Source: Kocuria sp. TGY1127_2
Lineage (GTDB): Bacteria > Actinomycetota > Actinomycetes > Actinomycetales > Micrococcaceae
DNA length: 64,000 nucleotides
Assembly (NCBI RefSeq): GCF_013394385.1
Contig: NZ_AP022834.1
Location: 1,612,001-1,676,000 of the forward strand
Direction of reading: 5' to 3'
Of this stretch, positions 1 through 64,000 are shown one piece after another; position 1 is the first letter of the stretch, and each line of letters begins with the position of its first letter. The position numbers and the translations under genes were made by a program. A model generated the notes under the pieces. It was not told the DNA's origin. It saw only the letters and a list, made by a program, of their open reading frames with translations, and searched no databases.

Positions 1-281
1 ATAGCAGCCTCGTGACCGTCTTCAGATTTAAGATCCAGGTTGATACTGCGTTTGTTTCGGTTGACGTTCAAGTGCAATGGGCCCATGCCGGGGGTTCGGG
101 CGTAGAGGCCATTGCGGGCGCTGTCTCGTGGCGATTCGATTTTGATAACATCCGCACCCAGATCGCCGAGAATTTGCGCGGCATAGGGGCCCATCACGAC
201 TGTCGCCATATCAATAACACGAACTCCCGAAAGAGGTCCATGATTGGCGTTGTTTGAATTATTCGAGAACTTTTTTTCCAC
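1..281 (-). CDS. Class III CoA-transferase (CaiB/BaiF family), C-terminus cut off by window edge
   Basis: Only the first 93 codons are present; the gene runs off the left edge. Reading from a GTG at 281, preceded by an AAGGGGAGA-like ribosome binding site, the protein contains [20 protein letters not shown], then [11 protein letters not shown] and a later [10 protein letters not shown] stretch. These are the standard N-terminal motifs of family III CoA-transferases (CaiB/BaiF type), which move CoA between carboxylic acids in the cytoplasm. The gene is the last visible member of a minus-strand series running from the YciI gene near 4443, so it probably activates an acid intermediate of that pathway. 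The substrate cannot be told from this fragment. Confidence 0.8.
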
Positions 282-433
282 TGTCTCCCCTTCACAACTC
301 ATGGGATGACTCTAACGCTCTTGGGGCCAATTGCGATCGTTTAAATATCACCGATGGGAGAATAGTATTGTGACCACAGCGATCACGGTCCGCTCAAAGG
401 TACCGGAAGCCGATATCAGCCGACATTGGAGGC

Positions 434-1342
434 TTATCGGATCGGTATGCGGAAATGATTTCGGGCGGCAGCGACTAAGTCGTGAAACGGACTCTCAGGG
501 CTCTCCGACGAAGTATTCATCACTAACCCGGTTGCCAATTTCGGCGCGAAGTCACTGAACGGCAGGGCGGTCACCAGCCCTTGCCGGATCATGTCTCCGT
601 GAGCATTATGATCCAGTGTCGTCAGCGCGAAAGCGTTGCCATTGGCGACCAATTCGGCCGGACTGGAATAATCTCCGGAGGAAAGAGTCACGTGGTCCAC
701 CAAACCTGCGGCCGTCAAACGCACGGCAATTTGTTCAAAATACGTTGGAGACAAGGACATCGGCGGTTTGACAAAAACCATTCCCGACAAATCTGAAATG
801 CTGACGCATTGCTTTTCAGGAAACCGACGTGACGGGAGCAGAATACCCACATCTTCGCTAAATATTTGCTCACACATAACGTCCGCGCCTTGGGCGGGAA
901 GATGGACCAACGCGAATCCCAAAACTTTCGACTGGACCGCGCGAACCAGGTCGCTGCTGCCACCCGGCCATCGTTCAATGGTGAATTTATGACTATTTTC
1001 GAATGCGAATTCCGAAAGCGCTTGGTCTACTTTGGGGTGCAGCCACGGAGGCACACCTATCGAAAACCGTGGGAGCGCAGTTTCGTCGAGTTGTTTCAGG
1101 CGTATTCCGAGTGTGTCGAAGTCCGTGAGGGTTTGGCGGGCCATAGGGAGAAGAGCGCGGCCGTGCACGGTGAGCGAGACGTTTCTCGAATTTCGCTCGA
1201 ATAGCTGGAGGCCGAGCTCGCGCTCAAGATCTTTGATTCTTTGGCTCAATGGAGAGGTAGCCATGTGAAGGGATTTGGCTGCCCCGGAGAAACTCAGGTT
1301 CTCTGCTACCGCCACGAAGTAGCGCAGGTGGTATACCTCCAT
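434..1342 (-). CDS. LysR family transcriptional regulator
   Basis: A 302-residue LysR-type regulator. The N-terminal winged helix-turn-helix (about residues 1-60) reads MEVYHLRYFVAVAENLSFSG, then AAKSLHMATSPLSQRIKDLE, and a periplasmic-binding-protein-like effector domain follows. The open frame continues far upstream (to 1603) into the neighbouring flavoprotein gene, but the ATG at 1342 places the HTH at the very N-terminus as in all LysR proteins, so that start is used. It lies downstream of the FAD dehydrogenase gene on the same strand and upstream of the CoA-transferase. It probably regulates this cluster in response to an acidic or aromatic intermediate; the inducer is unknown. Confidence 0.9.
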   Translation of the reverse strand: MEVYHLRYFVAVAENLSFSGAAKSLHMATSPLSQRIKDLERELGLQLFERNSRNVSLTVHGRALLPMARQTLTDFDTLGIRLKQLDETALPRFSIGVPPWLHPKVDQALSEFAFENSHKFTIERWPGGSSDLVRAVQSKVLGFALVHLPAQGADVMCEQIFSEDVGILLPSRRFPEKQCVSISDLSGMVFVKPPMSLSPTYFEQIAVRLTAAGLVDHVTLSSGDYSSPAELVANGNAFALTTLDHNAHGDMIRQGLVTALPFSDFAPKLATGLVMNTSSESPESPFHDLVAAARNHFRIPIR

Positions 1343-1451
1343 AGGTTGCCACTGTACCAAGTCAAGGACCAGCACGGAGTTGACTTGTCTGATGGCCGAG
1401 AGTCTCGCGTCATCACCCGGCCGATTCGATCCGCGGCCGCTGGGCACTGCC

Positions 1452-3080
1452 TCACAGGGATGTTTTGGGGTCTCGAAGGGAGCAGGCAATGTGTTTCCCC
1501 GCCGCGAACCCGCGAGTGATCGCCGGACCAAGCGTTGACCCCCCGGCGGGATAGCCGCCGGCAAACACGGTCGCAGAAACGTTCCCGGCTGCATACAGTC
1601 CACTGATCAGTGAGCCGTCAAACCGCATGACCCGTCCGTGGTGATCGGTCGCCAAGCCACCCGATGTTCCCAAGGCCCCACAGTGAACTGGCACCGCAAA
1701 GTAGGGTGGTTCGACGAGGGGCGCGAGGCAGGGATTCGGGGTGACGGCTGAGTCTCCGAGGAAGCGGTCCTCGGCGGAGAAGCCTCGGTCAAATGCGCGA
1801 TCGTTGCCCGAAGATGCATCGGAGTTGAAAGCCTGCACCTCGTCGACCAGATTTTCCGGGTCCACACCGATCCGTTCTGCCAATTCCGCCAGGGACGAGC
1901 CCGCAATCATCCATTCGGCAGGTTTTCCCGGGGTCGAACCGGCCACGGGATAGTGCTCCATGTATCGCTGATCGAAAATCAGCCACGCCGGCTGCCCTTT
2001 CGGCTCGAGTCGGTGTTGATCGATTGAACCCATCACCAACGACGCATCGTGGTAGTTCAGCGCCTCGTTGACAAACCTTCGCCCATCAGGGCCGACGGTG
2101 ATCGAACCGGGCAGGGTCATTTCCACATTGCCCATCCTTCCGGACTGCCTCCCGTCATAGGTCTGGTCCGGAGGGGTAATCACGGGGACGCCCCAGAACG
2201 TCGTCATGGACGCCACGGCCGCACCGATACTGAGGCCATGCAGTAGGCCGTCTCCCTCATTCGAGGGCGCGGAGATCGGCACGATGGGGTGGGGTAAGAA
2301 AGCCTTCTGGAGCTCCTGATTCCACTCGAACCCTCCGGAAGCCATCACGATGATGTCAGCCTCAATGCTTTGATTCCCCACGGTGACGAGCCATCCCCCG
2401 TGTTCGGTTTGTTCAAGGCCCGTCATGCGTGCATTCGAAAAGACCGTGACCCCGCGGTCCAGAGCAGAGACCAACAAACTGGCCGCAAGGGCGCCTCCCA
2501 TGGTTCGTATCCCGTGTTCAGCGCGTCGTTGGAGCAGGTCGGCATCGGGCGCCGCACCGTCAAGACCGTCCCGTTCCGCCATAGTCAATAACGGGAAATA
2601 GCTTGACGGTCGCAAGGCCTCCTGGAGCCCGTCCACCGAACCGACGTCAAAGGCGTCGTTGTCCAAGCTTCGCCCGCCCCTGCTCGCCCCCTCGAACTCG
2701 AGACGGTAATCGGGGCGCGCCAACGGAGTAAGACTTACATGGGTCTTCTCAACCAACCAGTCGACGGCCTCCGCAGAACAATCCACATACCACTCAATGT
2801 CTTCTCGATCGATCTTCGCGCCAGTAGCCGCAGTCAGATATTCGATCGCCTCCTCACGAGAATCCTCATAACCGGCCTTCGTTCCGAGCGAATTGGCAGG
2901 GGCCCACAGGACGCCTCCGCCAACGGCGGTTGTACCACCGAGTTGTTCGGCCTTTTCGAGGACAACGACCTCGTGGGTGCCGTCAGCTGCCCGCGTCGCG
3001 GCGGTCAGGCCGGCCGCGCCGGAACCGATGACCACGATGTCAGTCCGTTCCGGCAGGTCACGGAGGGGTGTGGTGATCAT
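1452..3080 (-). CDS. FAD-dependent dehydrogenase of the 3-oxosteroid 1-dehydrogenase / fumarate reductase flavoprotein family
   Basis: A 542-residue flavoprotein. Residues about 14-45 form the FAD-binding Rossmann motif (IVVIGSGAAGLTAA, with a glutamate at the end of the second strand). A GGTTA stretch follows, and the C-terminus holds GLYAAGNVSATVFAGGYPAG, the FAD-contacting segment typical of FAD_binding_2 proteins. The family introduces or removes double bonds next to a carbonyl (ketosteroid dehydrogenase, fumarate reductase and related enzymes). The start codon overlaps the stop of the upstream alcohol dehydrogenase in an ATGA (3077-3080), indicating translational coupling. Two paralogues lie at 7249 and 11226. 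Together with the dehydrogenase it probably oxidises a cyclic or unsaturated alcohol/ketone; the substrate is not known. Confidence 0.85.
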   Translation of the reverse strand: MITTPLRDLPERTDIVVIGSGAAGLTAATRAADGTHEVVVLEKAEQLGGTTAVGGGVLWAPANSLGTKAGYEDSREEAIEYLTAATGAKIDREDIEWYVDCSAEAVDWLVEKTHVSLTPLARPDYRLEFEGASRGGRSLDNDAFDVGSVDGLQEALRPSSYFPLLTMAERDGLDGAAPDADLLQRRAEHGIRTMGGALAASLLVSALDRGVTVFSNARMTGLEQTEHGGWLVTVGNQSIEADIIVMASGGFEWNQELQKAFLPHPIVPISAPSNEGDGLLHGLSIGAAVASMTTFWGVPVITPPDQTYDGRQSGRMGNVEMTLPGSITVGPDGRRFVNEALNYHDASLVMGSIDQHRLEPKGQPAWLIFDQRYMEHYPVAGSTPGKPAEWMIAGSSLAELAERIGVDPENLVDEVQAFNSDASSGNDRAFDRGFSAEDRFLGDSAVTPNPCLAPLVEPPYFAVPVHCGALGTSGGLATDHHGRVMRFDGSLISGLYAAGNVSATVFAGGYPAGGSTLGPAITRGFAAGKHIACSLRDPKTSL

Positions 3081-4135
3081 GGAGCCTCTTTCGTAGGCAT
3101 GTCGATGAGAATCTTTCCGATACGACGAGTCGTGTCACGCATGGTTTCAAAGGCTTCGTTCACGTCCCGAAGATCGAATCGGTGCGTGATCAACGCGTCC
3201 ACCGTCTCGGGGTATCGGCAGATCAGGTCCAGGGCTTTCGGGATGAGGCCACGACTGTTGCGGCTGCCCAGAAGGGAGATCTCCTTGAACGGGAGGAGGT
3301 TCAGGGGGAAATTCGCGGGACGGGTGGAGATACCCACCTGGACTACACGTCCGGCGGGAGCGACCACATTGATCGCATTGCCCAGTGAGGACGGTACGCC
3401 CGTCGCTTCGATGACAAGCTGCGGCCCTTCCGGAGCGGAACATTCCAGCGCCGAAGCGAGATCGGCCGCAGGAAATTGTTGATCCGGGACGATCAGCAGT
3501 GTTCCATCGGCGCCGAATTCTCGTGCGAGCTCTAGCCGATCGGCGATCGTGTCCGCGGTGATGACCGTGACCCCCAGGTCATGCAATGCCAATGTCGCCA
3601 ACAGCCCGATTGGCCCCGCACCCAGGACAAGGGCAGATTCCCCCTCGATCGCTTGTGCACGGGCGACTGCCTCGAGGGAGATCACGGCCGGCTCCGCGAC
3701 GGCCCCCAGTTCCGTTGGCATTCCCTCCGGAATACGGTGCAAGCGCACGGCCGCGACGGGAAGATATTCGACAAGTCCGCCGTCGCAGTAGCAACCGAAA
3801 ACGGTCAGGTAGGGGCATACGTTGTCGTGACCCGATCGGCACGCCCGGCACTGCCCGCAGGCGATCAACGGATCCACTGCCACGCGATCCCCGACCGCCA
3901 CGGTCTCAACGCCCGGAGCCACCTCGGCCACCGTTCCGGATAGTTCGTGGCCCTGGATCAGGGGCAGCTCAGAGGTGTAGTCGTCCTCGTAAATATGAAG
4001 ATCGGTCCCGCACAATGTGACGTGCTCGATGCGCACGAGCGCTTCTCCGGCAGACACCGGCGGCAGGGGGACCGTCACATACTCAAGAGTGTGCGCCGCA
4101 ACGGTCCGAACCGCATGCATGGTCTCTGTATTCAT
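3077..4135 (-). CDS. Zinc-dependent alcohol dehydrogenase (MDR superfamily)
   Basis: A 352-residue medium-chain dehydrogenase. The catalytic domain shows CGTDLHIY (catalytic zinc Cys), GHELSG (zinc His region) and a structural-zinc cysteine cluster CGQCRACRSGHDNVC. The Rossmann domain has LVLGAGPIGLLATLAL. The order matches sorbitol/threonine dehydrogenase-type members, which oxidise secondary alcohols with NAD(P). The long upstream open frame is discarded because ATG at 4135 gives the canonical N-terminus and overlaps the YciI stop (ATGA, 4132-4135). The gene forms a coupled operon with the flavoprotein downstream. The substrate is inferred only as a polyol or cyclic alcohol. Confidence 0.9.
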   Translation of the reverse strand: MNTETMHAVRTVAAHTLEYVTVPLPPVSAGEALVRIEHVTLCGTDLHIYEDDYTSELPLIQGHELSGTVAEVAPGVETVAVGDRVAVDPLIACGQCRACRSGHDNVCPYLTVFGCYCDGGLVEYLPVAAVRLHRIPEGMPTELGAVAEPAVISLEAVARAQAIEGESALVLGAGPIGLLATLALHDLGVTVITADTIADRLELAREFGADGTLLIVPDQQFPAADLASALECSAPEGPQLVIEATGVPSSLGNAINVVAPAGRVVQVGISTRPANFPLNLLPFKEISLLGSRNSRGLIPKALDLICRYPETVDALITHRFDLRDVNEAFETMRDTTRRIGKILIDMPTKEAP

Positions 4136-4443
4136 GAGGCGTCCTTGCCCGAGACGAGACGATCCGCTCCGAATTTGGGAGTCCAAGTCCGGATGATGCG
4201 TGCAACATAGCCGTGCTGCTTGAACGGCTCCTGATCCATGACCTCCTCGACGGCAGCCGCGGAGTCCGCCCGGATGATCAGGAGCGCTCCTTTGTCGCCA
4301 CCATCGATGTCGGTCGGCCCTGAAACCACCAGGCGCCCGGCGTCGAACTGCTCTTGTAGGAATGCCAGATGCTCTTCCTGATGCTCCGCACGACCGGTTT
4401 CGGATCCCTCGGCGTAGCGGTAGTCGACTGCGAAAAGTCCCAT
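4132..4443 (-). CDS. YciI family protein
   Basis: A 103-residue protein with the YciI ferredoxin-like fold pattern: an N-terminal beta strand MGLFAVDYRY, an EHLAFLQEQFDAGRLVVSGP helix-strand, a DGGDKGALLIIRADS strand and a C-terminal HGYVARIIRTW segment. YciI-like proteins often sit in catabolic clusters, and a few act as dehydrochlorinases or muconolactone isomerase-like enzymes; most have no proven reaction. GAGGA lies about six bases before the ATG. It is the first gene of the minus-strand operon and is coupled to the alcohol dehydrogenase by a 4-base overlap. Confidence 0.85.
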   Translation of the reverse strand: MGLFAVDYRYAEGSETGRAEHQEEHLAFLQEQFDAGRLVVSGPTDIDGGDKGALLIIRADSAAAVEEVMDQEPFKQHGYVARIIRTWTPKFGADRLVSGKDAS

Positions 4444-4598
4444 GTTGATTCCTCAATTCATTAGGAGAAAATGTGCGTTGAATCGGGTCGAAGCACAGCG
4501 TCGGAGGCCGACCCGAGGATCACCGTGACGGCCGTTATGGCCGCCGTCCCTCAACGAACATCCTCCGGGGAGAAATCGAGACTGGACAATACCTTTCG

Positions 4599-4617
4599 CT
4601 CATTAATTCATAATGAG
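4599..4617. promoter_or_regulatory. Perfect inverted repeat, candidate LysR operator
   Basis: CTCATTA, five bases (ATTCA), then TAATGAG form a perfect 7-bp-arm dyad in the 219-bp divergent region between the YciI operon (minus) and the LysR gene starting at 4663. It contains a T-N11-A LysR box and sits 46 bp before the LysR start, where an autoregulatory site of this family is usually found. Binding is an inference. Confidence 0.5.
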
Positions 4618-4662
4618 TCCGATACTGTGTACATATCCGCACATAATCTTCGAGGGGGCCAA

Positions 4663-5568
4663 ATGATGGAACTGCGGTGGCTGGAAGCGTTTGTTGCGGT
4701 CGCGGAAGAGCTTCACTTCGGACGAGCTGCGGAGAGATTGCACATGGCACAATCTCCGCTGAGCCAAGTTATTCGCAAGCTTGAGAAAAACGTCGGTTCA
4801 CCGCTTTTCAAACGGAGTACCCGGACCGTGGAGCTGACCGCCCCGGGGCAGGCCCTGCTTCCGTACGCCTACCGAATCCTGCGAAGCTTGAATAACGCTA
4901 TGGACGCGGCCCGCAGCGCGGAAGGCGTGCCCACGGGACGATTTACCCTTGGATTCTCAGGGATGCACAATCACGACACTCTCCCCCGCATCACTCGAGC
5001 CCTGAGAGAAAACTTTCCTGGTGTCGATCTCAACCTCGTCGGCGGCATCCGCACCTTTGACGGCATGCGCCAAGTACGCAACGAAGATTTGGACGCCAGC
5101 TTCTTAGGCATCATCGGCGACGTTGGCACGCCGTTACGGGCTCGCGAAATCTCGCGCCACCACTTGGGGGTCGTGGTACCGACGGATCATCCGCTCGCCC
5201 ATCGAGATGCGATTCCGATCCATCAATTGCGTGGAGAATCTTTCGTCATGGGTCCGGTCGACGGCAACTCCTCAATGACCGTTGCGGCCCTACAAATCTG
5301 CCACGCGGCCGGATTCCAACCCGAAATAGCACAAGCCGTCAGTGATCCGTTCCTCATCGTATCCATGGTGGCCGCCGGGGTCGGCATCACGATCTTACCC
5401 TCGGAGGTTCTGCCGATCCTGCCCGAGGCCGCAACCTGGATCGAGCTCGAGGGTGATCCAGTGCCATTCAGCCACGGAGTCGTATGGTCCGATGACAACG
5501 AGTCCGAACCCCTTCAGGCATTCCTGACCATCCTGGACTCGATCTTCCCCGAACCGACACTCCAGTAA
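4663..5568 (+). CDS. LysR family transcriptional regulator
   Basis: A 301-residue LysR regulator with an N-terminal HTH (residues 1-60: MMELRWLEAFVAVAEELHFG, then AAERLHMAQSPLSQVIRKLE) and a substrate-binding domain with RFTLGFSG and GVGITILPSEVLP segments. The frame opens upstream at 4471, but ATG 4663, preceded by GAGGGGGCC, places the HTH at the N-terminus; a second ATG follows at 4666. It is divergent from the YciI/dehydrogenase operon and upstream of the MHS transporter at 5724, so it probably controls both sides from the palindrome at 4599-4617. The inducer is unknown. Confidence 0.92.
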   Translation: MMELRWLEAFVAVAEELHFGRAAERLHMAQSPLSQVIRKLEKNVGSPLFKRSTRTVELTAPGQALLPYAYRILRSLNNAMDAARSAEGVPTGRFTLGFSGMHNHDTLPRITRALRENFPGVDLNLVGGIRTFDGMRQVRNEDLDASFLGIIGDVGTPLRAREISRHHLGVVVPTDHPLAHRDAIPIHQLRGESFVMGPVDGNSSMTVAALQICHAAGFQPEIAQAVSDPFLIVSMVAAGVGITILPSEVLPILPEAATWIELEGDPVPFSHGVVWSDDNESEPLQAFLTILDSIFPEPTLQ

Positions 5569-5607
5569 CTATGTTCCGGGCCCACATAGTCCGAGTGCTA
5601 TTAAGTC

Positions 5608-5637
5608 TTGGATTTTAACAATCTCTGTACATACTCT
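5608..5637 (+). promoter_or_regulatory. Candidate promoter of the MHS transporter operon
   Basis: TTGGAT (5608-5613), an 18-base spacer and TACTCT (5632-5637) lie about 90 bp upstream of the transporter start. A TGTACATA element overlaps the spacer and also occurs at 4627-4635 in the LysR promoter region, which suggests a shared regulator. The match to a sigma-70 consensus is moderate. Confidence 0.3.
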
Positions 5638-5723
5638 CGTAAGGTATCGCATATCACACCTAGCCAGGTCGTTCATCTGAGAACCTCCGGTGTACCCCGA
5701 GCCTGGGCGAGAAGGAGACCACG

Positions 5724-7058
5724 ATGACGACGGAGTCATTGAATCCGAGCAAGATATACAGCGAGAAGAAACGCCGCAATGCCCGCACCGCGGCGATTTC
5801 AGGATTTGCCGGAAGTGCCCTGGAGTACTACGACTTCTTCATCTTCGCGACAGCGGCCGCTCTGTACCTTCAAGACTTGTACTTCCCGGGTGGCGGAACC
5901 ACCGGACAATTGTTCTCCTTGGCAACCATAGGTGTCGCTTACATCACCCGTCCGCTCGGCGCACTGCTGTGGGGTCATCTGGGTGATGTCATCGGACGCA
6001 AGAAAGTCTTGATTATGGTGCTCATCCTGATGGGCGCCTCCACATTCGTGATCGGGCTGGTCCCCACGTACGCGTCCATCGGCATCTGGGCTCCCATCAT
6101 CGTGGTTGTTCTGCGACTGGCCCAGGGCTTGTCCGCCGGCGGTGAGTCTCCCGGCTCGGCCTCGCTGACCATGGAACATGCCCCCGACCATCGCAGAGGC
6201 TTCTTCTCGAGTTGGACGCTTTCCGGAGTCACCTTCGGAATCGTCCTGTCTTCAGCGGTTTTCATCCCGTTGCAGGCCCTGCCCGAGGAATCCTTGATGA
6301 GCTGGGGTTGGCGCGTGCCATTCCTACTTTCCGCGCTGGTGACGGCAATAGCTTTAGTACTGCGCCGCACCCTTGATGAGCCCGAGGAATTCACAGAGAC
6401 CAAAGAGCTCGACCTGGTCGTCAAGGTTCCTGCATTCGAACTTTTCCGCCACCATCCGAAGACCCTTCTGCTGGTCACCGGAATGACCCTTTTCACGATG
6501 GTCAACACCATCATCAATGTTTTCGCCCTCGCCTACGGCTCCAACGTGGCCGGTATCCCCAGGCAGGACATGCTGACCTTCGTCAGCGTCGCCAACCTCA
6601 TTGCCGTTTTCGCGCTGCCGCTATGGGGCATGCTCTCGGACAGGATCGGAAGAAAACCGGTATTCATTGCTGGAATCATCGCCCAGGTGATTCTGATCTT
6701 CGCATTCTTCTGGATCCTGGCCGGAAGCGTCACGGCTAATATTTGGTGGGTCTGGATTATCGGAATCCTGCTGATCGCCGGCGGCTACTCGATGAGCAAT
6801 GCGGTCTATCCCGCGTACTTCCCCGAACAGTTCCCCACCAACGTGCGCTACTCCGGCATGGCGATCTGCCTCATGATCGGTCTGCTCCTGGCCGGCTTCA
6901 CCCCCGCGATCGCTGAGTCCATCTCGGGCCCGCACCACAATTGGTTTGGCGTCGCCCTCTTCTCTGCAATCTGCGTCGCCATCTCCGGAGTCTGTGCAGC
7001 ATTCAGCACGGAAACGTACCGGACTCCGACCTCGGAACTCGGTAGAAGCGGCGCTTGA
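5724..7058 (+). CDS. MFS transporter, metabolite:H+ symporter (MHS) family
   Basis: A 444-residue 12-helix permease. The N-terminus has the MHS signature SALEYYDFFIFATAAALY, the first cytoplasmic loop reads GHLGDVIGRKKVLI, and a second GRKP loop (SDRIGRKPVF) lies before helix 8. Family members (ShiA, KgtP, ProP, PcaT) import small organic acids or betaines with protons. AGAAGGAGAC precedes the ATG. It follows the LysR gene on the same strand and precedes a flavoprotein, a Gfo/Idh enzyme and a TIM-barrel isomerase, so it should import the substrate of that pathway. A hydroaromatic or carboxylic acid is likely, but this is inference. Confidence 0.9.
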   Translation: MTTESLNPSKIYSEKKRRNARTAAISGFAGSALEYYDFFIFATAAALYLQDLYFPGGGTTGQLFSLATIGVAYITRPLGALLWGHLGDVIGRKKVLIMVLILMGASTFVIGLVPTYASIGIWAPIIVVVLRLAQGLSAGGESPGSASLTMEHAPDHRRGFFSSWTLSGVTFGIVLSSAVFIPLQALPEESLMSWGWRVPFLLSALVTAIALVLRRTLDEPEEFTETKELDLVVKVPAFELFRHHPKTLLLVTGMTLFTMVNTIINVFALAYGSNVAGIPRQDMLTFVSVANLIAVFALPLWGMLSDRIGRKPVFIAGIIAQVILIFAFFWILAGSVTANIWWVWIIGILLIAGGYSMSNAVYPAYFPEQFPTNVRYSGMAICLMIGLLLAGFTPAIAESISGPHHNWFGVALFSAICVAISGVCAAFSTETYRTPTSELGRSGA

Positions 7059-7248
7059 GCCTCGCTGAGAACCCCGATTCACTCGCGTGAGTCAGCCGCG
7101 AGGCTCGCGCTCCGAACGCTCGCGCCCGCAACCGACCGATCATTCAATCATTAAGCCACCAGTGGCTCACGACCCAGCAACGTCGGATCCGGCGTTCCCC
7201 GGCCGAATAATGCACGACCACGACCCAAAGATTATGGAGGCCCTAGCA

Positions 7249-9042
7249 GTGGACCAGATCGAAAAAGGAACAATTCCGGAGGCGTGGGATGAGGAATACG
7301 ACCTGGTGGTCCTCGGAACAGGGGCCGCCGGGTTGTCCGCAGCCGTCACAGGAGCCTGCGAAGGACTCAAAGTCCTCACGATCGAGAAGACCGATTACAT
7401 CGGGGGTACCACCGCATATTCGGCGGGAACCTGCTGGATCCCGAACAACCAGTTCCAAGTGGCCAACGGAAACACTGACGACTCCGAGAAGGCCGAGCGC
7501 TATCTGGACCAGTTGGTCGGCGACAAATCTGATAAGTCGATGCGCCAGGCCTACCTGGACAATGGGCCCAAGATGCTCAAATACATGAAAAAACTGGGGG
7601 TCGAATTCCTGCACTCGCCAAGCGTCGTCGACTACCACTCCGAACTCCTCGAATCCGGTATGACGGGACGCGCACTGGAACCCAAGCCCTTCGACGGCCG
7701 TCGATTAGGACGTGAAAACTTCCGCCACGTGCGCCGTCCCGTGCCCGAATTTTCCCTGATGAACGGGGAACTCATGGTTCGACGCCCCGAGGTAAACACC
7801 TTGTTGGGATTGTTTTCCAAGAAGGCCGGAGCCACGACCAAGGCCGTGTTCACGGCACTCAGATTGGGGATGCGGTGGGCCGTGGACCGCCTGCAATACC
7901 CCCGCGGAACCCGTCTGGTCATGGGTAACGCGCTGGTCGCACGCCTCTACAACCGACTCCTCGAGATGGACGGAACCGTGTGGCTCGACGCCCGTGTCAC
8001 GCAGCTGTTTCGTGAGGATCGCGAAGAAGGCGGCGGTGTCGTCGGGCTCTGTGTTCAGCACGAGTCACGAGAGATCGCCGTCCGGGCGACGCACGGCGTC
8101 GTACTCGCCGGCGGCGGATTCTCGCAGAACCCACAGATGCGCGAGAAGTACATGCCGGACCCGACACCACAGTTCTCGCGGGCCAACGAAGGGGCGACAG
8201 GAGACACCCTGAAGCTTGCGACGTCGATCGGGGCTCGGCTGGGCAATGACAACCGGGAAAATGCCCTGTGGTTTCCTTCCTCGGTGGGTACGCGCAAAGA
8301 CGGCTCAACGGCCGTGTTTCCCCACATCTGGGACCGCGGAAAGCCAGGAGTCATGGCCGTGAACGAGAGAGGCGAGAGATTCGTAGACGAGTCGACGTCG
8401 TATCACCGGTTCGTCCGTGCGATGTACGCACATGACAGCGTTCCTGCCTGGCTCATCGTGGACTCGAAGGCCCTCGCCACCTATGGCCTGGGCATCATCA
8501 CGTTGCCGCATCTGCCCCGTATCGCCTTGAAAAAGTACGTCGACTCAGGGTATCTGCATCAAGGAGCGACTCTCAGGGAGCTGGCCGAGAGCATCGGTAT
8601 CTCAACCGATTCTCTGGAGAAGACCGTCGAGCGCTACAACGGTTTCGCAGAAATGGGCAAGGACGAGGACTTTCACAAGGGCGAGTCGCTATTCGGGCGT
8701 GTAGCCGGAGATCCCGAGCACGAGCCCAATCCGAATATCGGGCCGGTCTCCACAGCTCCGTACTACGCAATTCGCGTGGTTCCGACCCCCTTGGCAACGT
8801 CGTTCGGTGCGTCCATCACAGAAAAGGCACAGGTCGTGGACGAGTCGTGGGACCTCATCCCCGGTCTGTACGCCGTCGGCAACGATGCCCAATCCGTTTT
8901 CAGCTCCGAATATCCCGGCGCCGGTACCCAGGTGGGATCCGGAATGACTTTCGGCTGGGTCGCGGCTCAGGATGCCGCAGGCCGAACCTCGAAGTCGCGG
9001 CCGGCCCACGGGCACCCCCACCCACGGAAAGAGCGCGGATAA
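7249..9042 (+). CDS. FAD-dependent dehydrogenase of the 3-oxosteroid 1-dehydrogenase-like family (second copy)
   Basis: A 597-residue flavoprotein when started at the GTG at 7249, which has GGAGG eight bases upstream. The frame is open to a GTG at 7087 (651 residues), and ATGs occur at 7210 and 7234, but none of these has a good binding site. The FAD motif [32 protein letters not shown] and the C-terminal [20 protein letters not shown] segment mark it as an FAD_binding_2 oxidoreductase related to ketosteroid dehydrogenases. It is encoded between the MHS transporter and a Gfo/Idh oxidoreductase, and presumably dehydrogenates a cyclic ketone or enoate intermediate. The substrate is not identified. 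Confidence 0.85.
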
Positions 9043-9205
9043 GACCGGCCTTCCGGAAGGGTCCAAGGGACCCGAGGAGACGTGGGCAATCCCGGTGAAG
9101 AACGAGCTTCATTCGGCGGAGGAACTGAATAACGGCCACAGCCGCTGACACCGGCTTTTGCAGAAGACGGCGTCTGCGGGCAGCCAGCTCGAAGAAAGGA
9201 CACCC

Positions 9206-10342
9206 ATGGAACAGCGTGAACTGAGGGTCGGGATCATCGGTTGCGGGATGATCAGCCGAAACCACATCGAGTCGTATCAATCAATGAAACACGTCCGGGT
9301 TGTCGCGGTCGCCGACCTGGATCCTGAGGCCTCGGAGAAGGTCGCAGCGACCTACGAGATCCCGGTGAGTGTGGTGGACATTGACCGGATCTGGGACCAG
9401 GACCTCGACGTCGTCTCGATCTGCACCCCGCACCCGACGCATGAAGCCTTGGTCCTGGCGGCTGCGGGCCACGGCGTGAACGTGGTGTGCGAGAAGCCAA
9501 TTTCCATCGATGTGGCCGCGGCCTCTCGCATGGTCGCGGCATGCGAGGAAGCGGGCGTCGAACTCACCGTGCTTTTCCAACGCAGGTTCTGGCCTGCGGC
9601 GCAGCAGATCCGGGCGGCCCTCGACGACGGGCCGCTTCAGAACCCGGTACTCGGTCATTGCTCGGTCATGTTGCATCGTGACCCCGAGTACTATTCCCAG
9701 GACGACTGGCGAGGCACCTGGCGCACGGATGGCGGCGGCGTCCTGATGACCCAAGCGATCCATTACATCGATCTGTTGCAGTGGTTCATGGGAGATGTTC
9801 AAGAAGTCTTCGGCCGGGTGAACACCTACAAGCACGGAACGAATATCGAAGTCGAGGATTCGGCAGTCGCAACCCTCGTGTTCGCCACCGGGGCCATGGC
9901 CACGATTCAGGCGAGCACCGCCGCATCTCCCGCCCTGGGGGCCCAAGTGCGCGTTACGGGAAGCAACGGCTCCACCGCGCAGTTGACGGAGTTTCCAGAG
10001 GGCACCGATGGTCGCTTGGACATCTGGGGAGAGGGCGAATCGATCACCAGCTTGCTCACGCACCCGGAGAACGTGCCACCCAACGCGTCCCTTTCTGCCA
10101 TCAACGATCACCTGATTCCCCATCATCGTTCCCAGCTGGAGGATTTCGTCGATGCTCTGCGGCAATCGAGGAAACCCGCGATTACCGGATCCGATTCGGT
10201 TCGGGCCTTGAAGATCCTGCTGGCAATCTACGAGTCTGCCCGCACCGGCGCACCCGTGCGATTGAACGAGGAAGCGATCGCAACCCGCGTTCGGGTTCCC
10301 GACGATGTCCGTTCAACCACCAATCCAGGAGAAAGGTCATGA
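9206..10342 (+). CDS. Gfo/Idh/MocA family NAD(P)-dependent oxidoreductase
   Basis: A 378-residue protein with the N-terminal dinucleotide motif VGIIGCGMISRNH, the family-diagnostic EKPISIDVAAA stretch around residues 95-105 and a C-terminal alpha/beta domain (DDWRGTWRTDGGGVLMTQAI, then HYIDLLQW). The family oxidises or reduces secondary alcohols of sugars, cyclitols and related rings. ATG 9206 follows GAAAGGA; the earlier in-frame ATG at 9158 lacks a site. The stop overlaps the start of the TIM-barrel gene (ATGA, 10339-10342), so the pair is translationally coupled, a combination common in keto-sugar and cyclitol pathways. Confidence 0.92.
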   Translation: MEQRELRVGIIGCGMISRNHIESYQSMKHVRVVAVADLDPEASEKVAATYEIPVSVVDIDRIWDQDLDVVSICTPHPTHEALVLAAAGHGVNVVCEKPISIDVAAASRMVAACEEAGVELTVLFQRRFWPAAQQIRAALDDGPLQNPVLGHCSVMLHRDPEYYSQDDWRGTWRTDGGGVLMTQAIHYIDLLQWFMGDVQEVFGRVNTYKHGTNIEVEDSAVATLVFATGAMATIQASTAASPALGAQVRVTGSNGSTAQLTEFPEGTDGRLDIWGEGESITSLLTHPENVPPNASLSAINDHLIPHHRSQLEDFVDALRQSRKPAITGSDSVRALKILLAIYESARTGAPVRLNEEAIATRVRVPDDVRSTTNPGERS

Positions 10343-11175
10343 TGACTTCACACGAAAGCTCTCGCCGAACCCTCGGGTTGGCGGCGCTCTCCTCCCTGAC
10401 GACTCCCCCGGACGAACTGATTCACTTAGCCTCAGACGCAGGATTCGACGTTGTCGGCATCCGGGTCCAGAAAGTCACGGATGCGGAACCCTCCTACGAT
10501 CTGAGCCCCGGCTCCCCATTGCGACGCCGAGTACTCACGGCGCTGTCCGAAACCGGACTGCGTGTCCTGGACACCGAATTTCTGTTGCTCGACGGAAGCC
10601 CTAATCAACAAGAAGTCTGGGAACGAGCGCTGGACCACGCTGCCGGGTTAACGGCCCGAACCTTCACCGTGGCCGCTGCGGACACGGAAGGGAATCGGTT
10701 GCGCGACTCTCTGACCGGCATGGTTGAGTACGCCGGGCAGCGCGGCCTCACGGTCACTGTGGAACCGATCAGCTACCAAGCCGTCAACTCTCTGCCTGGT
10801 GCTGCTTGCCTCGCCAGGGACACGGGAGCCAAGATCCTCGTCGACACCCTGCACTTGACCCGATTCGGAGCAACCCTCGACGAGCTCGATGCCGTCTACG
10901 ACGTCGTCGGTGGAATTCAGCTTGTTGATGGACCGAGGGCAGGGCCTTCGGATCGCCACGGGCTCGTCACGGAGTCACGTTCGGACCGTCTCGCACCAGG
11001 GCACGGCGAGTTTCCGCTACGAGATTATTTGGCCCACCTCCCCACGAACCTTCCGGTCAGTGTGGAGTCCTGTTCGGACGACTACGTCCGGCGGCACGGT
11101 CCACGGCAGTGGTTGCGCTTCCTGCACGAAAGTACGACCGCGGTCCTCGCCTCGACCGAGAGCCCGAGGGTTTAA
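10339..11175 (+). CDS. Sugar phosphate isomerase/epimerase (xylose isomerase-like TIM barrel)
   Basis: A 278-residue TIM-barrel protein of the AP_endonuc_2 family. Recognisable strand ends carry the usual metal ligands: VEPISYQ (Glu), LVDTLHLTRFG (Asp/His), GIQLVDGPR and PVSVESCSDDY (Glu). Members isomerise or epimerise keto-sugars, dehydrate inosose, or cleave dehydroshikimate. The first ATG at 10339 overlaps the upstream oxidoreductase stop; a second ATG at 10342 is possible. It works in the same coupled unit as the Gfo/Idh enzyme, probably on the ketone that enzyme makes. The exact reaction is not deducible. Confidence 0.85.
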   Translation: MMTSHESSRRTLGLAALSSLTTPPDELIHLASDAGFDVVGIRVQKVTDAEPSYDLSPGSPLRRRVLTALSETGLRVLDTEFLLLDGSPNQQEVWERALDHAAGLTARTFTVAAADTEGNRLRDSLTGMVEYAGQRGLTVTVEPISYQAVNSLPGAACLARDTGAKILVDTLHLTRFGATLDELDAVYDVVGGIQLVDGPRAGPSDRHGLVTESRSDRLAPGHGEFPLRDYLAHLPTNLPVSVESCSDDYVRRHGPRQWLRFLHESTTAVLASTESPRV

Positions 11176-11225
11176 AGCCTGCCCCTCTCCACGATCCAAC
11201 CTCTTGACGCCTAAGGAGACGACTC

Positions 11226-12967
11226 ATGTCCTGCACACCCTCGAACCTGTCTTGCGACGTCCTGGTGATCGGTTCCGGCGCCGGCGGGCTCGCTGCCGCA
11301 GTCACTGCCGCATATCACGGAATGAAGGTCATCGTCGCCGAGAAAGATGCCGTGATGGGAGGCGCAACATCCTGGTCGGGCGGGTGGGCATGGACGCCTG
11401 GCACACATTTCGCCAAACGCGATGGCCTCGTCGAGGCTCCGGAGCAATTCCGCACCTATCTCAGAAGCGTGATCGGCCGTTATTACCAGTCCGACAACAT
11501 CGACGCATTCATCGACGCCGCTCCGCGCATGGTGGAATTCTTCGAGAAGAAGACACGACTCCAATGGACTCCCGGAGCCAAGATCAAGGACATCTACGGA
11601 GAATTGCCCGGAGCGGGCACCGCGCACCGCTCGGTGGGCCCCAAACCGTGGAATGCACGCAACATCGACCCCGATTTGCTGAAGAAATTGCGGCACCAAA
11701 AATATGAAACATCCTTCCTCGGAATGGGCATCATGGCCGGACCGGACCTTTCTCAGTTCTTGGCCGCTTCCCAATTCAGCCCACAAGGGTGGCTTCACTC
11801 GGCCAAGCGGGTACTCCCCCACATGTGGGATCTTCTCGCTCACCGCCGAAATATGCAGTTGGTGAATGGAACCGCACTAATCGGACGCCTCGCCCAATCC
11901 GGTGCCGACCTGGGAGTCGAGTACCTGGTCAACACCGAGGGCCTGATGCTGATGACCGAGGACGGCCGTATCCGCGGCGCGAAGGTTCGGGGCCCCGAAG
12001 GAGTATTCACGATCAGCGCAAGCTCCGGCGTCGTCCTGGCCACTGGCGGTTTCCCCCAGAACGTCGAACTCCGCAAAGAACTATTTCCCGGTACGCCCTC
12101 TGGCCACGAACACCACTCCCTTGCGCCGGAGGCGTGCACCGGGACGGCCTGAAGCTGGCACAAAGTGTAGGGGGAGCCTTTGCCAAGAACCTCGCCTCTC
12201 CGGCCGCTTGGTGTCCCGTCTCGCTCGTTCCCTACGCCAACGGAACCACAGGCATATTCCCTCACATCATGGATCGCGCCAAACCCGGGTCGATCGGTGT
12301 GCTGCGAAACGGCAAGAGGTTCGTCAACGAGGCGAACGGTTATTACGACTACGTGGATGCCATGTTCAAGACCGTTCCTGAAGGGGAACCGGTCCAGTCC
12401 TGGCAGATCGCGGATTCACGATTCGTCCGGAAGTACCCGCTCGGGATGGCCAAACCACTGCCCATTCCGCTGACCCCATACCTCCGTAGCGGCTATCTGA
12501 TCCGGGGGAAGACCCTCGAAGAGCTCGCGCAGAAATGCGGGATCGACCCTGTCAATCTCGAGGAGACGGTCGGTGCTTTCAACCGTGCGGCCCGCCGTGG
12601 TCAAGACCCCGAGTTCCACCGCGGAAAGACAGAATTCAATCGGTACGGTGGAGACCCAAAGGTCCAGCCCAACCCAAGTCTCGCGCCGATCGAGAAGGGA
12701 CCGTTCTATGCGGTCAAAGTCGTCCCCGGCAGCTTCGGAACTTTCGACGGTATTGCAGCCGATGGGCATGGAAATGTCCTGGACGAAGACGGTACGGCTA
12801 TCCCGGGTCTCTACACCGCCGGCAACGACCGCGCCTCGATCATGGGCGGTTTCTACCCCGCGGGAGGCACCAATTTGGGCCCGGCGTTGACTTTCGGATA
12901 TGTAGTGGGTCGAGAATTGTCCGGTGCCTCCGCCTATGAGGTCGCTGCGGCCGAGTCGGAGCTGTGA
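11226..12967 (+). pseudogene. FAD-dependent dehydrogenase (third 3-oxosteroid 1-dehydrogenase-like copy), split by a one-base frameshift
   Basis: The first 308 codons read VLVIGSGAGGLAAAVTAAYH (FAD motif) and GGATSWSGGWAWTP, and stop at 12152. The rest (DGLKLAQSVGGAFAKN through GLYTAGNDRASIMGGFYPAG) continues in the next frame to 12967. Adding one G to the GGG at 12141-12143 joins the halves as ACTGDGLKLAQSVGG, the motif expected for this family, and gives about 580 residues with all domains. AAGGAGACGACTC precedes the ATG. Either this is a real inactivating mutation or a base was lost in sequencing a short G run. The product would be a paralogue of the flavoproteins at 1452 and 7249. No other damage is seen in the gene. 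Confidence 0.8.
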
Positions 12968-13026
12968 GCTCGGGTGCCCGAAGCCTGGCGGTCGAATGAG
13001 CGAACCGCGCCGAATGGCTCCCCGAT

Positions 13027-13221
13027 CTACCAGCGGTCGGCACGCCCGAGTGAGAGCCGGGTCTCAAGCGCACTGGAATCGGTGGCCCCTGCTGAGGCGG
13101 CGAGGCGTTCGAAAAGTGCGAATAACCAAGCTTTCTGCTCAATGGCCACCTTGCGTGCAGGGTCGAGCAGATCAGGCCCAGAAGAACCTCCGGCTACGAG
13201 GCCATGGCCGCAAACTGACAT
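13027..13221 (-). other. Intergenic stretch 12968-13263 with a possible 64-codon gene remnant
   Basis: The 296-bp gap between the broken flavoprotein and the D-serine ammonia-lyase holds no clear regulatory site. On the minus strand, a frame from ATG 13221 to 13027 encodes a soluble helical-looking peptide containing LLDPARKVAIEQKAWLFALF and ending in RLSLGRADRW. I do not recognise the family, and there is only a weak binding site. It could be a gene remnant, a short regulator or chance. The composition looks more protein-like than typical noncoding frames here. Confidence 0.2.
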
Positions 13222-13263
13222 ACTCGAGGCAGAAGACCAACCGTGAATGCATAAAGGGATCCG

Positions 13264-14658
13264 ATGTTTGACGACAGCCACCTCCAATCGGGTGCGCGCG
13301 GCGTACTGAACGCTTTGCGGACCGGAACCGAAACGGCATGGATCCAACCACCGGAAACCATCCCGTGCCCAGAAGAGACGAGCGAGGCCGCCGAGTCTTT
13401 CGGGAGTACATCAGCACCGGCCCCGTCGTCGGGCCCCGCAACTGTCCCCTCCCCGACTGACTTGGCCGAAGCCGCCGAGCGCTTTCGCTGGTACGCACCA
13501 CTGGTCCGAGAGATGTTTGCGGAGACCAAACAGTGGAACGGAATCATCGAGTCGAGGCTTCTGAGCGTCGGAGACTTGCAGGAGGCATTGCATCCGGTTC
13601 TCGGCTCAAGAATCCCAGGGAATTTGTGGGTCAAGTGCGACAACGAGTTGCCCGTAACCGCTTCGGTCAAGTCTCGCGGAGGCATCCACGAAGTCTTTGC
13701 TCTGGGCCACCGTGTGCTGCAAAGACACGGTCTCCCGCTGAGCGAGGGGGCCCTTCAATTCATGGATCCCCACATTCGCGAGATCGTTTCCGGATACCGC
13801 TTGGTGGTCGGATCCACGGGCAACCTGGGGTTATCCATCGGGCTCATGGGTCGGACTCTGGGGTTCAGCGTGTCCGTGCACATGTCTGCCGATGCCAAGG
13901 CCTGGAAGAAGACAAAACTGCGCGAAGCAGGGGCTGAGGTCGTAGAACATGCGGGCAACTTCAGCGTGGCCGTGACCAAGGCACGCGAAACGGCCGAGCT
14001 GGAACCCAACGCCTTTTTCATCGACGACGAGAGGTCCCTGGACCTCTTTTTGGGATATGCCGTCTCGGGCGCAAGGGTGGCCGGTCAACTGCGCGCTGCT
14101 GCCGTCCACGTGACAGCGGACCAGCCGTTGTTCGTGTATCTGCCCTGCGGGGTGGGCGGCGCGCCGGGTGGAATCGCCTACGGGCTCAAACAGGAATTCG
14201 GCGAGAACGTACACTGCATCTTCGTTGAGCCGACCCACGCGCCCGCGGTTTTTCTTGGGCGCCTGACCGGGCTTGATGACGGAGTCCACGTCGAGGAAAT
14301 TGGGCTGGACGGCTCCACCGAGGCGGACGGGCTCGCCGTGCAGCGTCCTTCCGGGTTGGTAGGCCAGGCTATAGGCTCCGAGATCACGGGGTTCGTGACC
14401 GTTGACGACGAGGCTTTGATCCGGACCCTCGCCGCTGCCCACCATGCCGAAGGCCTCCGCGTTGAGCCCTCCGCATGCGCCGGCATCGTGGGTGCAACTC
14501 GTTTTGCTGCCCTAGACGATTCGACTCTCGGCATTCGCGGCATCACCCGGTCCCAGATCGAGAACGGTACTCACATGGCCTGGCTCACCGGCGGGAACAT
14601 GATGCCCGATGCCGAGTTCAGCTCACTCGTCGCCCGAGGCTCCAGCCAGGAAATGTAA
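13264..14658 (+). CDS. dsdA: D-serine ammonia-lyase (D-serine dehydratase)
   Basis: A 464-residue fold-type II PLP enzyme. The PLP lysine lies in PVTASVKSRGGIHE (K136), the phosphate-binding loop is VVGSTGNLGLSIG, and the DsdA-specific segments SADAKAWKKTKLREAGAEVV and LPCGVGGAPGGIAYGLK are present. The enzyme deaminates D-serine to pyruvate and ammonia in the cytoplasm. The length is close to E. coli DsdA (about 440), with a slightly longer N-terminus rich in Pro and Ser. AAAGGGA precedes ATG 13264. It is the last plus-strand gene before the convergent aconitase. Its link to the flavoprotein cluster is unclear, and it may be a stand-alone gene. Confidence 0.9.
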   Translation: MFDDSHLQSGARGVLNALRTGTETAWIQPPETIPCPEETSEAAESFGSTSAPAPSSGPATVPSPTDLAEAAERFRWYAPLVREMFAETKQWNGIIESRLLSVGDLQEALHPVLGSRIPGNLWVKCDNELPVTASVKSRGGIHEVFALGHRVLQRHGLPLSEGALQFMDPHIREIVSGYRLVVGSTGNLGLSIGLMGRTLGFSVSVHMSADAKAWKKTKLREAGAEVVEHAGNFSVAVTKARETAELEPNAFFIDDERSLDLFLGYAVSGARVAGQLRAAAVHVTADQPLFVYLPCGVGGAPGGIAYGLKQEFGENVHCIFVEPTHAPAVFLGRLTGLDDGVHVEEIGLDGSTEADGLAVQRPSGLVGQAIGSEITGFVTVDDEALIRTLAAAHHAEGLRVEPSACAGIVGATRFAALDDSTLGIRGITRSQIENGTHMAWLTGGNMMPDAEFSSLVARGSSQEM

Positions 14659-14724
14659 CGTCACCGGGATGCTGCGCGCTTGACGAGGTCATGCGCGGAG
14701 GCAGGCTCCGGAACAGCGGACGGT

Positions 14725-14753
14725 TTCCGCACCGGAGGGCCACCGGTGCGGAA
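14725..14753. terminator. Hairpin between convergent dsdA and aconitase genes
   Basis: TTCCGCACCGG (14725-14735) pairs perfectly with CCGGTGCGGAA (14743-14753) around a 7-base loop. It sits between two convergent stop codons, so it can serve both genes as a terminator. No long T tract follows, as is common in GC-rich actinobacteria. Confidence 0.55.
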
Positions 14754-14773
14754 TCCGCCATGGGCGGGCAAAC

Positions 14774-16717
14774 CTAGACGGCCTGCGCGGTCAGCGGGAT
14801 TCGACCACCGGCCAGCACCATCTCTACCTGGCGGTCCGAGAGCCTATGGTGCAGCAACGTCTTGCGACCGCCGATGGTCCCCGTGATGTCGCGGCCGGTT
14901 GATAGGGCGTCGTGAAGTCCTTCGAGCACTACCACGTCGTCTTGTGAAGCGGCGTCGTAGTCCGCCGGGTCGTCGAATTCCAGGGCTAGGATGCCGAAGT
15001 TGGCAAGATTTTGCCAATGGATCCGCGCGAAGGACTTGGCAATCACGGCACGCAACCCCAGATAGCGAGGGGCAATCACGGCATGCTCGCGGGATGAACC
15101 CTGGCCATAGTTGTCTCCTGCGATCACCACATGATCTCCGTCGGCTTGGGCTGCCCTTTCCGGATATGTCGGGTCGATCCGGGTAAAACTGAACTCCGCG
15201 ATCTTGGGGATATTACTGCGGTACGGCAGCACGCGCGAACCGGCAGGCATGATCTCGTCCGTCGAGACGTCGTCTTCCATAACCAAAAGCGCTGGAGCCT
15301 CGAGTCGATCTTCGAGCGGCTCGAATTCCGGCAGCGATGAGATGTTTGGACCCTTCACAAGCTCAACCTGAAGCGCCTGGTCCTTGTCCAGCGGAGGCAG
15401 CAGCATGTCCTCGTTGGCGCTGTACCTCTCGGGCATCCCCGGTCTCGGGTATTCAATGCCGTGACTCTCGGCAAGGGTTCGCGGATCCGTGATTTTCCCG
15501 GTCAGGGCCGCGGCTGCCGCCGTCTCCGGGGAGCACAACCACACAGCGTCCTCCTCCGTGCCCGAACGGCCCGGGAAATTGCGTGGCATGGTGCGCAACG
15601 AATTCCGGCCACTCGCCGGGGCCTGACCCATACCAATGCATCCCATGCAGCCTGACTGGTGGATACGGGCCCCCGAGGCAACGAGCGAAGTCAACCAGCC
15701 ACCCGCGATCAGATCCGCGAGCACCTCCCGTGAGGTGGGGTTGGCGTCAACAGAAACCTGCGAGTCTGTTTGCTGACCCTCCAGGATCTCCGCGAAGACC
15801 GCAAAATCCCGGAGCCCAGGATTAGCGGAGGATCCGACGACGACCTGGAAGGCGTCCTCGTCTCCGACCTCGGCCACCGGAACCACGTTTCCCGGGGAAG
15901 AAGGCTTGGCAATGAGCGGTTCCAAGGAGGACAGGTCGATGTGCTCCTCGATGTCGTACGTTGCATCGTCGTCAGCCACGATCCGCTGATAGTCGTCGGC
16001 GCGGCCGACTGCGGCGAGGTAATCCCGCACAGCGTCATCGGCCGGGAACACGCTCGTGGTGGCTCCGAGTTCGGCTCCCATATTCGCGATCACGTGCCGG
16101 TCCATGGCAGTGAGTCCAGCAAGGCCTGGTCCGTGGTACTCGATCACGCGGCCTACACCGCCCTTCACACCGTGACGACGCAACATCTCCAGGATCACGT
16201 CCTTGGCCGAGACCCAGTCGGGCAGCTCGCCAGTCAACTCCACACCCCAAACCTCGGGCATGGTCACGTAGAGCGGTTGACCGGCCATTGCCATCGCGAC
16301 CTCCAGGCCGCCGACCCCCACCGCGAGCATCCCCAGAGCGCCCGCAGCGCACGTGTGCGAGTCGGAACCGATCATAGTGGCACCAGGCCGGCCGAAACGA
16401 GACTGGTGCACCGGATGCGAAACCCCGTTACCGGCCTTGGAAAACCACAGGCCGAAACGCTGCGCCGCGGACTGCAGGAACAGGTGGTCGTCAGGGTTCT
16501 TCTCGTCGGTCTGCAACAGGTTGTGGTCCACGTACTGCACCGACAGCTCGGTCTGAATGCGTTCCAGGCCCATGGCCTCTAATTCGAGCATCACCATGGT
16601 GCCCGTGGCGTCCTGGGTAAGGGTCTGGTCAACTTTCAGGGCGATCTCCTCGCCTGGCGTCATCTCCCCCTCGATGAGATGATTCGCGATGAGTTTCTGG
16701 GTGACGTTCTGAGACAC
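14774..16717 (-). CDS. acn: Aconitate hydratase
   Basis: A 647-residue aconitase that interconverts citrate and isocitrate in the TCA and glyoxylate cycles. The [4Fe-4S] ligands are visible in IGSDSHTCAAGALG and QSGCMGCIGMG. The swivel domain has DDVSTDEIMPAGSRVLPYRS and DNYGQGSSREHAVIAPRYLG. The length fits the short (about 640-residue) mitochondrial/Bacteroides-like type, not the 890-residue AcnA. The start is a GTG at 16717 preceded by GGGAGGGCAGGATA; the frame is open upstream to 16879 without a site. In this context it serves glyoxylate and acetyl-CoA metabolism, but it is not clearly part of a neighbouring operon. Confidence 0.95.
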   Translation of the reverse strand: MSQNVTQKLIANHLIEGEMTPGEEIALKVDQTLTQDATGTMVMLELEAMGLERIQTELSVQYVDHNLLQTDEKNPDDHLFLQSAAQRFGLWFSKAGNGVSHPVHQSRFGRPGATMIGSDSHTCAAGALGMLAVGVGGLEVAMAMAGQPLYVTMPEVWGVELTGELPDWVSAKDVILEMLRRHGVKGGVGRVIEYHGPGLAGLTAMDRHVIANMGAELGATTSVFPADDAVRDYLAAVGRADDYQRIVADDDATYDIEEHIDLSSLEPLIAKPSSPGNVVPVAEVGDEDAFQVVVGSSANPGLRDFAVFAEILEGQQTDSQVSVDANPTSREVLADLIAGGWLTSLVASGARIHQSGCMGCIGMGQAPASGRNSLRTMPRNFPGRSGTEEDAVWLCSPETAAAAALTGKITDPRTLAESHGIEYPRPGMPERYSANEDMLLPPLDKDQALQVELVKGPNISSLPEFEPLEDRLEAPALLVMEDDVSTDEIMPAGSRVLPYRSNIPKIAEFSFTRIDPTYPERAAQADGDHVVIAGDNYGQGSSREHAVIAPRYLGLRAVIAKSFARIHWQNLANFGILALEFDDPADYDAASQDDVVVLEGLHDALSTGRDITGTIGGRKTLLHHRLSDRQVEMVLAGGRIPLTAQAV

Positions 16718-16982
16718 TATCCTGCCCTCCCGGCTCGAGATGAGCACCGAGTCAACTTTGACCCGGGCCCCTGACCCCAGGCTATGCCCCAGGAAACGAA
16801 AGGTTAAGCGCGGATGTCGGACCGTCCCGCCCGCGTCGTGCCCGGGGTCCGGGGCCACTCTGGGTCTTCGCCCCCGCATGAGACATCATATTCCTTTCAA
16901 AATTCGCTAGGCTGGGCGATCGTGTGAGGCCGCCGAGACGCGGGACGAGACCGATGCGGGCGATTGAAGCCGAGGAGTGACT

Positions 16983-18527
16983 GTGCCCACCAAGTATCCG
17001 AAACCGAGCCGACGAATCGGCGCCATCTTGGGAATGGTCCTCTTCTATCTCGTGATCTGGTTCGGGCTCGTGCTGCTCGTTGCCGGCCTCGGAATCCATT
17101 GGTTCTGGGGTGAGGTCAGTGTTCGACAGATGGCGACCAGCGTCAAGGACGTCGACTTATCGCACGGTTTCGCCAGTGAATGGCTGGGGTTCTTCGGAAT
17201 CGTCGTCGTCCCGGCGGTCATTACTCTTGCCATTGCGCTTGTCCATCTCCTCCGTATCCGGAAAAGGCGGCTTGGTTCTTGGGATCCGCGTCCGCGGACG
17301 ACACGTCGTATGACCCGGGCACTCTCCGCGAGCTTGGTCCTGATCCTGATTGTGACCGGAACATCGGTGTTTTCGAGCAGCGTGGGTCTGGCCGATTTCG
17401 TCCGCGCGGCGAGTTCCGACATGGACATCGGAGACTACTACGCCGAGCCGGAGATCACCGACTCCACGCACAAACGCAATATCGTGAATATCTATCTCGA
17501 ATCCGGAGAACAGACCCTGGGCGACGAAAACCTGTTCGAGAAGGATCCCTATGCCCCTCTCGAAGATCGGACGGCAGATTGGCAGAGCGTCGAGAATTAT
17601 CAGCAGTACGAAGGCGGAGGCTGGACCATGGCCGGGATGGTCTCGACGCAGTGCGGTATCCCGCTCAAGGGAACCAGTTCACCGTGGTACGGCGGTGGGA
17701 ACACCGCTCCTCCGGACGGCATCGATTCCTACCTCAACGGCACGACGTGCTTGGGTGACGTACTCAAACAACAGGGGTACAAGAACGTGTTCATGGGCGG
17801 AGCCGGCGGCGAGTTCGCCAGCAAGGACACGTTCTTGCAAAACCACGGTTTCGACGAGACCAAGGACCTGGCAGATTGGAAGGCTGCCGGTGAGCCGGAA
17901 AAGAACTTCCGGGAGGATTGGGGTCTCAGCGACGAGAGACTATTGGACCACGCCAAGGACGAGATCGACCAGTTGCACGCCGATTCCGAAAAGACTGGAC
18001 AGCCATTCAATCTTTCGACGCTGACTTTGGACACCCACGAACCCACCACGGTATACGACTATTGTCAGGTGGACACGAACAAAAAGCTGACATCGGTCTA
18101 CCAGTGTTCCATGGAAAAAGTTGTCGACTATGTGAACTACATGGAGGAAAAAGGCTATCTGGACGACACCGCCGTTGTTATCCAGGGAGACCACCTCAAG
18201 CACATGGCATCCAGTGATTCCTTCCACAAGGAGCTGGACAAGAACAACAACCGCAGCATCTTCAATCGTGTGTGGGTGCCGGGTGAAGACCGGAATCGTC
18301 AGTTGCGTCCCGGTATGGACCAGCTCAGCATGTATCCGACGATGCTCGAGGCCGCCGGCCTGCAATTGAAGGACCATTCGGCAGGGCTGGGCGTCTCCGG
18401 ATTCACGGACAGTATTCCTCAAGATTCAGCTCAGGCCCTGACCGCTCAGGAATATAGAGAGCTGCTGACGACGCGCTCCAAGAACTTCTACACGAAGGCG
18501 TGGGACGGCGAGCACGTCAGGAGCTAG
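16983..18527 (+). CDS. Membrane-bound phosphoglycerol transferase-like protein (LTA synthase / MdoB alkaline phosphatase superfamily)
   Basis: A 514-residue protein with three predicted membrane helices (about residues 10-40, 66-90 and 113-135) followed by a large extracellular sulfatase-type domain. Active-site motifs include NIYLES (metal-binding Glu), GGGWTMAGMVSTQCGIPL with the likely nucleophilic Thr, TLDTHEP and VIQGDHLKHM. The GWT-AGM-SQCG pattern resembles E. coli phosphoglycerol transferase I (MdoB/OpgB) more than staphylococcal LtaS. Family members transfer phosphoglycerol to glycans or teichoic acids. GTG 16983 is chosen over GTG 16977 because GAGGAG then has normal spacing. It is divergent from aconitase. 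The acceptor is unknown. Confidence 0.85.
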   Translation: MPTKYPKPSRRIGAILGMVLFYLVIWFGLVLLVAGLGIHWFWGEVSVRQMATSVKDVDLSHGFASEWLGFFGIVVVPAVITLAIALVHLLRIRKRRLGSWDPRPRTTRRMTRALSASLVLILIVTGTSVFSSSVGLADFVRAASSDMDIGDYYAEPEITDSTHKRNIVNIYLESGEQTLGDENLFEKDPYAPLEDRTADWQSVENYQQYEGGGWTMAGMVSTQCGIPLKGTSSPWYGGGNTAPPDGIDSYLNGTTCLGDVLKQQGYKNVFMGGAGGEFASKDTFLQNHGFDETKDLADWKAAGEPEKNFREDWGLSDERLLDHAKDEIDQLHADSEKTGQPFNLSTLTLDTHEPTTVYDYCQVDTNKKLTSVYQCSMEKVVDYVNYMEEKGYLDDTAVVIQGDHLKHMASSDSFHKELDKNNNRSIFNRVWVPGEDRNRQLRPGMDQLSMYPTMLEAAGLQLKDHSAGLGVSGFTDSIPQDSAQALTAQEYRELLTTRSKNFYTKAWDGEHVRS

Positions 18528-18811
18528 GAACCGCAAAGACGAGCATGTGGGCGGGCGACCGACGCCTGAGGATGAAGCCGACCTTCCGGCAGCTGCGAGG
18601 AAAGACGTGAACCCACGGTCGTTCGTCGCACCCCCTGCATCAGCGACGATGAGTCCGTGTCGCCTCGGCGGCGAGCGCAGCTGGGGCGGGGTCGCGGATC
18701 GACCATCAGGCCGCGGCAACCCCCGGCAATCGCGTGACCTGCGCTACACCCCACCGGTAGACCTGAAGCCGAACCCGCACCGCCGCGGGCACCGGAACGT
18801 GAGGAGCGAAG

Positions 18812-19669
18812 ATGACGACGCTGGGTGTTCAGATGATGATGCTCAAGGACCGAGTTGCCGTGGAGGGCATGTTCCCTGTCCTGGAGAGGATCAAGGGCCT
18901 CGGATACGAGTCGGTCGAGGTCTCCCAGATCCCGATGAACGAGGCGAATACCAACGATCTCGAGCGCGGCGTCCGCGAGCTCGGCCTGAGCGTTGGGGCC
19001 CTCTCCGTAGCGCTCAAGAAAACCGCAACGGCCACCGGCGACGCCCTGGACACCGATTTCGAGAAGGTCGTCTCGGACTGCCGGCGGCTCGACGTCTCAT
19101 TCGTCCGCATCGGGATGATGCCGTTCGATGCGATGGCGTCCAAGGAGGCTTGCGAAGCGTGGGGGCGCGAGTGTGAGAAGGCCGGGCGACGTCTGGCCGC
19201 CGAAGGCATCACGCTTTGTTACCACAACCACCACGTGGATCTGGCCCAATTCGACGGCGAGCGCATCTTCGACATCGTTCGGCGTCTCGCCCCGAGTGTG
19301 CGATTCGAGGTGGACCTTCATTGGGTGCAGCGCGGAGGCATGAACCCGCTGGACATGCTCAAGGAGTACTCGGGGGTCTGCAAGCTCATCCACGTCAAGG
19401 ATTATCGGGTGGTCCCGCTGCCTGCGGAGAATATGGCGCTCCTCGAGGACCAAACGCCCGAGGCTCACGCAGAGTTCATGCGCAGATTCGCCCTTCTTCC
19501 CCAATTCGCGGAAGTCGGTGCCGGCAATATGAACTGGCCGGAGCTCCTGCCGGCGGCGCTCGAAGCCGGAGCGGAACACTTCTTCGTTGAGCAAGATGAG
19601 CTCTACGGACGCGATCCTTTCGACTGCCTCGCCGATTCCAGGGAATACCTCCGCTCGATCGGTTACTGA
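18812..19669 (+). CDS. Sugar phosphate isomerase/epimerase (TIM barrel)
   Basis: A 285-residue xylose-isomerase-like TIM barrel. Ligand-bearing strands include LCYHNHHVDLAQF, FEVDLHWVQRGGMNP, KLIHVKDYR and HFFVEQDELYGRDPF, a pattern shared by IolE/IolI-like and keto-sugar epimerases. GAGGAGCGAAG precedes ATG 18812. The gene is alone on the plus strand, convergent with the Gfo/Idh gene at 19775, with a strong terminator between. With the neighbouring oxidoreductases and GPH transporter it probably handles a 3-keto-sugar or similar. The exact reaction cannot be assigned. Confidence 0.88.
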   Translation: MTTLGVQMMMLKDRVAVEGMFPVLERIKGLGYESVEVSQIPMNEANTNDLERGVRELGLSVGALSVALKKTATATGDALDTDFEKVVSDCRRLDVSFVRIGMMPFDAMASKEACEAWGRECEKAGRRLAAEGITLCYHNHHVDLAQFDGERIFDIVRRLAPSVRFEVDLHWVQRGGMNPLDMLKEYSGVCKLIHVKDYRVVPLPAENMALLEDQTPEAHAEFMRRFALLPQFAEVGAGNMNWPELLPAALEAGAEHFFVEQDELYGRDPFDCLADSREYLRSIGY

Positions 19670-19697
19670 AGCTTGAGCCCTGACACGGCTATCACGG

Positions 19698-19731
19698 AAA
19701 GGGCCTGCCGATGGTCATCGGCAGGCCCTTT
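19698..19731. terminator. Strong bidirectional terminator hairpin
   Basis: AAAGGGCCTGCCGATG (19698-19713) is repeated as a perfect inverted copy at 19716-19731. The stem is bounded by A and T runs on either side, so it can terminate both the plus-strand isomerase (stop 19669) and the minus-strand oxidoreductase (stop 19775). Confidence 0.85.
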
Positions 19732-19774
19732 GCAGCGCGTGGCCCGTGCACGTGGCCCACGAGGAGCAGCCCGA

Positions 19775-20953
19775 CTAGCGCTGAGGGTACGTCCCTTCCT
19801 CGGCGATGTGCCGATTCAGCAGAGCCAAATGCTCTTCGGTATCGAAATCCAGGGGCACCTCCTCCCCTTTCCACGCGGACAGGTGGATCGCGTTGGCGAG
19901 CCGGACCCCGTTGATCCCGTCCGAGCCTGGCGCGAGAAGCGGCGTCCCATCCAGCACGTGGAGCGCGAAGTTCTCCAGGACACCGGTGTGTTGTTCGCCC
20001 CATACCGACTCGAATTCGAGGTCCTCCTCCTCGTAGAAATCGTGCGGATCGAGCGAACCCTGGAATAGTCCTCGCACCGCCTCCATATCGAGTCCTTTGG
20101 AGATCTCCTGCTCGTCGTCGCGCAGGCGGTAGATGTGCGCCTTCTTCGAGCCGTCCACCACGATCTTGCCTTTGTCGCCCAGGATTTCGAGACGGTCCGT
20201 GCCCACCAGATCGTGCGTCGCGGTGATGAAGACACCGGTCGTGCCGTTGCCGTAGTCCAGAACGGCGGTCACTTCGTCCTCCACCGGGATGTTCCGTCGG
20301 AAACCGAAAGCGGCCTTGGCGAAGACCGAGCGGGGAACCCCGCACATCCACTGCAGCAGATCGAGTTGGTGCGGAGCCTGATTGACCAGGACGCCGCCTC
20401 CCTCACCGCCCCAGGTGGCCCGCCACGCGGACTGGTCGTAGTAGCCCTGGGGGCGCCACCACGTGGTGATGATCCAGTTGGTGCGACGCAGGGTGCCGAT
20501 ATCCCCAGCATCAATGACGTCTTTGATTTTGCGGTACAGCGGATTGTTGCGCTGATTGAACATGATCGCGAACGGGACGTCGGGAGTCTCCTTTGCGACC
20601 CGGTTGAGCTCGGCCACCTGCTTCGTGTAGACGCCCGCTGGCTTCTCGACCAGCACGGGTGTCCCGTTACGAAGAGCCTCGATTCCCATCTCCGGGTGAA
20701 GGTAATGCGGTACGCACGTGACCACGGCGTCGACGTTCCCCGATGCCAGGACGTCGGAATAGCTCGAGAAAGTCGTGACCCCTGGGTGATCTCGCTCGGC
20801 CTGTGCGCGGCGCTCAGGGTCCGTGTCGCAGACCGCACCGATTCTCATGTGCGGCACGCGGCCTTCGGCAATGAATGTCGCATAAGTGGAACCTTGCGCA
20901 CCGTATCCGATGATGCCGAGGCGAACCGTGTCTTGGGTTCCCGTGGATGTCAT
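19775..20953 (-). CDS. Gfo/Idh/MocA family oxidoreductase
   Basis: A 392-residue NAD(P)-dependent oxidoreductase: LGIIGYGAQGSTYATFIAEG at the N-terminus, VEKPAGVYTKQ as the family EKP motif, and a C-terminal domain with YDQSAWRATWGGEGGGVLVN, then APHQLDLLQW. ATG 20953 gives the canonical N-terminus; the frame continues upstream into the transporter gene without a site. It follows the GPH symporter (stop at 20967) by 13 bp and is clearly co-transcribed with it. It probably oxidises a sugar or glycoside at a ring hydroxyl after uptake. A paralogue is encoded across the divergent promoter at 23651. Confidence 0.92.
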   Translation of the reverse strand: MTSTGTQDTVRLGIIGYGAQGSTYATFIAEGRVPHMRIGAVCDTDPERRAQAERDHPGVTTFSSYSDVLASGNVDAVVTCVPHYLHPEMGIEALRNGTPVLVEKPAGVYTKQVAELNRVAKETPDVPFAIMFNQRNNPLYRKIKDVIDAGDIGTLRRTNWIITTWWRPQGYYDQSAWRATWGGEGGGVLVNQAPHQLDLLQWMCGVPRSVFAKAAFGFRRNIPVEDEVTAVLDYGNGTTGVFITATHDLVGTDRLEILGDKGKIVVDGSKKAHIYRLRDDEQEISKGLDMEAVRGLFQGSLDPHDFYEEEDLEFESVWGEQHTGVLENFALHVLDGTPLLAPGSDGINGVRLANAIHLSAWKGEEVPLDFDTEEHLALLNRHIAEEGTYPQR

Positions 20954-20966
20954 GTGTGTCTTCTTT

Positions 20967-22601
20967 CTATTTCTCGGTCTGTTGTGATGTCGTCTCCGGA
21001 ACCGGTTCGCCGTGATTGTCGTTTCCGGACTCCGTGCCCTGCGCGGCGTCCGTGTCGGGCGGAACAACGGCTCGTCCGTCGGACATCGCGAGTTTCATCT
21101 GTTTGCGCGTCTCGTTCTCCTCCACGATCCGGCTGAACAACGTATCGGTCAACGGATAGCGAAGCATCACGAAGAAAGCGATCAAACATAGGACTGCCGG
21201 CAGAATCCCCGCGGTCAGCCGGATGCCCAAGACAGCGTGATCGGACTGCACCGCGGCGCCTCCCACGTATCCGGTCAAGCCGATCAGCCCCGCCGCGGCG
21301 GCACCGCCGAATGCCTGGCCCAGTTTCCGGACAAACGAGAAAACAGCGTATGTGGTGCCCTCGGTGCGGCGACCGGTTTTCCACTCGCCGTACTCGACAG
21401 TGTCCGCTTCCATGGCCCACATCAGCGTGTTGAGCAACCCGACACCAAGGCCCAGGAAGAAGAATGCGACGCACGCGAGCCAGGGCATGGACGGCGGGCA
21501 CAGGAACACCAGGATCCCTCCGAGCATGAAAGCGACGGCTCCGGACAAGTAAACGAAGCGTTTGCCGTACCGCGCGACGGCGCGTCCGATGAATGGCGCG
21601 GCAACAAAGATCGACGCGGTCTGGATGAGCGTGAGAATCGAGAACAAGCCCGCGTTGCCCATGACGTCGCGAGCGAAGTAAATGCCCATTGTCTGCAGCG
21701 ATACGTGGGAGGTCAGAACGATGATCGAACCAACGGACAGCCAAATCAGCGCCTTGTTCTTGGCCAGTACAACCACGGCCTGCTTCAGGCTGACCTGATC
21801 CTCCGGTGGGCGCACCACACGTTCTTTGGCGGTCAAGAACGTGAAGACGTACAGGGCGACGCCCAACACCACGAAGACCAGGGTGATCGTGGTCAACGAT
21901 CCCTGCAGGCCCGTGGTTGCGTCGTGGGCCGCCGCGGCCTTGGCCGCGGACAGCTGCGCATCCGTTGCGTTCTCCTCGCCGCCTAGTGCGGACACCTTGT
22001 CCTGATACAGGTTCGCCGCGCTGAAGCGTTGTACGAGCGGGGCCACGACGATAGCAATCAACATGACCGCGACCTGGGAACCGATGGTTCGAAAGGTCGC
22101 GAGCTTTGCACGCTCGACGGGCGCCTGGGTCATCGCCGAGGCGAGCGAGCCGTACGGGATGTTGACCATGGAATAGAACATCATCATGATTCCGTAGGAC
22201 AGATATGCCCAGAACAGCTTCATCGTGAGGCTGTCCGCTTCCGGAAGCGAGAAGACCCATACCGAGGTCAGCATGAGCGGTAGGCAGGACCAGAGGATCC
22301 ATGGACGGAATTTGCCCCACCGGCTGACCGTTTTGTCCACCCAGCGCCCGACGACGATGTCCCCGATCCCGTCCCAGATGCGGACAATCAGGAAGATCGG
22401 GGCAGCATAAGCGGCCGGTATACCGACGACGTCCGTGTAGTAGAGCAGCAGGAACGTGCTGACCATGTTGAACGCGAGATTGTTGCCCGCGTCGCCGGCC
22501 GCATAACCCAGGAAGGACCGCAGCGGGAGTTTTTGGGTTGCGCCTTTCGAGGGGGCCGTAGCGGTCGACGCTTCGGTCTCGGAAACGGATGGGTGTGACA
22601 T
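20967..22601 (-). CDS. GPH family glycoside:cation symporter (MFS)
   Basis: A 544-residue permease of the glycoside-pentoside-hexuronide:cation symporter family (MFS_2). Typical segments are FLGYAAGDAGNNLAFNMVST (helix 1), VRIWDGIGDIVVGRWVDKT with the conserved loop acidic residues, and WAMEADTVEYGEWKTGRRTE. The C-terminal tail of about 60 residues is hydrophilic. The start is taken at ATG 22601 because GAAGG lies eight bases before it; the ATG at 22610 abuts the same site. It is the first gene of the minus-strand operon with the Gfo/Idh enzyme and faces the inverted repeat at 22695-22759. It imports a sugar, uronide or glycoside with Na+ or H+. Confidence 0.9.
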   Translation of the reverse strand: MSHPSVSETEASTATAPSKGATQKLPLRSFLGYAAGDAGNNLAFNMVSTFLLLYYTDVVGIPAAYAAPIFLIVRIWDGIGDIVVGRWVDKTVSRWGKFRPWILWSCLPLMLTSVWVFSLPEADSLTMKLFWAYLSYGIMMMFYSMVNIPYGSLASAMTQAPVERAKLATFRTIGSQVAVMLIAIVVAPLVQRFSAANLYQDKVSALGGEENATDAQLSAAKAAAAHDATTGLQGSLTTITLVFVVLGVALYVFTFLTAKERVVRPPEDQVSLKQAVVVLAKNKALIWLSVGSIIVLTSHVSLQTMGIYFARDVMGNAGLFSILTLIQTASIFVAAPFIGRAVARYGKRFVYLSGAVAFMLGGILVFLCPPSMPWLACVAFFFLGLGVGLLNTLMWAMEADTVEYGEWKTGRRTEGTTYAVFSFVRKLGQAFGGAAAAGLIGLTGYVGGAAVQSDHAVLGIRLTAGILPAVLCLIAFFVMLRYPLTDTLFSRIVEENETRKQMKLAMSDGRAVVPPDTDAAQGTESGNDNHGEPVPETTSQQTEK

Positions 22602-22694
22602 CGTTGTCATCCTTCGCTGTCAAAAAAGTGTCGCAAGCCACAAGTGGCCGTTGCTTTCCTACATCCTGGGGCCGGCCGCTCCTGCGAACTAGTG

Positions 22695-22759
22695 GTTGCC
22701 ATTTGTTGTCGTCGCCGCTTCCCACGTCAGATCTGTGATCCAGGCAACAAATGGCAACC
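22695..22759. promoter_or_regulatory. Perfect 15-bp inverted repeat in the divergent promoter, candidate operator pair
   Basis: GGTTGCCATTTGTTG (22695-22709) recurs as its exact reverse complement CAACAAATGGCAACC (22745-22759), 50 bp centre to centre (about five helical turns). The pair lies in the 225-bp gap between the GPH transporter (minus, start 22601) and the isomerase (plus, start 22827). This fits two sites for a symmetric or looping regulator of both operons. No regulator gene is adjacent, so the protein is unknown. Confidence 0.6.
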
Positions 22760-22826
22760 GATTGTCGCGCGTTCCCGGTTAGGCCAGGCTGGAGACCGGA
22801 AGACGTCACTCAATGAGGAGAAGTAC

Positions 22827-23654
22827 ATGTGGACTCTGTCTGGATTTGTCGACGAAATCTCGCCGGATTTCGAAACCCAGTGCGCCCATGCGCGCTCCTT
22901 GGGGCTCGAATACATCGAGTTCCGCAGCGCATGGGATACCAATGTTCTGGACCTTGACGACCAGCAGCTCGAGCAAGCGGTGGAAATCCTCGATCGACAC
23001 GGCCTCAAGGTCTCGAGCATCGGCTCACCGATCGGCAAGATCGGAATCCACGACCCCATCGACCCCCATCTCGAGCGTGCTCGGCAAGCGGTCGACGTCG
23101 CTCACGTCTTTGGCGCGCCGTTCGTGCGCATCTTCTCCTTCTTCATGCCCGACGGCGAGGATCCGGACGGCCATCGGGACAAGGTCGTCGAACGCATGCG
23201 GGCACTCGCCGACGTCGCCGAGGAAGGCGGCGTGACCTTCTTGCACGAAAACGAGAAGAAGATCTACGGCGACATCCCGCGTCGGTGCGCGGACATCCTT
23301 GAGAGCGTCGGCTCACCGCGGCTCCGGGCGGCGTGGGACTCCGCGAACTTCGTACAGTGCGGTCTGCGCCCCTACTCCGAGGGTTATGCCCAGATCCGCC
23401 CGTATCTTGAGTATGTGCAAGTCAAGGACGCGCACCTGTCCGACGGCGAAGTGGTCGTGACCGGCGAGGGCGACGGCGAGCTGCGCGAGACCCTGGATGC
23501 CCTGGTCGCGGACGGATTCGACGGGTTCTTCTCACTCGAACCGCATCTGTCCACAACGCACGAGCTCGGAGGCTTCTCCGGACCCGAACTGTTCACCGAG
23601 GCACACACGGCTTTCACGAACCTGCTCAAGGAGAAGGGGATCCGGTACCAGTGA
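22827..23654 (+). CDS. Sugar phosphate isomerase/epimerase (TIM barrel)
   Basis: A 275-residue xylose-isomerase-like barrel. Metal-site strands include FLHENEKKIYGDIPRRC (Glu), RAAWDSANFVQCG (Asp), EYVQVKDAHLSDGEVV and GFFSLEPHL (Glu). ATG 22827 follows GAGGAGAAGTAC, and upstream in-frame sequence is noncoding. It is the first gene of the plus-strand operon and its stop overlaps the start of the next Gfo/Idh gene (GTGA, 23651-23654). A coupled epimerase and oxidoreductase pair is typical of pathways that oxidise a sugar carbon to a ketone and then rearrange or eliminate; the substrate is unknown. Confidence 0.9.
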   Translation: MWTLSGFVDEISPDFETQCAHARSLGLEYIEFRSAWDTNVLDLDDQQLEQAVEILDRHGLKVSSIGSPIGKIGIHDPIDPHLERARQAVDVAHVFGAPFVRIFSFFMPDGEDPDGHRDKVVERMRALADVAEEGGVTFLHENEKKIYGDIPRRCADILESVGSPRLRAAWDSANFVQCGLRPYSEGYAQIRPYLEYVQVKDAHLSDGEVVVTGEGDGELRETLDALVADGFDGFFSLEPHLSTTHELGGFSGPELFTEAHTAFTNLLKEKGIRYQ

Positions 23655-24712
23655 CTCTTCGTGCCTTGATTGTCGGCTACGGTTCCGTGAGCGCTGTGCA
23701 CGCCGAGGCGCTCACATCCATGCCCAACGCCCGCATCGTGGGCGTGTGCGACGTGAACCCGGAGCGGAGGACGGCAGCCGAACTCGAACTCGGGGTGCCC
23801 ACCGCCCAATCCGTCGGTGACGCACTCCAAAGTTTCACCCCCGACGTCGTACACGTCACGACACCCCATGGTCAGCACGAGCCCGTGATTCTCGAGGCAT
23901 TGCGAGCCGGGTGCGACGTGCTGACCGAGAAACCGCTCAGTTCCGATTTGGCTAGTGCGGAGAGGATTGCTGAGGCCGCCAGGACCCCGGGCCTCGGCCG
24001 TGCCGGACGTCGGCCGCGCGTCGGCGTGTGCTTCCAGAATCGTTACAACCTCTCGGCACGGGCTATGAAAGAGGTCGTGGAGGTCGGCGAATTCGGCGCG
24101 ATCAAAGGAGCCGTGGCGACCGTCGCATGGCACCGTCCGCCCGAGTACTACACCGACAAACCGTGGCGCGGCACATGGTCCGGAAGCGGTGGCGGGCTGC
24201 TGATCAACCAAGCAATCCATACGGTGGATTTGCTCCAGTGGATTATGGGTCCCGTGGTCGACGTACGCGGGCGAGTCGGCACCGATGCCTTGAACGAAAT
24301 CATTGAGGTCGAGGACACGGCAGCCTTGACCCTGACTCATGAGTCCGGCGTGCGGAGCGTCCTCATGGCAACCAATGCAGCCCCAGCGAATCTCCCCGTG
24401 ACCATGGACGTCGTCATGGAGCGAGGACAGATGCGGTCCGGAACCGAACTATTGATTACGGGGGAAGGCACGCCGGACAAAGTGGTCAAGGAGCGCCTTC
24501 CATCGGACCGGTCCAAGGCATATTGGGGATCCTCCCACGTCGAACTCATCAGGGATTTCTACGAGGGTTTCGAGGCCGGCGAGAAATTCTGGATCGACCC
24601 GGACGAAGCGATGAATTCATTGCGCATCGTGAAGGCCGCCTACGACGGCGCCGGCGGATTCCCCGAGAGGGCCGGACGGGAATTGGACTCGACCAACCCT
24701 TATCTGGTGTGA
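23651..24712 (+). CDS. Gfo/Idh/MocA family oxidoreductase
   Basis: A 353-residue enzyme with ALIVGYGSVSAVHAEALTSM (dinucleotide site), VLTEKPLSSDLASAERIAEA (EKP motif) and TDKPWRGTWSGSGGGLLINQ, then AIHTVDLLQW, in the C-terminal domain. It starts at a GTG overlapping the upstream isomerase stop. It is paralogous to the gene at 19775 on the other side of the shared promoter, so the locus encodes two oxidoreductases that may act in opposite directions on the same ring, as in keto-sugar deglycosylation or epimerisation. That role is inferred from organisation only. Its 3' end overlaps a small minus-strand remnant at 24700. Confidence 0.9.
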   Translation: MTLRALIVGYGSVSAVHAEALTSMPNARIVGVCDVNPERRTAAELELGVPTAQSVGDALQSFTPDVVHVTTPHGQHEPVILEALRAGCDVLTEKPLSSDLASAERIAEAARTPGLGRAGRRPRVGVCFQNRYNLSARAMKEVVEVGEFGAIKGAVATVAWHRPPEYYTDKPWRGTWSGSGGGLLINQAIHTVDLLQWIMGPVVDVRGRVGTDALNEIIEVEDTAALTLTHESGVRSVLMATNAAPANLPVTMDVVMERGQMRSGTELLITGEGTPDKVVKERLPSDRSKAYWGSSHVELIRDFYEGFEAGEKFWIDPDEAMNSLRIVKAAYDGAGGFPERAGRELDSTNPYLV

Positions 24713-24798
24713 AACCGTACGGCATCGCCGGCCTGGAATGTGCTGCCCAGAACCTTTCCGTACGCGGCGAACGCATCTGCATTAAGAGCGTGGTTCAT
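24700..24798 (-). pseudogene. Short remnant resembling the N-terminus of a ureidoglycolate lyase-type protein
   Basis: A 32-codon frame with a good site (AGGAG, then ATG 24798) begins MNHALNADAFAAYGKVL and stops at 24700, inside the 3' end of the Gfo/Idh gene. The AFA-YG-VL pattern resembles the N-terminal strand of AllA-type ureidoglycolate lyases and related cupins (AFAPYGDVL). It lies directly downstream of the DUF2848 gene on the same strand. The simplest reading is the 5' end of a former operon gene whose remainder was lost when the sugar module became adjacent. The family call rests on one short motif; a genuine small peptide is possible. Confidence 0.35.
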
Positions 24799-24856
24799 CG
24801 GTTCTCCTGAACAAGTAATTTGGGGCAGTCACTCCAGTTTGTTCCCCGCGAGGTCC

Positions 24857-25537
24857 TCAGCCGACGGGCTCAGGCATCGGCTCCACGGCATATGCGAGTT
24901 CGATCGTGTTGCCGTTGGTCGGGTCCGTGAGGCGTACGCGCCACTTCGAGGCGAACTGGTCGACACCGGGGGCCATGGGGATCGTGCCTGAAATGAGGAC
25001 AGTCCCGGAATGGGCATATCCCTTTTCCCGAAGCTGCTCGAGCCAATGCTCCGGAGGAAGGAGCTCAGCGAAGCTGCCGTCCTGAATCCGTGTCTCCTCG
25101 CCCGTGGAGTCGGCAACCCATGCCTCGATCCGGATGTCGTCGATGTGGTCCGCGACGTCGTCGAGGCGCCAAGCCTTCTTCGCAAGAACATCCGGCGAGG
25201 CGTTCTTGCTCCACGCCACGCCGTAAGTCTCAAGGTCGCGGTCGGTCTGGTCGCATGCGGCGGTGATGAGCACCCCCCCATCCGTCACAACAATGGCCCA
25301 TTCGGCCTCACCGGAAGACTTTCCGCGCTGCACCGCGACGGTTTCCGTCTGCTGCGCGAGATACGGCGAGACCGGGTAGAGCGCAGGGATGGCCGCGGGG
25401 ACGGGAACGCCCAGTTCGGCGAGTTCATCGATGTGTGCTTGTACGGAAGACTGATCGCGTCCGGCGTATCCCGCGTTGAACAGGCGAGTGACTTCGACGT
25501 CGGTGGTCGACCCATCGGGGAGTTCGAATCTGAGCAT
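24857..25537 (-). CDS. DUF2848 family protein
   Basis: A 226-residue soluble protein that I place in the DUF2848 family from its length and segments such as LFNAGYAGRDQSSVQAHIDE, PAAIPALYPVSPYLAQQT and SGTVLISGTI. No catalytic residues are defined for the family; some members sit near amidases and acid transporters, and the fold may resemble fumarylacetoacetate hydrolases. It is divergent from the MHS transporter at 25667 over a 129-bp region that carries a TTGTATACAA operator, so it is probably co-regulated with that transporter and the nitrilase by the GntR protein at 27048. Confidence 0.7.
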   Translation of the reverse strand: MLRFELPDGSTTDVEVTRLFNAGYAGRDQSSVQAHIDELAELGVPVPAAIPALYPVSPYLAQQTETVAVQRGKSSGEAEWAIVVTDGGVLITAACDQTDRDLETYGVAWSKNASPDVLAKKAWRLDDVADHIDDIRIEAWVADSTGEETRIQDGSFAELLPPEHWLEQLREKGYAHSGTVLISGTIPMAPGVDQFASKWRVRLTDPTNGNTIELAYAVEPMPEPVG

Positions 25538-25591
25538 TGGTGGCCTACTTCCTTCTCGGGTAACCGCGACCGATCGGACCGGGTTGTCTCA

Positions 25592-25601
25592 TTGTATACA
25601 A
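25592..25601. promoter_or_regulatory. GntR/FCD-type operator TTGTATACAA
   Basis: A perfect 10-bp palindrome in the divergent region between the DUF2848 gene and the MHS transporter. Its form (TTGTATACAA) is typical of sites bound by FadR-subfamily GntR regulators, one of which is encoded at 27048-27704. Regulation is inferred. Confidence 0.6.
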
Positions 25602-25666
25602 CCAGTATAACGTTGACGCAATCATTGCGTGTGAAGCGTCACACGGCACCGACACGAAAGGCAGTC

Positions 25667-27007
25667 ATGAGCACATCGACAATTGCCCGTCCACCTGTCA
25701 CCAAGAAAGACCTCGTCAAGGCATTCGCCGCGAGTCTCAGTGGCACGACGCTCGAGTGGTATGACTTCGCGATCTATTCGGCGGCAGCCGCGATCGTACT
25801 TCCGGTACTCTTCTTTCCCACGGGCGATCCGATGGTCGGCGTTCTCCTCGCTTTCTCGACCTACGCTGTCGGGTACGTCTCCCGCCCGCTCGGCGGGATC
25901 GTCTTCGGGCGTCTCGGTGACAAGGTCGGCCGCAAGAAGGTCCTCGTGTGGACTCTGGTCCTGATCGGCGCCTCGACATTCCTCATCGGGCTGCTGCCTA
26001 CGTACCAAAGCATCTCGTTCTTCGCCCCGCTCATCCTCGTGCTCCTGCGGTTTGCGCAGGGTGTGGGCGTCGGGGGCGAATGGGGTGGCGCTGTCCTGCT
26101 CTCCAGCGAATACGGCGACCCGCGCTACCGCGGTTTCTGGTCCTCCGCCGCGCAGATCGGCCCACCGGCCGGAAATCTCCTCGCCAACGGTGTCTTCGCG
26201 AGCCTCACCTTGCTGTTGTCCGAGGACGCGTTCTTCGCCTGGGGGTGGCGGGTGGCCTTCCTCATCTCCGCTGTGCTCGTCCTCTTCGGACTGTGGATCC
26301 GTCTCAAGCTCGAGGACACCCCTGTCTTCAAGGCCGTGGAAAAGTCCGGACAGCGTGCGGAGAAGCCCATTTCCGAACTCTTCCGAGACGAGCTGCGGCC
26401 TCTGATTGCGGCCGTTCTCTCCCGCATCGGCCCCGACGTCACGTACGCACTGTTCACCGTCTTCACCCTCACCTACGGCACCCTCGTCCTCGATCTCGAC
26501 CGAACGACCGTCCTCGGCGCAGTGATGTTCGGTTCCGCATTCCAGATCGTATGCATTCCGCTGGCTGGATACGTCTCCGACCTGATCAACCGGCGTCTGC
26601 TCTATGGGATTTCGGCCGTCGGCACGGTCGTGTGGACGTTCGTCTTCTTCTCCCAACTGCAGGCCGGCAGCGCGCTGTGGATGTACATCGGCATTCCCAT
26701 CGGGCTGTTCTTTCACTCGCTCATGTACGGCCCCCAGGCGGCATTCGTCGTCGAACAATTCTCTCCGCGGCTGCGATACACCGGCTCATCGCTCGCCTAC
26801 ACCATCGCCGGTGTGCTCGGTGGAGCGATCGCGCCGATGATGTTCACGCTGCTCCTCGATACGACGGGCACTTGGGCGTGGGTTGCCGTTTACCTGGCCG
26901 GAACGTGTGTCCTCACGATCATCGGGCTACTGCTCGGACGCGACAACAACGTGCAGGAAGATCTCGATCACCTCGAAAAAGTACAGGCGAGCACTGCCGA
27001 TGCCTGA
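25667..27007 (+). CDS. MFS transporter, metabolite:H+ symporter (MHS) family
   Basis: A 446-residue 12-helix transporter with the MHS N-terminal signature SGTTLEWYDFAIYSAAAAIV, the loop GRLGDKVGRKKVLVW and the GVGVGGEWGGAVLLSSEY motif of helix 5. The frame is open upstream across the DUF2848 gene; ATG 25667, with GAAAGG upstream, is the start that gives a normal N-terminus. It probably imports a carboxylic acid or amide-derived metabolite handled by the DUF2848 and nitrilase-family proteins. It is distinct from the MHS transporter at 5724, and the substrate is not determinable. Confidence 0.92.
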   Translation: MSTSTIARPPVTKKDLVKAFAASLSGTTLEWYDFAIYSAAAAIVLPVLFFPTGDPMVGVLLAFSTYAVGYVSRPLGGIVFGRLGDKVGRKKVLVWTLVLIGASTFLIGLLPTYQSISFFAPLILVLLRFAQGVGVGGEWGGAVLLSSEYGDPRYRGFWSSAAQIGPPAGNLLANGVFASLTLLLSEDAFFAWGWRVAFLISAVLVLFGLWIRLKLEDTPVFKAVEKSGQRAEKPISELFRDELRPLIAAVLSRIGPDVTYALFTVFTLTYGTLVLDLDRTTVLGAVMFGSAFQIVCIPLAGYVSDLINRRLLYGISAVGTVVWTFVFFSQLQAGSALWMYIGIPIGLFFHSLMYGPQAAFVVEQFSPRLRYTGSSLAYTIAGVLGGAIAPMMFTLLLDTTGTWAWVAVYLAGTCVLTIIGLLLGRDNNVQEDLDHLEKVQASTADA

Positions 27008-27047
27008 GATCGAATCCAATGGCCAGCACGGCAACCTGGCGGAAATC

Positions 27048-27704
27048 TCAGGGGATCGGGGTTTCGTGGAGCAGAAGGCACTGCGTCCGTTCAATGTGGT
27101 GCCGGATCGCGACTTCGGTCTCTGCTGCGTCACCGGCACGCAGGGCCTCAAGGATACGCGTATGCTCTTCGAGCACTTCGGCAGGACGCTGCGAGCTGGT
27201 CCACGTCGCCGAGATACCGAATCGCACATGCATCACCCGGAGGCGGGTGTAGAAATCCGACATCACTCTGTTCCCGGGGGCGTCCACCATCGCCGCATGA
27301 AACCGCTGATCTATAGAGATGAAGTCCGGGACCGTCTCCGAGGAGACCTGAAGATTCGCCTGTTGTTCCAGGAGGTCGGACATGGTTTCGAAGGGCACTC
27401 GGCCGGAGGCGAGAACCTGGCGGGCCGCCTCGAGCTCAATGAGGGTACGCATTTCCATCGTCTCCCGGATTGCCCGATCATCGCTCGGACGCACGTAGGC
27501 ACCTCGATGGGTAATGAGTTCCACGAGTCCGTCGGAGGCAAGCATGATGAGCGCCTCGCGGATGGGAGTGCGGGAGAGCCCGAACTTGTCGACGAGATCT
27601 CCCTCATTGAGAAAGGTTCCTTGCACGGACGGGTCGGTCAGAACGAGATCACGCAGACGATCGTAGGCGTTCTGGCGTGCTGTGGGTCCCGTTAACTTCT
27701 GCAT
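27048..27704 (-). CDS. GntR family transcriptional regulator with FCD effector domain
   Basis: A 218-residue FadR-subfamily regulator. The winged HTH (residues about 10-72) contains FGLSRTPIREALIMLASDGL and the wing ITHRGAYVRP. The C-terminal FCD domain has RTLIELEAARQVL, IDQRFHAAMV and RHHIERTQ, which supply the usual Asp/His metal and ligand site for a small organic acid. It lies between the convergent MHS transporter and the divergent nitrilase gene. The palindrome at 25592 is its probable operator. It should repress the transporter, DUF2848 and possibly nitrilase genes in the absence of the ligand. Confidence 0.92.
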   Translation of the reverse strand: MQKLTGPTARQNAYDRLRDLVLTDPSVQGTFLNEGDLVDKFGLSRTPIREALIMLASDGLVELITHRGAYVRPSDDRAIRETMEMRTLIELEAARQVLASGRVPFETMSDLLEQQANLQVSSETVPDFISIDQRFHAAMVDAPGNRVMSDFYTRLRVMHVRFGISATWTSSQRPAEVLEEHTRILEALRAGDAAETEVAIRHHIERTQCLLLHETPIP

Positions 27705-27829
27705 GATTCACAAGCCTACCGGTACCGGACCATGACGAACCCGGTGCCCACCGCATCGGACACACCGGAAGCACATCACACGAAATCGCAGGACGAAGAC
27801 ACATCCGAACACGATGAAGGAGCAGAACA

Positions 27830-28663
27830 ATGAAGGCAGCACTCGTGCAAATGAATTCGGTGGCGGACCCCCGTGCGAACTTGCGCACGATCGCCGACCG
27901 CACGGCAAAGGCAGCGAAGAACGGCGCCAGCCTCGTCGTCTTCCCCGAAGCGACACAGACTCCATTTGGCACGGATCTCATGGCTGCCGCCGAGGAACTC
28001 GGTGGCCCTTGGACAACGCGCCTCGAGGCGATCGCCCGCGAGAACGGGGTTACCGTGATCGCCGGTATGTTCCGCCCCGGAACCGACGGCACCGTGAAGA
28101 ACACGCTCGTGGCCCGTGGCGTTGATCCCGAGGGCACCGCCGTAGCCGCGCATTACGACAAGGTCCACCTGTTCGACGCGTTCGGGCACAAGGAATCAGA
28201 TTCCGTCTCGCCCGGCCAGACGATCCGCACGTTCTCATTCGGTGATCTCACCATAGGGCTGGCCATCTGTTATGACGTGCGGTTCCCTCCCCTCTTCACG
28301 GCGCAGGCGCGCTCGGGTGCGGACGCCATCGTCGTGTCCGCATCGTGGGGGTCCGGCCCCGGGAAGATCGAACAGTGGGAATTGCTCGGTCAAGCAAGAG
28401 CATTGGATGCGACGGCATACGTACTCGCGTGCGGCCAGGCGGATCCGAGGATCACGGGTGCCCCAGCAGCCCAGGACAGCCCGACAGGAGTGGGACATTC
28501 GTACGTGGCAGGTCCGAAGGGAGAATTGATCGCTTCCGCCGACGCCGGTGACGAAATCATCTACGCGGAGCTGTCTCCCCACGTCGTTCGTCAGACGCGT
28601 GCTGCGATTCCGGTGCTCGCGAACTCGCTCCTCGAGGGCGAGGTGGCGGTAGTAGCCGAGTGA
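27830..28663 (+). CDS. Nitrilase-superfamily carbon-nitrogen hydrolase (amidase)
   Basis: A 277-residue member of the nitrilase superfamily. The Glu-Lys-Cys triad is clear: E40 in VVFPEATQTPFG, K111 in HYDKVHLFD and C147 in LAICYDVRFP. The YDV-RFP pattern and length match omega-amidase/Nit2-like amidohydrolases, which cleave amides to acid and ammonia, not true nitrilases. AAGGAGCAGAACA precedes ATG 27830. It is divergent from the GntR gene (125-bp gap) and probably belongs to that regulon with the DUF2848 protein and MHS transporter, giving an amide or ureide uptake and hydrolysis unit. The substrate is unproven. Confidence 0.9.
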   Translation: MKAALVQMNSVADPRANLRTIADRTAKAAKNGASLVVFPEATQTPFGTDLMAAAEELGGPWTTRLEAIARENGVTVIAGMFRPGTDGTVKNTLVARGVDPEGTAVAAHYDKVHLFDAFGHKESDSVSPGQTIRTFSFGDLTIGLAICYDVRFPPLFTAQARSGADAIVVSASWGSGPGKIEQWELLGQARALDATAYVLACGQADPRITGAPAAQDSPTGVGHSYVAGPKGELIASADAGDEIIYAELSPHVVRQTRAAIPVLANSLLEGEVAVVAE

Positions 28664-28759
28664 GCGGTATCGCTGCACACCGGGCCGGTGGAAATCCGGG
28701 CGACCTCGGGGTTCACCGCCGACCAGGATCGGCCCCGGAGACGCAGTACAAGCACTTCC

Positions 28760-30223
28760 TCATCCCCCGAGGAGCGCGGTGATCCCGTCGCGGGTGAAGT
28801 AGAGCAGGAATCCCGCTGAGACCAACCACATCAACCAGTGCACCTGACGGCCTCTGCCCGTGAGCACGTGAATCACGGCCCAGGAAATGAATCCGACGCC
28901 GATTCCATTGGCGATCGAGTATGTCAGCGGCATGGAGACGATGGTCAGGAAAACCGGAAGCGAGACGCGAAAGTCGTTCATCTCGATCTCTTGGATCTGG
29001 ATGACCATCATGGCCCCTACGACGACGAGGGCCGCAGCACCGGCTTCCATGGGAATCACCTCGATCAACGGGGTGAAGAACATAGACACCAGGAATAGGC
29101 CGCCGCTCACGCAAGCTGCGAGGCCGGTTCGGGCACCCTCGGCGACGCCCGCGGCCGAATCCACGAATACGGTATTGGACGAGGCCGAAGCGGCGCCCCC
29201 TCCGATAGCGCCGATGCCTTCGACGATGAATGCTTGGCGGATTCTGGGAAAAGTGCCGTCCGGACGCGCGAGACCGGCATTGCCGGCGAGCCCCGTCATG
29301 GTGCCCATGGCATCGAAGAAGTTGGTGAACAACAAGGTGAACACCAGCATGATCACGGAAAGCAGGCCGATTCTTTCGATGGATCCGAAAAGGTCGAAAG
29401 CGCCGACGAGCCCGAAATCAGGCAGTGCAACGATGTGACTGGGCACTTCAGGAGCGCTCAGGTTCCACCCCTGGGGGTCCGGATGAACAGGGTCCCCCAC
29501 CGTTCCCAAATGTGCAAAGGCCTGCACGATGATCGACACGACGGTTGCGACCACCATGCCGATGAGGATTCCACCTGGCACTCGACGGACGACCAGAACG
29601 CCGATCAGAAGAAGAGCGAACACGAATATGACCGTGGGCAATGCAGTGATGGAGCCGCCCTGGCCGAGTTGGACCGGTGGGCCGTCCGGGGTTCGGGTGA
29701 CAAAACCCGAATTGACGAATCCGATGAATGCGATGAACAGACCGATGCCCACGGTGATTGCTTTCTTCAGCGGCGCCGGAACAGCATGGAAGATAGCCGT
29801 GCGGACGCCCGTGGCCCCCAAGAACACGATGATGACCCCATTGATGATGACCAGCCCCATCGCCTCCGGCCAGGTCACGTCATGCACCACGGAGACAGCG
29901 AGGAAGCTGTTCATACCCAATCCGGCAGCCAGAGAAAATGGCAGCCGAGCAACGAGGCCGAAGAGCACAGTGATGCAACCCGCCACAAGACCCGTCACGG
30001 CCGTCAGCTGTCCGAAGTCGAGGCTGTTCCCCTCCACATCCGGTGAGGCTCCGAGAATCAGGGGGTTGAGTACGACGATGTACGCCATGGCCACGAAAGC
30101 CACGAGTCCGCCCCGGAGCTCTTGTTTGACCGTGGACCCACGTGCGGTGATCTCGAAATAGCGGTCCAGGTTGGAACGCCGTCCCGTCGGTTTCTTTTCG
30201 GATTTGAGGTTGACTACAGCCAT
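28760..30223 (-). CDS. NCS2 family purine permease, AzgA-like (hypoxanthine/guanine/adenine)
   Basis: A 487-residue multi-helix permease of the AzgA-like branch of nucleobase transporters: ITARGSTVKQELRGGLVAFV at the N-terminus, GLGMNSFLAVSVVHDVTWPE, LLFTNFFDAMGTMTGLAGNA and the GGGAASASSNTVFVDSAAGV signature. It takes up purine bases with protons. GAGG lies six bases before ATG 30223. It is downstream of guanine deaminase and the first NCS2 permease on the same strand, so one operon could import and deaminate guanine and hypoxanthine to feed xanthine dehydrogenase across the divergent promoter. Confidence 0.92.
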   Translation of the reverse strand: MAVVNLKSEKKPTGRRSNLDRYFEITARGSTVKQELRGGLVAFVAMAYIVVLNPLILGASPDVEGNSLDFGQLTAVTGLVAGCITVLFGLVARLPFSLAAGLGMNSFLAVSVVHDVTWPEAMGLVIINGVIIVFLGATGVRTAIFHAVPAPLKKAITVGIGLFIAFIGFVNSGFVTRTPDGPPVQLGQGGSITALPTVIFVFALLLIGVLVVRRVPGGILIGMVVATVVSIIVQAFAHLGTVGDPVHPDPQGWNLSAPEVPSHIVALPDFGLVGAFDLFGSIERIGLLSVIMLVFTLLFTNFFDAMGTMTGLAGNAGLARPDGTFPRIRQAFIVEGIGAIGGGAASASSNTVFVDSAAGVAEGARTGLAACVSGGLFLVSMFFTPLIEVIPMEAGAAALVVVGAMMVIQIQEIEMNDFRVSLPVFLTIVSMPLTYSIANGIGVGFISWAVIHVLTGRGRQVHWLMWLVSAGFLLYFTRDGITALLGG

Positions 30224-30386
30224 TGGGTGCCTCTTTTCCCTACCATTCCCAGAATTGAAATGGAGATTGTTTGTGGGGATTGGCGACGGTGAATTCTTAC
30301 CCTTACGGAACTCTTGTCACGGCGGAGAAGGAGTCCCGAGCATTTGATGGTGGTTTATGGTCGAGCGGTAAACGCCCCTGAGCGCT

Positions 30387-31712
30387 TCACCTCGATTTCG
30401 AGCCGGCGACGTAGACGCTGTGAACGGTCCGATCGTCGCCGAGCAGCATCGTGGCAAACAGCAATTCCTCGGTGCTCTGTGCATAGTCGGCTCGCTGGCG
30501 GAGAACCGGGCTGGATTCGGGATCCAGGATCACGATGTCCGCCTCCTTCCCGGTCTCGAGGCTGCCGACCGCATGGTCCGTGCCCAGCGCCTCGGCCCCA
30601 TCCAGTGTTGCCAGGCGAAGAGCTTCAAAAGATTCCAATGGTTCGCCGACGGAACGACTGACCTTGTAGGCCTCGTTGAGCGATGCGAGAGGCGAAAGGC
30701 TGGTGCCGGCGCCGACGTCGGATCCCAGCCCGATCCGCAGTCCTTCGTACCGTTGGTTTTTCTTGAGCTCGAAGAGACCCGAACCGAGAAATAGATTTGA
30801 AGTAGGGCAGTGCGCGAGGGAAGCCCTGGCAGATCCCAGTCGTTCCAGTTCGTTGGCGGAGACATGAGTCGCGTGCCCGAAGACCGAGCGGCGTCTGACC
30901 AGACCGAAACGTTCGTAGACGGCCGTGTAGTCGCTTTCATCCGGGAAAAGTCCGGAAACCCAATCGCATTCCGCAGGATTCTCCGAAAGATGGGTCTGGA
31001 CCACCACGTCGGGATGGTCCTCCGCGATCTTCCCGAGAAGTTCCAATTGCCGGGATGACGACGTCGGGGCAAATCGCGGAGTCAGTGCGTATTCCAGTCG
31101 TTCCACCCCGTGCCACTCTTCCAGCAGCTGAAGGCTCTCCTCGTATGCCTGCTCCGGAGTATCGAGCAGGTACTCGGGGGCGTTGCGGTCCATACAGACC
31201 TTCCCCGTCATCAGACGGAGGTTCTTGGCTCGAGCCGATTGGAACAGCGCACGGGCCGACTCCGGATGGACCGTGGAGTAAGCGCACGCCGAGGTGACGC
31301 CGTGGGCGATGAGCTGATCGGTAAAGAAATTCGCCATTTCGGCGCAATGCTCGCGATCCGCGAAGCGGCCTTCGGCGGGGAACGTGTAATTCTCCAGCCA
31401 TTCGAGGAGCTGTAGGCCTGGCGAAGCGATCATGTTCATCTGCGAGTAGTGGACGTGGCAGTCGACGAAACCCGGAACGACCAGGCGATCGCCATAGGCC
31501 TCTATCGATCCCGTCGGGTATGTCTTGACGATGTCCGTTGCCTCGCCCACCGCGATGATGCGACCTTCCCTCACCGCTATGGCACCGTTTTCGAGGTCCA
31601 TGGTCTCTTTCGCCGACCCCTGGACTGGGGTTACCACGTGGCCTGTGATGATCCGGATAGCCGCGGATCTCGCCCTGGGCATGCCATCCTCGTGTCTTTC
31701 GGTGATGTTCAT
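30387..31712 (-). CDS. guaD: Guanine deaminase
   Basis: A 441-residue amidohydrolase that converts guanine to xanthine and ammonia. Zinc ligands are in VVPGFVDCHVHYSQMN (H86, H88), VVQTHLSEN and the GLGSDVGAGTSLSPLASLNE segment characteristic of GuaD. The C-terminus carries TGKEADIVILDPESSP. GGAGG precedes ATG 31712 by nine bases. It lies between two nucleobase permeases in one orientation. Its product xanthine is the substrate of XdhABC, encoded divergently from 33956. Confidence 0.93.
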   Translation of the reverse strand: MNITERHEDGMPRARSAAIRIITGHVVTPVQGSAKETMDLENGAIAVREGRIIAVGEATDIVKTYPTGSIEAYGDRLVVPGFVDCHVHYSQMNMIASPGLQLLEWLENYTFPAEGRFADREHCAEMANFFTDQLIAHGVTSACAYSTVHPESARALFQSARAKNLRLMTGKVCMDRNAPEYLLDTPEQAYEESLQLLEEWHGVERLEYALTPRFAPTSSSRQLELLGKIAEDHPDVVVQTHLSENPAECDWVSGLFPDESDYTAVYERFGLVRRRSVFGHATHVSANELERLGSARASLAHCPTSNLFLGSGLFELKKNQRYEGLRIGLGSDVGAGTSLSPLASLNEAYKVSRSVGEPLESFEALRLATLDGAEALGTDHAVGSLETGKEADIVILDPESSPVLRQRADYAQSTEELLFATMLLGDDRTVHSVYVAGSKSR

Positions 31713-31781
31713 GGCGCAATTCCTCCGTTGGTCACTGTGCTGCCTTGATTCCGGTCGGCCCGCGTGAGGGCCGGCTTCCGG

Positions 31782-33392
31782 CTAGTCCTGCGGCGCCTTC
31801 CGTGCTACCGGTTTGTCTCCGTCGAGGATCATTCGGATTTGGCTCGTATCGGTCACCTCACCGGAAGCGATCGCTTCCTGGACCTCAGTTGTCCTCGAGT
31901 CCGGAACGCAAGGCACCTCTTCGCCGTCCCGGTCGACGAGCTTGCCGTCGGTCACGACGTCACCCTCCTGAAGCTTCTCGAGATCCGATGACGTGAGATA
32001 ACGGACCGGCCTGGCGGCGAATACCGACGCACCCTTGGAATTTCCGAGATGAATCTCATTGAAGATGAGATTCAGGAGCACGGCCATGATCGCGGCCGAG
32101 GAGATTCCGGAGGAGAAGATCGTCTGGAACCAGGACGGAAAATCTTGGTAGATGTCCGGTTGGACCATGGGGATCATCCCGAAGGCCAGGGAAACGGAAA
32201 CGATGATGAGGTTCATATTCCCTTCGTAGGAAACCCCTTTCAGCGTGCGGATGCCCGAGCCCGCAACGGTCCCGAACAGGACGATCCCCGCACCGCCCAG
32301 GACCGGCATGGGAATCGCGGCCACGACTTGGCCCAGAACCGGCAGGAGGCCCATGACCACCAGAATCACTCCGCCCGTGGCCACCACGAATCGGCTCTTG
32401 ACCCCGGTTAGGGCGATCAACCCGATATTCTGCGAAAAAGCGGTCTGCGTGAATGACCCGAAAACTGGTGCGGCGGCGGAAGACAGCATGTCCGCCCGGA
32501 GGCCGCGAGCAATCCGACGACGACCTACGCGTGTCCCGACCACTTCGCCGACCGCCAACAGATTTGCAACCGATTCCGTCATCGCGACGAGGATCACGAT
32601 CACCATCGAGATGATCGCGGCAGGATCGAAAGTCGGCCACCCGAATCCGAATATCTCCGGCGGCGCAGCCCATGCCCCCTCCCCGACGCCGGAGAAATCG
32701 GTCAGTCCCATGAACAACCCGGCGATCGTGCCGGCGACGAGTCCCAAGAGGATCGAAAGGCGGGACAATGCCGCCGAACCGACCTTGCTGAAGACCAGCG
32801 TGATCGCGAGGGTCATGAAGGCGAGGAGCACATTGGCCATGGAACCGTAGTCCGAAGCCTTCGCGTCGCCGCCCATTGACCAGTCGGAGGCAACGGGAAT
32901 CAGGCTCAGCCCGATCCCCGCAATAACCGTTCCGGTGACGACGGGTGGCAGGAACCGAACCACCGAAGCAAAGAACGGAGCGATCAGGAATCCGACGATG
33001 CTCGCGACAATCACCGCCCCAAGAACGGTCGTGATGTTGCTGCCGGGCGTGGCCAGGATGGCCAACATGGTGGCCACGCCGCCGAAGGTGACGCCCTGGA
33101 CCACGGGAAGTTTGGCTCCGAGAAATGGCACTCCCACGCTCTGCAGAATTGTGGCCAAACCGCCTACAAAGAGGCTGGCCGTGACCATGATGGCGGTCCG
33201 ACCCGCCGATAGTCCCAGGGCATTGGCCATGACCAGGGGTACCGCGATGATTCCGCCGTACATCGTCAAGACGTGCTGAAGACCAAAAGTGATCAGCTTG
33301 CCGGCGGGCAACCATGCATCCTCGGGGCGATCGGACGAGGCGGGCACTGACGTCCGCCGAGGTGGTTTTTTGACGGTTTTCTCGCTGGTCAT
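31782..33392 (-). CDS. NCS2 family xanthine/uracil-type permease
   Basis: A 536-residue nucleobase:cation symporter-2 protein. Family motifs include ITFGLQHVLTMYGGIIAVPL, LPVVQGVTFGGVATM, VNLLAVGEV-like SVANLLAVGEVVGTRVGRRR, TAFSQNIGLIALTGVKSRFV and the C-terminal FPSWFQTIFSSGISSAAIMA. It resembles xanthine/urate permeases (PbuX, UacT). A TTG at 33431 would extend it by 13 residues, but ATG 33392 is preferred. A 65-residue hydrophilic C-terminal tail is shared in pattern with the paralogue at 43921 (LEKL-EGDVV-DGK--D-DG-EVPC), so the tail is probably functional. Confidence 0.92.
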   Translation of the reverse strand: MTSEKTVKKPPRRTSVPASSDRPEDAWLPAGKLITFGLQHVLTMYGGIIAVPLVMANALGLSAGRTAIMVTASLFVGGLATILQSVGVPFLGAKLPVVQGVTFGGVATMLAILATPGSNITTVLGAVIVASIVGFLIAPFFASVVRFLPPVVTGTVIAGIGLSLIPVASDWSMGGDAKASDYGSMANVLLAFMTLAITLVFSKVGSAALSRLSILLGLVAGTIAGLFMGLTDFSGVGEGAWAAPPEIFGFGWPTFDPAAIISMVIVILVAMTESVANLLAVGEVVGTRVGRRRIARGLRADMLSSAAAPVFGSFTQTAFSQNIGLIALTGVKSRFVVATGGVILVVMGLLPVLGQVVAAIPMPVLGGAGIVLFGTVAGSGIRTLKGVSYEGNMNLIIVSVSLAFGMIPMVQPDIYQDFPSWFQTIFSSGISSAAIMAVLLNLIFNEIHLGNSKGASVFAARPVRYLTSSDLEKLQEGDVVTDGKLVDRDGEEVPCVPDSRTTEVQEAIASGEVTDTSQIRMILDGDKPVARKAPQD

Positions 33393-33955
33393 CGTATAGA
33401 ACCTTCCCGAACGCGGGGGCCGGAGCGGCAATGCGGCCCGTCCCTGGTCCGTGGGAAATACGGAATTTATTTCATGATGCGGTATCTAAGATCCGCATCG
33501 TGGACCCAGTGTAACCTGAGTCACTCAGATTTTGACAAGCCCCTCGAGGAGAAAGTTCGTGATTTCTTGACTGGGCACCTCGTCAACCGTCAGTGCCGCA
33601 TTTTTTGCACGAAATGCCGAGAACAAGCCGAAGCGCATTCATTTTTCGGCACAACCCGGGACACTGCGTCACCAATCCACAGACCCCGGAACCCGACACC
33701 CCCTGCCGCCGGGAAGTTCACAGAGATGCCCCTGACACCCCAATAAGGGAACCCAGAACGACACGTGAGTTTCCACGATGTGGATTCCAAATTCCATCAG
33801 GAGTGCTAACATGACCGGAACACAAATATTGGAGAGCCACATCACACTCTACGGGGTGGTTGTGACGCACCTCGTCAGGGGCAGCGGGAAAAAGGCCCCC
33901 GAGGCGCCTCCCGCTCTCAGAGCGTTCAGAGAATCCGAAGAACTAGGAGGACGTG
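33393..33955. promoter_or_regulatory. 563-bp divergent control region between purine permease operon and xdhABC
   Basis: The region holds no convincing gene. On the minus strand, TTGTCA (33538-33533) and TACACT (33513-33508) form a candidate promoter for the permease/guanine deaminase operon. Their 19-bp spacer contains the perfect palindrome CTGAGTCACTCAG (33516-33528). On the plus side, a TGGAT-N6-TTCCA element (33781-33796) resembles the candidate IclR sites near 42 and 46 kb. A frame with a good AGGAG site starts at ATG 33811 and runs into xdhA in another frame; it is probably not a gene. Confidence 0.45.
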
Positions 33956-35428
33956 ATGATGGGTTCATTTCACATCACCGTCAACGGCCAACCCCGAGAA
34001 GATGCCAACGTACCTGTGTACCTCAATCTGCTGGACTGGCTCCGCAATCTGGGCCTCACCGGTGCCAAAGAAGGTTGTGCAGAAGGGGAATGCGGCGCGT
34101 GCGCCGTCCTGATCGCTCGACCGGACGGTGACGGGGGTTCCCGATGGACGTCCGTCAACGCGTGCCTGACACCGGCACTCGCATGCAACGGCCAGGAGGT
34201 CATCACCTCGGAAGGGCTCGGGACCTGCCCCGGACCAGGGTCCGATGAGGACCTTCACCCTGTACAGCGCGAAATGGCCTACCGTGGCGGATCCCAGTGC
34301 GGCTTCTGCACCCCCGGCTTCATCTGCTCGATGGCCGCCGAGTACTACCGACCCGAACGCGCCACCGAATCCGTCTCCGAGGCGACCGAAGAGATGGGTG
34401 GCAACGGTTTCGACCTGCACGCCCTATCGGGAAACCTCTGCCGTTGCACCGGATACCGTCCCATCAAGGATGCCGCATATGCACTCGAGACACCGGACAA
34501 GGACGACCCCCTGTTCGAACGCCAATCGTCCTCGGCTCCGCCGGCGTGCCGCACCGAAGTGCACACCGAGACCTCGACGTTCGTCCGCCCTTCCAGCATT
34601 GAGGAATTGGCGCAACGGTGCGCGGACCACCCGGATGCGGTGCTCCTCGCCGGTGGGACCGATGTCGGGGTCGAAACCAATATTCGGCATATTCGCCCCG
34701 AGACGGTCCTGGCCATCGATCACCTCGAGGGGCTCCGCTCTTTCCGATTCGCGGAGGACTACGTGGAGCTCGGAGCCTCAATGACCCTTTCTGAACTGGA
34801 GCGTGGCCTGGACGGTCGGATTCCGCTGCTTGCCCAGCTCATCCCCCAGTTCGCATCACGGCTGGTGCGCAACAGCGCTACGTTGGGCGGCAACCTCGGC
34901 ACGGGGTCGCCAATCGGCGACTCCGCTCCCGTACTCCTGGCCCTGGACGCTTCCCTCGTATTGTTCTCGACGTCGGGCGAGCGCACCGTGCCGATCTCCG
35001 AATACTTCACCGGGTACAGACAGACCGTCCGGGAACCGGGAGAGTTCATTCGCGCGGTCCGAATCCCGATGCCACTCTCGGAAACCACGGCTTTCTACAA
35101 GGTCGCCAAACGACGATTCGACGACATCTCATCGGTCGCAACGGCCTTCTCCATGCAGCTCGAACAAGGTCGCATTTCCTCGATTCGGATCGGAATGGGT
35201 GGTGTCGCGGCCACGCCCATTCGTGCGCTCGCCGCCGAGCGAGCCCTTGTGAACCAGCCATGGACGGAGGAGACGGCCCGTGAGGCCTCCGCCCTGATGA
35301 CCGCCGAAAGCACACCCATGGACGACCACCGCGCGAGCTCGCGCTATCGATCACAAATGCTCGAGCAGAGCATGATGCGATTCTTCGCCCAATACCGTCC
35401 CTCCGAATACATAGGAGCGAAATCATGA
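33956..35428 (+). CDS. xdhA: Xanthine dehydrogenase small subunit (2Fe-2S and FAD domains)
   Basis: A 490-residue fused FeS/FAD subunit. The plant-type [2Fe-2S] domain has KEGCAEGECGACAV (Cys 41, 46, 49) plus Cys 70. The second cluster has GGSQCGFCTPGF and GNLCRCTGYRPI (Cys 115, 118, 162, 164). The FAD domain shows VLLAGGTDVGVE and SATLGGNLGTGSPIGDSAP. It carries electrons from the Moco subunit to NAD+ during hypoxanthine and xanthine oxidation. GTG 33953, ATG 33956 and ATG 33959 are all possible; AGGAGG at 33945-33950 is best spaced for the two ATGs. The stop overlaps xdhB (ATGA, 35425-35428). Confidence 0.95.
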   Translation: MMGSFHITVNGQPREDANVPVYLNLLDWLRNLGLTGAKEGCAEGECGACAVLIARPDGDGGSRWTSVNACLTPALACNGQEVITSEGLGTCPGPGSDEDLHPVQREMAYRGGSQCGFCTPGFICSMAAEYYRPERATESVSEATEEMGGNGFDLHALSGNLCRCTGYRPIKDAAYALETPDKDDPLFERQSSSAPPACRTEVHTETSTFVRPSSIEELAQRCADHPDAVLLAGGTDVGVETNIRHIRPETVLAIDHLEGLRSFRFAEDYVELGASMTLSELERGLDGRIPLLAQLIPQFASRLVRNSATLGGNLGTGSPIGDSAPVLLALDASLVLFSTSGERTVPISEYFTGYRQTVREPGEFIRAVRIPMPLSETTAFYKVAKRRFDDISSVATAFSMQLEQGRISSIRIGMGGVAATPIRALAAERALVNQPWTEETAREASALMTAESTPMDDHRASSRYRSQMLEQSMMRFFAQYRPSEYIGAKS

Positions 35429-37869
35429 ACACGGTCACCCAACCCCCAGCCAGCTCGAACCCTGCCGGCGTCGGCACGCGAGTCTCCCATGAGAGCGCCG
35501 CGCTACACGTCACCGGTGAGGCCCTGTATACCCACGACCTCGCCACCCGGGACAAGAGCGCCCTTCACGCTTGGCCCGTCCAATCCCCTCACGCCCACGC
35601 GTTCGTCACCTCCCTGCGCACCGAACGTGCCCGCAAGGTCCCGGGTGTTGTTGAGGTCCTGACGGCCGAGGACGTGCCGGGACTCAATGACGCCGGCGTC
35701 AAACACGATGAGCCTCTTTTCCCCTCCGAGGTCATGTACTTCGGACATGCCGTGTGCTGGGTCATCGGCGAGACCACGGAGGCAGCCCGGCAGGGCGCGG
35801 AGGCCGTGGAGATCGACTACGAGCCTCTGTCCTCGATCGTGACCCTTCCTGAGGCGATCGATTCAGGCAGTTTCCAGGGCCCGCAGCACCTCTTGGAACG
35901 TGGTCAATCCGGTCCCGCGCTCGATAATTCTGCGCACCGGTTCCGCGGGACTTTCGAATTCGGCGGGCAGGAACATTTCTACCTGGAGACGCACGCATCC
36001 TATGCGCGCGTGGACGAGGGTGGTCAGGTCCTGGTCAATTCCTCGACCCAGCACCCGTCCGAGACCCAGGAAATCGTGGCCCACGTGCTGGGGCTGTCCA
36101 GCCACGACGTCACGGTCCAATCTTTGCGCATGGGCGGCGCATTCGGCGGCAAGGAAATGCAGCCACATGGTCTCGCAGCCATCGCCGCGATCGCGACTGT
36201 GCGCACGGGAAAGCCGGTCAGCCTGCGACTGACCAGGACACAGGACATCACCATGACCGGAAAACGTCATCCGTTCCACGCGGAGTGGGAGGCCGGTTTC
36301 GACGAGCAAGGCAGGTTCACGGCCCTCGAGGCCACCCTGACCGCCGATGGCGGCTGGGCGATGGATCTTTCGGAGCCCGTGCTCTCCCGGGCCATGTGCC
36401 ACATAGACAATGCCTACATGATCCCCAACGTGTCGGTCACCGGAAGAATCGCCCAGACGAATAAAACCTCCCAGACCGCATTCCGAGGATTCGGCGGCCC
36501 CCAGGGAATGCTGGTCCTGGAGAACATTCTCGGCCGCTGCGCTCCCTTGATCGGGCTCGATGCCGGCGAGCTTCGCCGCCGTAACTTCTATCAGCCCGGC
36601 GACACCACACCCTACGGCCAACCGGTTCGGCATGCCGAACGGATCGCGGAGATCTGGGGGACGCTGAACGAACGCGCGGACGTGGTGCGCCGGAAGGCCG
36701 AAATCGCGGAATTCAACGCCGCGCACACTGATACCAAAAAGTCCCTGGCCATGACACCGGTCAAGTTCGGAATTTCGTTCAACTTCGCTGCCTTCAACCA
36801 GGCCGGAGCCCTGGTACACGTCTACAAGGACGGTTCCGTGCTCATCAATCATGGCGGCACCGAGATGGGGCAGGGGCTGCACACCAAAATGCGGCAGGTC
36901 GCCGCAACGACCCTTGGGGTGGGTCTGGAGCGGGTGCGCTTGGCGCCGACTCGCACGGACAAGGTGCCCAATACCTCCGCGACGGCCGCGAGCTCCGGCG
37001 CAGATCTCAACGGCGGCGCGGTGAAGAACGCGTGTGAGCAGATTCGGGGGCGCCTGGCACAGGTCGCCGCAGGAAAGTTCGGCGCCAATCCACACGACGT
37101 TCGATTCGAGGATGACGGCGTCGCGGCGCTAGGCAAGGACCCTGTACGTTTCGAAGAGGTGGTCTCGGATGCCTACTTGCAAAGGGTTCAGCTCTTCGCC
37201 GCTGGTTACTACCGCACCGAGGGAATCCACTGGGACTCTGCGAATATGCACGGTTCCCCCTTCAAGTACTTCGCCTATGGTGCCGCTGCGACCGAGGTGG
37301 AGGTCGATGCTTTCACCGGGGCTTACCGTGTACTCAGGACCGATATCGTGCACGACGTCGGAGACTCGCTGTCCCCATTGGTGGACGTGGGCCAGATCGA
37401 AGGCGGATTCGTCCAAGGCACGGGGTGGTTGACCCTCGAGGAGCTTCGCTGGGACACCTCCGACGGCGAGAGGAGGGGGCGCCTCGCGACGCAGGCAGCG
37501 AGCACGTACAAGCTGCCGAGCTTCTCCGAACTTCCTGAAGAGTTCAACGTCCACCTCTACGAGCGGGCCACCGAATCGGGGGTCGTCTACGGCTCCAAGG
37601 CCGTCGGAGAGCCGCCGCTGATGCTTGCGATGAGCGTGCGGGAGGCCCTGCGAACCGCGGTCGAGGCATTCGGCCCCGAGGGGGTCGAAGTAGACCTGGG
37701 ATGTCCTTCCACACCAGAAGCGGTGTTCTGGGCAATCCAGGAAGCAAGGGGCAAGGTTGCCGGTGGTGAGGCTGTGCGAGCCGAAGAAGATCGAGAAGAC
37801 GTCGGCAGCGCACCGGGGCCGGGCCCTCACGCTGCCAAGTCTCCGGAACCTGAAACCGAGTCCGTCTGA
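35425..37869 (+). CDS. xdhB: Xanthine dehydrogenase large, molybdenum-binding subunit
   Basis: An 814-residue molybdopterin subunit. Key segments are GGQEHFYLET (substrate pocket), SLRMGGAFGGKEMQ, QTAFRGFGGPQGMLVLEN, INHGGTEMGQGLHTK and VYGSKAVGEPPLMLAMS, whose Glu is the catalytic base of the family. It oxidises hypoxanthine to xanthine to urate. The last 50 residues are acidic and low in complexity (EEDREDVGSAPGPGPHAA), an unusual tail. Translation is coupled to xdhA by ATGA and to xdhC by a shared TGATG (37867-37871), so the three form a tight operon. Confidence 0.96.
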   Translation: MNTVTQPPASSNPAGVGTRVSHESAALHVTGEALYTHDLATRDKSALHAWPVQSPHAHAFVTSLRTERARKVPGVVEVLTAEDVPGLNDAGVKHDEPLFPSEVMYFGHAVCWVIGETTEAARQGAEAVEIDYEPLSSIVTLPEAIDSGSFQGPQHLLERGQSGPALDNSAHRFRGTFEFGGQEHFYLETHASYARVDEGGQVLVNSSTQHPSETQEIVAHVLGLSSHDVTVQSLRMGGAFGGKEMQPHGLAAIAAIATVRTGKPVSLRLTRTQDITMTGKRHPFHAEWEAGFDEQGRFTALEATLTADGGWAMDLSEPVLSRAMCHIDNAYMIPNVSVTGRIAQTNKTSQTAFRGFGGPQGMLVLENILGRCAPLIGLDAGELRRRNFYQPGDTTPYGQPVRHAERIAEIWGTLNERADVVRRKAEIAEFNAAHTDTKKSLAMTPVKFGISFNFAAFNQAGALVHVYKDGSVLINHGGTEMGQGLHTKMRQVAATTLGVGLERVRLAPTRTDKVPNTSATAASSGADLNGGAVKNACEQIRGRLAQVAAGKFGANPHDVRFEDDGVAALGKDPVRFEEVVSDAYLQRVQLFAAGYYRTEGIHWDSANMHGSPFKYFAYGAAATEVEVDAFTGAYRVLRTDIVHDVGDSLSPLVDVGQIEGGFVQGTGWLTLEELRWDTSDGERRGRLATQAASTYKLPSFSELPEEFNVHLYERATESGVVYGSKAVGEPPLMLAMSVREALRTAVEAFGPEGVEVDLGCPSTPEAVFWAIQEARGKVAGGEAVRAEEDREDVGSAPGPGPHAAKSPEPETESV

Positions 37870-38666
37870 TGGAATGGTTGGCTGGTCTCCAAGAGCTGCA
37901 CGAGGAAGGGGCCGCGGGGGTTCTGGTGACTTTGACATCGGTGCGAGGTCACGCCCCTCGCGCGGCCGGGGCAAAGATGGTCGTGGCCCGTGGCCGTGCG
38001 TGGGACACCGTCGGCGGCGGGAATCTCGAGGCCACCCTGACGGAGCAGGCGCGCGAAATGCTGAGCGCTGGCGAATCCGATCCCCGTTCCGAGGAGATCT
38101 CCCTCAACGAACACGCCACGACCCGGTACGGTCAGCAGTGCTGCGGCGGGAAGGTCACGGCCCTTCTCGAGCCGATTGCCGCACCGCCCGTCGTTGCAAT
38201 CTTCGGAGCCGGGCACGTGGGTCTCGAGGTGGCCCGGGCCTTGTCCCGCCTCCCCGTGACCTTGAACCTGACGGACAGCCGCCAGGCCGCAGTCGATGCG
38301 GCCGAAGCTCTCAAGCCCCTCGACGGTTCCGCAACACTTCGCGTGAACCATGCTCCGGCTCCGGAAGCAGTTTTGAAGGAGCTGCCCGCGGGTAGCCACA
38401 TTCTGATCATGTCCCACGACCACTCCGAGGACCTCATTCTGTGCGATACGGCTTTGGGACGCGATGACCTTGCTTCGGTGGGGTTGATCGGTTCCTCAGC
38501 CAAGTGGGCACGCTTTCGGAAGCGATTGCTGGATCTGGGGCACAGCGAGGCAGCCCTTGACGGGATCACGTGCCCCATCGGTATCCCCGGAATCGACGGA
38601 AAATCGCCCGCAGTCATTGCAATCAGCGTGGTGGCGGCCCTAGCCCAGGTGATCGACTGGCCCTGA
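37869..38666 (+). CDS. xdhC: Xanthine dehydrogenase accessory protein XdhC (Moco sulfuration/insertion)
   Basis: A 265-residue XdhC-type protein that binds molybdenum cofactor, protects it during sulfuration and inserts it into XdhB. The N-terminal XdhC/CoxI domain shows TSVRGHAPRAAGAKMVV and DTVGGGNLEATL. A QQCCGGKV motif (two adjacent Cys) follows, and the C-terminal Rossmann domain has VAIFGAGHVGLEVARALS and VGLIGSSAKWARFRKRL. It is the last gene of the xdh operon. Immediately downstream and convergent is the bacteriocin cassette. Confidence 0.94.
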   Translation: MEWLAGLQELHEEGAAGVLVTLTSVRGHAPRAAGAKMVVARGRAWDTVGGGNLEATLTEQAREMLSAGESDPRSEEISLNEHATTRYGQQCCGGKVTALLEPIAAPPVVAIFGAGHVGLEVARALSRLPVTLNLTDSRQAAVDAAEALKPLDGSATLRVNHAPAPEAVLKELPAGSHILIMSHDHSEDLILCDTALGRDDLASVGLIGSSAKWARFRKRLLDLGHSEAALDGITCPIGIPGIDGKSPAVIAISVVAALAQVIDWP

Positions 38667-38739
38667 GTGCCGCGGGTTGAGCGTCCCGTGGGCCCGGTAC
38701 GGTCTTGCTGGTGTTTGGGGCGCCACGCGCCGTCTGCGT

Positions 38740-39396
38740 TCAGGGACGAAAGTGCGCGACGTCGATGGTCCGGTCGCACAGATCCATGACGTCCTGGTTG
38801 TGCGTTGCGATGACCGCGGCCCCGCCGCGAGCGACCATCTCCCGGACCTTGGTCAGGACCAGCGCACCGTTCTCGGCGTCGAGGGCGCCGGTGGGTTCGT
38901 CGGCCAGGACCATGCTCGGGCGTTTGAGCATCACACCGGCCAGCGCGACCCGCTGCTGTTCACCGCCGGACAGGTGGTAGACCTTGCTGTTCTCGCGGCC
39001 CTCGATTCCGACGTCGGCCAGCGCCCGCGATATCTCCTCTCGGTCGGGCCGGTCACTGCGTGGGAGCAGACGCAACGGCTCCTGAAGGTTCTTGAGTACC
39101 GTGTCCGACTCGACCAGCGCGTAGTTCTGGAAGAGATAGCCGAGATGTCGGCGTCGGAATTCCCTTTGTTTCCGTGGCGCGCGGCGTGAGAAATCCTGGC
39201 CCATCATGGTGAGCCGCCCCGAGGTCAGTTCGCTGAGGCCCCCAGACAGTTCAGCAGGGTCGTCTTGCCGTATCCGGACGGGCCGACGAGCGCGACCATT
39301 TCGCCGGGTTCGATCGTGAGATTGCCGCCGCGCCAAATAGTCGACGAACCAATGACTTTCTCCCCCCTCGCTGACGACGACGATCGGTTCAGGCAT
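38740..39396 (-). pseudogene. ABC transporter ATP-binding protein of a lactococcin 972 bacteriocin cassette, with two compensating frameshifts
   Basis: The literal 218-codon frame has a good start (MPEPIVVV) and good motifs from [13 protein letters not shown] onward: Q-loop YLFQNYALVES, signature LSGGEQQRVA, Walker B MVLADEPTGALD and H-loop ATHN. Between them, codons about 12-52 are nonsense in this frame. The true sequence, with Walker [14 protein letters not shown], is in the next frame. One G too many in the G6 run (39362-39367) and one too few in the G5 run (39239-39243) account for both switches. A normal protein would be a MacB-like ATPase paired with the membrane protein upstream. As read, Walker A is lost and the protein should be inactive. 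Confidence 0.8.
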
Positions 39397-41212
39397 CTCG
39401 GGACCTCCTGGAGATGTGGTGACGATAGGTGCGGTTCAGGGACGTGAGCATGAGCGAAGCATTGAGCAGGACCAGGAGTGCTCCGAAGATCGAACATTCC
39501 CGTGTAGTACTGACGGTTTTCGTGGAATGACACTCCGGTGAGTATGTCGAGTTCGGAGGCCACCGCTGCTTTGTGGAGAATCCACCAGCCGAAGGCCACG
39601 CCAACCACCGCTTCGAGCCAGAGGACATGACGCAAACCTCGGGCTCACGATTCTCCGAATAAGTGGCCGCGGAAGAGCCGCTGATCCCGTTCCGAGACAT
39701 GGATTGTGGAGAATTCGACGGTCGCGAAGAAGAGTAGAACCACCAGAAGGCAGATCGAGTACACGGAACTGAAGGAGTCGACTCGGTCGAGCCCCTGGGA
39801 CCACCCGTAGTCGAAGATTGGTTCCTTCGACTCGTAGTGGGAGACCCGGACATCGCGTTCTTCGTGCCTGTCGACTCCGTACGGGAGGTGATCCACTACG
39901 TTCTCGATAGTTGTCTCGGCCTCGTCCGGGACGGTGAGCCTCATCGAGCGCGGGTCCTGACGAACGTCTTTTTCCGCATCCGGGAAACGCTGAGCATTGT
40001 GATGAATGTACTGATCGTTGACGAACAGTACCGAGCCTTCAGGTCGCCACGGTTCGTTCGTTGAGGTGGAAATGAGGTTGTCCCGGTGTGCGACGATGAT
40101 GTTGTTCTGTTTGATCTCTTCGGCGAACCATTGCGTCAGCCGTTTTTCCTCGTCCTCACTACGATCGGCACCAGCAATATTGACGAAGTAGGCGTGAGGG
40201 TTGGATTCCCAGGAGGACCGCGATTCCGCGTGGGATCGAAGAATCAGCGCTGTTCCGATGGCCCCGAAGGCCGTCACAAGAATCATGATGAGCGCGAAGC
40301 CCCTGGCCAAACCCATGGATGCGTAAACAAATCGTGCTGGCTGTTTTCGCTTGAGAGCATCTGAAATGGGGACACGGGTGCAAAAGAATATGGTGGCGGC
40401 GTGAACGGCCAAGCACACAACGACGGGTAGGCCAAGAATTGCCGCACCGAGCAGGAAAAACAGAGACGCGAAAGCAAGGTCGCTGTAGATTTTGAGAAAT
40501 GCCGCAGAGAGGGTGGCGGTGAGGATGGCGGACCCCAGCAAGGGAACAGCAATATCGGCAATATCGTGCTTGAAAACTTCCCAGGGGCTGGCTCCATAGA
40601 GGCGTTTTCTGGCGTACCGACGGCCGCCCAGTAGGATCGAGGAACACAGACTGAAGAGAATGATTCCGATGCTCGATATAAATGCAGCGACCAAGGGGGT
40701 GCGCCCCATGGAGCGCATGACATTGTCCGCAGAAAACATTCCGTATTGCATCCCCGAATACCCGCTCTGAGCGCCGACCTTGGAGACCAGCCTTTCAGCC
40801 CGGTCACGGTCCCCGTAGATCACATACCATCCGAGCGGGTCCGCCTCAGGACTTTCCCGTACGGCAACTCTCACACCCTGGCTTAGATTGAACGCCGGAT
40901 GCCCGGAATCAGGCCAGTGCGCCGACGGCAGCTCGGGATTTCCAATCACCATCTCCAAATGTTGACCGGTTTCGGGACGCTCTGAATCGGCCCCAATCTT
41001 GGCTATATTGACCCCCGCTGTTTTGCCGTTGTCGTCAACGAATCGTGGAATTTCTGGGGGTCTGAATTCTCTTCAGAATTCTTGAACCACGCGATATCGC
41101 CAAATCCCAGGGTCGTTTCGGCATCAATGGAGAACAAAGCTCCGAAGACGAAAACGAAAGCCACCACGGGGAGATTTAAGTAAGCTAGGGAAAGTCTCAC
41201 ATTGTTTTTCAT
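39389..41212 (-). pseudogene. Bacteriocin-associated integral membrane protein (DUF1430-like), broken by two frameshifts and a stop
   Basis: The reading starts at ATG 41212 with a membrane segment (LSLAYLNLPVVAFVFVFGAL). It shifts frame at the C5 run 41056-41060, where one more C restores DPPEIPRFVDDNGKTAG, and runs through about six more helices (VAAFISSIGIILFSLCSSIL; GLARGFALIMILVTAFGAIG). It meets an in-frame TGA at 39645-39647 and continues as [13 protein letters not shown]. It then shifts again near 39485-39497 (GMFD to [14 protein letters not shown]) and ends at 39389, overlapping the ATPase start by 8 bp. The repaired length is about 608 residues. Such proteins accompany lactococcin 972-type bacteriocins and with the ATPase give export and/or immunity. 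A nonsense codon outside any homopolymer argues for true decay. Confidence 0.8.
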
Positions 41213-41264
41213 GGTTCGGGGGCGCCCCGGTCCGCTCAGATCGGGACGCTCTACCTCGAAATTC

Positions 41265-41546
41265 TTAGCAGTAGTTCCAATATGCCTTGTCAATGGCATA
41301 CCATCTTGACGGCGCAGAGACCTTAGCCCAATGTCCAGCAGGTGTATTGCCTGACTTCGCCACAAAGGTCCCCTTCGCCGTGCTACCGTGACATCGCCAG
41401 TGATACAGGTAATCTGAGAACACCCCTCCACCGCTTACTCCGTGATCCCAATAGCCTCCGCGGACATGATCGGTGGCCTGGGCGGCAGCCACTGCACCGA
41501 AGGCGAGCACGGTGTCCGTTGCGACAGAAATAATCTTCCTCTTCAT
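41265..41546 (-). CDS. Lactococcin 972 family bacteriocin precursor
   Basis: A 93-residue precursor. A Sec signal peptide (KRK, hydrophobic core with an odd Asp at 11, cleavage likely after AAAQA24) precedes a 69-residue mature peptide. This has the family layout: GGYWDHG near the start, GGGVFSDYLYHW, a middle with HGSTAKGTFVAKSG, GHWAKVSAPS and an aromatic C-terminus AYWNYC. Lactococcin 972 binds lipid II and blocks septum formation. Unlike lactococcin 972, this peptide has two cysteines (52 and 93, the last residue), which could form a disulfide. AAGGGG precedes ATG 41546. It is 52 bp upstream of the broken membrane gene on the same strand, and is itself intact. Confidence 0.85.
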   Translation of the reverse strand: MKRKIISVATDTVLAFGAVAAAQATDHVRGGYWDHGVSGGGVFSDYLYHWRCHGSTAKGTFVAKSGNTPAGHWAKVSAPSRWYAIDKAYWNYC

Positions 41547-41834
41547 GATGTCCCCTTGAAGACAAAAGATTAGAATACAAATGGCTTAACTCACGTCCGT
41601 GCGAACGCATCAACGGTAGTAAGCGCACACTCATGAAACGTCGAGTTAAATTTTCAAAGAGCTTTAATGTGCCTTACTATATTTCACTCACCCTGAATCA
41701 TTATTTCGACTTTGATTAGTACAAATATGCCTGCCCGGCTTTGAGCAAGCGCCCAATCGCCCGCAGGGGTTAGCCGCCAAGCCACAACTAACCACGGATA
41801 CGCCCCCGCAACCCCATCACTCTCCCCGAATCCA

Positions 41835-41845
41835 CCCCCCCCCCC
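41835..41845. repeat. Poly-C tract (11 C)
   Basis: The longest homopolymer in the window, between the bacteriocin and uraD. It lies outside any supported gene, about 290 bp upstream of the bacteriocin start and 206 bp upstream of uraD. Such tracts vary in length by slippage, but no coding or promoter spacing effect is evident. Confidence 0.9.
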
Positions 41846-41972
41846 GACCAACCCCCGAAGCGGCGATTTTGAACAGATTCCGCATCCAGACGCCACACCA
41901 AACTGCCACTTCGACCATTCGCCACCGCCACCGTCCGCATCGACGCGGCATAAAACCCCACCGCACACCCCC

Positions 41973-42001
41973 TTGACTTCACGCCCGTGATCCAGTTCAC
42001 T
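41973..42001 (+). promoter_or_regulatory. Candidate promoter of the uraD-uraH-uricase operon
   Basis: TTGACT (41973-41978), a 17-base spacer and TTCACT (41996-42001). The -35 is good and the -10 is weak, as expected for an activated promoter. The GAAAC/GTTTC operator lies immediately downstream. Confidence 0.35.
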
Positions 42002-42012
42002 GTTCAGAAATG

Positions 42013-42037
42013 GAAACTAAGTTTCACTATGCGAAAC
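42013..42037. promoter_or_regulatory. Overlapping GAAAC/GTTTC palindromes, candidate IclR operator
   Basis: GAAACTAAGTTTC (42013-42025) is a perfect palindrome. Its right half GTTTC (42021-42025) also pairs with GAAAC (42033-42037) over seven bases. The array ends 13 bp before the uraD start, over the likely leader, so a bound protein would repress. The IclR regulator at 45603 is the obvious candidate. Related TGGAA/TTCCA sites lie at 46555 and 33781. Confidence 0.5.
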
Positions 42038-42050
42038 GTAGGAGGCGACC

Positions 42051-42545
42051 ATGAGACTCGCGGAGTTCAATGAGATCGACCCCGTCACCGCGCGAGCGAC
42101 CATCGCTCCAGCCCTCGACATCCCCCGGTGGGTCGAGGAGGTCGCGGCGGGCCGCCCGTATGGCTCGGTGACCGAGGCCATCGACGTCGCCCGCGACGCC
42201 GCCCACCCGTTCACCGACGCCGAGATCGATCGCGCCCTCTCCCATCACCCGCAAATCGGTGAGCGGGACGAAACGGAATCTGAGGAGGCCAAGCACTCCC
42301 GGTCGGAACAGGCCGGGCTCGGTGAAGCATCGGCGTCGACCATTGAGGCCCTCGCCGCCGGCAACCGGGTCTACGAAGATCGTTTCGGCCACGTGTTCCT
42401 GATTCGCGCCGCAGGTCGCTCGCACGAAGAAATCCTCTCTGAACTCCATCGGCGCCTGAACAACTCCCCCAAAGCTGAGCGCACGGAAGTCGCCGAGCAA
42501 CTGCGTGATATCGCCGCCCTGCGCATCGAAGGAATACTGTCATGA
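42051..42545 (+). CDS. uraD: 2-oxo-4-hydroxy-4-carboxy-5-ureidoimidazoline (OHCU) decarboxylase
   Basis: A 164-residue OHCU decarboxylase, the third step from urate: it yields (S)-allantoin. The catalytic His lies in SHHPQIGER (H66). ARDAAHPFTDAEID and LAAGNRVYEDRFGHVFLIRA are family segments, followed by ERTEVAEQLRDIAALRIEGI. AGGAGGCGACC precedes ATG 42051. The stop overlaps uraH (ATGA, 42542-42545). It opens the urate operon downstream of the candidate GAAAC/GTTTC operator. Confidence 0.95.
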   Translation: MRLAEFNEIDPVTARATIAPALDIPRWVEEVAAGRPYGSVTEAIDVARDAAHPFTDAEIDRALSHHPQIGERDETESEEAKHSRSEQAGLGEASASTIEALAAGNRVYEDRFGHVFLIRAAGRSHEEILSELHRRLNNSPKAERTEVAEQLRDIAALRIEGILS

Positions 42546-42868
42546 GCTTCATTTCCGCCCACGTCCTCGACTCCGTCCACGGCTGCCCGGCCGCCGGTAT
42601 CGCTGTGACGCTCCTCGAGGGCTCCGGCGAGAAGATCGCCACAGCAACCACGAACGAGGACGGCCGAGTCAACGACCTCGGCCCAGAGACCCTGGAGTCC
42701 GGCCATTACCGGATCATTTTCGCGACCGAACCATACTTCTCCGGGCTGGGCCTGGAGACGTTCTACCCGTTCGTCGCGGTGGATTTCACGGTACAGAAGC
42801 AACAGGGGCACTACCACGTGCCTCTCTTGCTCAGTCCGTACGCGTATTCCACATACCGCGGCAGTTGA
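42542..42868 (+). CDS. uraH: 5-hydroxyisourate hydrolase (transthyretin-like)
   Basis: A 108-residue HIU hydrolase that opens 5-hydroxyisourate to OHCU. The active-site residues of the family are present: H7 in SAHVLD, R42 in DGRVND, H92 in GHYHVPLLLSPY, and the C-terminal YRGS tetrapeptide that separates these enzymes from animal transthyretin. Translation is coupled to uraD, and uricase follows 73 bp on. Normal length; cytoplasmic tetramer in the family. Confidence 0.96.
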   Translation: MSFISAHVLDSVHGCPAAGIAVTLLEGSGEKIATATTNEDGRVNDLGPETLESGHYRIIFATEPYFSGLGLETFYPFVAVDFTVQKQQGHYHVPLLLSPYAYSTYRGS

Positions 42869-42941
42869 ACCAGGAGCCGACCCCTTGTCGACGATTGCCG
42901 ATCCACCACACCCAACGAAAATGCAGCAGGAGCTGAACATC

Positions 42942-43826
42942 ATGACCAACGTTGTCCTCGGAAAGAACCAGTACGGCAAGGCCGAGAACCACGTGGTGCG
43001 GGTCAACCGCGCCACGGACCGTCACACGCTGCGCGATCTCGTGGTCACCTCCCAATTGAGGGGCGACTTCGAAGCGGTGCACACCGAAGGCGATAATGCC
43101 CATTGCGTGGCAACCGATACTCAGAAAAACACAGTATTCGCGCTAGCCCAGAAGCACGACATCAAGAGTCCGGAGGAGTTCCTGAGCACGCTCTCGGACC
43201 ACTTCACTTCCGGATTCGACTGGGTTTCCGGTGGTCGTTGGGCGGCCGAAGAGCACCTCTGGAATCGGATCAATGATCACGACCACTGCTTCGTTCAGAA
43301 CAAGGACGAGGTCCGCACCGCGGTCGTCGTCACCGACGGAGAGAAGAAGACCGTGATCTCGGGGTTCAAAGACCTCACCGTGCTCAAGTCGACCGAGTCG
43401 GGCTTCGTCGGGTACCCCAAGGACGAATTCACCACGCTCAAGGAGACCGACGACCGCGTTCTGTCCACGGATATCGCAACCCGCTGGCGCTACAACACCA
43501 CGGAAGTGGACTTCGATGCCACCTACGAGGATGTCAAGAACATCATCCTCGACAAGTTCACCGATCACTATTCTCGCGCCCTGCAAGAGACCTTGTACCT
43601 CATGGGCAAGGCCGTGATAGAAGCACACCCGGAGATCGACGAGATCAAGTTCTCCTGCCCCAACAAGCATCATTTCGTCTACGACCTGAGCTTCTGCGGT
43701 GAAGAGAACAGCAACGAGACCCACTACGCCGCCGATCGCCCCTACGGGCTGATTGAGGCGACCGTGCAGCGCCAAGGCGCTCCCGAAGACGAGAATGCCT
43801 GGTTCGGCATCGCCGGCTTCTGCTGA
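42942..43826 (+). CDS. uox: Urate oxidase (uricase)
   Basis: A 294-residue cofactor-free uricase oxidising urate to 5-hydroxyisourate. Segments match the Arthrobacter-type enzyme: LGKNQYGKAENHVV (catalytic Lys), TSQLRGDFEAVHTEGDNAHC, VATDTQKNTVFALA (catalytic Thr), FDWVSGGRWAAEEHLWNRIN, PNKHHFVYDLSF, YAADRPYGLIEATVQR and the C-terminal IAGFC. ATG 42942 is chosen because AGGAG lies nine bases upstream and the product starts as in homologues; the frame is open to TTG 42885. It is followed by a GC hairpin and then the second xanthine permease. Confidence 0.96.
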   Translation: MTNVVLGKNQYGKAENHVVRVNRATDRHTLRDLVVTSQLRGDFEAVHTEGDNAHCVATDTQKNTVFALAQKHDIKSPEEFLSTLSDHFTSGFDWVSGGRWAAEEHLWNRINDHDHCFVQNKDEVRTAVVVTDGEKKTVISGFKDLTVLKSTESGFVGYPKDEFTTLKETDDRVLSTDIATRWRYNTTEVDFDATYEDVKNIILDKFTDHYSRALQETLYLMGKAVIEAHPEIDEIKFSCPNKHHFVYDLSFCGEENSNETHYAADRPYGLIEATVQRQGAPEDENAWFGIAGFC

Positions 43827-43844
43827 CCCCCGGACCCCAAGCAA

Positions 43845-43883
43845 AGTCCCCGCCCCTCTCCCCCGAACGACGGGGCGGGGACT
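43845..43883 (+). terminator. GC hairpin between uricase and the NCS2 permease
   Basis: AGTCCCCGCCCC (43845-43856) pairs perfectly with GGGGCGGGGACT (43872-43883). No T tract follows. It may be a partial terminator or an mRNA-stabilising structure separating the urate enzymes from the permease gene 37 bp downstream. Confidence 0.5.
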
Positions 43884-43920
43884 CATCGCTCAAGGACCGA
43901 CACTCAGGAAGGCTAACCCC

Positions 43921-45474
43921 ATGTCGAGCAAGGTCACCGCCGAAGAACGCCCGCGGCCAGAGGACAAATACCTCGGCCTCGGTCCCAGCTTCGGCTATGG
44001 ATTCCAACACGTATTGACGATGTACGGCGGCATCATTGCCCCGCCGCTGATCGTCGGCGGCGCCGCCGGACTGTCCGGAAGCGAACAGGCCCTACTGGTC
44101 GCGTGCTGCCTCTTCATCGGCGGACTGGCAACCCTGCTTCAGTCCTTCGGCATCAAATTCTTCGGATCCCAGTTGCCCCTGGTTCAGGGCACCTCGTTCG
44201 CGAGCGTGGCCACCATGACGGCGATCGTGAGCGGCGACGGAGGCATTCAGGCCGTTTTCGGCGCTGTCATGATCTCCGCTTTTATCGGCTTCCTGATCAC
44301 GCCCTTCTTCGCCCGCATCATCAGGTTCTTCCCACCCGTAGTCACCGGCGTCGTGATCACGACCATCGGGCTGTCCCTGTTCCCTACGGCGGTTCAGTGG
44401 GCGATGGGCGGAGCAGACGTCGAGGCAACAGGAGATGCACCAACGATCGTCAAGAATGTATGCCTCGCGGGCGGCACACTTCTGATCATTCTATTGCTCT
44501 CCAAGGTGGGCAGTGCAGCAATATCGCGCCTGTCCATTCTTCTGGGCATCGTCCTGGGCACCGTCCTGGCCGTCGTGCTCGGCATGGCCGACTTCTCTGC
44601 CATAGGTGACGGCGCGATCTTTGCTTTCCCTCAACCCTTCGCATTCGGCCTTCCGACGTTCGACCTCGCGGCCGTCGTCTCTATGACCATTGTCATGTTG
44701 GTGATCCTGACCGAAACCACCGCCGACATTCTTGCGGTGGGTGAAATCGTGAATTCTAAAGTGGACCGTCGGCGAATCGGCGACGGCCTGCGCGCGGATA
44801 TGGGCGCATCCTTCATCGCCCCCATTTTCAACGGTTTCACGCAGTCGGCCTTTGCCCAGAACGTTGGCCTGGTCGCAATCACCGGCGTGAAATCGCGATT
44901 CGTAGTCACAGCCGGAGGCGCGATCATGCTGGTCCTCGGCCTGCTCCCCATCCTGGGGCGAGTGGTCTCAGCGGTTCCCCCGCCCGTCCTGGGCGGCGCA
45001 GGAATCGTTCTGTTCGGTACGGTGGCCGCGTCGGGCATCCGCACGCTCAGCACGGTCAAGTACGAGGGCACCTCGAACCTGATCATCGTTTCCGCTTCCC
45101 TCGGCGTAGGCCTGCTGCCCGTCGTCAAGCCTGACATCTACAGCGGATTCCCAAGCTGGTTCGAAACCATTTTCCACTCGGGCATCAGCTCGGCTGCCGT
45201 CGTCGCCGTTCTGCTGAACCTGCTGTTCAACGAACTCAAGTTCGGAAATCCACCTGCCGGCGAGGGGTCCGTGTTCGCTTCGGCGCCTCCGAGGTACGTC
45301 CCCTTCGAAGCCCTCGAACAGCTTCGAGGCCGCCTCCACGAGGGGGACGTCGTCAAGGACGGGAAGATCCTGGACGCGGATGGAAACGAAGTCCCGTGCA
45401 TCACAGCTTCCGGCCAGGTCGTCGATGCCCCCGCGATGGACAACATCACCGAGGCCGCATCAGAGGAACATTGA
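43921..45474 (+). CDS. NCS2 family xanthine/urate permease
   Basis: A 517-residue nucleobase:cation symporter-2 protein with FGYGFQHVLTMYGGIIAPPL, LPLVQGTSFASVATMTAIV, TADILAVGEIVNSKVDRRRI, QSAFAQNVGLVAITGVKSRF and FPSWFETIFHSGISSAAVVA. It is close in sequence pattern to the permease at 31782, including the EGDVVKDGKILDADGNEVPC tail. AGGAAGG precedes ATG 43921. Placed after uricase, it may import urate or xanthine while the other copy serves guanine and xanthine. A hairpin terminator follows before the convergent IclR gene. Confidence 0.92.
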   Translation: MSSKVTAEERPRPEDKYLGLGPSFGYGFQHVLTMYGGIIAPPLIVGGAAGLSGSEQALLVACCLFIGGLATLLQSFGIKFFGSQLPLVQGTSFASVATMTAIVSGDGGIQAVFGAVMISAFIGFLITPFFARIIRFFPPVVTGVVITTIGLSLFPTAVQWAMGGADVEATGDAPTIVKNVCLAGGTLLIILLLSKVGSAAISRLSILLGIVLGTVLAVVLGMADFSAIGDGAIFAFPQPFAFGLPTFDLAAVVSMTIVMLVILTETTADILAVGEIVNSKVDRRRIGDGLRADMGASFIAPIFNGFTQSAFAQNVGLVAITGVKSRFVVTAGGAIMLVLGLLPILGRVVSAVPPPVLGGAGIVLFGTVAASGIRTLSTVKYEGTSNLIIVSASLGVGLLPVVKPDIYSGFPSWFETIFHSGISSAAVVAVLLNLLFNELKFGNPPAGEGSVFASAPPRYVPFEALEQLRGRLHEGDVVKDGKILDADGNEVPCITASGQVVDAPAMDNITEAASEEH

Positions 45475-45487
45475 GCACAAACGACAC

Positions 45488-45531
45488 AACGACGACGCGG
45501 GCCCATTCGGATGCGGGACCGCGTCGTCGTT
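45488..45531. terminator. Terminator hairpin between the permease and IclR genes
   Basis: AACGACGACGCGG (45488-45500) pairs perfectly with CCGCGTCGTCGTT (45519-45531) and is followed by CTCTT. It lies between convergent genes and can terminate transcription from both. Confidence 0.75.
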
Positions 45532-45602
45532 CTCTTGTGCCCGCACTCAGCCGGCACGTCCGCCAGCCGGCCGACCCCCAGGGCGTCGGCGGACAGGGCC
45601 CG

Positions 45603-46364
45603 TCAGCGAGATTGTGCGAACTGGCTAGAGAGTTCCTGGGCCGCGTCCCGCAGGAGCGGGACGGCTCGCTCTCCGAAATCCCAATCGACTCTGGAAACGG
45701 GTCCGGATACGGAAATAGCGGTGGGTGTGGGCGCCTCGGGCAACGCCATCGAAAAGCAGCGGACCCCGATCTCCTGCTCTTCGTCATCGATCGCGTAACC
45801 CCGTTCGCGGATCTTGGCCAGATCCGCGAGCAGTTCATCCATGGTGCCGAGACTCTTTTTGGTGGGCGTGGGCATCCCCATCGTCGAAACGATCGAGATC
45901 ACCTGGGACTCGGGCAGCGTTGCCAAGATGGCCTTGCCGACGCCGGTGTCGTGGGTGTGCGCTCTGCGCCCGACCTCCGTGAACATGCGCATCGAATGCG
46001 AGGACTGCGCCTGCCCCACGTATACGACCATGTGTCCGTCCAGCACAGCCATATTGGCGGACTCCCCCAAGCGGTCCACGAGCTTCTTCAGGACCGGCTG
46101 GGCGTATGCGCCCAATTGCAAACTCGCGGTGTATCCGAGCCGGATCAGCCCGGGGCCCAGAGCATAACTGCGATTGGGAAGTTGCCGCACGTAACCCAGG
46201 TACACCAAGGTCCGGAGCAATCGGTGGATCGTCGGCAGAGGCAATTCCGCTTTGCCGGCCAGCTCGCTGAGCGAGGATTCGCCGCCGGAGCTGGTGATGA
46301 TGTTGAGCAGGTCGAAAACTCTCTCGACGGACTGAACACCGCCCGTACTCTTTCCTTCTGTCAT
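45603..46364 (-). CDS. IclR family transcriptional regulator
   Basis: A 253-residue IclR-type regulator. The winged HTH (about 10-70) contains SLSELAGKAELPLPTIHRLL and a wing LPNRSYALGPGLIRLG. The effector domain has TGVGKAILATLPE and the family C-terminal SGPVSRVDWD region. It sits between the urate operon and the malic enzyme/malate synthase operon, transcribed toward the former. Family members such as AllR control allantoin and glyoxylate genes in response to glyoxylate or allantoin. A similar role here is strongly suggested by context and by the TGGAA/TTCCA and GAAAC/GTTTC sites at both flanking promoters, but unproven. Confidence 0.92.
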   Translation of the reverse strand: MTEGKSTGGVQSVERVFDLLNIITSSGGESSLSELAGKAELPLPTIHRLLRTLVYLGYVRQLPNRSYALGPGLIRLGYTASLQLGAYAQPVLKKLVDRLGESANMAVLDGHMVVYVGQAQSSHSMRMFTEVGRRAHTHDTGVGKAILATLPESQVISIVSTMGMPTPTKKSLGTMDELLADLAKIRERGYAIDDEEQEIGVRCFSMALPEAPTPTAISVSGPVSRVDWDFGERAVPLLRDAAQELSSQFAQSR

Positions 46365-46516
46365 TGTGCCTCCTCGTGGTGGTTACCGCGCACTGTGTGG
46401 TTCTCCTGGCTGGGCGCCGCATTGGCGCCGTGGTTCCGGCCTCGGTCGCGGTGCGCCGAACCTCCGGCGTGGAAGGCGCCGGGTCGGCAGTCTAAGAATC
46501 ATATTTCAACAAAGCC

Positions 46517-46570
46517 TTGTCATGCGTCACATCGTACATTTAGGATTCACTTAATGGAATTGTTTTTCCA
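46517..46570 (+). promoter_or_regulatory. Promoter and candidate operator of the malic enzyme-malate synthase operon
   Basis: TTGTCA (46517-46522), 18 bases, TAGGAT (46541-46546). The spacer contains CGTCACATCGTA (46525-46536), which recurs exactly in the hyi promoter at 52064-52075. Just downstream, TGGAATTGTTTTTCCA (46555-46570) is a TGGAA-N6-TTCCA dyad, a plausible IclR-type repressor site. The malic enzyme starts at 46630. Confidence 0.55.
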
Positions 46571-46629
46571 CAATACGGATTTAGTGCCGGAACCGTCATC
46601 CGGTACGTCACGGAAGGAAATATTCAGAT

Positions 46630-48024
46630 ATGCCCGCTCCCAGCCCCGGATATTCCATGGTTCTCCGCCTCGAAGCACCCGCTTCGTTCAACTCCACCAG
46701 TGAGATCACCGCCGCCGCCTCTGCTGCAGGTGCCCAGGTCACCGCTCTGGACGTCGTGGAGTCACGTCCGGACAACGTGATCGTCGACATCAGTTGCAAT
46801 GTCTCCAACGCGGCCCACCGCGACGAGGTGCGGGACGCTATCAACAATCTCGACGGCGTCGCGGTCCACCACATCTCCGACCGCACCTTCCTGATTCATT
46901 TGGGAGGCAAGATCGAGGTGACCCCGCGCGTTTCTCTCCGCAATCGTGACGATCTGTCGCGCGCCTACACCCCCGGCGTCGCCAGGGTGTGCACCGCGAT
47001 CCACGAGAATCCGGAAGACGCGCGCAGCCTGACGATCAAACGCAATACCGTCGCTGTGGTTACCGACGGAACCGCGGTGTTGGGTCTCGGCGACATCGGT
47101 CCTGCCGCAGCCCTGCCGGTCATGGAAGGCAAAGCCGCCCTCTTCAAGGCGTTCGCCGAGGTCGACGCGTGGCCCGTATGCCTGGACACCAAGGACACCG
47201 AAGAGATCATCAGTATCGTCAAGGCCTTGGCGCCGGTCTACGGCGGGGTGAACCTCGAAGACATTGCAGCCCCGCGCTGTTTCGAGATCGAAGCCCGTCT
47301 TCGCGAGGAACTGGACATTCCCGTGTTCCACGACGATCAGCACGGCACCGCGATCGTCACCCTGGCGGCTCTGTACAACGCGCTGCGCGAGGTCGACAAG
47401 AAGATTGAGGACATCAAAGTCGTCGTCTCAGGCGTTGGCGCCGCAGGAAACGCCATCATCCAGTTGTTGCTCGCCAACGGCGTGGCCAACGTGATCGCCT
47501 GTTCCCGCAACGGTGCCATCCACGCCGGCGAGGACTACACCGACCCACACCGAACATGGCTCGCGGAGAACACCAACAAGAACGGATTCAGCGGGTCGCT
47601 CAAGGATGCTGTGGCCGACGCGGACGTCTTCATCGGCGTCTCGGCGCCCAACCTTCTGACGGGCGACGACATCGCGACCATGGCCGACGGTGCCATCGTC
47701 TTCGCGATGGCCAACCCGGACCCCGAGGTGGACCCGACCGAAGCCGCCGAGCACGCCGCCGTCGTCGCAACCGGCCGCAGCGACTTCCCGAACCAGATCA
47801 ACAACGTCCTCGCGTTCCCCGGCCTGTTCCGAGGCCTGCTCGATGCAGGAGCGTCAGACATCACTCAGAACATGCTCGTTGCGGCAGCGAAGGCGATTGC
47901 CGACTGCGTGGACGAGGAGGAACGGAATCCGAACTTCATCGTTCCAAGCGTCTTCGACCCCAATGTGGCACAGGCCGTGGCCGATGCCGTCGAAACCACC
48001 GCACGGGGCGAATCAGGGCGCTGA
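46630..48024 (+). CDS. NAD(P)-dependent malic enzyme with N-terminal ACT domain
   Basis: A 464-residue malic enzyme (malate to pyruvate and CO2). Residues about 8-85 form an ACT-like domain. The catalytic part has [13 protein letters not shown] (catalytic Tyr), [38 protein letters not shown] (metal Asp pair) and [17 protein letters not shown] (NAD site). AACGGAAGGAAATATTCAG-like sequence precedes ATG 46630. It is the first gene of the operon with malate synthase, so glyoxylate plus acetyl-CoA gives malate, which this enzyme turns to pyruvate, closing carbon recovery from allantoin. Confidence 0.95.
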
Positions 48025-48076
48025 GACTAGCCCGCCCCAGCCGCCAGCAGATACATCGAGAGCCCAGGAGGCAAAC

Positions 48077-49684
48077 ATGACCATCACTCACAACACGCCG
48101 GACAATCTGGCCGTCGCGGACGAGATCCTCACCGACGAGGCCCTCGCATTCGTCGAAGCCCTCCACGAGAAGTTCGCAGATCGTCGCGAAGAACTCTTGG
48201 GAGCCCGCGAGACGGATCGAGAGAGGGCCGTGGCCCGGGGCTCGTTGGATTTTCCCGAGGAGACGCGTCAAGTCCGCGAGAGCGAGTGGAAAGTGGCTCC
48301 GGCACCGGACGCGCTGCGCGATCGCAGGGTCGAGATGACCGGGCCCGCGAGTCCACCCAACATGGCCATCAACGCGCTGAACTCAGGAGCCAAAGTGTGG
48401 CTCGCAGATCTTGAAGATGCCGCGAGCCCCAGCTGGTACAACCAGATCGACTCGGTCGCGAACCTGCGCGACGCGGCGCGGGGAACTCTCCGCTTCACCT
48501 CGTCGAAGGGCAAAGAGTACACGTTGCGCGAGGACCAGCCCAGAGCCGTGGTCGTTGTCCGCCCACGCGGCTGGCACCTCCCGGAGAAGAACATCACGGT
48601 CAATGGAAAGACCGGCTCCGGTTCCCTGACCGACTTCGGGCTGCACTTCTTCCATACCGCGCAACAGCTGCTGGAGAACGGCCACGGGCCGTACTACTAC
48701 CTGCCCAAAATGGAGTCCTATCTCGAGGCTCGACTCTGGGAGGACGTTTTCACCTTCGCCGAGAAATACCTCGGCCTCGACCACGGCACCATCCGAGCCA
48801 CGGTTCTCATCGAGACGATTCCCGCCGCGTTCCAGATGGACGAGATCCTCTACGAATTGCGCGATCACGCGTCCGGGCTGAACGCGGGACGCTGGGACTA
48901 CTTGTTCTCGATCATCAAGTACTTTCGAGACGCCGGTCAGGAGTTCATCCTGGCCGACCGTTCCTCGGTCACCATGACTGCGCCCCTGATGCGTGCGTAC
49001 ACCGATCTGCTCGTGCAGACCTGCCACAAGCGGGGCGCATTCGCAATGGGCGGGATGGCAGCTTTCATTCCGTCCCGCAAGGACGAAGAGGTCAACCGAG
49101 CAGCCTTCGAGAAAGTCCGCAACGACAAGACCAGGGAGGCCCACGACGGTTTCGATGGCTCATGGGTCGCGCACCCTGACCTGGTTCCTGTGTGTCAGGA
49201 AGTATTCGACGACGTCTTGGGCGAGAAGCCCAATCAGGTGGACCGGCAGCGGCCCGATGTTAAGGTGACCGCCGAGCAACTGTTGGACGTCCCATCCGCA
49301 GGGAACCAGCGCACCGAGGCCGAGCTGAACGACAACCTGTACGTCGCGATCCGGTACATCGCGGTGTGGCTTTCCGGCAACGGCGCCGTGGCAATCCACA
49401 ACCTCATGGAGGATGCCGCCACCGCGGAAATCTCACGCTCCCAGGTCTGGCAGCAGATCAAGAACGGCGTGGTCTATCACGACACAGGCAACACCGCGAC
49501 TCAGGACCTGGTCTCGACGGCGCTGGACCGACAGCTCGAAGTGCTGCGCGGCGAGATCGATTCCGAGAAATACGAGAAATGGTTCGTGCCAGCGGGCAAG
49601 CTGATCCAGGACATGGTCCTGCGCGAGGACTACCCGGACTTCCTGACCCTTCCCGCCTATGAGCTGATGGAAGGGATCAAGTGA
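48077..49684 (+). CDS. aceB: Malate synthase A
   Basis: A 535-residue malate synthase A condensing glyoxylate with acetyl-CoA. Segments are WLADLEDAASPSWYNQIDSV, VRPRGWHLPEKNITVNG, YYLPKMESYLEARLWEDVF, ATVLIETIPAAFQMDEILYE, GRWDYLFSIIKYF and HDGFDGSWVAHPDLVPV, covering Mg2+ and acetyl-CoA sites of the short isoform. ATG 48077 has CAGGAGGCAAAC upstream; the frame is open far into the malic enzyme gene. Its stop overlaps the DUF6986 start (GTGA, 49681-49684). In this locus it serves glyoxylate from ureide breakdown; no isocitrate lyase is nearby. Confidence 0.96.
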   Translation: MTITHNTPDNLAVADEILTDEALAFVEALHEKFADRREELLGARETDRERAVARGSLDFPEETRQVRESEWKVAPAPDALRDRRVEMTGPASPPNMAINALNSGAKVWLADLEDAASPSWYNQIDSVANLRDAARGTLRFTSSKGKEYTLREDQPRAVVVVRPRGWHLPEKNITVNGKTGSGSLTDFGLHFFHTAQQLLENGHGPYYYLPKMESYLEARLWEDVFTFAEKYLGLDHGTIRATVLIETIPAAFQMDEILYELRDHASGLNAGRWDYLFSIIKYFRDAGQEFILADRSSVTMTAPLMRAYTDLLVQTCHKRGAFAMGGMAAFIPSRKDEEVNRAAFEKVRNDKTREAHDGFDGSWVAHPDLVPVCQEVFDDVLGEKPNQVDRQRPDVKVTAEQLLDVPSAGNQRTEAELNDNLYVAIRYIAVWLSGNGAVAIHNLMEDAATAEISRSQVWQQIKNGVVYHDTGNTATQDLVSTALDRQLEVLRGEIDSEKYEKWFVPAGKLIQDMVLREDYPDFLTLPAYELMEGIK

Positions 49685-51060
49685 GTCGCCGCACCGCCAT
49701 GGCAGATTCGGAGTCGGACGAGGTAGGCAGCCTCTCTGGGGACTTCACAACACGGGCCGACCATTTGCTCGCGGGCACGGACTTCGATCTGGCCCGTTTC
49801 TTCCCGGGCGATTCCGGCACCCGCCAGCCCGTCCACACGTGCTATGTTCCCGCCGACCTGGTCACCGAACGAACCCCCGCCGAGTGGGGGCGCGCAGCTC
49901 TACGAGCTGCGGAGGAAGCCGGCGGACTCGAATCCCTGGCCGAACTCGCGGGAATCGACAGGACCCACGCGCGCGACGTCGTCGACCGGGTGGCCGCGAA
50001 ACTACGGGCTGAACCGATCGAGGACCTTCGTCTGGACCTGGAGGACGGGTTCGGCGACCGACCGGATGCGCAAGAAGATGCCGCGGCCGCAGAAGCGGCT
50101 CGGACCGTCGCACGATTCGCGTTCAACCGTCACCACGGTTCGGTCCCGGCCCCAGCATTCACAGGCATCCGCTTCAAGAGTTTCGAGTCGACCACCCGGG
50201 CACGAGGACTGAGGTCCCTGGACCTGTTCCTGACCACGTTGGTGCAGTCGGGTGGGCTCGAGGAGGCCGGCGTGAGCGCGGACGGGCTCCCGCCCGGCCT
50301 GGTGCTGACGTTGCCCAAAGTATCGAGCGTGGAGCAGGTGCAGGTCATGGTCGAAGCGTGCCAAGCACTCGAGGATGCCTTGGGACTGCCCGCTGGCCGC
50401 CTGCACTTCGAGATCCAGATGGAGACCGCACCCATGATCTTGGGTCTGGACGGAAGGTGCCCAATACCGGACATGCTCCATGCGGCCGAAGGACGCGTGA
50501 CCTCCTTGCACTACGGCACGTACGACTATTCCGCCTCGCTCGGCATATCCGGCGAATTCCAGTCCCTGGATCACCCGGCCGCCGACTACGCCAAAGCAGT
50601 CATGCAAGTGGCCGTGGCCGGAACCGGTGTACATCTTTCGGACGGCTCGACCAACCAATTGCCGGTGGGCGAGGCCGACCAACGCAGGCAGGCCTGGGCC
50701 CTGCACGCGCGCCTGGTCCGCCGCTCACTCGAGCGCGGCTATTACCAAGGCTGGGACTTGCACGCCTATCAATTGCCCACGCGCTTCCTCGCCAACTACG
50801 GGTTCTATCGGGAAGCATTCGCCGACGCCCTCCGACGCCTCGTGGCCTATGCCGGACGGTCCGTCCCCGGCATCCAGGCGGCGGACGTCGCCGATGAACC
50901 GGCGACCGCGCGAGCACTTGCTGTCTATGTACGGCGGGGGCTCCTCTGCGGCGCGGTGAGCGAGGACGAGCTGCGTGAGGTCGGACTTGATTCAGAGACG
51001 CTCCGTTCCGCCGCCTCCCCGGGTTCCGAAGAGGCACCACAGACAGGAGTAGCACGATGA
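49681..51060 (+). CDS. DUF6986 family protein (HpcH/HpaI aldolase / citrate lyase beta-like fold)
   Basis: A 459-residue protein of an uncharacterised actinobacterial family. Stretches such as LRLDLEDGFGD, FTGIRFKSFE, LVLTLPKVSSVEQVQVM, LHFEIQMETAPMIL and GRVTSLHYGTYDYSASLGIS follow the TIM-barrel pattern of HpcH/HpaI aldolases and citrate lyase beta subunits, with Glu/Asp metal ligands. The reaction is unknown. Its GTG overlaps the malate synthase stop (an ATG is at 49699) and its stop overlaps the next gene by ATGA (51057-51060), so it is locked between malate synthase and ureidoglycine aminohydrolase. A role in ureide or glyoxylate chemistry is likely. Confidence 0.8.
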   Translation: MSRRTAMADSESDEVGSLSGDFTTRADHLLAGTDFDLARFFPGDSGTRQPVHTCYVPADLVTERTPAEWGRAALRAAEEAGGLESLAELAGIDRTHARDVVDRVAAKLRAEPIEDLRLDLEDGFGDRPDAQEDAAAAEAARTVARFAFNRHHGSVPAPAFTGIRFKSFESTTRARGLRSLDLFLTTLVQSGGLEEAGVSADGLPPGLVLTLPKVSSVEQVQVMVEACQALEDALGLPAGRLHFEIQMETAPMILGLDGRCPIPDMLHAAEGRVTSLHYGTYDYSASLGISGEFQSLDHPAADYAKAVMQVAVAGTGVHLSDGSTNQLPVGEADQRRQAWALHARLVRRSLERGYYQGWDLHAYQLPTRFLANYGFYREAFADALRRLVAYAGRSVPGIQAADVADEPATARALAVYVRRGLLCGAVSEDELREVGLDSETLRSAASPGSEEAPQTGVAR

Positions 51061-51899
51061 CCGATCGCAATTACTGGGCAACCCGAGGAGGCCATCCTCC
51101 CCAAACCGATCTCCTGACCGACCGGGCCATGTTCCGGGAATCCTATGCTGTCATCCCCCGCGGTACCCAACGCGATATCGTCGCCTCCGTCCTGCCGTTC
51201 TGGGACAAGACACGCCTGTGGGTTCTTGCGCGACCACTCACGGGATTTGCCGAGACGTTCTCCCAATACCTAGTGGAGGTCTCTCCCGGGGGCGGATCGG
51301 ACCGGCCAGAAGAAGACGTTGATGCCGAAGCCGTCTTGTTCCTCATGGAAGGCAATCTCGAGCTGTCACTTGCAGACGGACGCCACGCGCTGAACTCGGG
51401 CGGTTACGCATTCATCTCTCCGGGCGAAACATGGGCGGCTCACAATCGCGGCACCGATGCGGCGCGCTTCATGTGGATCCGCAAACGGTATCAAGAGGTT
51501 CCAGGGATCGAGAGGCCGACGTCGTTCGTGACCAACGAGCAGGACATTGACCCCACACCGATGCCGGGCACAGAGGGACGCTGGGCCACGACCCGTTTCG
51601 TGGACCCAAAGGATATGCGACATGACATGCATGTAACCATCGTGACGTTCCAACCAGGCGGAATCATCCCGTTCGCGGAAACCCATGTGATGGAACACGG
51701 TCTCTACGTGCTCGAGGGACAAGCCGTCTACCGACTCAACGAAGACTGGGTCGAGGTTCAAGAGGGTGATTTCATGTGGTTACGGGCGTTCTGTCCGCAG
51801 GCCTGTTATGCCGGTGGCCCCAAGCCTTTCCGTTACCTCCTGTACAAAGACGTCAACCGTCACGCGCCCCTCACCCTGGGAGGCCACACGGGCCGCTGA
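51057..51899 (+). CDS. allE: (S)-ureidoglycine aminohydrolase
   Basis: A 280-residue bicupin of the AllE (YlbA/UGlyAH) family, which releases ammonia from (S)-ureidoglycine to form (S)-ureidoglycolate. The first cupin includes VLFLMEGNLELSLADGRHAL. The second, catalytic cupin has PFAETHVMEHGLYVLEGQAV and DFMWLRAFCPQACYAGG, with the Glu/His Mn2+ ligands and terminal YLLYKDVNRH. It is coupled to DUF6986 by a 4-base overlap and followed by a hairpin. The allantoate amidohydrolase that makes its substrate is not in the window. Confidence 0.92.
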   Translation: MTDRNYWATRGGHPPQTDLLTDRAMFRESYAVIPRGTQRDIVASVLPFWDKTRLWVLARPLTGFAETFSQYLVEVSPGGGSDRPEEDVDAEAVLFLMEGNLELSLADGRHALNSGGYAFISPGETWAAHNRGTDAARFMWIRKRYQEVPGIERPTSFVTNEQDIDPTPMPGTEGRWATTRFVDPKDMRHDMHVTIVTFQPGGIIPFAETHVMEHGLYVLEGQAVYRLNEDWVEVQEGDFMWLRAFCPQACYAGGPKPFRYLLYKDVNRHAPLTLGGHTGR

Positions 51900-51950
51900 G
51901 CTCACGATGGTCATCCCGGACAGCCCACGCACCACTCCAACGCCGTCGTC

Positions 51951-51971
51951 GGGCAGCACACGTCGCTGCCC
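51951..51971 (+). terminator. Hairpin after allE
   Basis: GGGCAGC (51951-51957) pairs with GCTGCCC (51965-51971) around seven bases, with further GCCG/CGGC pairing just outside and GTCGTGCTTT following. It lies about 50 bp past the allE stop and before the next promoter. Confidence 0.5.
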
Positions 51972-52055
51972 CACGGCGGCGTCGTGCTTTAAGAGGCTCC
52001 GTCCTCAGTGATCCCGCACTGAAGAAAATCCACAAGGACGGTCGAGATTATTCGG

Positions 52056-52084
52056 TTGACGCACGTCACATCGTAACCTAGGGT
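52056..52084 (+). promoter_or_regulatory. Promoter of the glyoxylate-to-glycerate operon
   Basis: TTGACG (52056-52061), a 17-base spacer and TAGGGT (52079-52084). The spacer contains CGTCACATCGTA (52064-52075), identical to the element in the malic enzyme promoter at 46525. Transcription would start about 70 bp before hyi. Confidence 0.6.
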
Positions 52085-52162
52085 TTTCATACAACAGAAG
52101 TTAGATTCCGTATCCCGAAAGTTTGGATTCGACGGAGATCCCTACCGCACAGGAGGAACACC

Positions 52163-52948
52163 GTGAACTACACCGTCAACGCGTCGATCTTGCTGACCGA
52201 CCTACCCCTCAAGGATCGCCCGCAGGCCGTAGCCGACGCCGGATTCACCCGCGCCGAGTTCTGGTGGCCATTCCCGACACCGACGCCCTCGAATTCCGAG
52301 ATCGACGAGTTCGTGAATTCCCTCGAAGCCGCAGGGGTTCAGCTGACCGGCCTGAACTTCTACGCGGGCGACATGCCCGGAGGCGAGCGCGGCGTCCTGT
52401 CCCAGCCCGCACGGGCCGAAGAGTTCCGCGCCAATATCGAACCTGTCCTGAAGATTGCCCGAGCAACCGGGTGCACAGCGTTCAACGCGCTGTACGGCAA
52501 CCGCGTGGACGGCGAGAATCCGGCCGCCCAGGATCGCTTGGGCGTCGAGAATCTGCGGCAGGCGGCGGACGCCGTGGCCCAGATCGACGGTGTTGTCCTG
52601 CTCGAACCGGTCTCCGGCACCGATGCGTACCCGCTCAAGACAGCGGCGGATGCGCTGTCCATCATCGAGAAGGCCGGACGAGACAACATCAGGCTGCTCG
52701 CGGACTTCTACCACCTGGCCGCCAACGGCGACGACGTCGCGAAGGTCGTCGAGGAGCACGCCGCGGACTTCGGTCACATCCAGATCGCGGACCACCCGGG
52801 CCGCAATGAGCCGGGCACGGGGAAGCTGCCCCTTGAAAAGTGGCTCGAGCGCTCCGCCGAGCTCGGCTACGACGGCGTCGTCGGCCTGGAGTACAAGGCA
52901 TCCCACAACGACCCGTTTGCGTGGTTGCCGCGCGAAAGCCGGGCCTGA
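52163..52948 (+). CDS. hyi: Hydroxypyruvate isomerase
   Basis: A 261-residue TIM-barrel isomerase interconverting hydroxypyruvate and tartronate semialdehyde. Hyi-type segments: GFTRAEFWWPFPTPTPSNSE, LTGLNFYAGDMPGGERGVLS, GCTAFNALYGNR, VVLLEPVSGTDAYPLKTA, RLLADFYHLAANGDDV and FGHIQIADHPGRNEPGTGKL, with the usual Glu/Asp/Glu site. It starts at GTG 52163 after AGGAGGAACACC. It is the first gene of the hyi-glxR-gcl-glxK-allB run, the same gene set as the E. coli gcl cluster. Confidence 0.95.
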   Translation: MNYTVNASILLTDLPLKDRPQAVADAGFTRAEFWWPFPTPTPSNSEIDEFVNSLEAAGVQLTGLNFYAGDMPGGERGVLSQPARAEEFRANIEPVLKIARATGCTAFNALYGNRVDGENPAAQDRLGVENLRQAADAVAQIDGVVLLEPVSGTDAYPLKTAADALSIIEKAGRDNIRLLADFYHLAANGDDVAKVVEEHAADFGHIQIADHPGRNEPGTGKLPLEKWLERSAELGYDGVVGLEYKASHNDPFAWLPRESRA

Positions 52949-52995
52949 ACCTTCGAACCCTCAACCGACACCGCAGAACCTTTAAGGAGAACGAT

Positions 52996-53880
52996 ATGAC
53001 CAAGATTGCAGTCATCGGATTGGGCATCATGGGCCTCCCCATGGCGAAGAACCTCGTGAACGCTGGGCACGACGTCGTCGGCTACAACCGCTCCCCCGAG
53101 AAAGCCGAGAAATTGGCCCAGGCCGGAGGAGCCGCCGCAGATTCCGTAGCCAAGGCGGTTGCGGGAGCCGAGGTGGTCATCACCATGGTCCCGGACTCCC
53201 CCGACGTCCAGAGCGTCGTCGAGGGCGATGACGGTGTGTTCGCCCACGCGGCTCAGGGCGCGCTGTGGATTGACGCCTCGACGATCCGTCCGGATGTGGC
53301 CGGCTACCTGGCCCACGCGGCCCGCGAGGCCGGCCTGCGCCCGTTGGATGCCCCGGTCTCCGGAGGTGAACAGGGCGCGGTCGACGGGGTTCTGTCCATC
53401 ATGGTCGGCGGCGAGGAGACCGACTTCGAGGCTGCCCAAGAGGTCCTCAATGTGGTCGGCAAAACGATCGTGCATGTTGGTCCCTCGGGTTCAGGACAGA
53501 CCGTCAAGGCCGCCAATCAGCTGATCGTGGCCGGCAACATCGAGCTGCTGGCCGAAGCTGTGGTCTTCCTCGAGGCCTACGGCGTGGACACGGACGCCGC
53601 ACTGAGGGTACTCGGCGGCGGTCTGGCGGGCTCGAAGGTCTTGGACCAGAAGGGCCAGAAAATGCTGGACCGCAACTTCGATCCCGGATTCCGTCTGGCC
53701 CTCCACAACAAGGACATGGGCATCGTCACGGCCGCGGCTCGAGAGGCTGGCGTGACCATTCCCCTCGGCGGTCTCGTGGCCCAATTGGTCACCGCCCTGG
53801 TCGCGCGGGGCGACGGAAGCCTGGACCACTCGGGGCTGTTCCGACTCGCCAACGAATTATCAGGCCGCGACAAGAAGTAG
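52996..53880 (+). CDS. glxR: 2-hydroxy-3-oxopropionate (tartronate semialdehyde) reductase
   Basis: A 294-residue beta-hydroxyacid dehydrogenase reducing tartronate semialdehyde to D-glycerate. Motifs: IAVIGLGIMGLPMAKNLVNA (NAD(P) site), RPLDAPVSGGEQGAVDGVLS (substrate site), GQTVKAANQLIVAGNIELLA with the catalytic Lys, and FDPGFRLALHNKDMGI. AAGGAGAACGAT precedes ATG 52996. It sits 47 bp after hyi and 51 bp before gcl, all on one strand. Confidence 0.95.
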   Translation: MTKIAVIGLGIMGLPMAKNLVNAGHDVVGYNRSPEKAEKLAQAGGAAADSVAKAVAGAEVVITMVPDSPDVQSVVEGDDGVFAHAAQGALWIDASTIRPDVAGYLAHAAREAGLRPLDAPVSGGEQGAVDGVLSIMVGGEETDFEAAQEVLNVVGKTIVHVGPSGSGQTVKAANQLIVAGNIELLAEAVVFLEAYGVDTDAALRVLGGGLAGSKVLDQKGQKMLDRNFDPGFRLALHNKDMGIVTAAAREAGVTIPLGGLVAQLVTALVARGDGSLDHSGLFRLANELSGRDKK

Positions 53881-53931
53881 TCCCGACGCCTGCGGGCTGC
53901 GGGGAACTGAACAGAATTCAAGGAGAACATC

Positions 53932-55707
53932 ATGAGCAAGATGCGTACGGTGGACGCCATCGTCTTGATCCTCGAGAAGGAGAACGCGACCGAAGCGTTC
54001 GGTCTGCCCGGCGCGGCGATCAACCCTCTTTATTCAGCGATGCGCGCCCACGGCGGTATCCGCCACACCCTGGCCCGCCACGTCGAGGGTGCCTCCCACA
54101 TGGCCGAGGGTTACACTCGCGCGGCTGCGGGCAACATCGGCGTCTGCATCGGCACCTCCGGGCCGGCAGGAACGGACATGATCACGGGGATGTATTCGGC
54201 ATCGGCCGACTCGATTCCGATTCTGTGCATCACCGGGCAGGCTCCGGTCGCCAAGCTGCACAAGGAGGACTTCCAGGCGGTCGACATTTCGTCCATCGCC
54301 GAACCGGTCACCAAGATGGCCATGACCGTCTTGGAGCCCGGGCAGATCCCTGGCGCGTTCCAAAAAGCTTTCTATCTGATGCGTTCGGGCCGGCCCGGTC
54401 CGGTTCTGCTCGATCTTCCTCTGGACGTTCAGCAGGCGGAAATCGAATTCGACATCGACCTGTACGAACCGATGCAGGCCAGCCGTCCGGCGGCAACCCG
54501 CGCCCAGGCCGAAAAGGCCCTGGACATGCTTTTCGCTTCCGAGCATCCTCTGATTGTCGCAGGTGGCGGGATCATCAACGCCAATGCCTCTGACAAGCTC
54601 GTGGAGCTCGCCGAGCTGTTGAGCGTGCCGGTGGTCCCCACCCTCATGGGCTGGGGAACCATGCCGGACGACCATCCCCTGATGGCCGGCATGGTCGGGA
54701 TACAGACGTCGCACCGCTACGCCAACGCGACCTTTCTCGAGTCCGACTTCGTTCTGGGAATTGGCAATCGCTGGGCCAACCGACACACAGGATCCATCGA
54801 CAAATACACCGACGGCCGCACTTTCGTGCACGTGGACATCGACCCGACCCAGATCGGTCGCGTCTTCGCCCCGGACCTCGGCATTGCCTCGGATGCCGGG
54901 GCCGCCTTGGACGTCCTCGTCGAGGTCGCCCGCGACCGCAAGGAGCAGTTCTCCGTGCCCGACTACGAGGTGTGGGCCAAGGAGTGCGCACATCGAAAAG
55001 GGCAGATGCAACGCAAGACCCACTTCACCGAAACTCCCATCAAGCCCCAGCGGGTCTATCAGGAGATGAATTCGGCCTTCGGCACGGACGTCACCTACGT
55101 TTCGACGATCGGGCTCTCACAAATCGCCGGGGGCCAGTTCATGCACGTCTACGGACCGCGACGTTGGATCAATGCCGGTCAGGCCGGCCCCTTGGGCTGG
55201 ACCTGCCCCGCGGCACTCGGAGTGGTGCGCGGCCAACCCGGTCAGACCGTTGTCGCCCTGTCCGGTGACTACGACTTCCAGTTCATGATCGAGGAGCTTG
55301 CGGTGGGCGCGCAGTTCAACCTGCCGTACGTCCACGTGGTCGTCAACAATTCCTATCTTGGTCTTATCCGCCAATCCCAGCGCGGATTCAAGATGGAACA
55401 GAATGTGTCCCTCGCCTTCGAGAACATCAATTCTCCGGAGACCCAGGGCTACGGCGTGGACCATCTCAAAGTCGTCGAGGGACTTGGGTGCAAGGCCATA
55501 CGCGTCACGGACCCCGAGAAGCTCCATGATGCCTTCACATCGGCGAAGTCGCTGGCCCAAGAGCACCAGGTCCCGGTGGTCGTGGAAGCCATCCTGGAGA
55601 AGATCACCAATATCTCCATGGGCACCGAGCTGGACAATGTGACGGAGTTCGAGGAGCTGGCCGAGAACGGTACGGACGCGCCCACGGCCATTTCGGTCAT
55701 GGACTGA
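53932..55707 (+). CDS. gcl: Glyoxylate carboligase
   Basis: A 591-residue ThDP- and FAD-dependent enzyme joining two glyoxylates into tartronate semialdehyde with loss of CO2. [15 protein letters not shown] and [20 protein letters not shown] contain Val51 in place of the conserved ThDP Glu, the hallmark of Gcl. [40 protein letters not shown] and [20 protein letters not shown], then NNSYLG (ThDP-Mg motif), complete it. AAGGAGAACATC precedes ATG 53932. It consumes the glyoxylate produced by ureide degradation. Confidence 0.97.
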
Positions 55708-55798
55708 CCGTCCGATACCAACACCATCGGGTGAGCCGCGTGTCTGTCGGATTCCACGCAGATCCGCGGCCCGCCCCAGAATTCTCAGGGAGGTAACG

Positions 55799-56974
55799 GT
55801 GCGAATCGTGGTGGCACCTGACAAGTTCAAGGGGTGTGTGACGGCCCGTGAGGCGGCCGAGTACATCGCAGCGGGAATCCGCGAGGCCAGGCCGGATGCA
55901 GACCTCGTCCTGCTCCCCGTGGCCGATGGCGGAGAAGGAACCCTCGACGCCGCCGTGGAGTCCGGCTACACGCTCCACGAGGCGACGGTGACCGGGCCGG
56001 TGGGCAGCCGCGTGTCCGCGGCGTGGGCGCGCCGTGATGACGACGCGGTGGTCGAGATGTCCCTGGCCTCGGGATTGGCCGTGCTGCCGCACAACGCCAC
56101 GGGCGAACCGATTCTGGCGCCACGCGAGGCCACGAGCCGGGGCACCGGTGAATTGATCGCGGCAGCGCTGGATTCCGGATGCACAAGAGTCATCCTGGCT
56201 GTGGGCGGCAGCGCCACCACAGATGGCGGTGCGGGCATGATCGCGGGACTGGGTGCCCGGTTACTGGACGCTTCCGGCAATGAACTGCCAGACGGCGGTT
56301 CATTCCTCGCGAATCTGGCGACGATAGATCTCGCCGGCCTGCACCCGCGAATCAAGGAAACCGAGTTCGTACTGGCAGCGGACGTGGACAACCCGCTGAC
56401 CGGCAACCGTGGGGCCGCGGCAGTCTTCGGTCCGCAGAAAGGCGCGACCAAGAAGGACGTCGCGGACCTCGACTCCGCCCTCGGCGTCTTCCGGGACAGG
56501 CTCGCGGAAGCCTTGGGCAAGTCCGCTCGACGGGCCGCGGGCTCGGAAGGGGCCGGTGCGGCAGGCGGCGTGGGCTACGCCGCCCTGACAGTACTCAAAG
56601 CCACACGAAGGCCCGGCATCGACGTCGTCCTCGATTTGGTTTCCCTCCACGACGCTGTCGCCGAGGCAGACTTCCTGATCACCGGAGAGGGAAGCTTGGA
56701 CGAACAGAGTCTCGCCGGAAAGACACCCCTTGGCGTACTGAAGGTCGGGCAGGACCACGGGGTCCCCGTGGTGGCGGTATGCGGTCGCACCACTTTGCCG
56801 TGGCGCATTCTGCACGAGACAGGATTCCACGCGGTTTATGCCTTGGCCGGGCTTGCACCGGATGCCCCGACCTCGATCCGCGAGGCACCCCGGTTTCTCC
56901 ACAAGGTAGGGAGAACGGTCGTCACGGAACATGGCATGGCTCGGGCCGAACCGTCCCCCAATAATCGGCCCTGA
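55799..56974 (+). CDS. glxK: Glycerate kinase (GK-I family)
   Basis: A 391-residue glycerate 2-kinase that phosphorylates D-glycerate for entry into glycolysis. GK-I motifs: VVAPDKFKGCVTAREAAEYI, PVADGGEGTLDA, GGSATTDGGAGMIAGLGARL, AADVDNPLTGNRGAAAVFGP, QKGAT, and LITGEGSLDEQSLAGKTPLG. It starts at a GTG after GGGAGGTAACG. It is placed between gcl and allantoinase, completing the glyoxylate to phosphoglycerate branch. Confidence 0.95.
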   Translation: MRIVVAPDKFKGCVTAREAAEYIAAGIREARPDADLVLLPVADGGEGTLDAAVESGYTLHEATVTGPVGSRVSAAWARRDDDAVVEMSLASGLAVLPHNATGEPILAPREATSRGTGELIAAALDSGCTRVILAVGGSATTDGGAGMIAGLGARLLDASGNELPDGGSFLANLATIDLAGLHPRIKETEFVLAADVDNPLTGNRGAAAVFGPQKGATKKDVADLDSALGVFRDRLAEALGKSARRAAGSEGAGAAGGVGYAALTVLKATRRPGIDVVLDLVSLHDAVAEADFLITGEGSLDEQSLAGKTPLGVLKVGQDHGVPVVAVCGRTTLPWRILHETGFHAVYALAGLAPDAPTSIREAPRFLHKVGRTVVTEHGMARAEPSPNNRP

Positions 56975-57030
56975 CAAGTAGTTTTAGTCGGGACGACGTC
57001 CGACGTCCCCTCTCACGGAAGGATTCCATC

Positions 57031-58761
57031 ATGAACGCACATCCCAAGCGCTCCACGCCACGCGGTCCGGATCGAGCCGATGAACGCACAGATACAGAGT
57101 CCGATCGTGAGCGGTGGGCGGTAACGCCTGAAGAGAACGCCAAAAAGGCCGCCCAGACCGTTCGGAGCAAGATCGAGAATTCCGCCTCAGAGCCAGAACC
57201 GCAGAACTCACCGCACGACGTCGCCCAGGAGAATTCCCAGCGTTCGGTGACCGACGGTCGTCAGTCCGATTTCGGTTCCGCGCGCGCGGAACAGATCAAA
57301 CTTGCCAACAGGGCCAATAACCCTGAGCGAGTGCGGGAGCTGATACGCGCGTACAAGTCCGAGCACAACTTCGATGACGTCGAATCGGAAGACATGAACC
57401 GGGGCGCCGCCACAGCGGACCGGCAGTCCCGGTACGACCTTGTGGTACGCGGCCGCCAGGTCTCGTGCGGCGATCATTTCGCCCCTCGAGAGATCGCGGT
57501 CAAGGACGGAAAGATCGTGGCGATCGAGCCGCTGGGGGCGAACCTCAACGGGACGCGTGTGGTCGAGCTGGAGGAGGACGAAACCCTCATCCCAGGCCTG
57601 GTGGACACTCACGTTCACGTCAACGAGCCTGGTCGCACCGATTGGGAAGGGTTCGCGAGCGCTACGCGGGCGGCCGCCGCCGGTGGCGTGACCACAATCG
57701 TGGACATGCCGCTGAATTCCGTGCCCGCCACGGTCAACGCTGCGGCACTCGAATACAAGAGGTTGTTCGCCCAGCGCAACGTATTCGTGGATGTCGGGTT
57801 CTGGGGAGGGGCCGTTCCCGGAAATAAAAAGGATTTGCGCACCCTTCACGACGAGGGCGTATTCGGTTTCAAGTGTTTTCTGCTGCATTCAGGTGTGGAC
57901 GAGTTTCCTCACCTCGATGCGGATGAGATGGAAGAGGACATGGCCGAGGTCAAGACGTTTGACTCGTTGATGATCGTTCATGCCGAAGACTCCCGGACCA
58001 TCGACAGGGCTCCGAGTCCGAATGGGGACGTCTACGACAGGTTTCTGAAGTCCCGGCCTCGTGGTGCGGAGAACATCGCGATCGCCGAGGTCATCGAGCG
58101 CACCCGCTGGACCGGTGCCCGCTCGCACATCCTGCACGTCTCCTCCTCCGACACGTTGCCTATGATCGCTTCCGCCAAGCGCGATGGCCTGGATATCACC
58201 GTAGAGACCTGCCCTCACTATCTGACTTTGCTCTCCGAGGAGATTCCGAACGGCGCCACCGCCTTCAAGTGCTGTCCACCGGTGCGTGAGGTGGACAACC
58301 GGGAGAAGCTGTGGGAAGGCCTCGTGGACGGGACCATCGACTTCATCGTCTCGGACCATTCGCCCTCGACGCTGGCGCTCAAGGACCTCGGCAATGGCGA
58401 CTTCGGCGTCGCATGGGGCGGAGTTTCGTCCCTGCAGTTGGGTCTGTCCCTGATCTGGACCGAGGCGCGGCGGCGCGGGATCCCGTTGGCGAAGGTCCTC
58501 GAGTGGATGTCCCGGAGGCCGGCCGAGCGTGTGGGTCTTCGGTCCAAAGGTCGTCTGTCCCTGGGCTACGATGCAGACTTCGCGGTTTTTGCGGCGGACG
58601 AGAGTTACGTCGTGGATGCCGCCAGGCTCAATCACAAGAACCCGATCACCCCCTATCAAGGCAAGGTAGTCTCGGGGAAGGTCCGCAAGACGTTCGTCGG
58701 GGGCAAGCTCGTAGACTACAAAACCCCGACCGGCAGACTGATCAACCGCGGATCCGCGTGA
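57031..58761 (+). CDS. allB: Allantoinase with a ~120-residue N-terminal extension
   Basis: A 576-residue protein. From about residue 134 it is a normal AllB: DLVVRGRQVSCG, LVDTHVHVNEPGRTDWEGFA (metal His pair), GFKCFLLHSGVDEFPHL (carboxylated Lys), MIVHAED, SHILHVSSSD and DFIVSDHSPSTLALK. It opens allantoin to allantoate. The first 121 residues are charged and low in complexity, except for a helical-looking part (AEQIKLANRANNPERVRELI) at 86-105; they match nothing I recognise in allantoinases. ACGGAAGGATTCC precedes ATG 57031, whereas the internal ATG at 57394 has a poorly spaced GGAAG, so the extension is probably translated. Confidence 0.93.
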   Translation: MNAHPKRSTPRGPDRADERTDTESDRERWAVTPEENAKKAAQTVRSKIENSASEPEPQNSPHDVAQENSQRSVTDGRQSDFGSARAEQIKLANRANNPERVRELIRAYKSEHNFDDVESEDMNRGAATADRQSRYDLVVRGRQVSCGDHFAPREIAVKDGKIVAIEPLGANLNGTRVVELEEDETLIPGLVDTHVHVNEPGRTDWEGFASATRAAAAGGVTTIVDMPLNSVPATVNAAALEYKRLFAQRNVFVDVGFWGGAVPGNKKDLRTLHDEGVFGFKCFLLHSGVDEFPHLDADEMEEDMAEVKTFDSLMIVHAEDSRTIDRAPSPNGDVYDRFLKSRPRGAENIAIAEVIERTRWTGARSHILHVSSSDTLPMIASAKRDGLDITVETCPHYLTLLSEEIPNGATAFKCCPPVREVDNREKLWEGLVDGTIDFIVSDHSPSTLALKDLGNGDFGVAWGGVSSLQLGLSLIWTEARRRGIPLAKVLEWMSRRPAERVGLRSKGRLSLGYDADFAVFAADESYVVDAARLNHKNPITPYQGKVVSGKVRKTFVGGKLVDYKTPTGRLINRGSA

Positions 58762-58837
58762 GTCGGCGCTGCGAACGCTAGGCATCGACGCCGGCTAGCT
58801 ACCGAAACAGACAAACCATCAATCATCAGGAGAAAGC

Positions 58838-59296
58838 ATGTCACGCGAACTCGTTCCCGGCGATCCCGCCCCCGCCCTCGAACTTTCAGCCCACGATGGA
58901 AGTACCGTGAACCTCGGTGCCCAAGGCGGAAGCGACGTGGTGGTGTATTTCTTTCCCAAGGCTTTCACCCCCGGGTGCACCAGCGAGGCCTGTGATTTCC
59001 GGGACAACCTGGCTGCCCTCAAGGGTCGGGTCTACGGGGTCTCCGGGGACAGCCCCGAAGAATTGGCGCGCTTTGCCGAGGAGTACAGCCTGCCGTACAC
59101 GCTTCTGTCCGACCCGGATCACGCAGCTGCCCAGGAATGGGGCGCGTGGGGTGAGCGCACTATCAATGGTGAGACTTCCGTTGGTCCCTTGCGATCGACC
59201 TTCGTGATCGACGCGGCCGGGAAGATCGTGCGGGCCGAATACCGTGTCGATGCGGAAGGTCACGTGGCCCGGTTGGTGTCCGAGCTGCAAGGGTAA
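58838..59296 (+). CDS. bcp: Thioredoxin-dependent peroxiredoxin, Bcp/PrxQ type
   Basis: A 152-residue peroxiredoxin reducing peroxides with thioredoxin. The peroxidatic Cys47 and resolving Cys52 are in FPKAFTPGCTSEACDFRD, the five-residue spacing of PrxQ. GVSGDSPEELARFAEEYSLP and VGPLRSTFVIDAAGKIV follow family pattern. AGGAGAAAGC precedes ATG 58838. Uricase and xanthine dehydrogenase both release reactive oxygen, so the location after allB may be functional, though a separate transcript is possible. Confidence 0.94.
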   Translation: MSRELVPGDPAPALELSAHDGSTVNLGAQGGSDVVVYFFPKAFTPGCTSEACDFRDNLAALKGRVYGVSGDSPEELARFAEEYSLPYTLLSDPDHAAAQEWGAWGERTINGETSVGPLRSTFVIDAAGKIVRAEYRVDAEGHVARLVSELQG

Positions 59297-59628
59297 CCGG
59301 GCACGTAGGTCTACGGGACGCTACCTGGTTCGTAGCGTCTCTATGGATTCCTGTGTCCGCGACGGTTCTGCAGCACGACGTGGTTGCCAGTCTCTGCCCG
59401 CGGGCCAGGAGAGGCTGAATACGCTGTGAATGCAACCGATCACCGCCGCAATATCCAGTCCGGTTCTCCTGGAGCATTTCATGAATCCAAGTATTCGTGG
59501 GACGGAACGGTGAGGCAATGGCTGTACAAACAGGTGGGCCGGAACGAGAATATCGGCACGAACCAAACACCGCGCAGGACTTCACGCCTATTGCGAGAGA
59601 AACAACCGGCACCAAGGATGGCATCGAG
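59297..59628. other. 332-bp intergenic stretch before the N-acetyltransferase
   Basis: Apart from the hairpin at 59317-59339 it holds no supported gene. If the acetyltransferase were started at GTG 59497 or ATG 59518, the last 110-130 bases would be coding, but those N-terminal residues do not resemble the family. No strong promoter was seen. Confidence 0.5.
59317..59339 (+). terminator. Hairpin after bcp
   Basis: GACGCTAC (59317-59324) pairs perfectly with GTAGCGTC (59332-59339) around a 7-base loop, 20 bp past the bcp stop, followed by TCTCTAT. A plausible intrinsic terminator for the purine locus transcript. Confidence 0.6.
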
Positions 59629-60486
59629 ATGACTTCAGGAACACCATGGGACATCGAGGCCTACGACGTCGAGACATATTTGGACCAGATCGGCGTGGCC
59701 GGTGCATACCGAGCGCCTCTCAACCTGGAACTAGTGAGTCGAGTCCACAGCGGTCACGTTCGGACATATCCGTTTTCCAATGTCCAAGTGCTCCTGGGTG
59801 ATCATCCCGGCGTGACGGCACATGCAGTGCAGCAGTCCATGGTGGACCATCAACGTGGCGGTTATTGCTTCGAACATTCGCAGCTTTTCGCGGGTGTCCT
59901 GCAGCGATTGGGTTTCTCGGTGGAGCTCTTTCTTGGACGCGTGCATGCACCCGATAACTCACGAACGCATCTGAGCGTTGTCGTCACTTTGGACGATCAT
60001 AGCTACCTGTGCGACCCAGGCTTCGGTTTCAGTCTGCGCGAGCCGATGCTCATTTCCGAGAACAACGAGCACATCGAAGGCGACCGTACCTTCACTCTGA
60101 TCAAACATGGCTCGGCCGCGTCTGAGGTTTGGGAACTCCGGCGCGATGGCGAGCCTCAGCATTTCACGGATCGGCTGCCGGTGCTACCCGTTGATGTCCG
60201 CTCAGGCCACTTGGTCACATCCACCGCTGGCTTCGGGCCGTTCACTGATCATCTTATGGTGATGCGACATACCGCCGAAGGCCACGTCACCGTCACCGAA
60301 GAGGCTCGAACCATCCGATCTGCCGGGCAAAGCACCCGGAGAGAAAAACTGGACCCGGTGGATACCGCCTCCGCTGTGGAAGCACTGGGCGTGCACATGA
60401 CCTCTTACGAGAAGGAAAGACTGGCGGAGAGGATCACAGACATGCAACACCGACCGGGGGCGCCCTCGACTCGGAAGGAGATCTAG
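59629..60486 (+). CDS. nat: Arylamine N-acetyltransferase
   Basis: A 285-residue NAT-family enzyme transferring acetyl from acetyl-CoA to arylamines or hydrazines. The Cys-His-Asp triad is visible: C80 in HQRGGYCFEHS, H114 in SRTHLSVVV and D129 in LCDPGFGFSLREP. The RTYPFSNVQVLLGDHPGV region is also typical. ATG 59629, with AAGGA ten bases upstream, gives the normal N-terminus (WDIEAYDVETYLDQIGVAG). The frame is open to GTG 59497. It is not obviously tied to purine breakdown. Confidence 0.92.
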   Translation: MTSGTPWDIEAYDVETYLDQIGVAGAYRAPLNLELVSRVHSGHVRTYPFSNVQVLLGDHPGVTAHAVQQSMVDHQRGGYCFEHSQLFAGVLQRLGFSVELFLGRVHAPDNSRTHLSVVVTLDDHSYLCDPGFGFSLREPMLISENNEHIEGDRTFTLIKHGSAASEVWELRRDGEPQHFTDRLPVLPVDVRSGHLVTSTAGFGPFTDHLMVMRHTAEGHVTVTEEARTIRSAGQSTRREKLDPVDTASAVEALGVHMTSYEKERLAERITDMQHRPGAPSTRKEI

Positions 60487-60570
60487 AGCGCGCAGACGGC
60501 AGATGCCTCCCGAATCGGCCAAGGCACTCGCGCCCCGTACCCTCGACGATTTCAATCAGGTGAACTCTCG

Positions 60571-61176
60571 GTGAGAATGGTGGGACGACCTGTCCTCACG
60601 ATGAATCGAAGTTCTATGAAAGACGCACTGTTGCTGATCGATCTCCATGCCGGATTCTTTACGTCCGAGACCCTGAAATTGGCTCGAAAGAATCTTGTCG
60701 AAGCTTCCAACAAACTCATAGCAGCAGCTAGGGACAACGGAGTCCCTGTTTTCCTCATCACGACCGAACACAGCCGAGATCGGTCCACATGGACCCTCAA
60801 CATGCTCGACGACGACCAGGGTTATCTCTTCCACAACGACCCCTCGGCAGAGCTGGTCGAGGGACTCGACACTAAGGACGTGACCCGGGTCGAGAAGACC
60901 CGTGACAGCGCCTGGTTCGGCACCGACTTGGACTTGAGGATAAGGAACCTTGATGTTGATCGCGTGGTGGTCGCGGGGGTTTCCACCCATGGATGCATAG
61001 CTCAAACGGTGCGGGACGCGTACGCACGAAATATTCGGACGGCAATTGCCAGCGATGCCATAGCGGATGATCGTGAAAGCTACCAGGACATCATGCTGGA
61101 GCAACTCGTCGATGACCGGCAGACCCAGTTGCACGCCGTGGACGAGGTCATACAGATGTGGGCGTCCGATCACTGA
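60571..61176 (+). CDS. Cysteine hydrolase of the isochorismatase family
   Basis: A protein of 186 to 201 residues. The Asp-Lys-Cys triad is in LLLIDLHAGFF, RVEKTRDSAWFGTDL and VAGVSTHGCIAQTVRDAYA. The family includes nicotinamidases, ureidoacrylate and N-carbamoylsarcosine amidohydrolases, biuret hydrolases and isochorismatases. GTG 60571 has AGGTG upstream; ATG 60616 would give the canonical start MKDALLLID but has a poor site. Its position at the end of a ureide pathway makes a carbamoyl- or amide-hydrolysing role attractive, but the specific substrate is not visible in the sequence. Confidence 0.88.
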   Translation: MRMVGRPVLTMNRSSMKDALLLIDLHAGFFTSETLKLARKNLVEASNKLIAAARDNGVPVFLITTEHSRDRSTWTLNMLDDDQGYLFHNDPSAELVEGLDTKDVTRVEKTRDSAWFGTDLDLRIRNLDVDRVVVAGVSTHGCIAQTVRDAYARNIRTAIASDAIADDRESYQDIMLEQLVDDRQTQLHAVDEVIQMWASDH

Positions 61177-61456
61177 GCGGACATCAGCGGCCCTGAAACT
61201 TACAGAGCGAACGATGGCCCCGTGCCTCTGGCCTCGTCATCCAAGATGGTTTCGAGAACCCGATGATCACGTACTACAGCACTTTACTGTATTGAGGATC
61301 TCCGAGGCCGCGACAAATCACTGTGAGCAGCATTATTTTCCCCTCTGGTTTCCGGCGTGAACCGTATAGTAACCAAAGTGGATCTAACCCTGCACCCAGG
61401 CACATTCTGTTTCTATCGTGTACTCAGCAGATGAAATCAGAATTGGCTCACTACGT

Positions 61457-61584
61457 GGTATTTCACGGGGCTGAACAGCGGAATCCGCGATATCATCGAG
61501 AGGCACAATCGGCGAATTGCCGGTAACATGACGCCGACAACGGGCGGGCGTCACGGTATTTCACGGAATTCTTCAGTATTTCAC
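61457..61584 (+). repeat. Three GTATTTCAC direct repeats
   Basis: GTATTTCAC at 61458-61466, 61556-61564 and 61576-61584; the first two extend to GGTATTTCACGG. They may be binding sites upstream of the stress-protein promoter or remnants of a duplication. Confidence 0.5.
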
Positions 61585-61672
61585 CAGTAAGGCACAAACG
61601 CTTTCAGACGAGCCAGTTTTCCACCACTCATTTTCCTTGAAGGATATTTCAACCAAAAATCAGGGAAAATGC

Positions 61673-61702
61673 TTGCAAACTCGGTCCGGTCGGAGTTATA
61701 TA
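61673..61702 (+). promoter_or_regulatory. Strong sigma-70-like promoter of the KGG protein gene
   Basis: TTGCAA (61673-61678), an 18-base spacer and TATATA (61697-61702); shifting by one gives TTATAT with 17 bases. The start codon follows about 57 bp on, after GGAAAGGG. Confidence 0.7.
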
Positions 61703-61758
61703 GTTAGTGAGGCGCACAGCTGTAAGAAGAAAGCTCCCATATTGGAAAGGGCATGATT

Positions 61759-61953
61759 ATGGCTGACAAGAACAACCCCGGACAGTTCGGAAACCGCAAG
61801 GACACCGAAGAACAAGCCCATAAGGGCGGCGAGGAGAGCACCGGCAGCTTCGGTGACAAGAACTCTGCTGACGCGCATAAGGCCGGGAGGGAAGGCGCTG
61901 AGGCCCAGTCCAGGGAGGACAAGGCCAAAGGCGGCCGCCATAGCGGCAAGTAG
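61759..61953 (+). CDS. KGG-repeat stress-induced hydrophilic protein
   Basis: A 64-residue, very hydrophilic protein without Cys or hydrophobic core: GQFGNRKDTEEQAHKGGEES, then GSFGDKNSADAHKAGREGAE. The two half-repeats (N/D-x-x-D-A-x-x-A-x-K-A/G-G) match the con-10/GsiB-like KGG family, linked to general stress and desiccation responses and probably disordered. ATG 61759 is preferred to ATG 61753 for spacing to GGAAAGGG. It has its own strong promoter and stands alone. Confidence 0.8.
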   Translation: MADKNNPGQFGNRKDTEEQAHKGGEESTGSFGDKNSADAHKAGREGAEAQSREDKAKGGRHSGK

Positions 61954-62112
61954 TCCAGCTAAACTTCGCTAGCTGACATGTGGCCCGACGAGGTTCTGCG
62001 CTCAGAGTTCTTGCACAGCATCCGTCGGACCCACCGCTTTGAGGTCTGGCCCGCCTGCTAAGAAGTCGGATACGGTCAAGCCGTTGTATCCGGCAGAGCA
62101 AAGGAGCTCACC

Positions 62113-62475
62113 ATGCAATATGAAACCCAACCAGTCACAGAGACAATCCTGACGATCCCACCCAAATACATACAGAACGAGTCTCAGTGGGCTCGGCAAA
62201 TCTGCGTGAGACATCGGTGGCGGTTGTGTGCCGAAACAGGAGAGATCTGCGACAGTGACGGAAAGATTCTGGCCGATGGGCTAAACACCCTGACCGCGGC
62301 CTTGGTCGGTCTCGGGTGGATTGTCCCCAAGGAAGAGGGCGAGCTGAGCGCCGGTATTGCTTGGCATCTGATTCCGGATGAAGCCGAAGCCGCGACCGAA
62401 GAACTCAGGAAGGCCGCGACAAACAAAATTCCTCAGCCCAGGCCAGATGCGGCCGCCAGCCGCGAAGCCGAATGA
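62113..62475 (+). CDS. Hypothetical protein
   Basis: A 120-residue soluble protein I do not recognise. It has an N-terminal stretch TILTIPPKYIQNESQWARQI, a middle CVRHRWRLCAETGEICDSDG with three cysteines, a GLNTLTAALVGLGWIVP helix and an acidic, Ala-rich C-terminus. AAAGGAGCTCACC before ATG 62113 is an excellent binding site, which supports expression. No neighbours suggest a function; it lies between the KGG protein and a convergent ABC permease. Confidence 0.65.
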   Translation: MQYETQPVTETILTIPPKYIQNESQWARQICVRHRWRLCAETGEICDSDGKILADGLNTLTAALVGLGWIVPKEEGELSAGIAWHLIPDEAEAATEELRKAATNKIPQPRPDAAASREAE

Positions 62476-62632
62476 CAACCGGTCAGGCACCGACTGAGCG
62501 AGTACAGACATCCTATGTTTGATGAATGGGCGGGAACGATGATCGGCTAGGCCGGACGCCTGGTTTGAGCCGAGCCTTCGTTTGTCCATCGGGGGCGAAA
62601 CCCGTGGTTAGCCAAGACCCCATGGATACGGC

Positions 62633-63940
62633 CTATTCCGTGACTACTCTCCTGAGCGTTGGTGTCGTCACAGCGCATGCGGCCCAGACGGAGCAGACGC
62701 CGAAGACAACGGTGGCAAGAATGACCACCATCGACGTGGGCTGGGTCATGAATTCGGTGCCTATGAGCTGAAACAACGTCACCATCGATATCAGACCTGA
62801 GATCACCACGACTGCCAGCAAAGGCCTCATCACTGACTTCCGGCGGATGCGACCGAGTTGCGAGATCGGCATCCCCATCCGTGACAGAGCGATGTACAGG
62901 TCCCTACGGTCCAGAACCTGAGCCGTTTGGTTGATGCCGACGGAGCAAGCAACCATGATGAAGGAAATCACCAGAGTCACGATGACTCCGGTCTGGATGT
63001 CTTGCGTCAGTTGCACTTCCTGTGCATCGGCGTGGGGGCTGTCGGCCGACGCCGTCAGGGAAGCCCCCGATCCCAGAATCACTGCTACATAGACACTGAA
63101 TCCAATGCTGCCGACCTGACGCCACATTTCTTGAGGGGATTCGAGAACGTTCCGTGCAGCGATGAGTTGGTCTGCGGTCCGAGCCGTCTTCGCGTGAATC
63201 GTGCCTATGCCCTTCAGAACAAGCGGTCCCATCAGATGGACAGCGAGGAGGGGAATCGACAATGCCAGAGCGATGAAAACCATGATGAGGGCTCCTCCGA
63301 TACCTTGCTTGGCTCCGGCGAAGACCGCCATGGCAACCAGGAACAAAATACTGGCTGCGACAAACCGCAACCAGCGCACACGGCGAGGTACGGAACGCGT
63401 GCGGATGCTCAACGGCGTTATCTCCACACGCCTCATGCCGGAAATCGAGCTTCCTACAGCTAGTGCCAGCACCAGTGCCGCGGCCGGGAGCAGCCATCCG
63501 TAGCCCATCCACAAGCCGGATGCACCAATCTCATGCCCAGTCAGGTGGATGAGACCGATGAGCGGCATGAGTGCTGCATAAGCAACGGCTCCCAGGACGA
63601 TTCCGGCCAGAGCCAGAAGTCCGGATTCCGTTACTGAGACCAGACGGAGTTGGGCCCCCGTCGCTCCGAGAAGACGAAGCGTTGAAAGTCTTTGGTCGCG
63701 TTGACGAGCCATGAGCCGACCCGCTGAAGACATCAAAGTGCTCATCGGCACCAGAAGCAATAGCACGGCCAGGAAGGCACAGAATTGATAGAGCAAGCCG
63801 TTGGGCCCCGTGTCGCCCATCAAGAACTTGGCACCGCCGATAACGATGAATGCCACGGTGCTGGTCAGCATGAATGCGACGACCGGAAGGCCCCATGTGC
63901 CCTTATCTGAGAACGTTTTTCTGAGGAAAAGAAGGTTCAT
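62633..63940 (-). CDS. ABC transporter permease (FtsX/MacB-like)
   Basis: A 435-residue membrane protein with about ten hydrophobic segments and two FtsX-type domains. GRLMARQRDQRLSTLRLLGA at residues 70-95 is the conserved cytoplasmic loop after helix 2 in these permeases. LDRRDLYIALSRMGMPISQL is the equivalent loop in the second half. Such permeases with a partner ATPase often export peptides or confer resistance to cell-wall antibiotics. ATG 63940 overlaps the stop of the upstream ATPase gene (ATGA, 63937-63940); a GTG at 63949 is possible. Confidence 0.85.
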   Translation of the reverse strand: MNLLFLRKTFSDKGTWGLPVVAFMLTSTVAFIVIGGAKFLMGDTGPNGLLYQFCAFLAVLLLLVPMSTLMSSAGRLMARQRDQRLSTLRLLGATGAQLRLVSVTESGLLALAGIVLGAVAYAALMPLIGLIHLTGHEIGASGLWMGYGWLLPAAALVLALAVGSSISGMRRVEITPLSIRTRSVPRRVRWLRFVAASILFLVAMAVFAGAKQGIGGALIMVFIALALSIPLLAVHLMGPLVLKGIGTIHAKTARTADQLIAARNVLESPQEMWRQVGSIGFSVYVAVILGSGASLTASADSPHADAQEVQLTQDIQTGVIVTLVISFIMVACSVGINQTAQVLDRRDLYIALSRMGMPISQLGRIRRKSVMRPLLAVVVISGLISMVTLFQLIGTEFMTQPTSMVVILATVVFGVCSVWAACAVTTPTLRRVVTE

Positions 63941-64000
63941 TGACCCCACACCCCCGTACCGTCGTCGACGATGTGACCGTCCCGAAGACGGATGGTGCGG
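63937..64000 (-). CDS. ABC transporter ATP-binding protein, C-terminal fragment (cut by window edge)
   Basis: Only the last 20 codons are inside the window. They read RTIRLRDGHIVDDGTGVWGQ and stop, the typical tail of an ABC ATPase (strand R-x-I-x-L-x-D-G-x-I-V-x-D). The stop overlaps the permease start, so the two form a coupled exporter operon. Confidence 0.7.
   Translation of the reverse strand, partial: RTIRLRDGHIVDDGTGVWGQ

What the first reader, a model, noticed from the sequence alone, without database searches (positions are those of the whole stretch)
38740..41546. Intact lactococcin 972-type bacteriocin beside a wrecked ABC immunity/export pair
The three-gene order (bacteriocin, DUF1430-like membrane protein, MacB-like ATPase) is that of lactococcin 972 cassettes. 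The precursor is intact with a good signal peptide and binding site. The membrane gene has two frameshifts and a stop, and the ATPase loses Walker A. Because the precursor has its own Sec signal, it could still be secreted. The cell would then need another immunity route, or the peptide has a new role. The cassette lies between xdhC and uraD in reverse orientation, which suggests insertion into the purine locus.
Basis: partly seen in the sequence, partly recalled or inferred. Interest (0 to 1): 0.75.

Follow-up and report, generated by a model that had tools for sequence, protein, structure and literature searches.

The report
Decaying lactococcin-972-type bacteriocin cassette in Rothia
A bacteriocin gene set in a Rothia genome is rotting away: the toxin-precursor gene can still be read but its two partner genes are broken, a sister species has broken the same set in different places, and the cell carries an apparently complete second set elsewhere, so this is mostly ordinary gene decay.

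Summary
The anatomy is real: an open 93-codon lactococcin-972-family precursor (41546-41265, minus), then a broken TIGR01654-like membrane gene and a broken TIGR03608-like ATPase gene. Walker A is not lost but stands out of frame between two ATPase frameshifts.

The lesions are natural: five flanking purine genes align to sister species Rothia uropygialis without gaps, and an independent public protein shares the deletion and three frameshifts. The sister has the same cassette at the same xdhC-uraD site, broken differently (precursor frameshifted, ATPase open). A further relative has none there.

"Bacteriocin without immunity" is overstated. The genome has two more cassettes in tandem, one apparently complete. 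The precursor shows no clear extra constraint; under random damage a gene that short would escape five lesions about 61% of the time; and its signal peptide has an acidic residue in its core.

In 28 related cassettes the precursor is the part most often broken (8 of 28; membrane gene 5 and ATPase 1 of 27 assessable). Open precursor with both partners broken was seen only here, so the pattern is unusual. A redundant, probably silent cassette explains it best.

The parts
41265..41546 (-). lclA-like precursor, 93 aa, lactococcin 972 family; open frame
   Evidence: PF09683 46.1 bits, TIGR01653 35 bits; full-length variant P0001, 97% identical
41475..41546 (-). signal-peptide region of the precursor (residues 1-24, boundary inferred) with an acidic residue at position 11
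   Evidence: hydropathy comparison; no signal-peptide program was available
39390..41212 (-). TIGR01654-like membrane protein gene, broken: frameshift near 41.01 kb, 71-codon in-frame deletion near 39.77 kb, TGA at 39645-39647, frameshift near 39.49 kb
   Evidence: P0004 (69% identical, 710 aa) shows that intact relatives exist
38740..39396 (-). TIGR03608-like ABC ATPase gene, broken by two frameshifts; P-loop coding stretch survives out of frame
   Evidence: sister copy is open, 218 aa
37869..38666 (+). xdhC (left flank)
   Evidence: PF13478, PF02625
42051..42545 (+). uraD, OHCU decarboxylase (right flank)
   Evidence: PF09349
41547..42050 (.). spacer between precursor and uraD, 76.8% identical to the sister; no sigma-70-type consensus found

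Best explanation
This is a redundant, decaying three-gene lactococcin-972-type cassette. It was present at the xdhC-uraD site in the common ancestor of this Rothia and R. uropygialis (inferred from the shared site). It was then broken independently in the two lineages; I found no lesion in common. In this lineage the precursor frame is the part not yet interrupted. Its export was probably weakened by the acidic residue in the signal core (inferred), or its expression was lost (not tested), which would make the partner genes dispensable. The cell keeps one apparently complete, distantly related cassette of the same family elsewhere (shown by sequence), which may supply the working bacteriocin and its self-protection (inferred).
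For: Same cassette at the same site in G025, R. uropygialis strain 36, with other lesions: precursor frameshift, membrane-gene stops and frameshifts, ATPase open. Cassette-free 463-bp spacer in G010. Independent public protein P0003, 98% identical to the window's middle piece, shares the 71-residue deletion and the three frameshifts downstream of it but has a sense codon where the window has TGA. Five flank genes align without gaps. dN/dS 0.28-0.99 in cassette parts (precursor 0.47, ATPase 0.31) against 0.05-0.40 in five flank genes. Precursor differs from P0001 at 3 of 93 residues, the dead membrane piece from P0003 at 9 of 435. If lesions fall at random by length, a gene this short escapes five with probability 0.61 and six with 0.55. 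Two further cassettes at C1:1975785 and C1:1979092.
Against: The precursor is open and scores above the family cut-offs. Of 27 assessable cassettes none other combines an open precursor with a broken membrane gene and a broken ATPase (G101 has an open precursor and a broken membrane gene only), and precursors are the part most often broken (8 of 28), so the order of loss here is atypical and the random-damage figure may overstate the chance of escape. Precursor dN/dS (0.47) is below 1, within the range of the other cassette parts, and rests on one sister sequence that is itself broken. The 5' frameshift and the TGA are not confirmed by P0003. No expression data.
Confidence: 0.85

Rival explanations
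1. Orphan producer: the precursor is still made and exported through Sec, and the cell is protected by the membrane protein/ATPase pair of the tandem cassette (cross-immunity) or by a change in its own target.
For: Open precursor with ribosome-binding-site-like stretch; apparently complete tandem cassette 1 in the same genome. [quoted passage not shown]
Against: Precursors only 37-40% and membrane proteins only 24-27% identical between the cassettes, so cross-immunity is not a given. Acidic residue in the signal core. No sign of extra constraint. Sister copy frameshifted.
Confidence: 0.08
2. Sequencing or assembly artefact: the genes are intact in the real genome.
For: Some of the single-base gaps lie in short runs of one base, where some platforms err (read by eye).
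Against: P0003, a different sequence, carries the deletion and three of the four frameshifts. The 6.7 kb of aligned flank has one 2-base gap run. The tandem cassettes of the same assembly are open.
Confidence: 0.03
3. Repurposed peptide: the precursor has gained a role unrelated to killing, so the partner genes were shed.
For: Only the precursor frame is open in this strain, and a 97% identical full-length variant P0001 exists.
Against: No constraint beyond that of the dead neighbour gene. Broken in the sister species. Its identified neighbours are only the broken cassette genes and purine genes.
Confidence: 0.03

Closest known systems
Lactococcin 972 cluster lcn972-orf2-orf3 of plasmid pBL1, Lactococcus lactis (PMC4055356; passages seen)
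   Same: [quoted passage not shown] same precursor family
   Different: Here chromosomal, in an actinobacterium, with both partner genes broken
Streptococcin B locus scbABC of pneumococcus (PMC11796350; passages, section 5)
   Same: Lactococcin-972-like A-B-C locus with natural partial versions
   Different: The partial form there is the reverse: the paper reports 157 of 571 genomes with scbBC only, without the bacteriocin
Tandem lactococcin-972-type cassettes at C1:1975785 and 1979092 of the same genome
   Same: Same family and order A-B-C
   Different: Precursors 37-40% and membrane proteins 24-27% identical; reading frames open, second ATPase with atypical P-loop
xdhC-site cassette of Rothia uropygialis strain 36 (L022/L062)
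   Same: Orthologous: same site; DNA identity 89.4% precursor, 93.6% membrane gene, 96.3% ATPase
   Different: Different lesions: precursor and membrane gene broken, ATPase open

Membership tests
Lactococcin 972 family bacteriocin precursor (PF09683 / TIGR01653) | Profile match over the curated cut-off | tested here: met
   46.1 bits vs 22 and 35 bits vs 32.1
Lactococcin 972 family bacteriocin precursor (PF09683 / TIGR01653) | N-terminal Sec signal peptide | tested here: inconclusive
   Basic start and AQA-like end, but an acidic residue in the core; 11-residue uncharged run vs 17-21 in 10 others; no predictor available
Lactococcin 972 family bacteriocin precursor (PF09683 / TIGR01653) | Beta-sandwich fold | tested here: inconclusive
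   Model from a 2-row alignment had mean pLDDT 42.6, not usable; sequence search finds 9hkj (E 0.11) and 2lgn (E 0.28) only weakly
Lactococcin 972 family bacteriocin precursor (PF09683 / TIGR01653) | Lipid II binding and septum inhibition | not testable with these tools
   Needs assay
Complete lactococcin 972 cassette | Downstream TIGR01654-type membrane protein with open frame | tested here: not met
   Longest stop-to-stop stretch 475 codons vs 665-757 in the 22 cassettes counted as open; TIGR01654 36.7 bits vs cut-off 189.35. No match in 35 Rothia genomes reaches that cut-off, so the score alone is not telling
Complete lactococcin 972 cassette | TIGR03608-type ATPase with Walker A in frame | tested here: not met
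   Two frameshifts; no P-loop in the ATPase frame; tail matches TIGR03608 at 156.2 bits vs cut-off 254.85. That cut-off is not reached in any of 35 Rothia genomes either

The most novel reading that the evidence does not exclude
A natural strain still secretes a lactococcin-972-type peptide whose own membrane protein and ATPase are dead, and survives through the distantly related pair of its tandem cassette or through an insensitive target. That would show that the cassette's own B/C genes are not needed for export, and would give a natural test of what they do.
Probability: 0.08. Interest if true: 0.5.

Novelty: new member of a known kind. Interest (0 to 1): 0.2.

Why it matters
As it stands it matters little: it is a worked case of parallel decay of a redundant bacteriocin cassette in two sister Rothia species. 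[quoted passage not shown] Natural partial cassettes in this family of bacteria (precursor broken in 8 of 28, membrane gene in 5 of 27 assessable) are a comparison set for that question. The window's own case is confounded by the tandem cassettes in the same cell.

Tried and rejected
Mobile-element origin: no long terminal repeats; the flank genes that I identified are purine genes, but I did not scan every ORF for transposases. In plasmids, 150 records match the cassette DNA, none over 80% of it, and the 10 rows listed lie in the ATPase part; the intact relative P0004 finds two Streptomyces plasmids at 22%. Phage and viral collections were not searched. Element in the uraD spacer: one exact pattern match in the genome, the spacer itself. 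RNA families: two sub-threshold matches to miRNA families, taken as chance. Promoter scan: 0 sites vs 1.3 expected from shuffles; uninformative for this phylum. Structure model too poor to use. The five-row alignment had one row in a wrong frame and was replaced. In one search the ATPase-tail query was cut in a wrong frame; that row is not used. Genome contigs gave one confirmed locus, R. uropygialis; records near the window's own may be left out there.

Literature: 'lactococcin 972' + 'immunity' + 'ABC transporter' 43 papers, 25 listed; 'Rothia' + 'lactococcin 972' 1; 'uropygialis' + 'Kocuria' + 'bacteriocin' 4; 'lactococcin 972' + 'Actinobacteria' 19, 15 listed; a six-term search on orphan or broken bacteriocin genes, 7. 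These were seen as listings. Passages only were seen of PMC4055356, PMC12328743 (not relevant) and PMC9964109 (nothing on cognate immunity used); of PMC11796350 passages and section 5. I found no report on this locus in these searches.

Survey rule: 20 PF09683 matches in the 35 Rothia genomes plus 8 more from the 295 family genomes (sampled, completeness 95 or more), one to three per genome. G018 was cut by its contig end and left out for membrane gene and ATPase (27 assessable). Precursor state was judged by eye; G005b is counted as open though I could not recognise its signal. Membrane gene and ATPase were judged by longest stop-to-stop stretch.

Full report
What is there. On the minus strand between xdhC and uraD lie a 93-codon open frame (41546-41265) that matches the lactococcin 972 family over the curated cut-offs, then pieces of a TIGR01654-like membrane protein gene (about 41212-39390), then pieces of a TIGR03608-like ATPase gene (39396-38740). 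The deletion shows as a 212-base gap against the sister, whose own frame also changes there, and as a 71-residue jump against the intact relative P0004. The ATPase has two frameshifts. The stretch between them still encodes GPSGYGKTT, in another frame.

Are the lesions real? The window lies in a 2.997-Mb genome of two contigs. Against the sister genome G025, the left flank 35425-38666 has no gap and the right flank 42051-45474 one 2-base gap at 43834, beyond the uricase stop. The cassette 38740-41546 has seven gap runs. P0003 comes from a source coded 'lgn', which I take to be public metagenome assemblies (recalled). It is 98% identical to the window's middle piece. It carries the same 71-residue deletion and reads, as the window does, through the three frameshifts near 39.49, 39.37 and 39.24 kb, but has a sense codon in place of the TGA. 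So these lesions exist outside this assembly, and the TGA is probably younger. The frameshift near 41.01 kb is not independently confirmed, because P0003 begins downstream of it.

Which organism. G025 is in the same genus. Its cassette contig is NZ_NOIS01000002.1, titled Kocuria sp. 36, and the precursor on a contig of the same length is named Rothia uropygialis by NCBI. L062 and L022 are identical over the 9 kb compared. The window is therefore a Rothia; no call names its species.

The sister and the outgroup. G025 carries the same cassette at the same site, broken elsewhere: precursor frameshifted, membrane gene with stops and frameshifts at other places, ATPase open at 218 aa. By eye I found no shared lesion. 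G010 has xdhB, xdhC, uraD, uraH, uricase and permease in the same order with a 463-bp spacer and no cassette match. The five other genomes with a uraD match (G023, G012, G022, G009, G002) show no xdhC in the fetched stretch and say nothing on the site. The simplest history is gain before the window/G025 split and independent decay after it. Gain versus loss in G010 rests on one genome.

Is the precursor being kept? Window against sister, dN/dS is 0.47 for the precursor (11.5 synonymous, 18.5 nonsynonymous differences), 0.28-0.99 for membrane-gene pieces, 0.31 for the ATPase and 0.05-0.40 for five flank genes. Against the closest public variants the precursor differs at 3 of 93 residues (P0001) and the dead membrane piece at 9 of 435 (P0003); these may come from different strains, and that they are of the same species is inferred. 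If five disabling lesions fell at random by length, the 282-bp gene would escape with probability 0.61, and six with 0.55. Nothing shows that selection keeps the precursor. But the survey below suggests that precursors are hit more often than their length predicts, so this chance may be overstated. In both P0001 and the window an acidic residue at position 11 cuts the hydrophobic core of the signal peptide. The longest uncharged run is 11 residues, against 17-21 in 10 of 10 other signals, hand-picked from the Rothia set; four of these ten come from precursors broken elsewhere. This is a hydropathy comparison, not a predictor. It makes efficient export doubtful and is a candidate first step of decay.

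Self-protection. The genome has two more PF09683 genes 3.3 kb apart. Cassette 1 (L021 about 3205-6361) has an open precursor, a 699-codon membrane ORF and an ATPase with canonical P-loop. Cassette 2 (L021 6509-9516) is open throughout, but its ATPase has an atypical P-loop (APSGSRKT) where G025's counterpart is canonical. Both are distant from the window cassette (precursor 37-40%, membrane protein 24-27%), so cross-immunity is possible but unproved.

How unusual is the pattern? PF09683 matches occur in 13 of 35 Rothia genomes and in 19 of 295 genomes sampled from the family. In 28 cassettes the precursor is broken in 8 (G025 tandem 2, G025 xdhC-site, G009a, G023, G027a, G026, G021, G187); 5 of these 8 keep open membrane and ATPase frames. 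Of 27 with enough sequence, the membrane frame is open in 22 and broken in 5 (window, G025 xdhC-site, G027a, G026, G101). The ATPase frame has a canonical P-loop in 25, an atypical one in 1 (tandem 2) and none in 1 (the window). Open precursor with both partners broken is 1 of 27. A partial locus of the opposite kind, partners without bacteriocin, is reported for pneumococcal scb (157 of 571 genomes, PMC11796350, section 5). I read the window as a cassette already silent or unexported, and therefore free to lose anything. A secreting orphan is not excluded.

Verdict. The interpretation of an armed but unprotected cell is not supported. It is a degraded member of a known family, of modest interest as part of a natural set of partial cassettes.

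Noticed in passing
G000:C1 about 1975700-1982000 (L021 3205-9516): Two lactococcin-972-type cassettes in tandem, also in tandem in R. uropygialis (L023); the second ATPase of the window's genome has an atypical P-loop, the sister's is canonical.
   Followed up: partly
L022, L023, L055, L059, L060, L027, L028, L068: Eight of 28 cassettes have a broken precursor; five of the eight keep open membrane and ATPase genes and could be immune non-producers.
   Followed up: partly
35 Rothia genomes: The TIGR01654 and TIGR03608 models reach their cut-offs in 0 of 35 Rothia genomes, although open membrane and ATPase genes stand behind many precursors, so automatic annotation may miss these cassettes.
   Followed up: no
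window 41265-41546 and relatives in L021, L058, L065: Several precursors share a cysteine in a CHG motif and a C-terminal cysteine, which could form a disulfide; not compared with lactococcin 972 itself.
   Followed up: no
window 41893-41910; L049 about 5909-5960: A GTGGCAGTT-type stretch, partly palindromic in L049, lies in the xdhC-uraD spacer of both the window and the cassette-free relative G010, suggesting that it belongs to the old spacer.
   Followed up: partly
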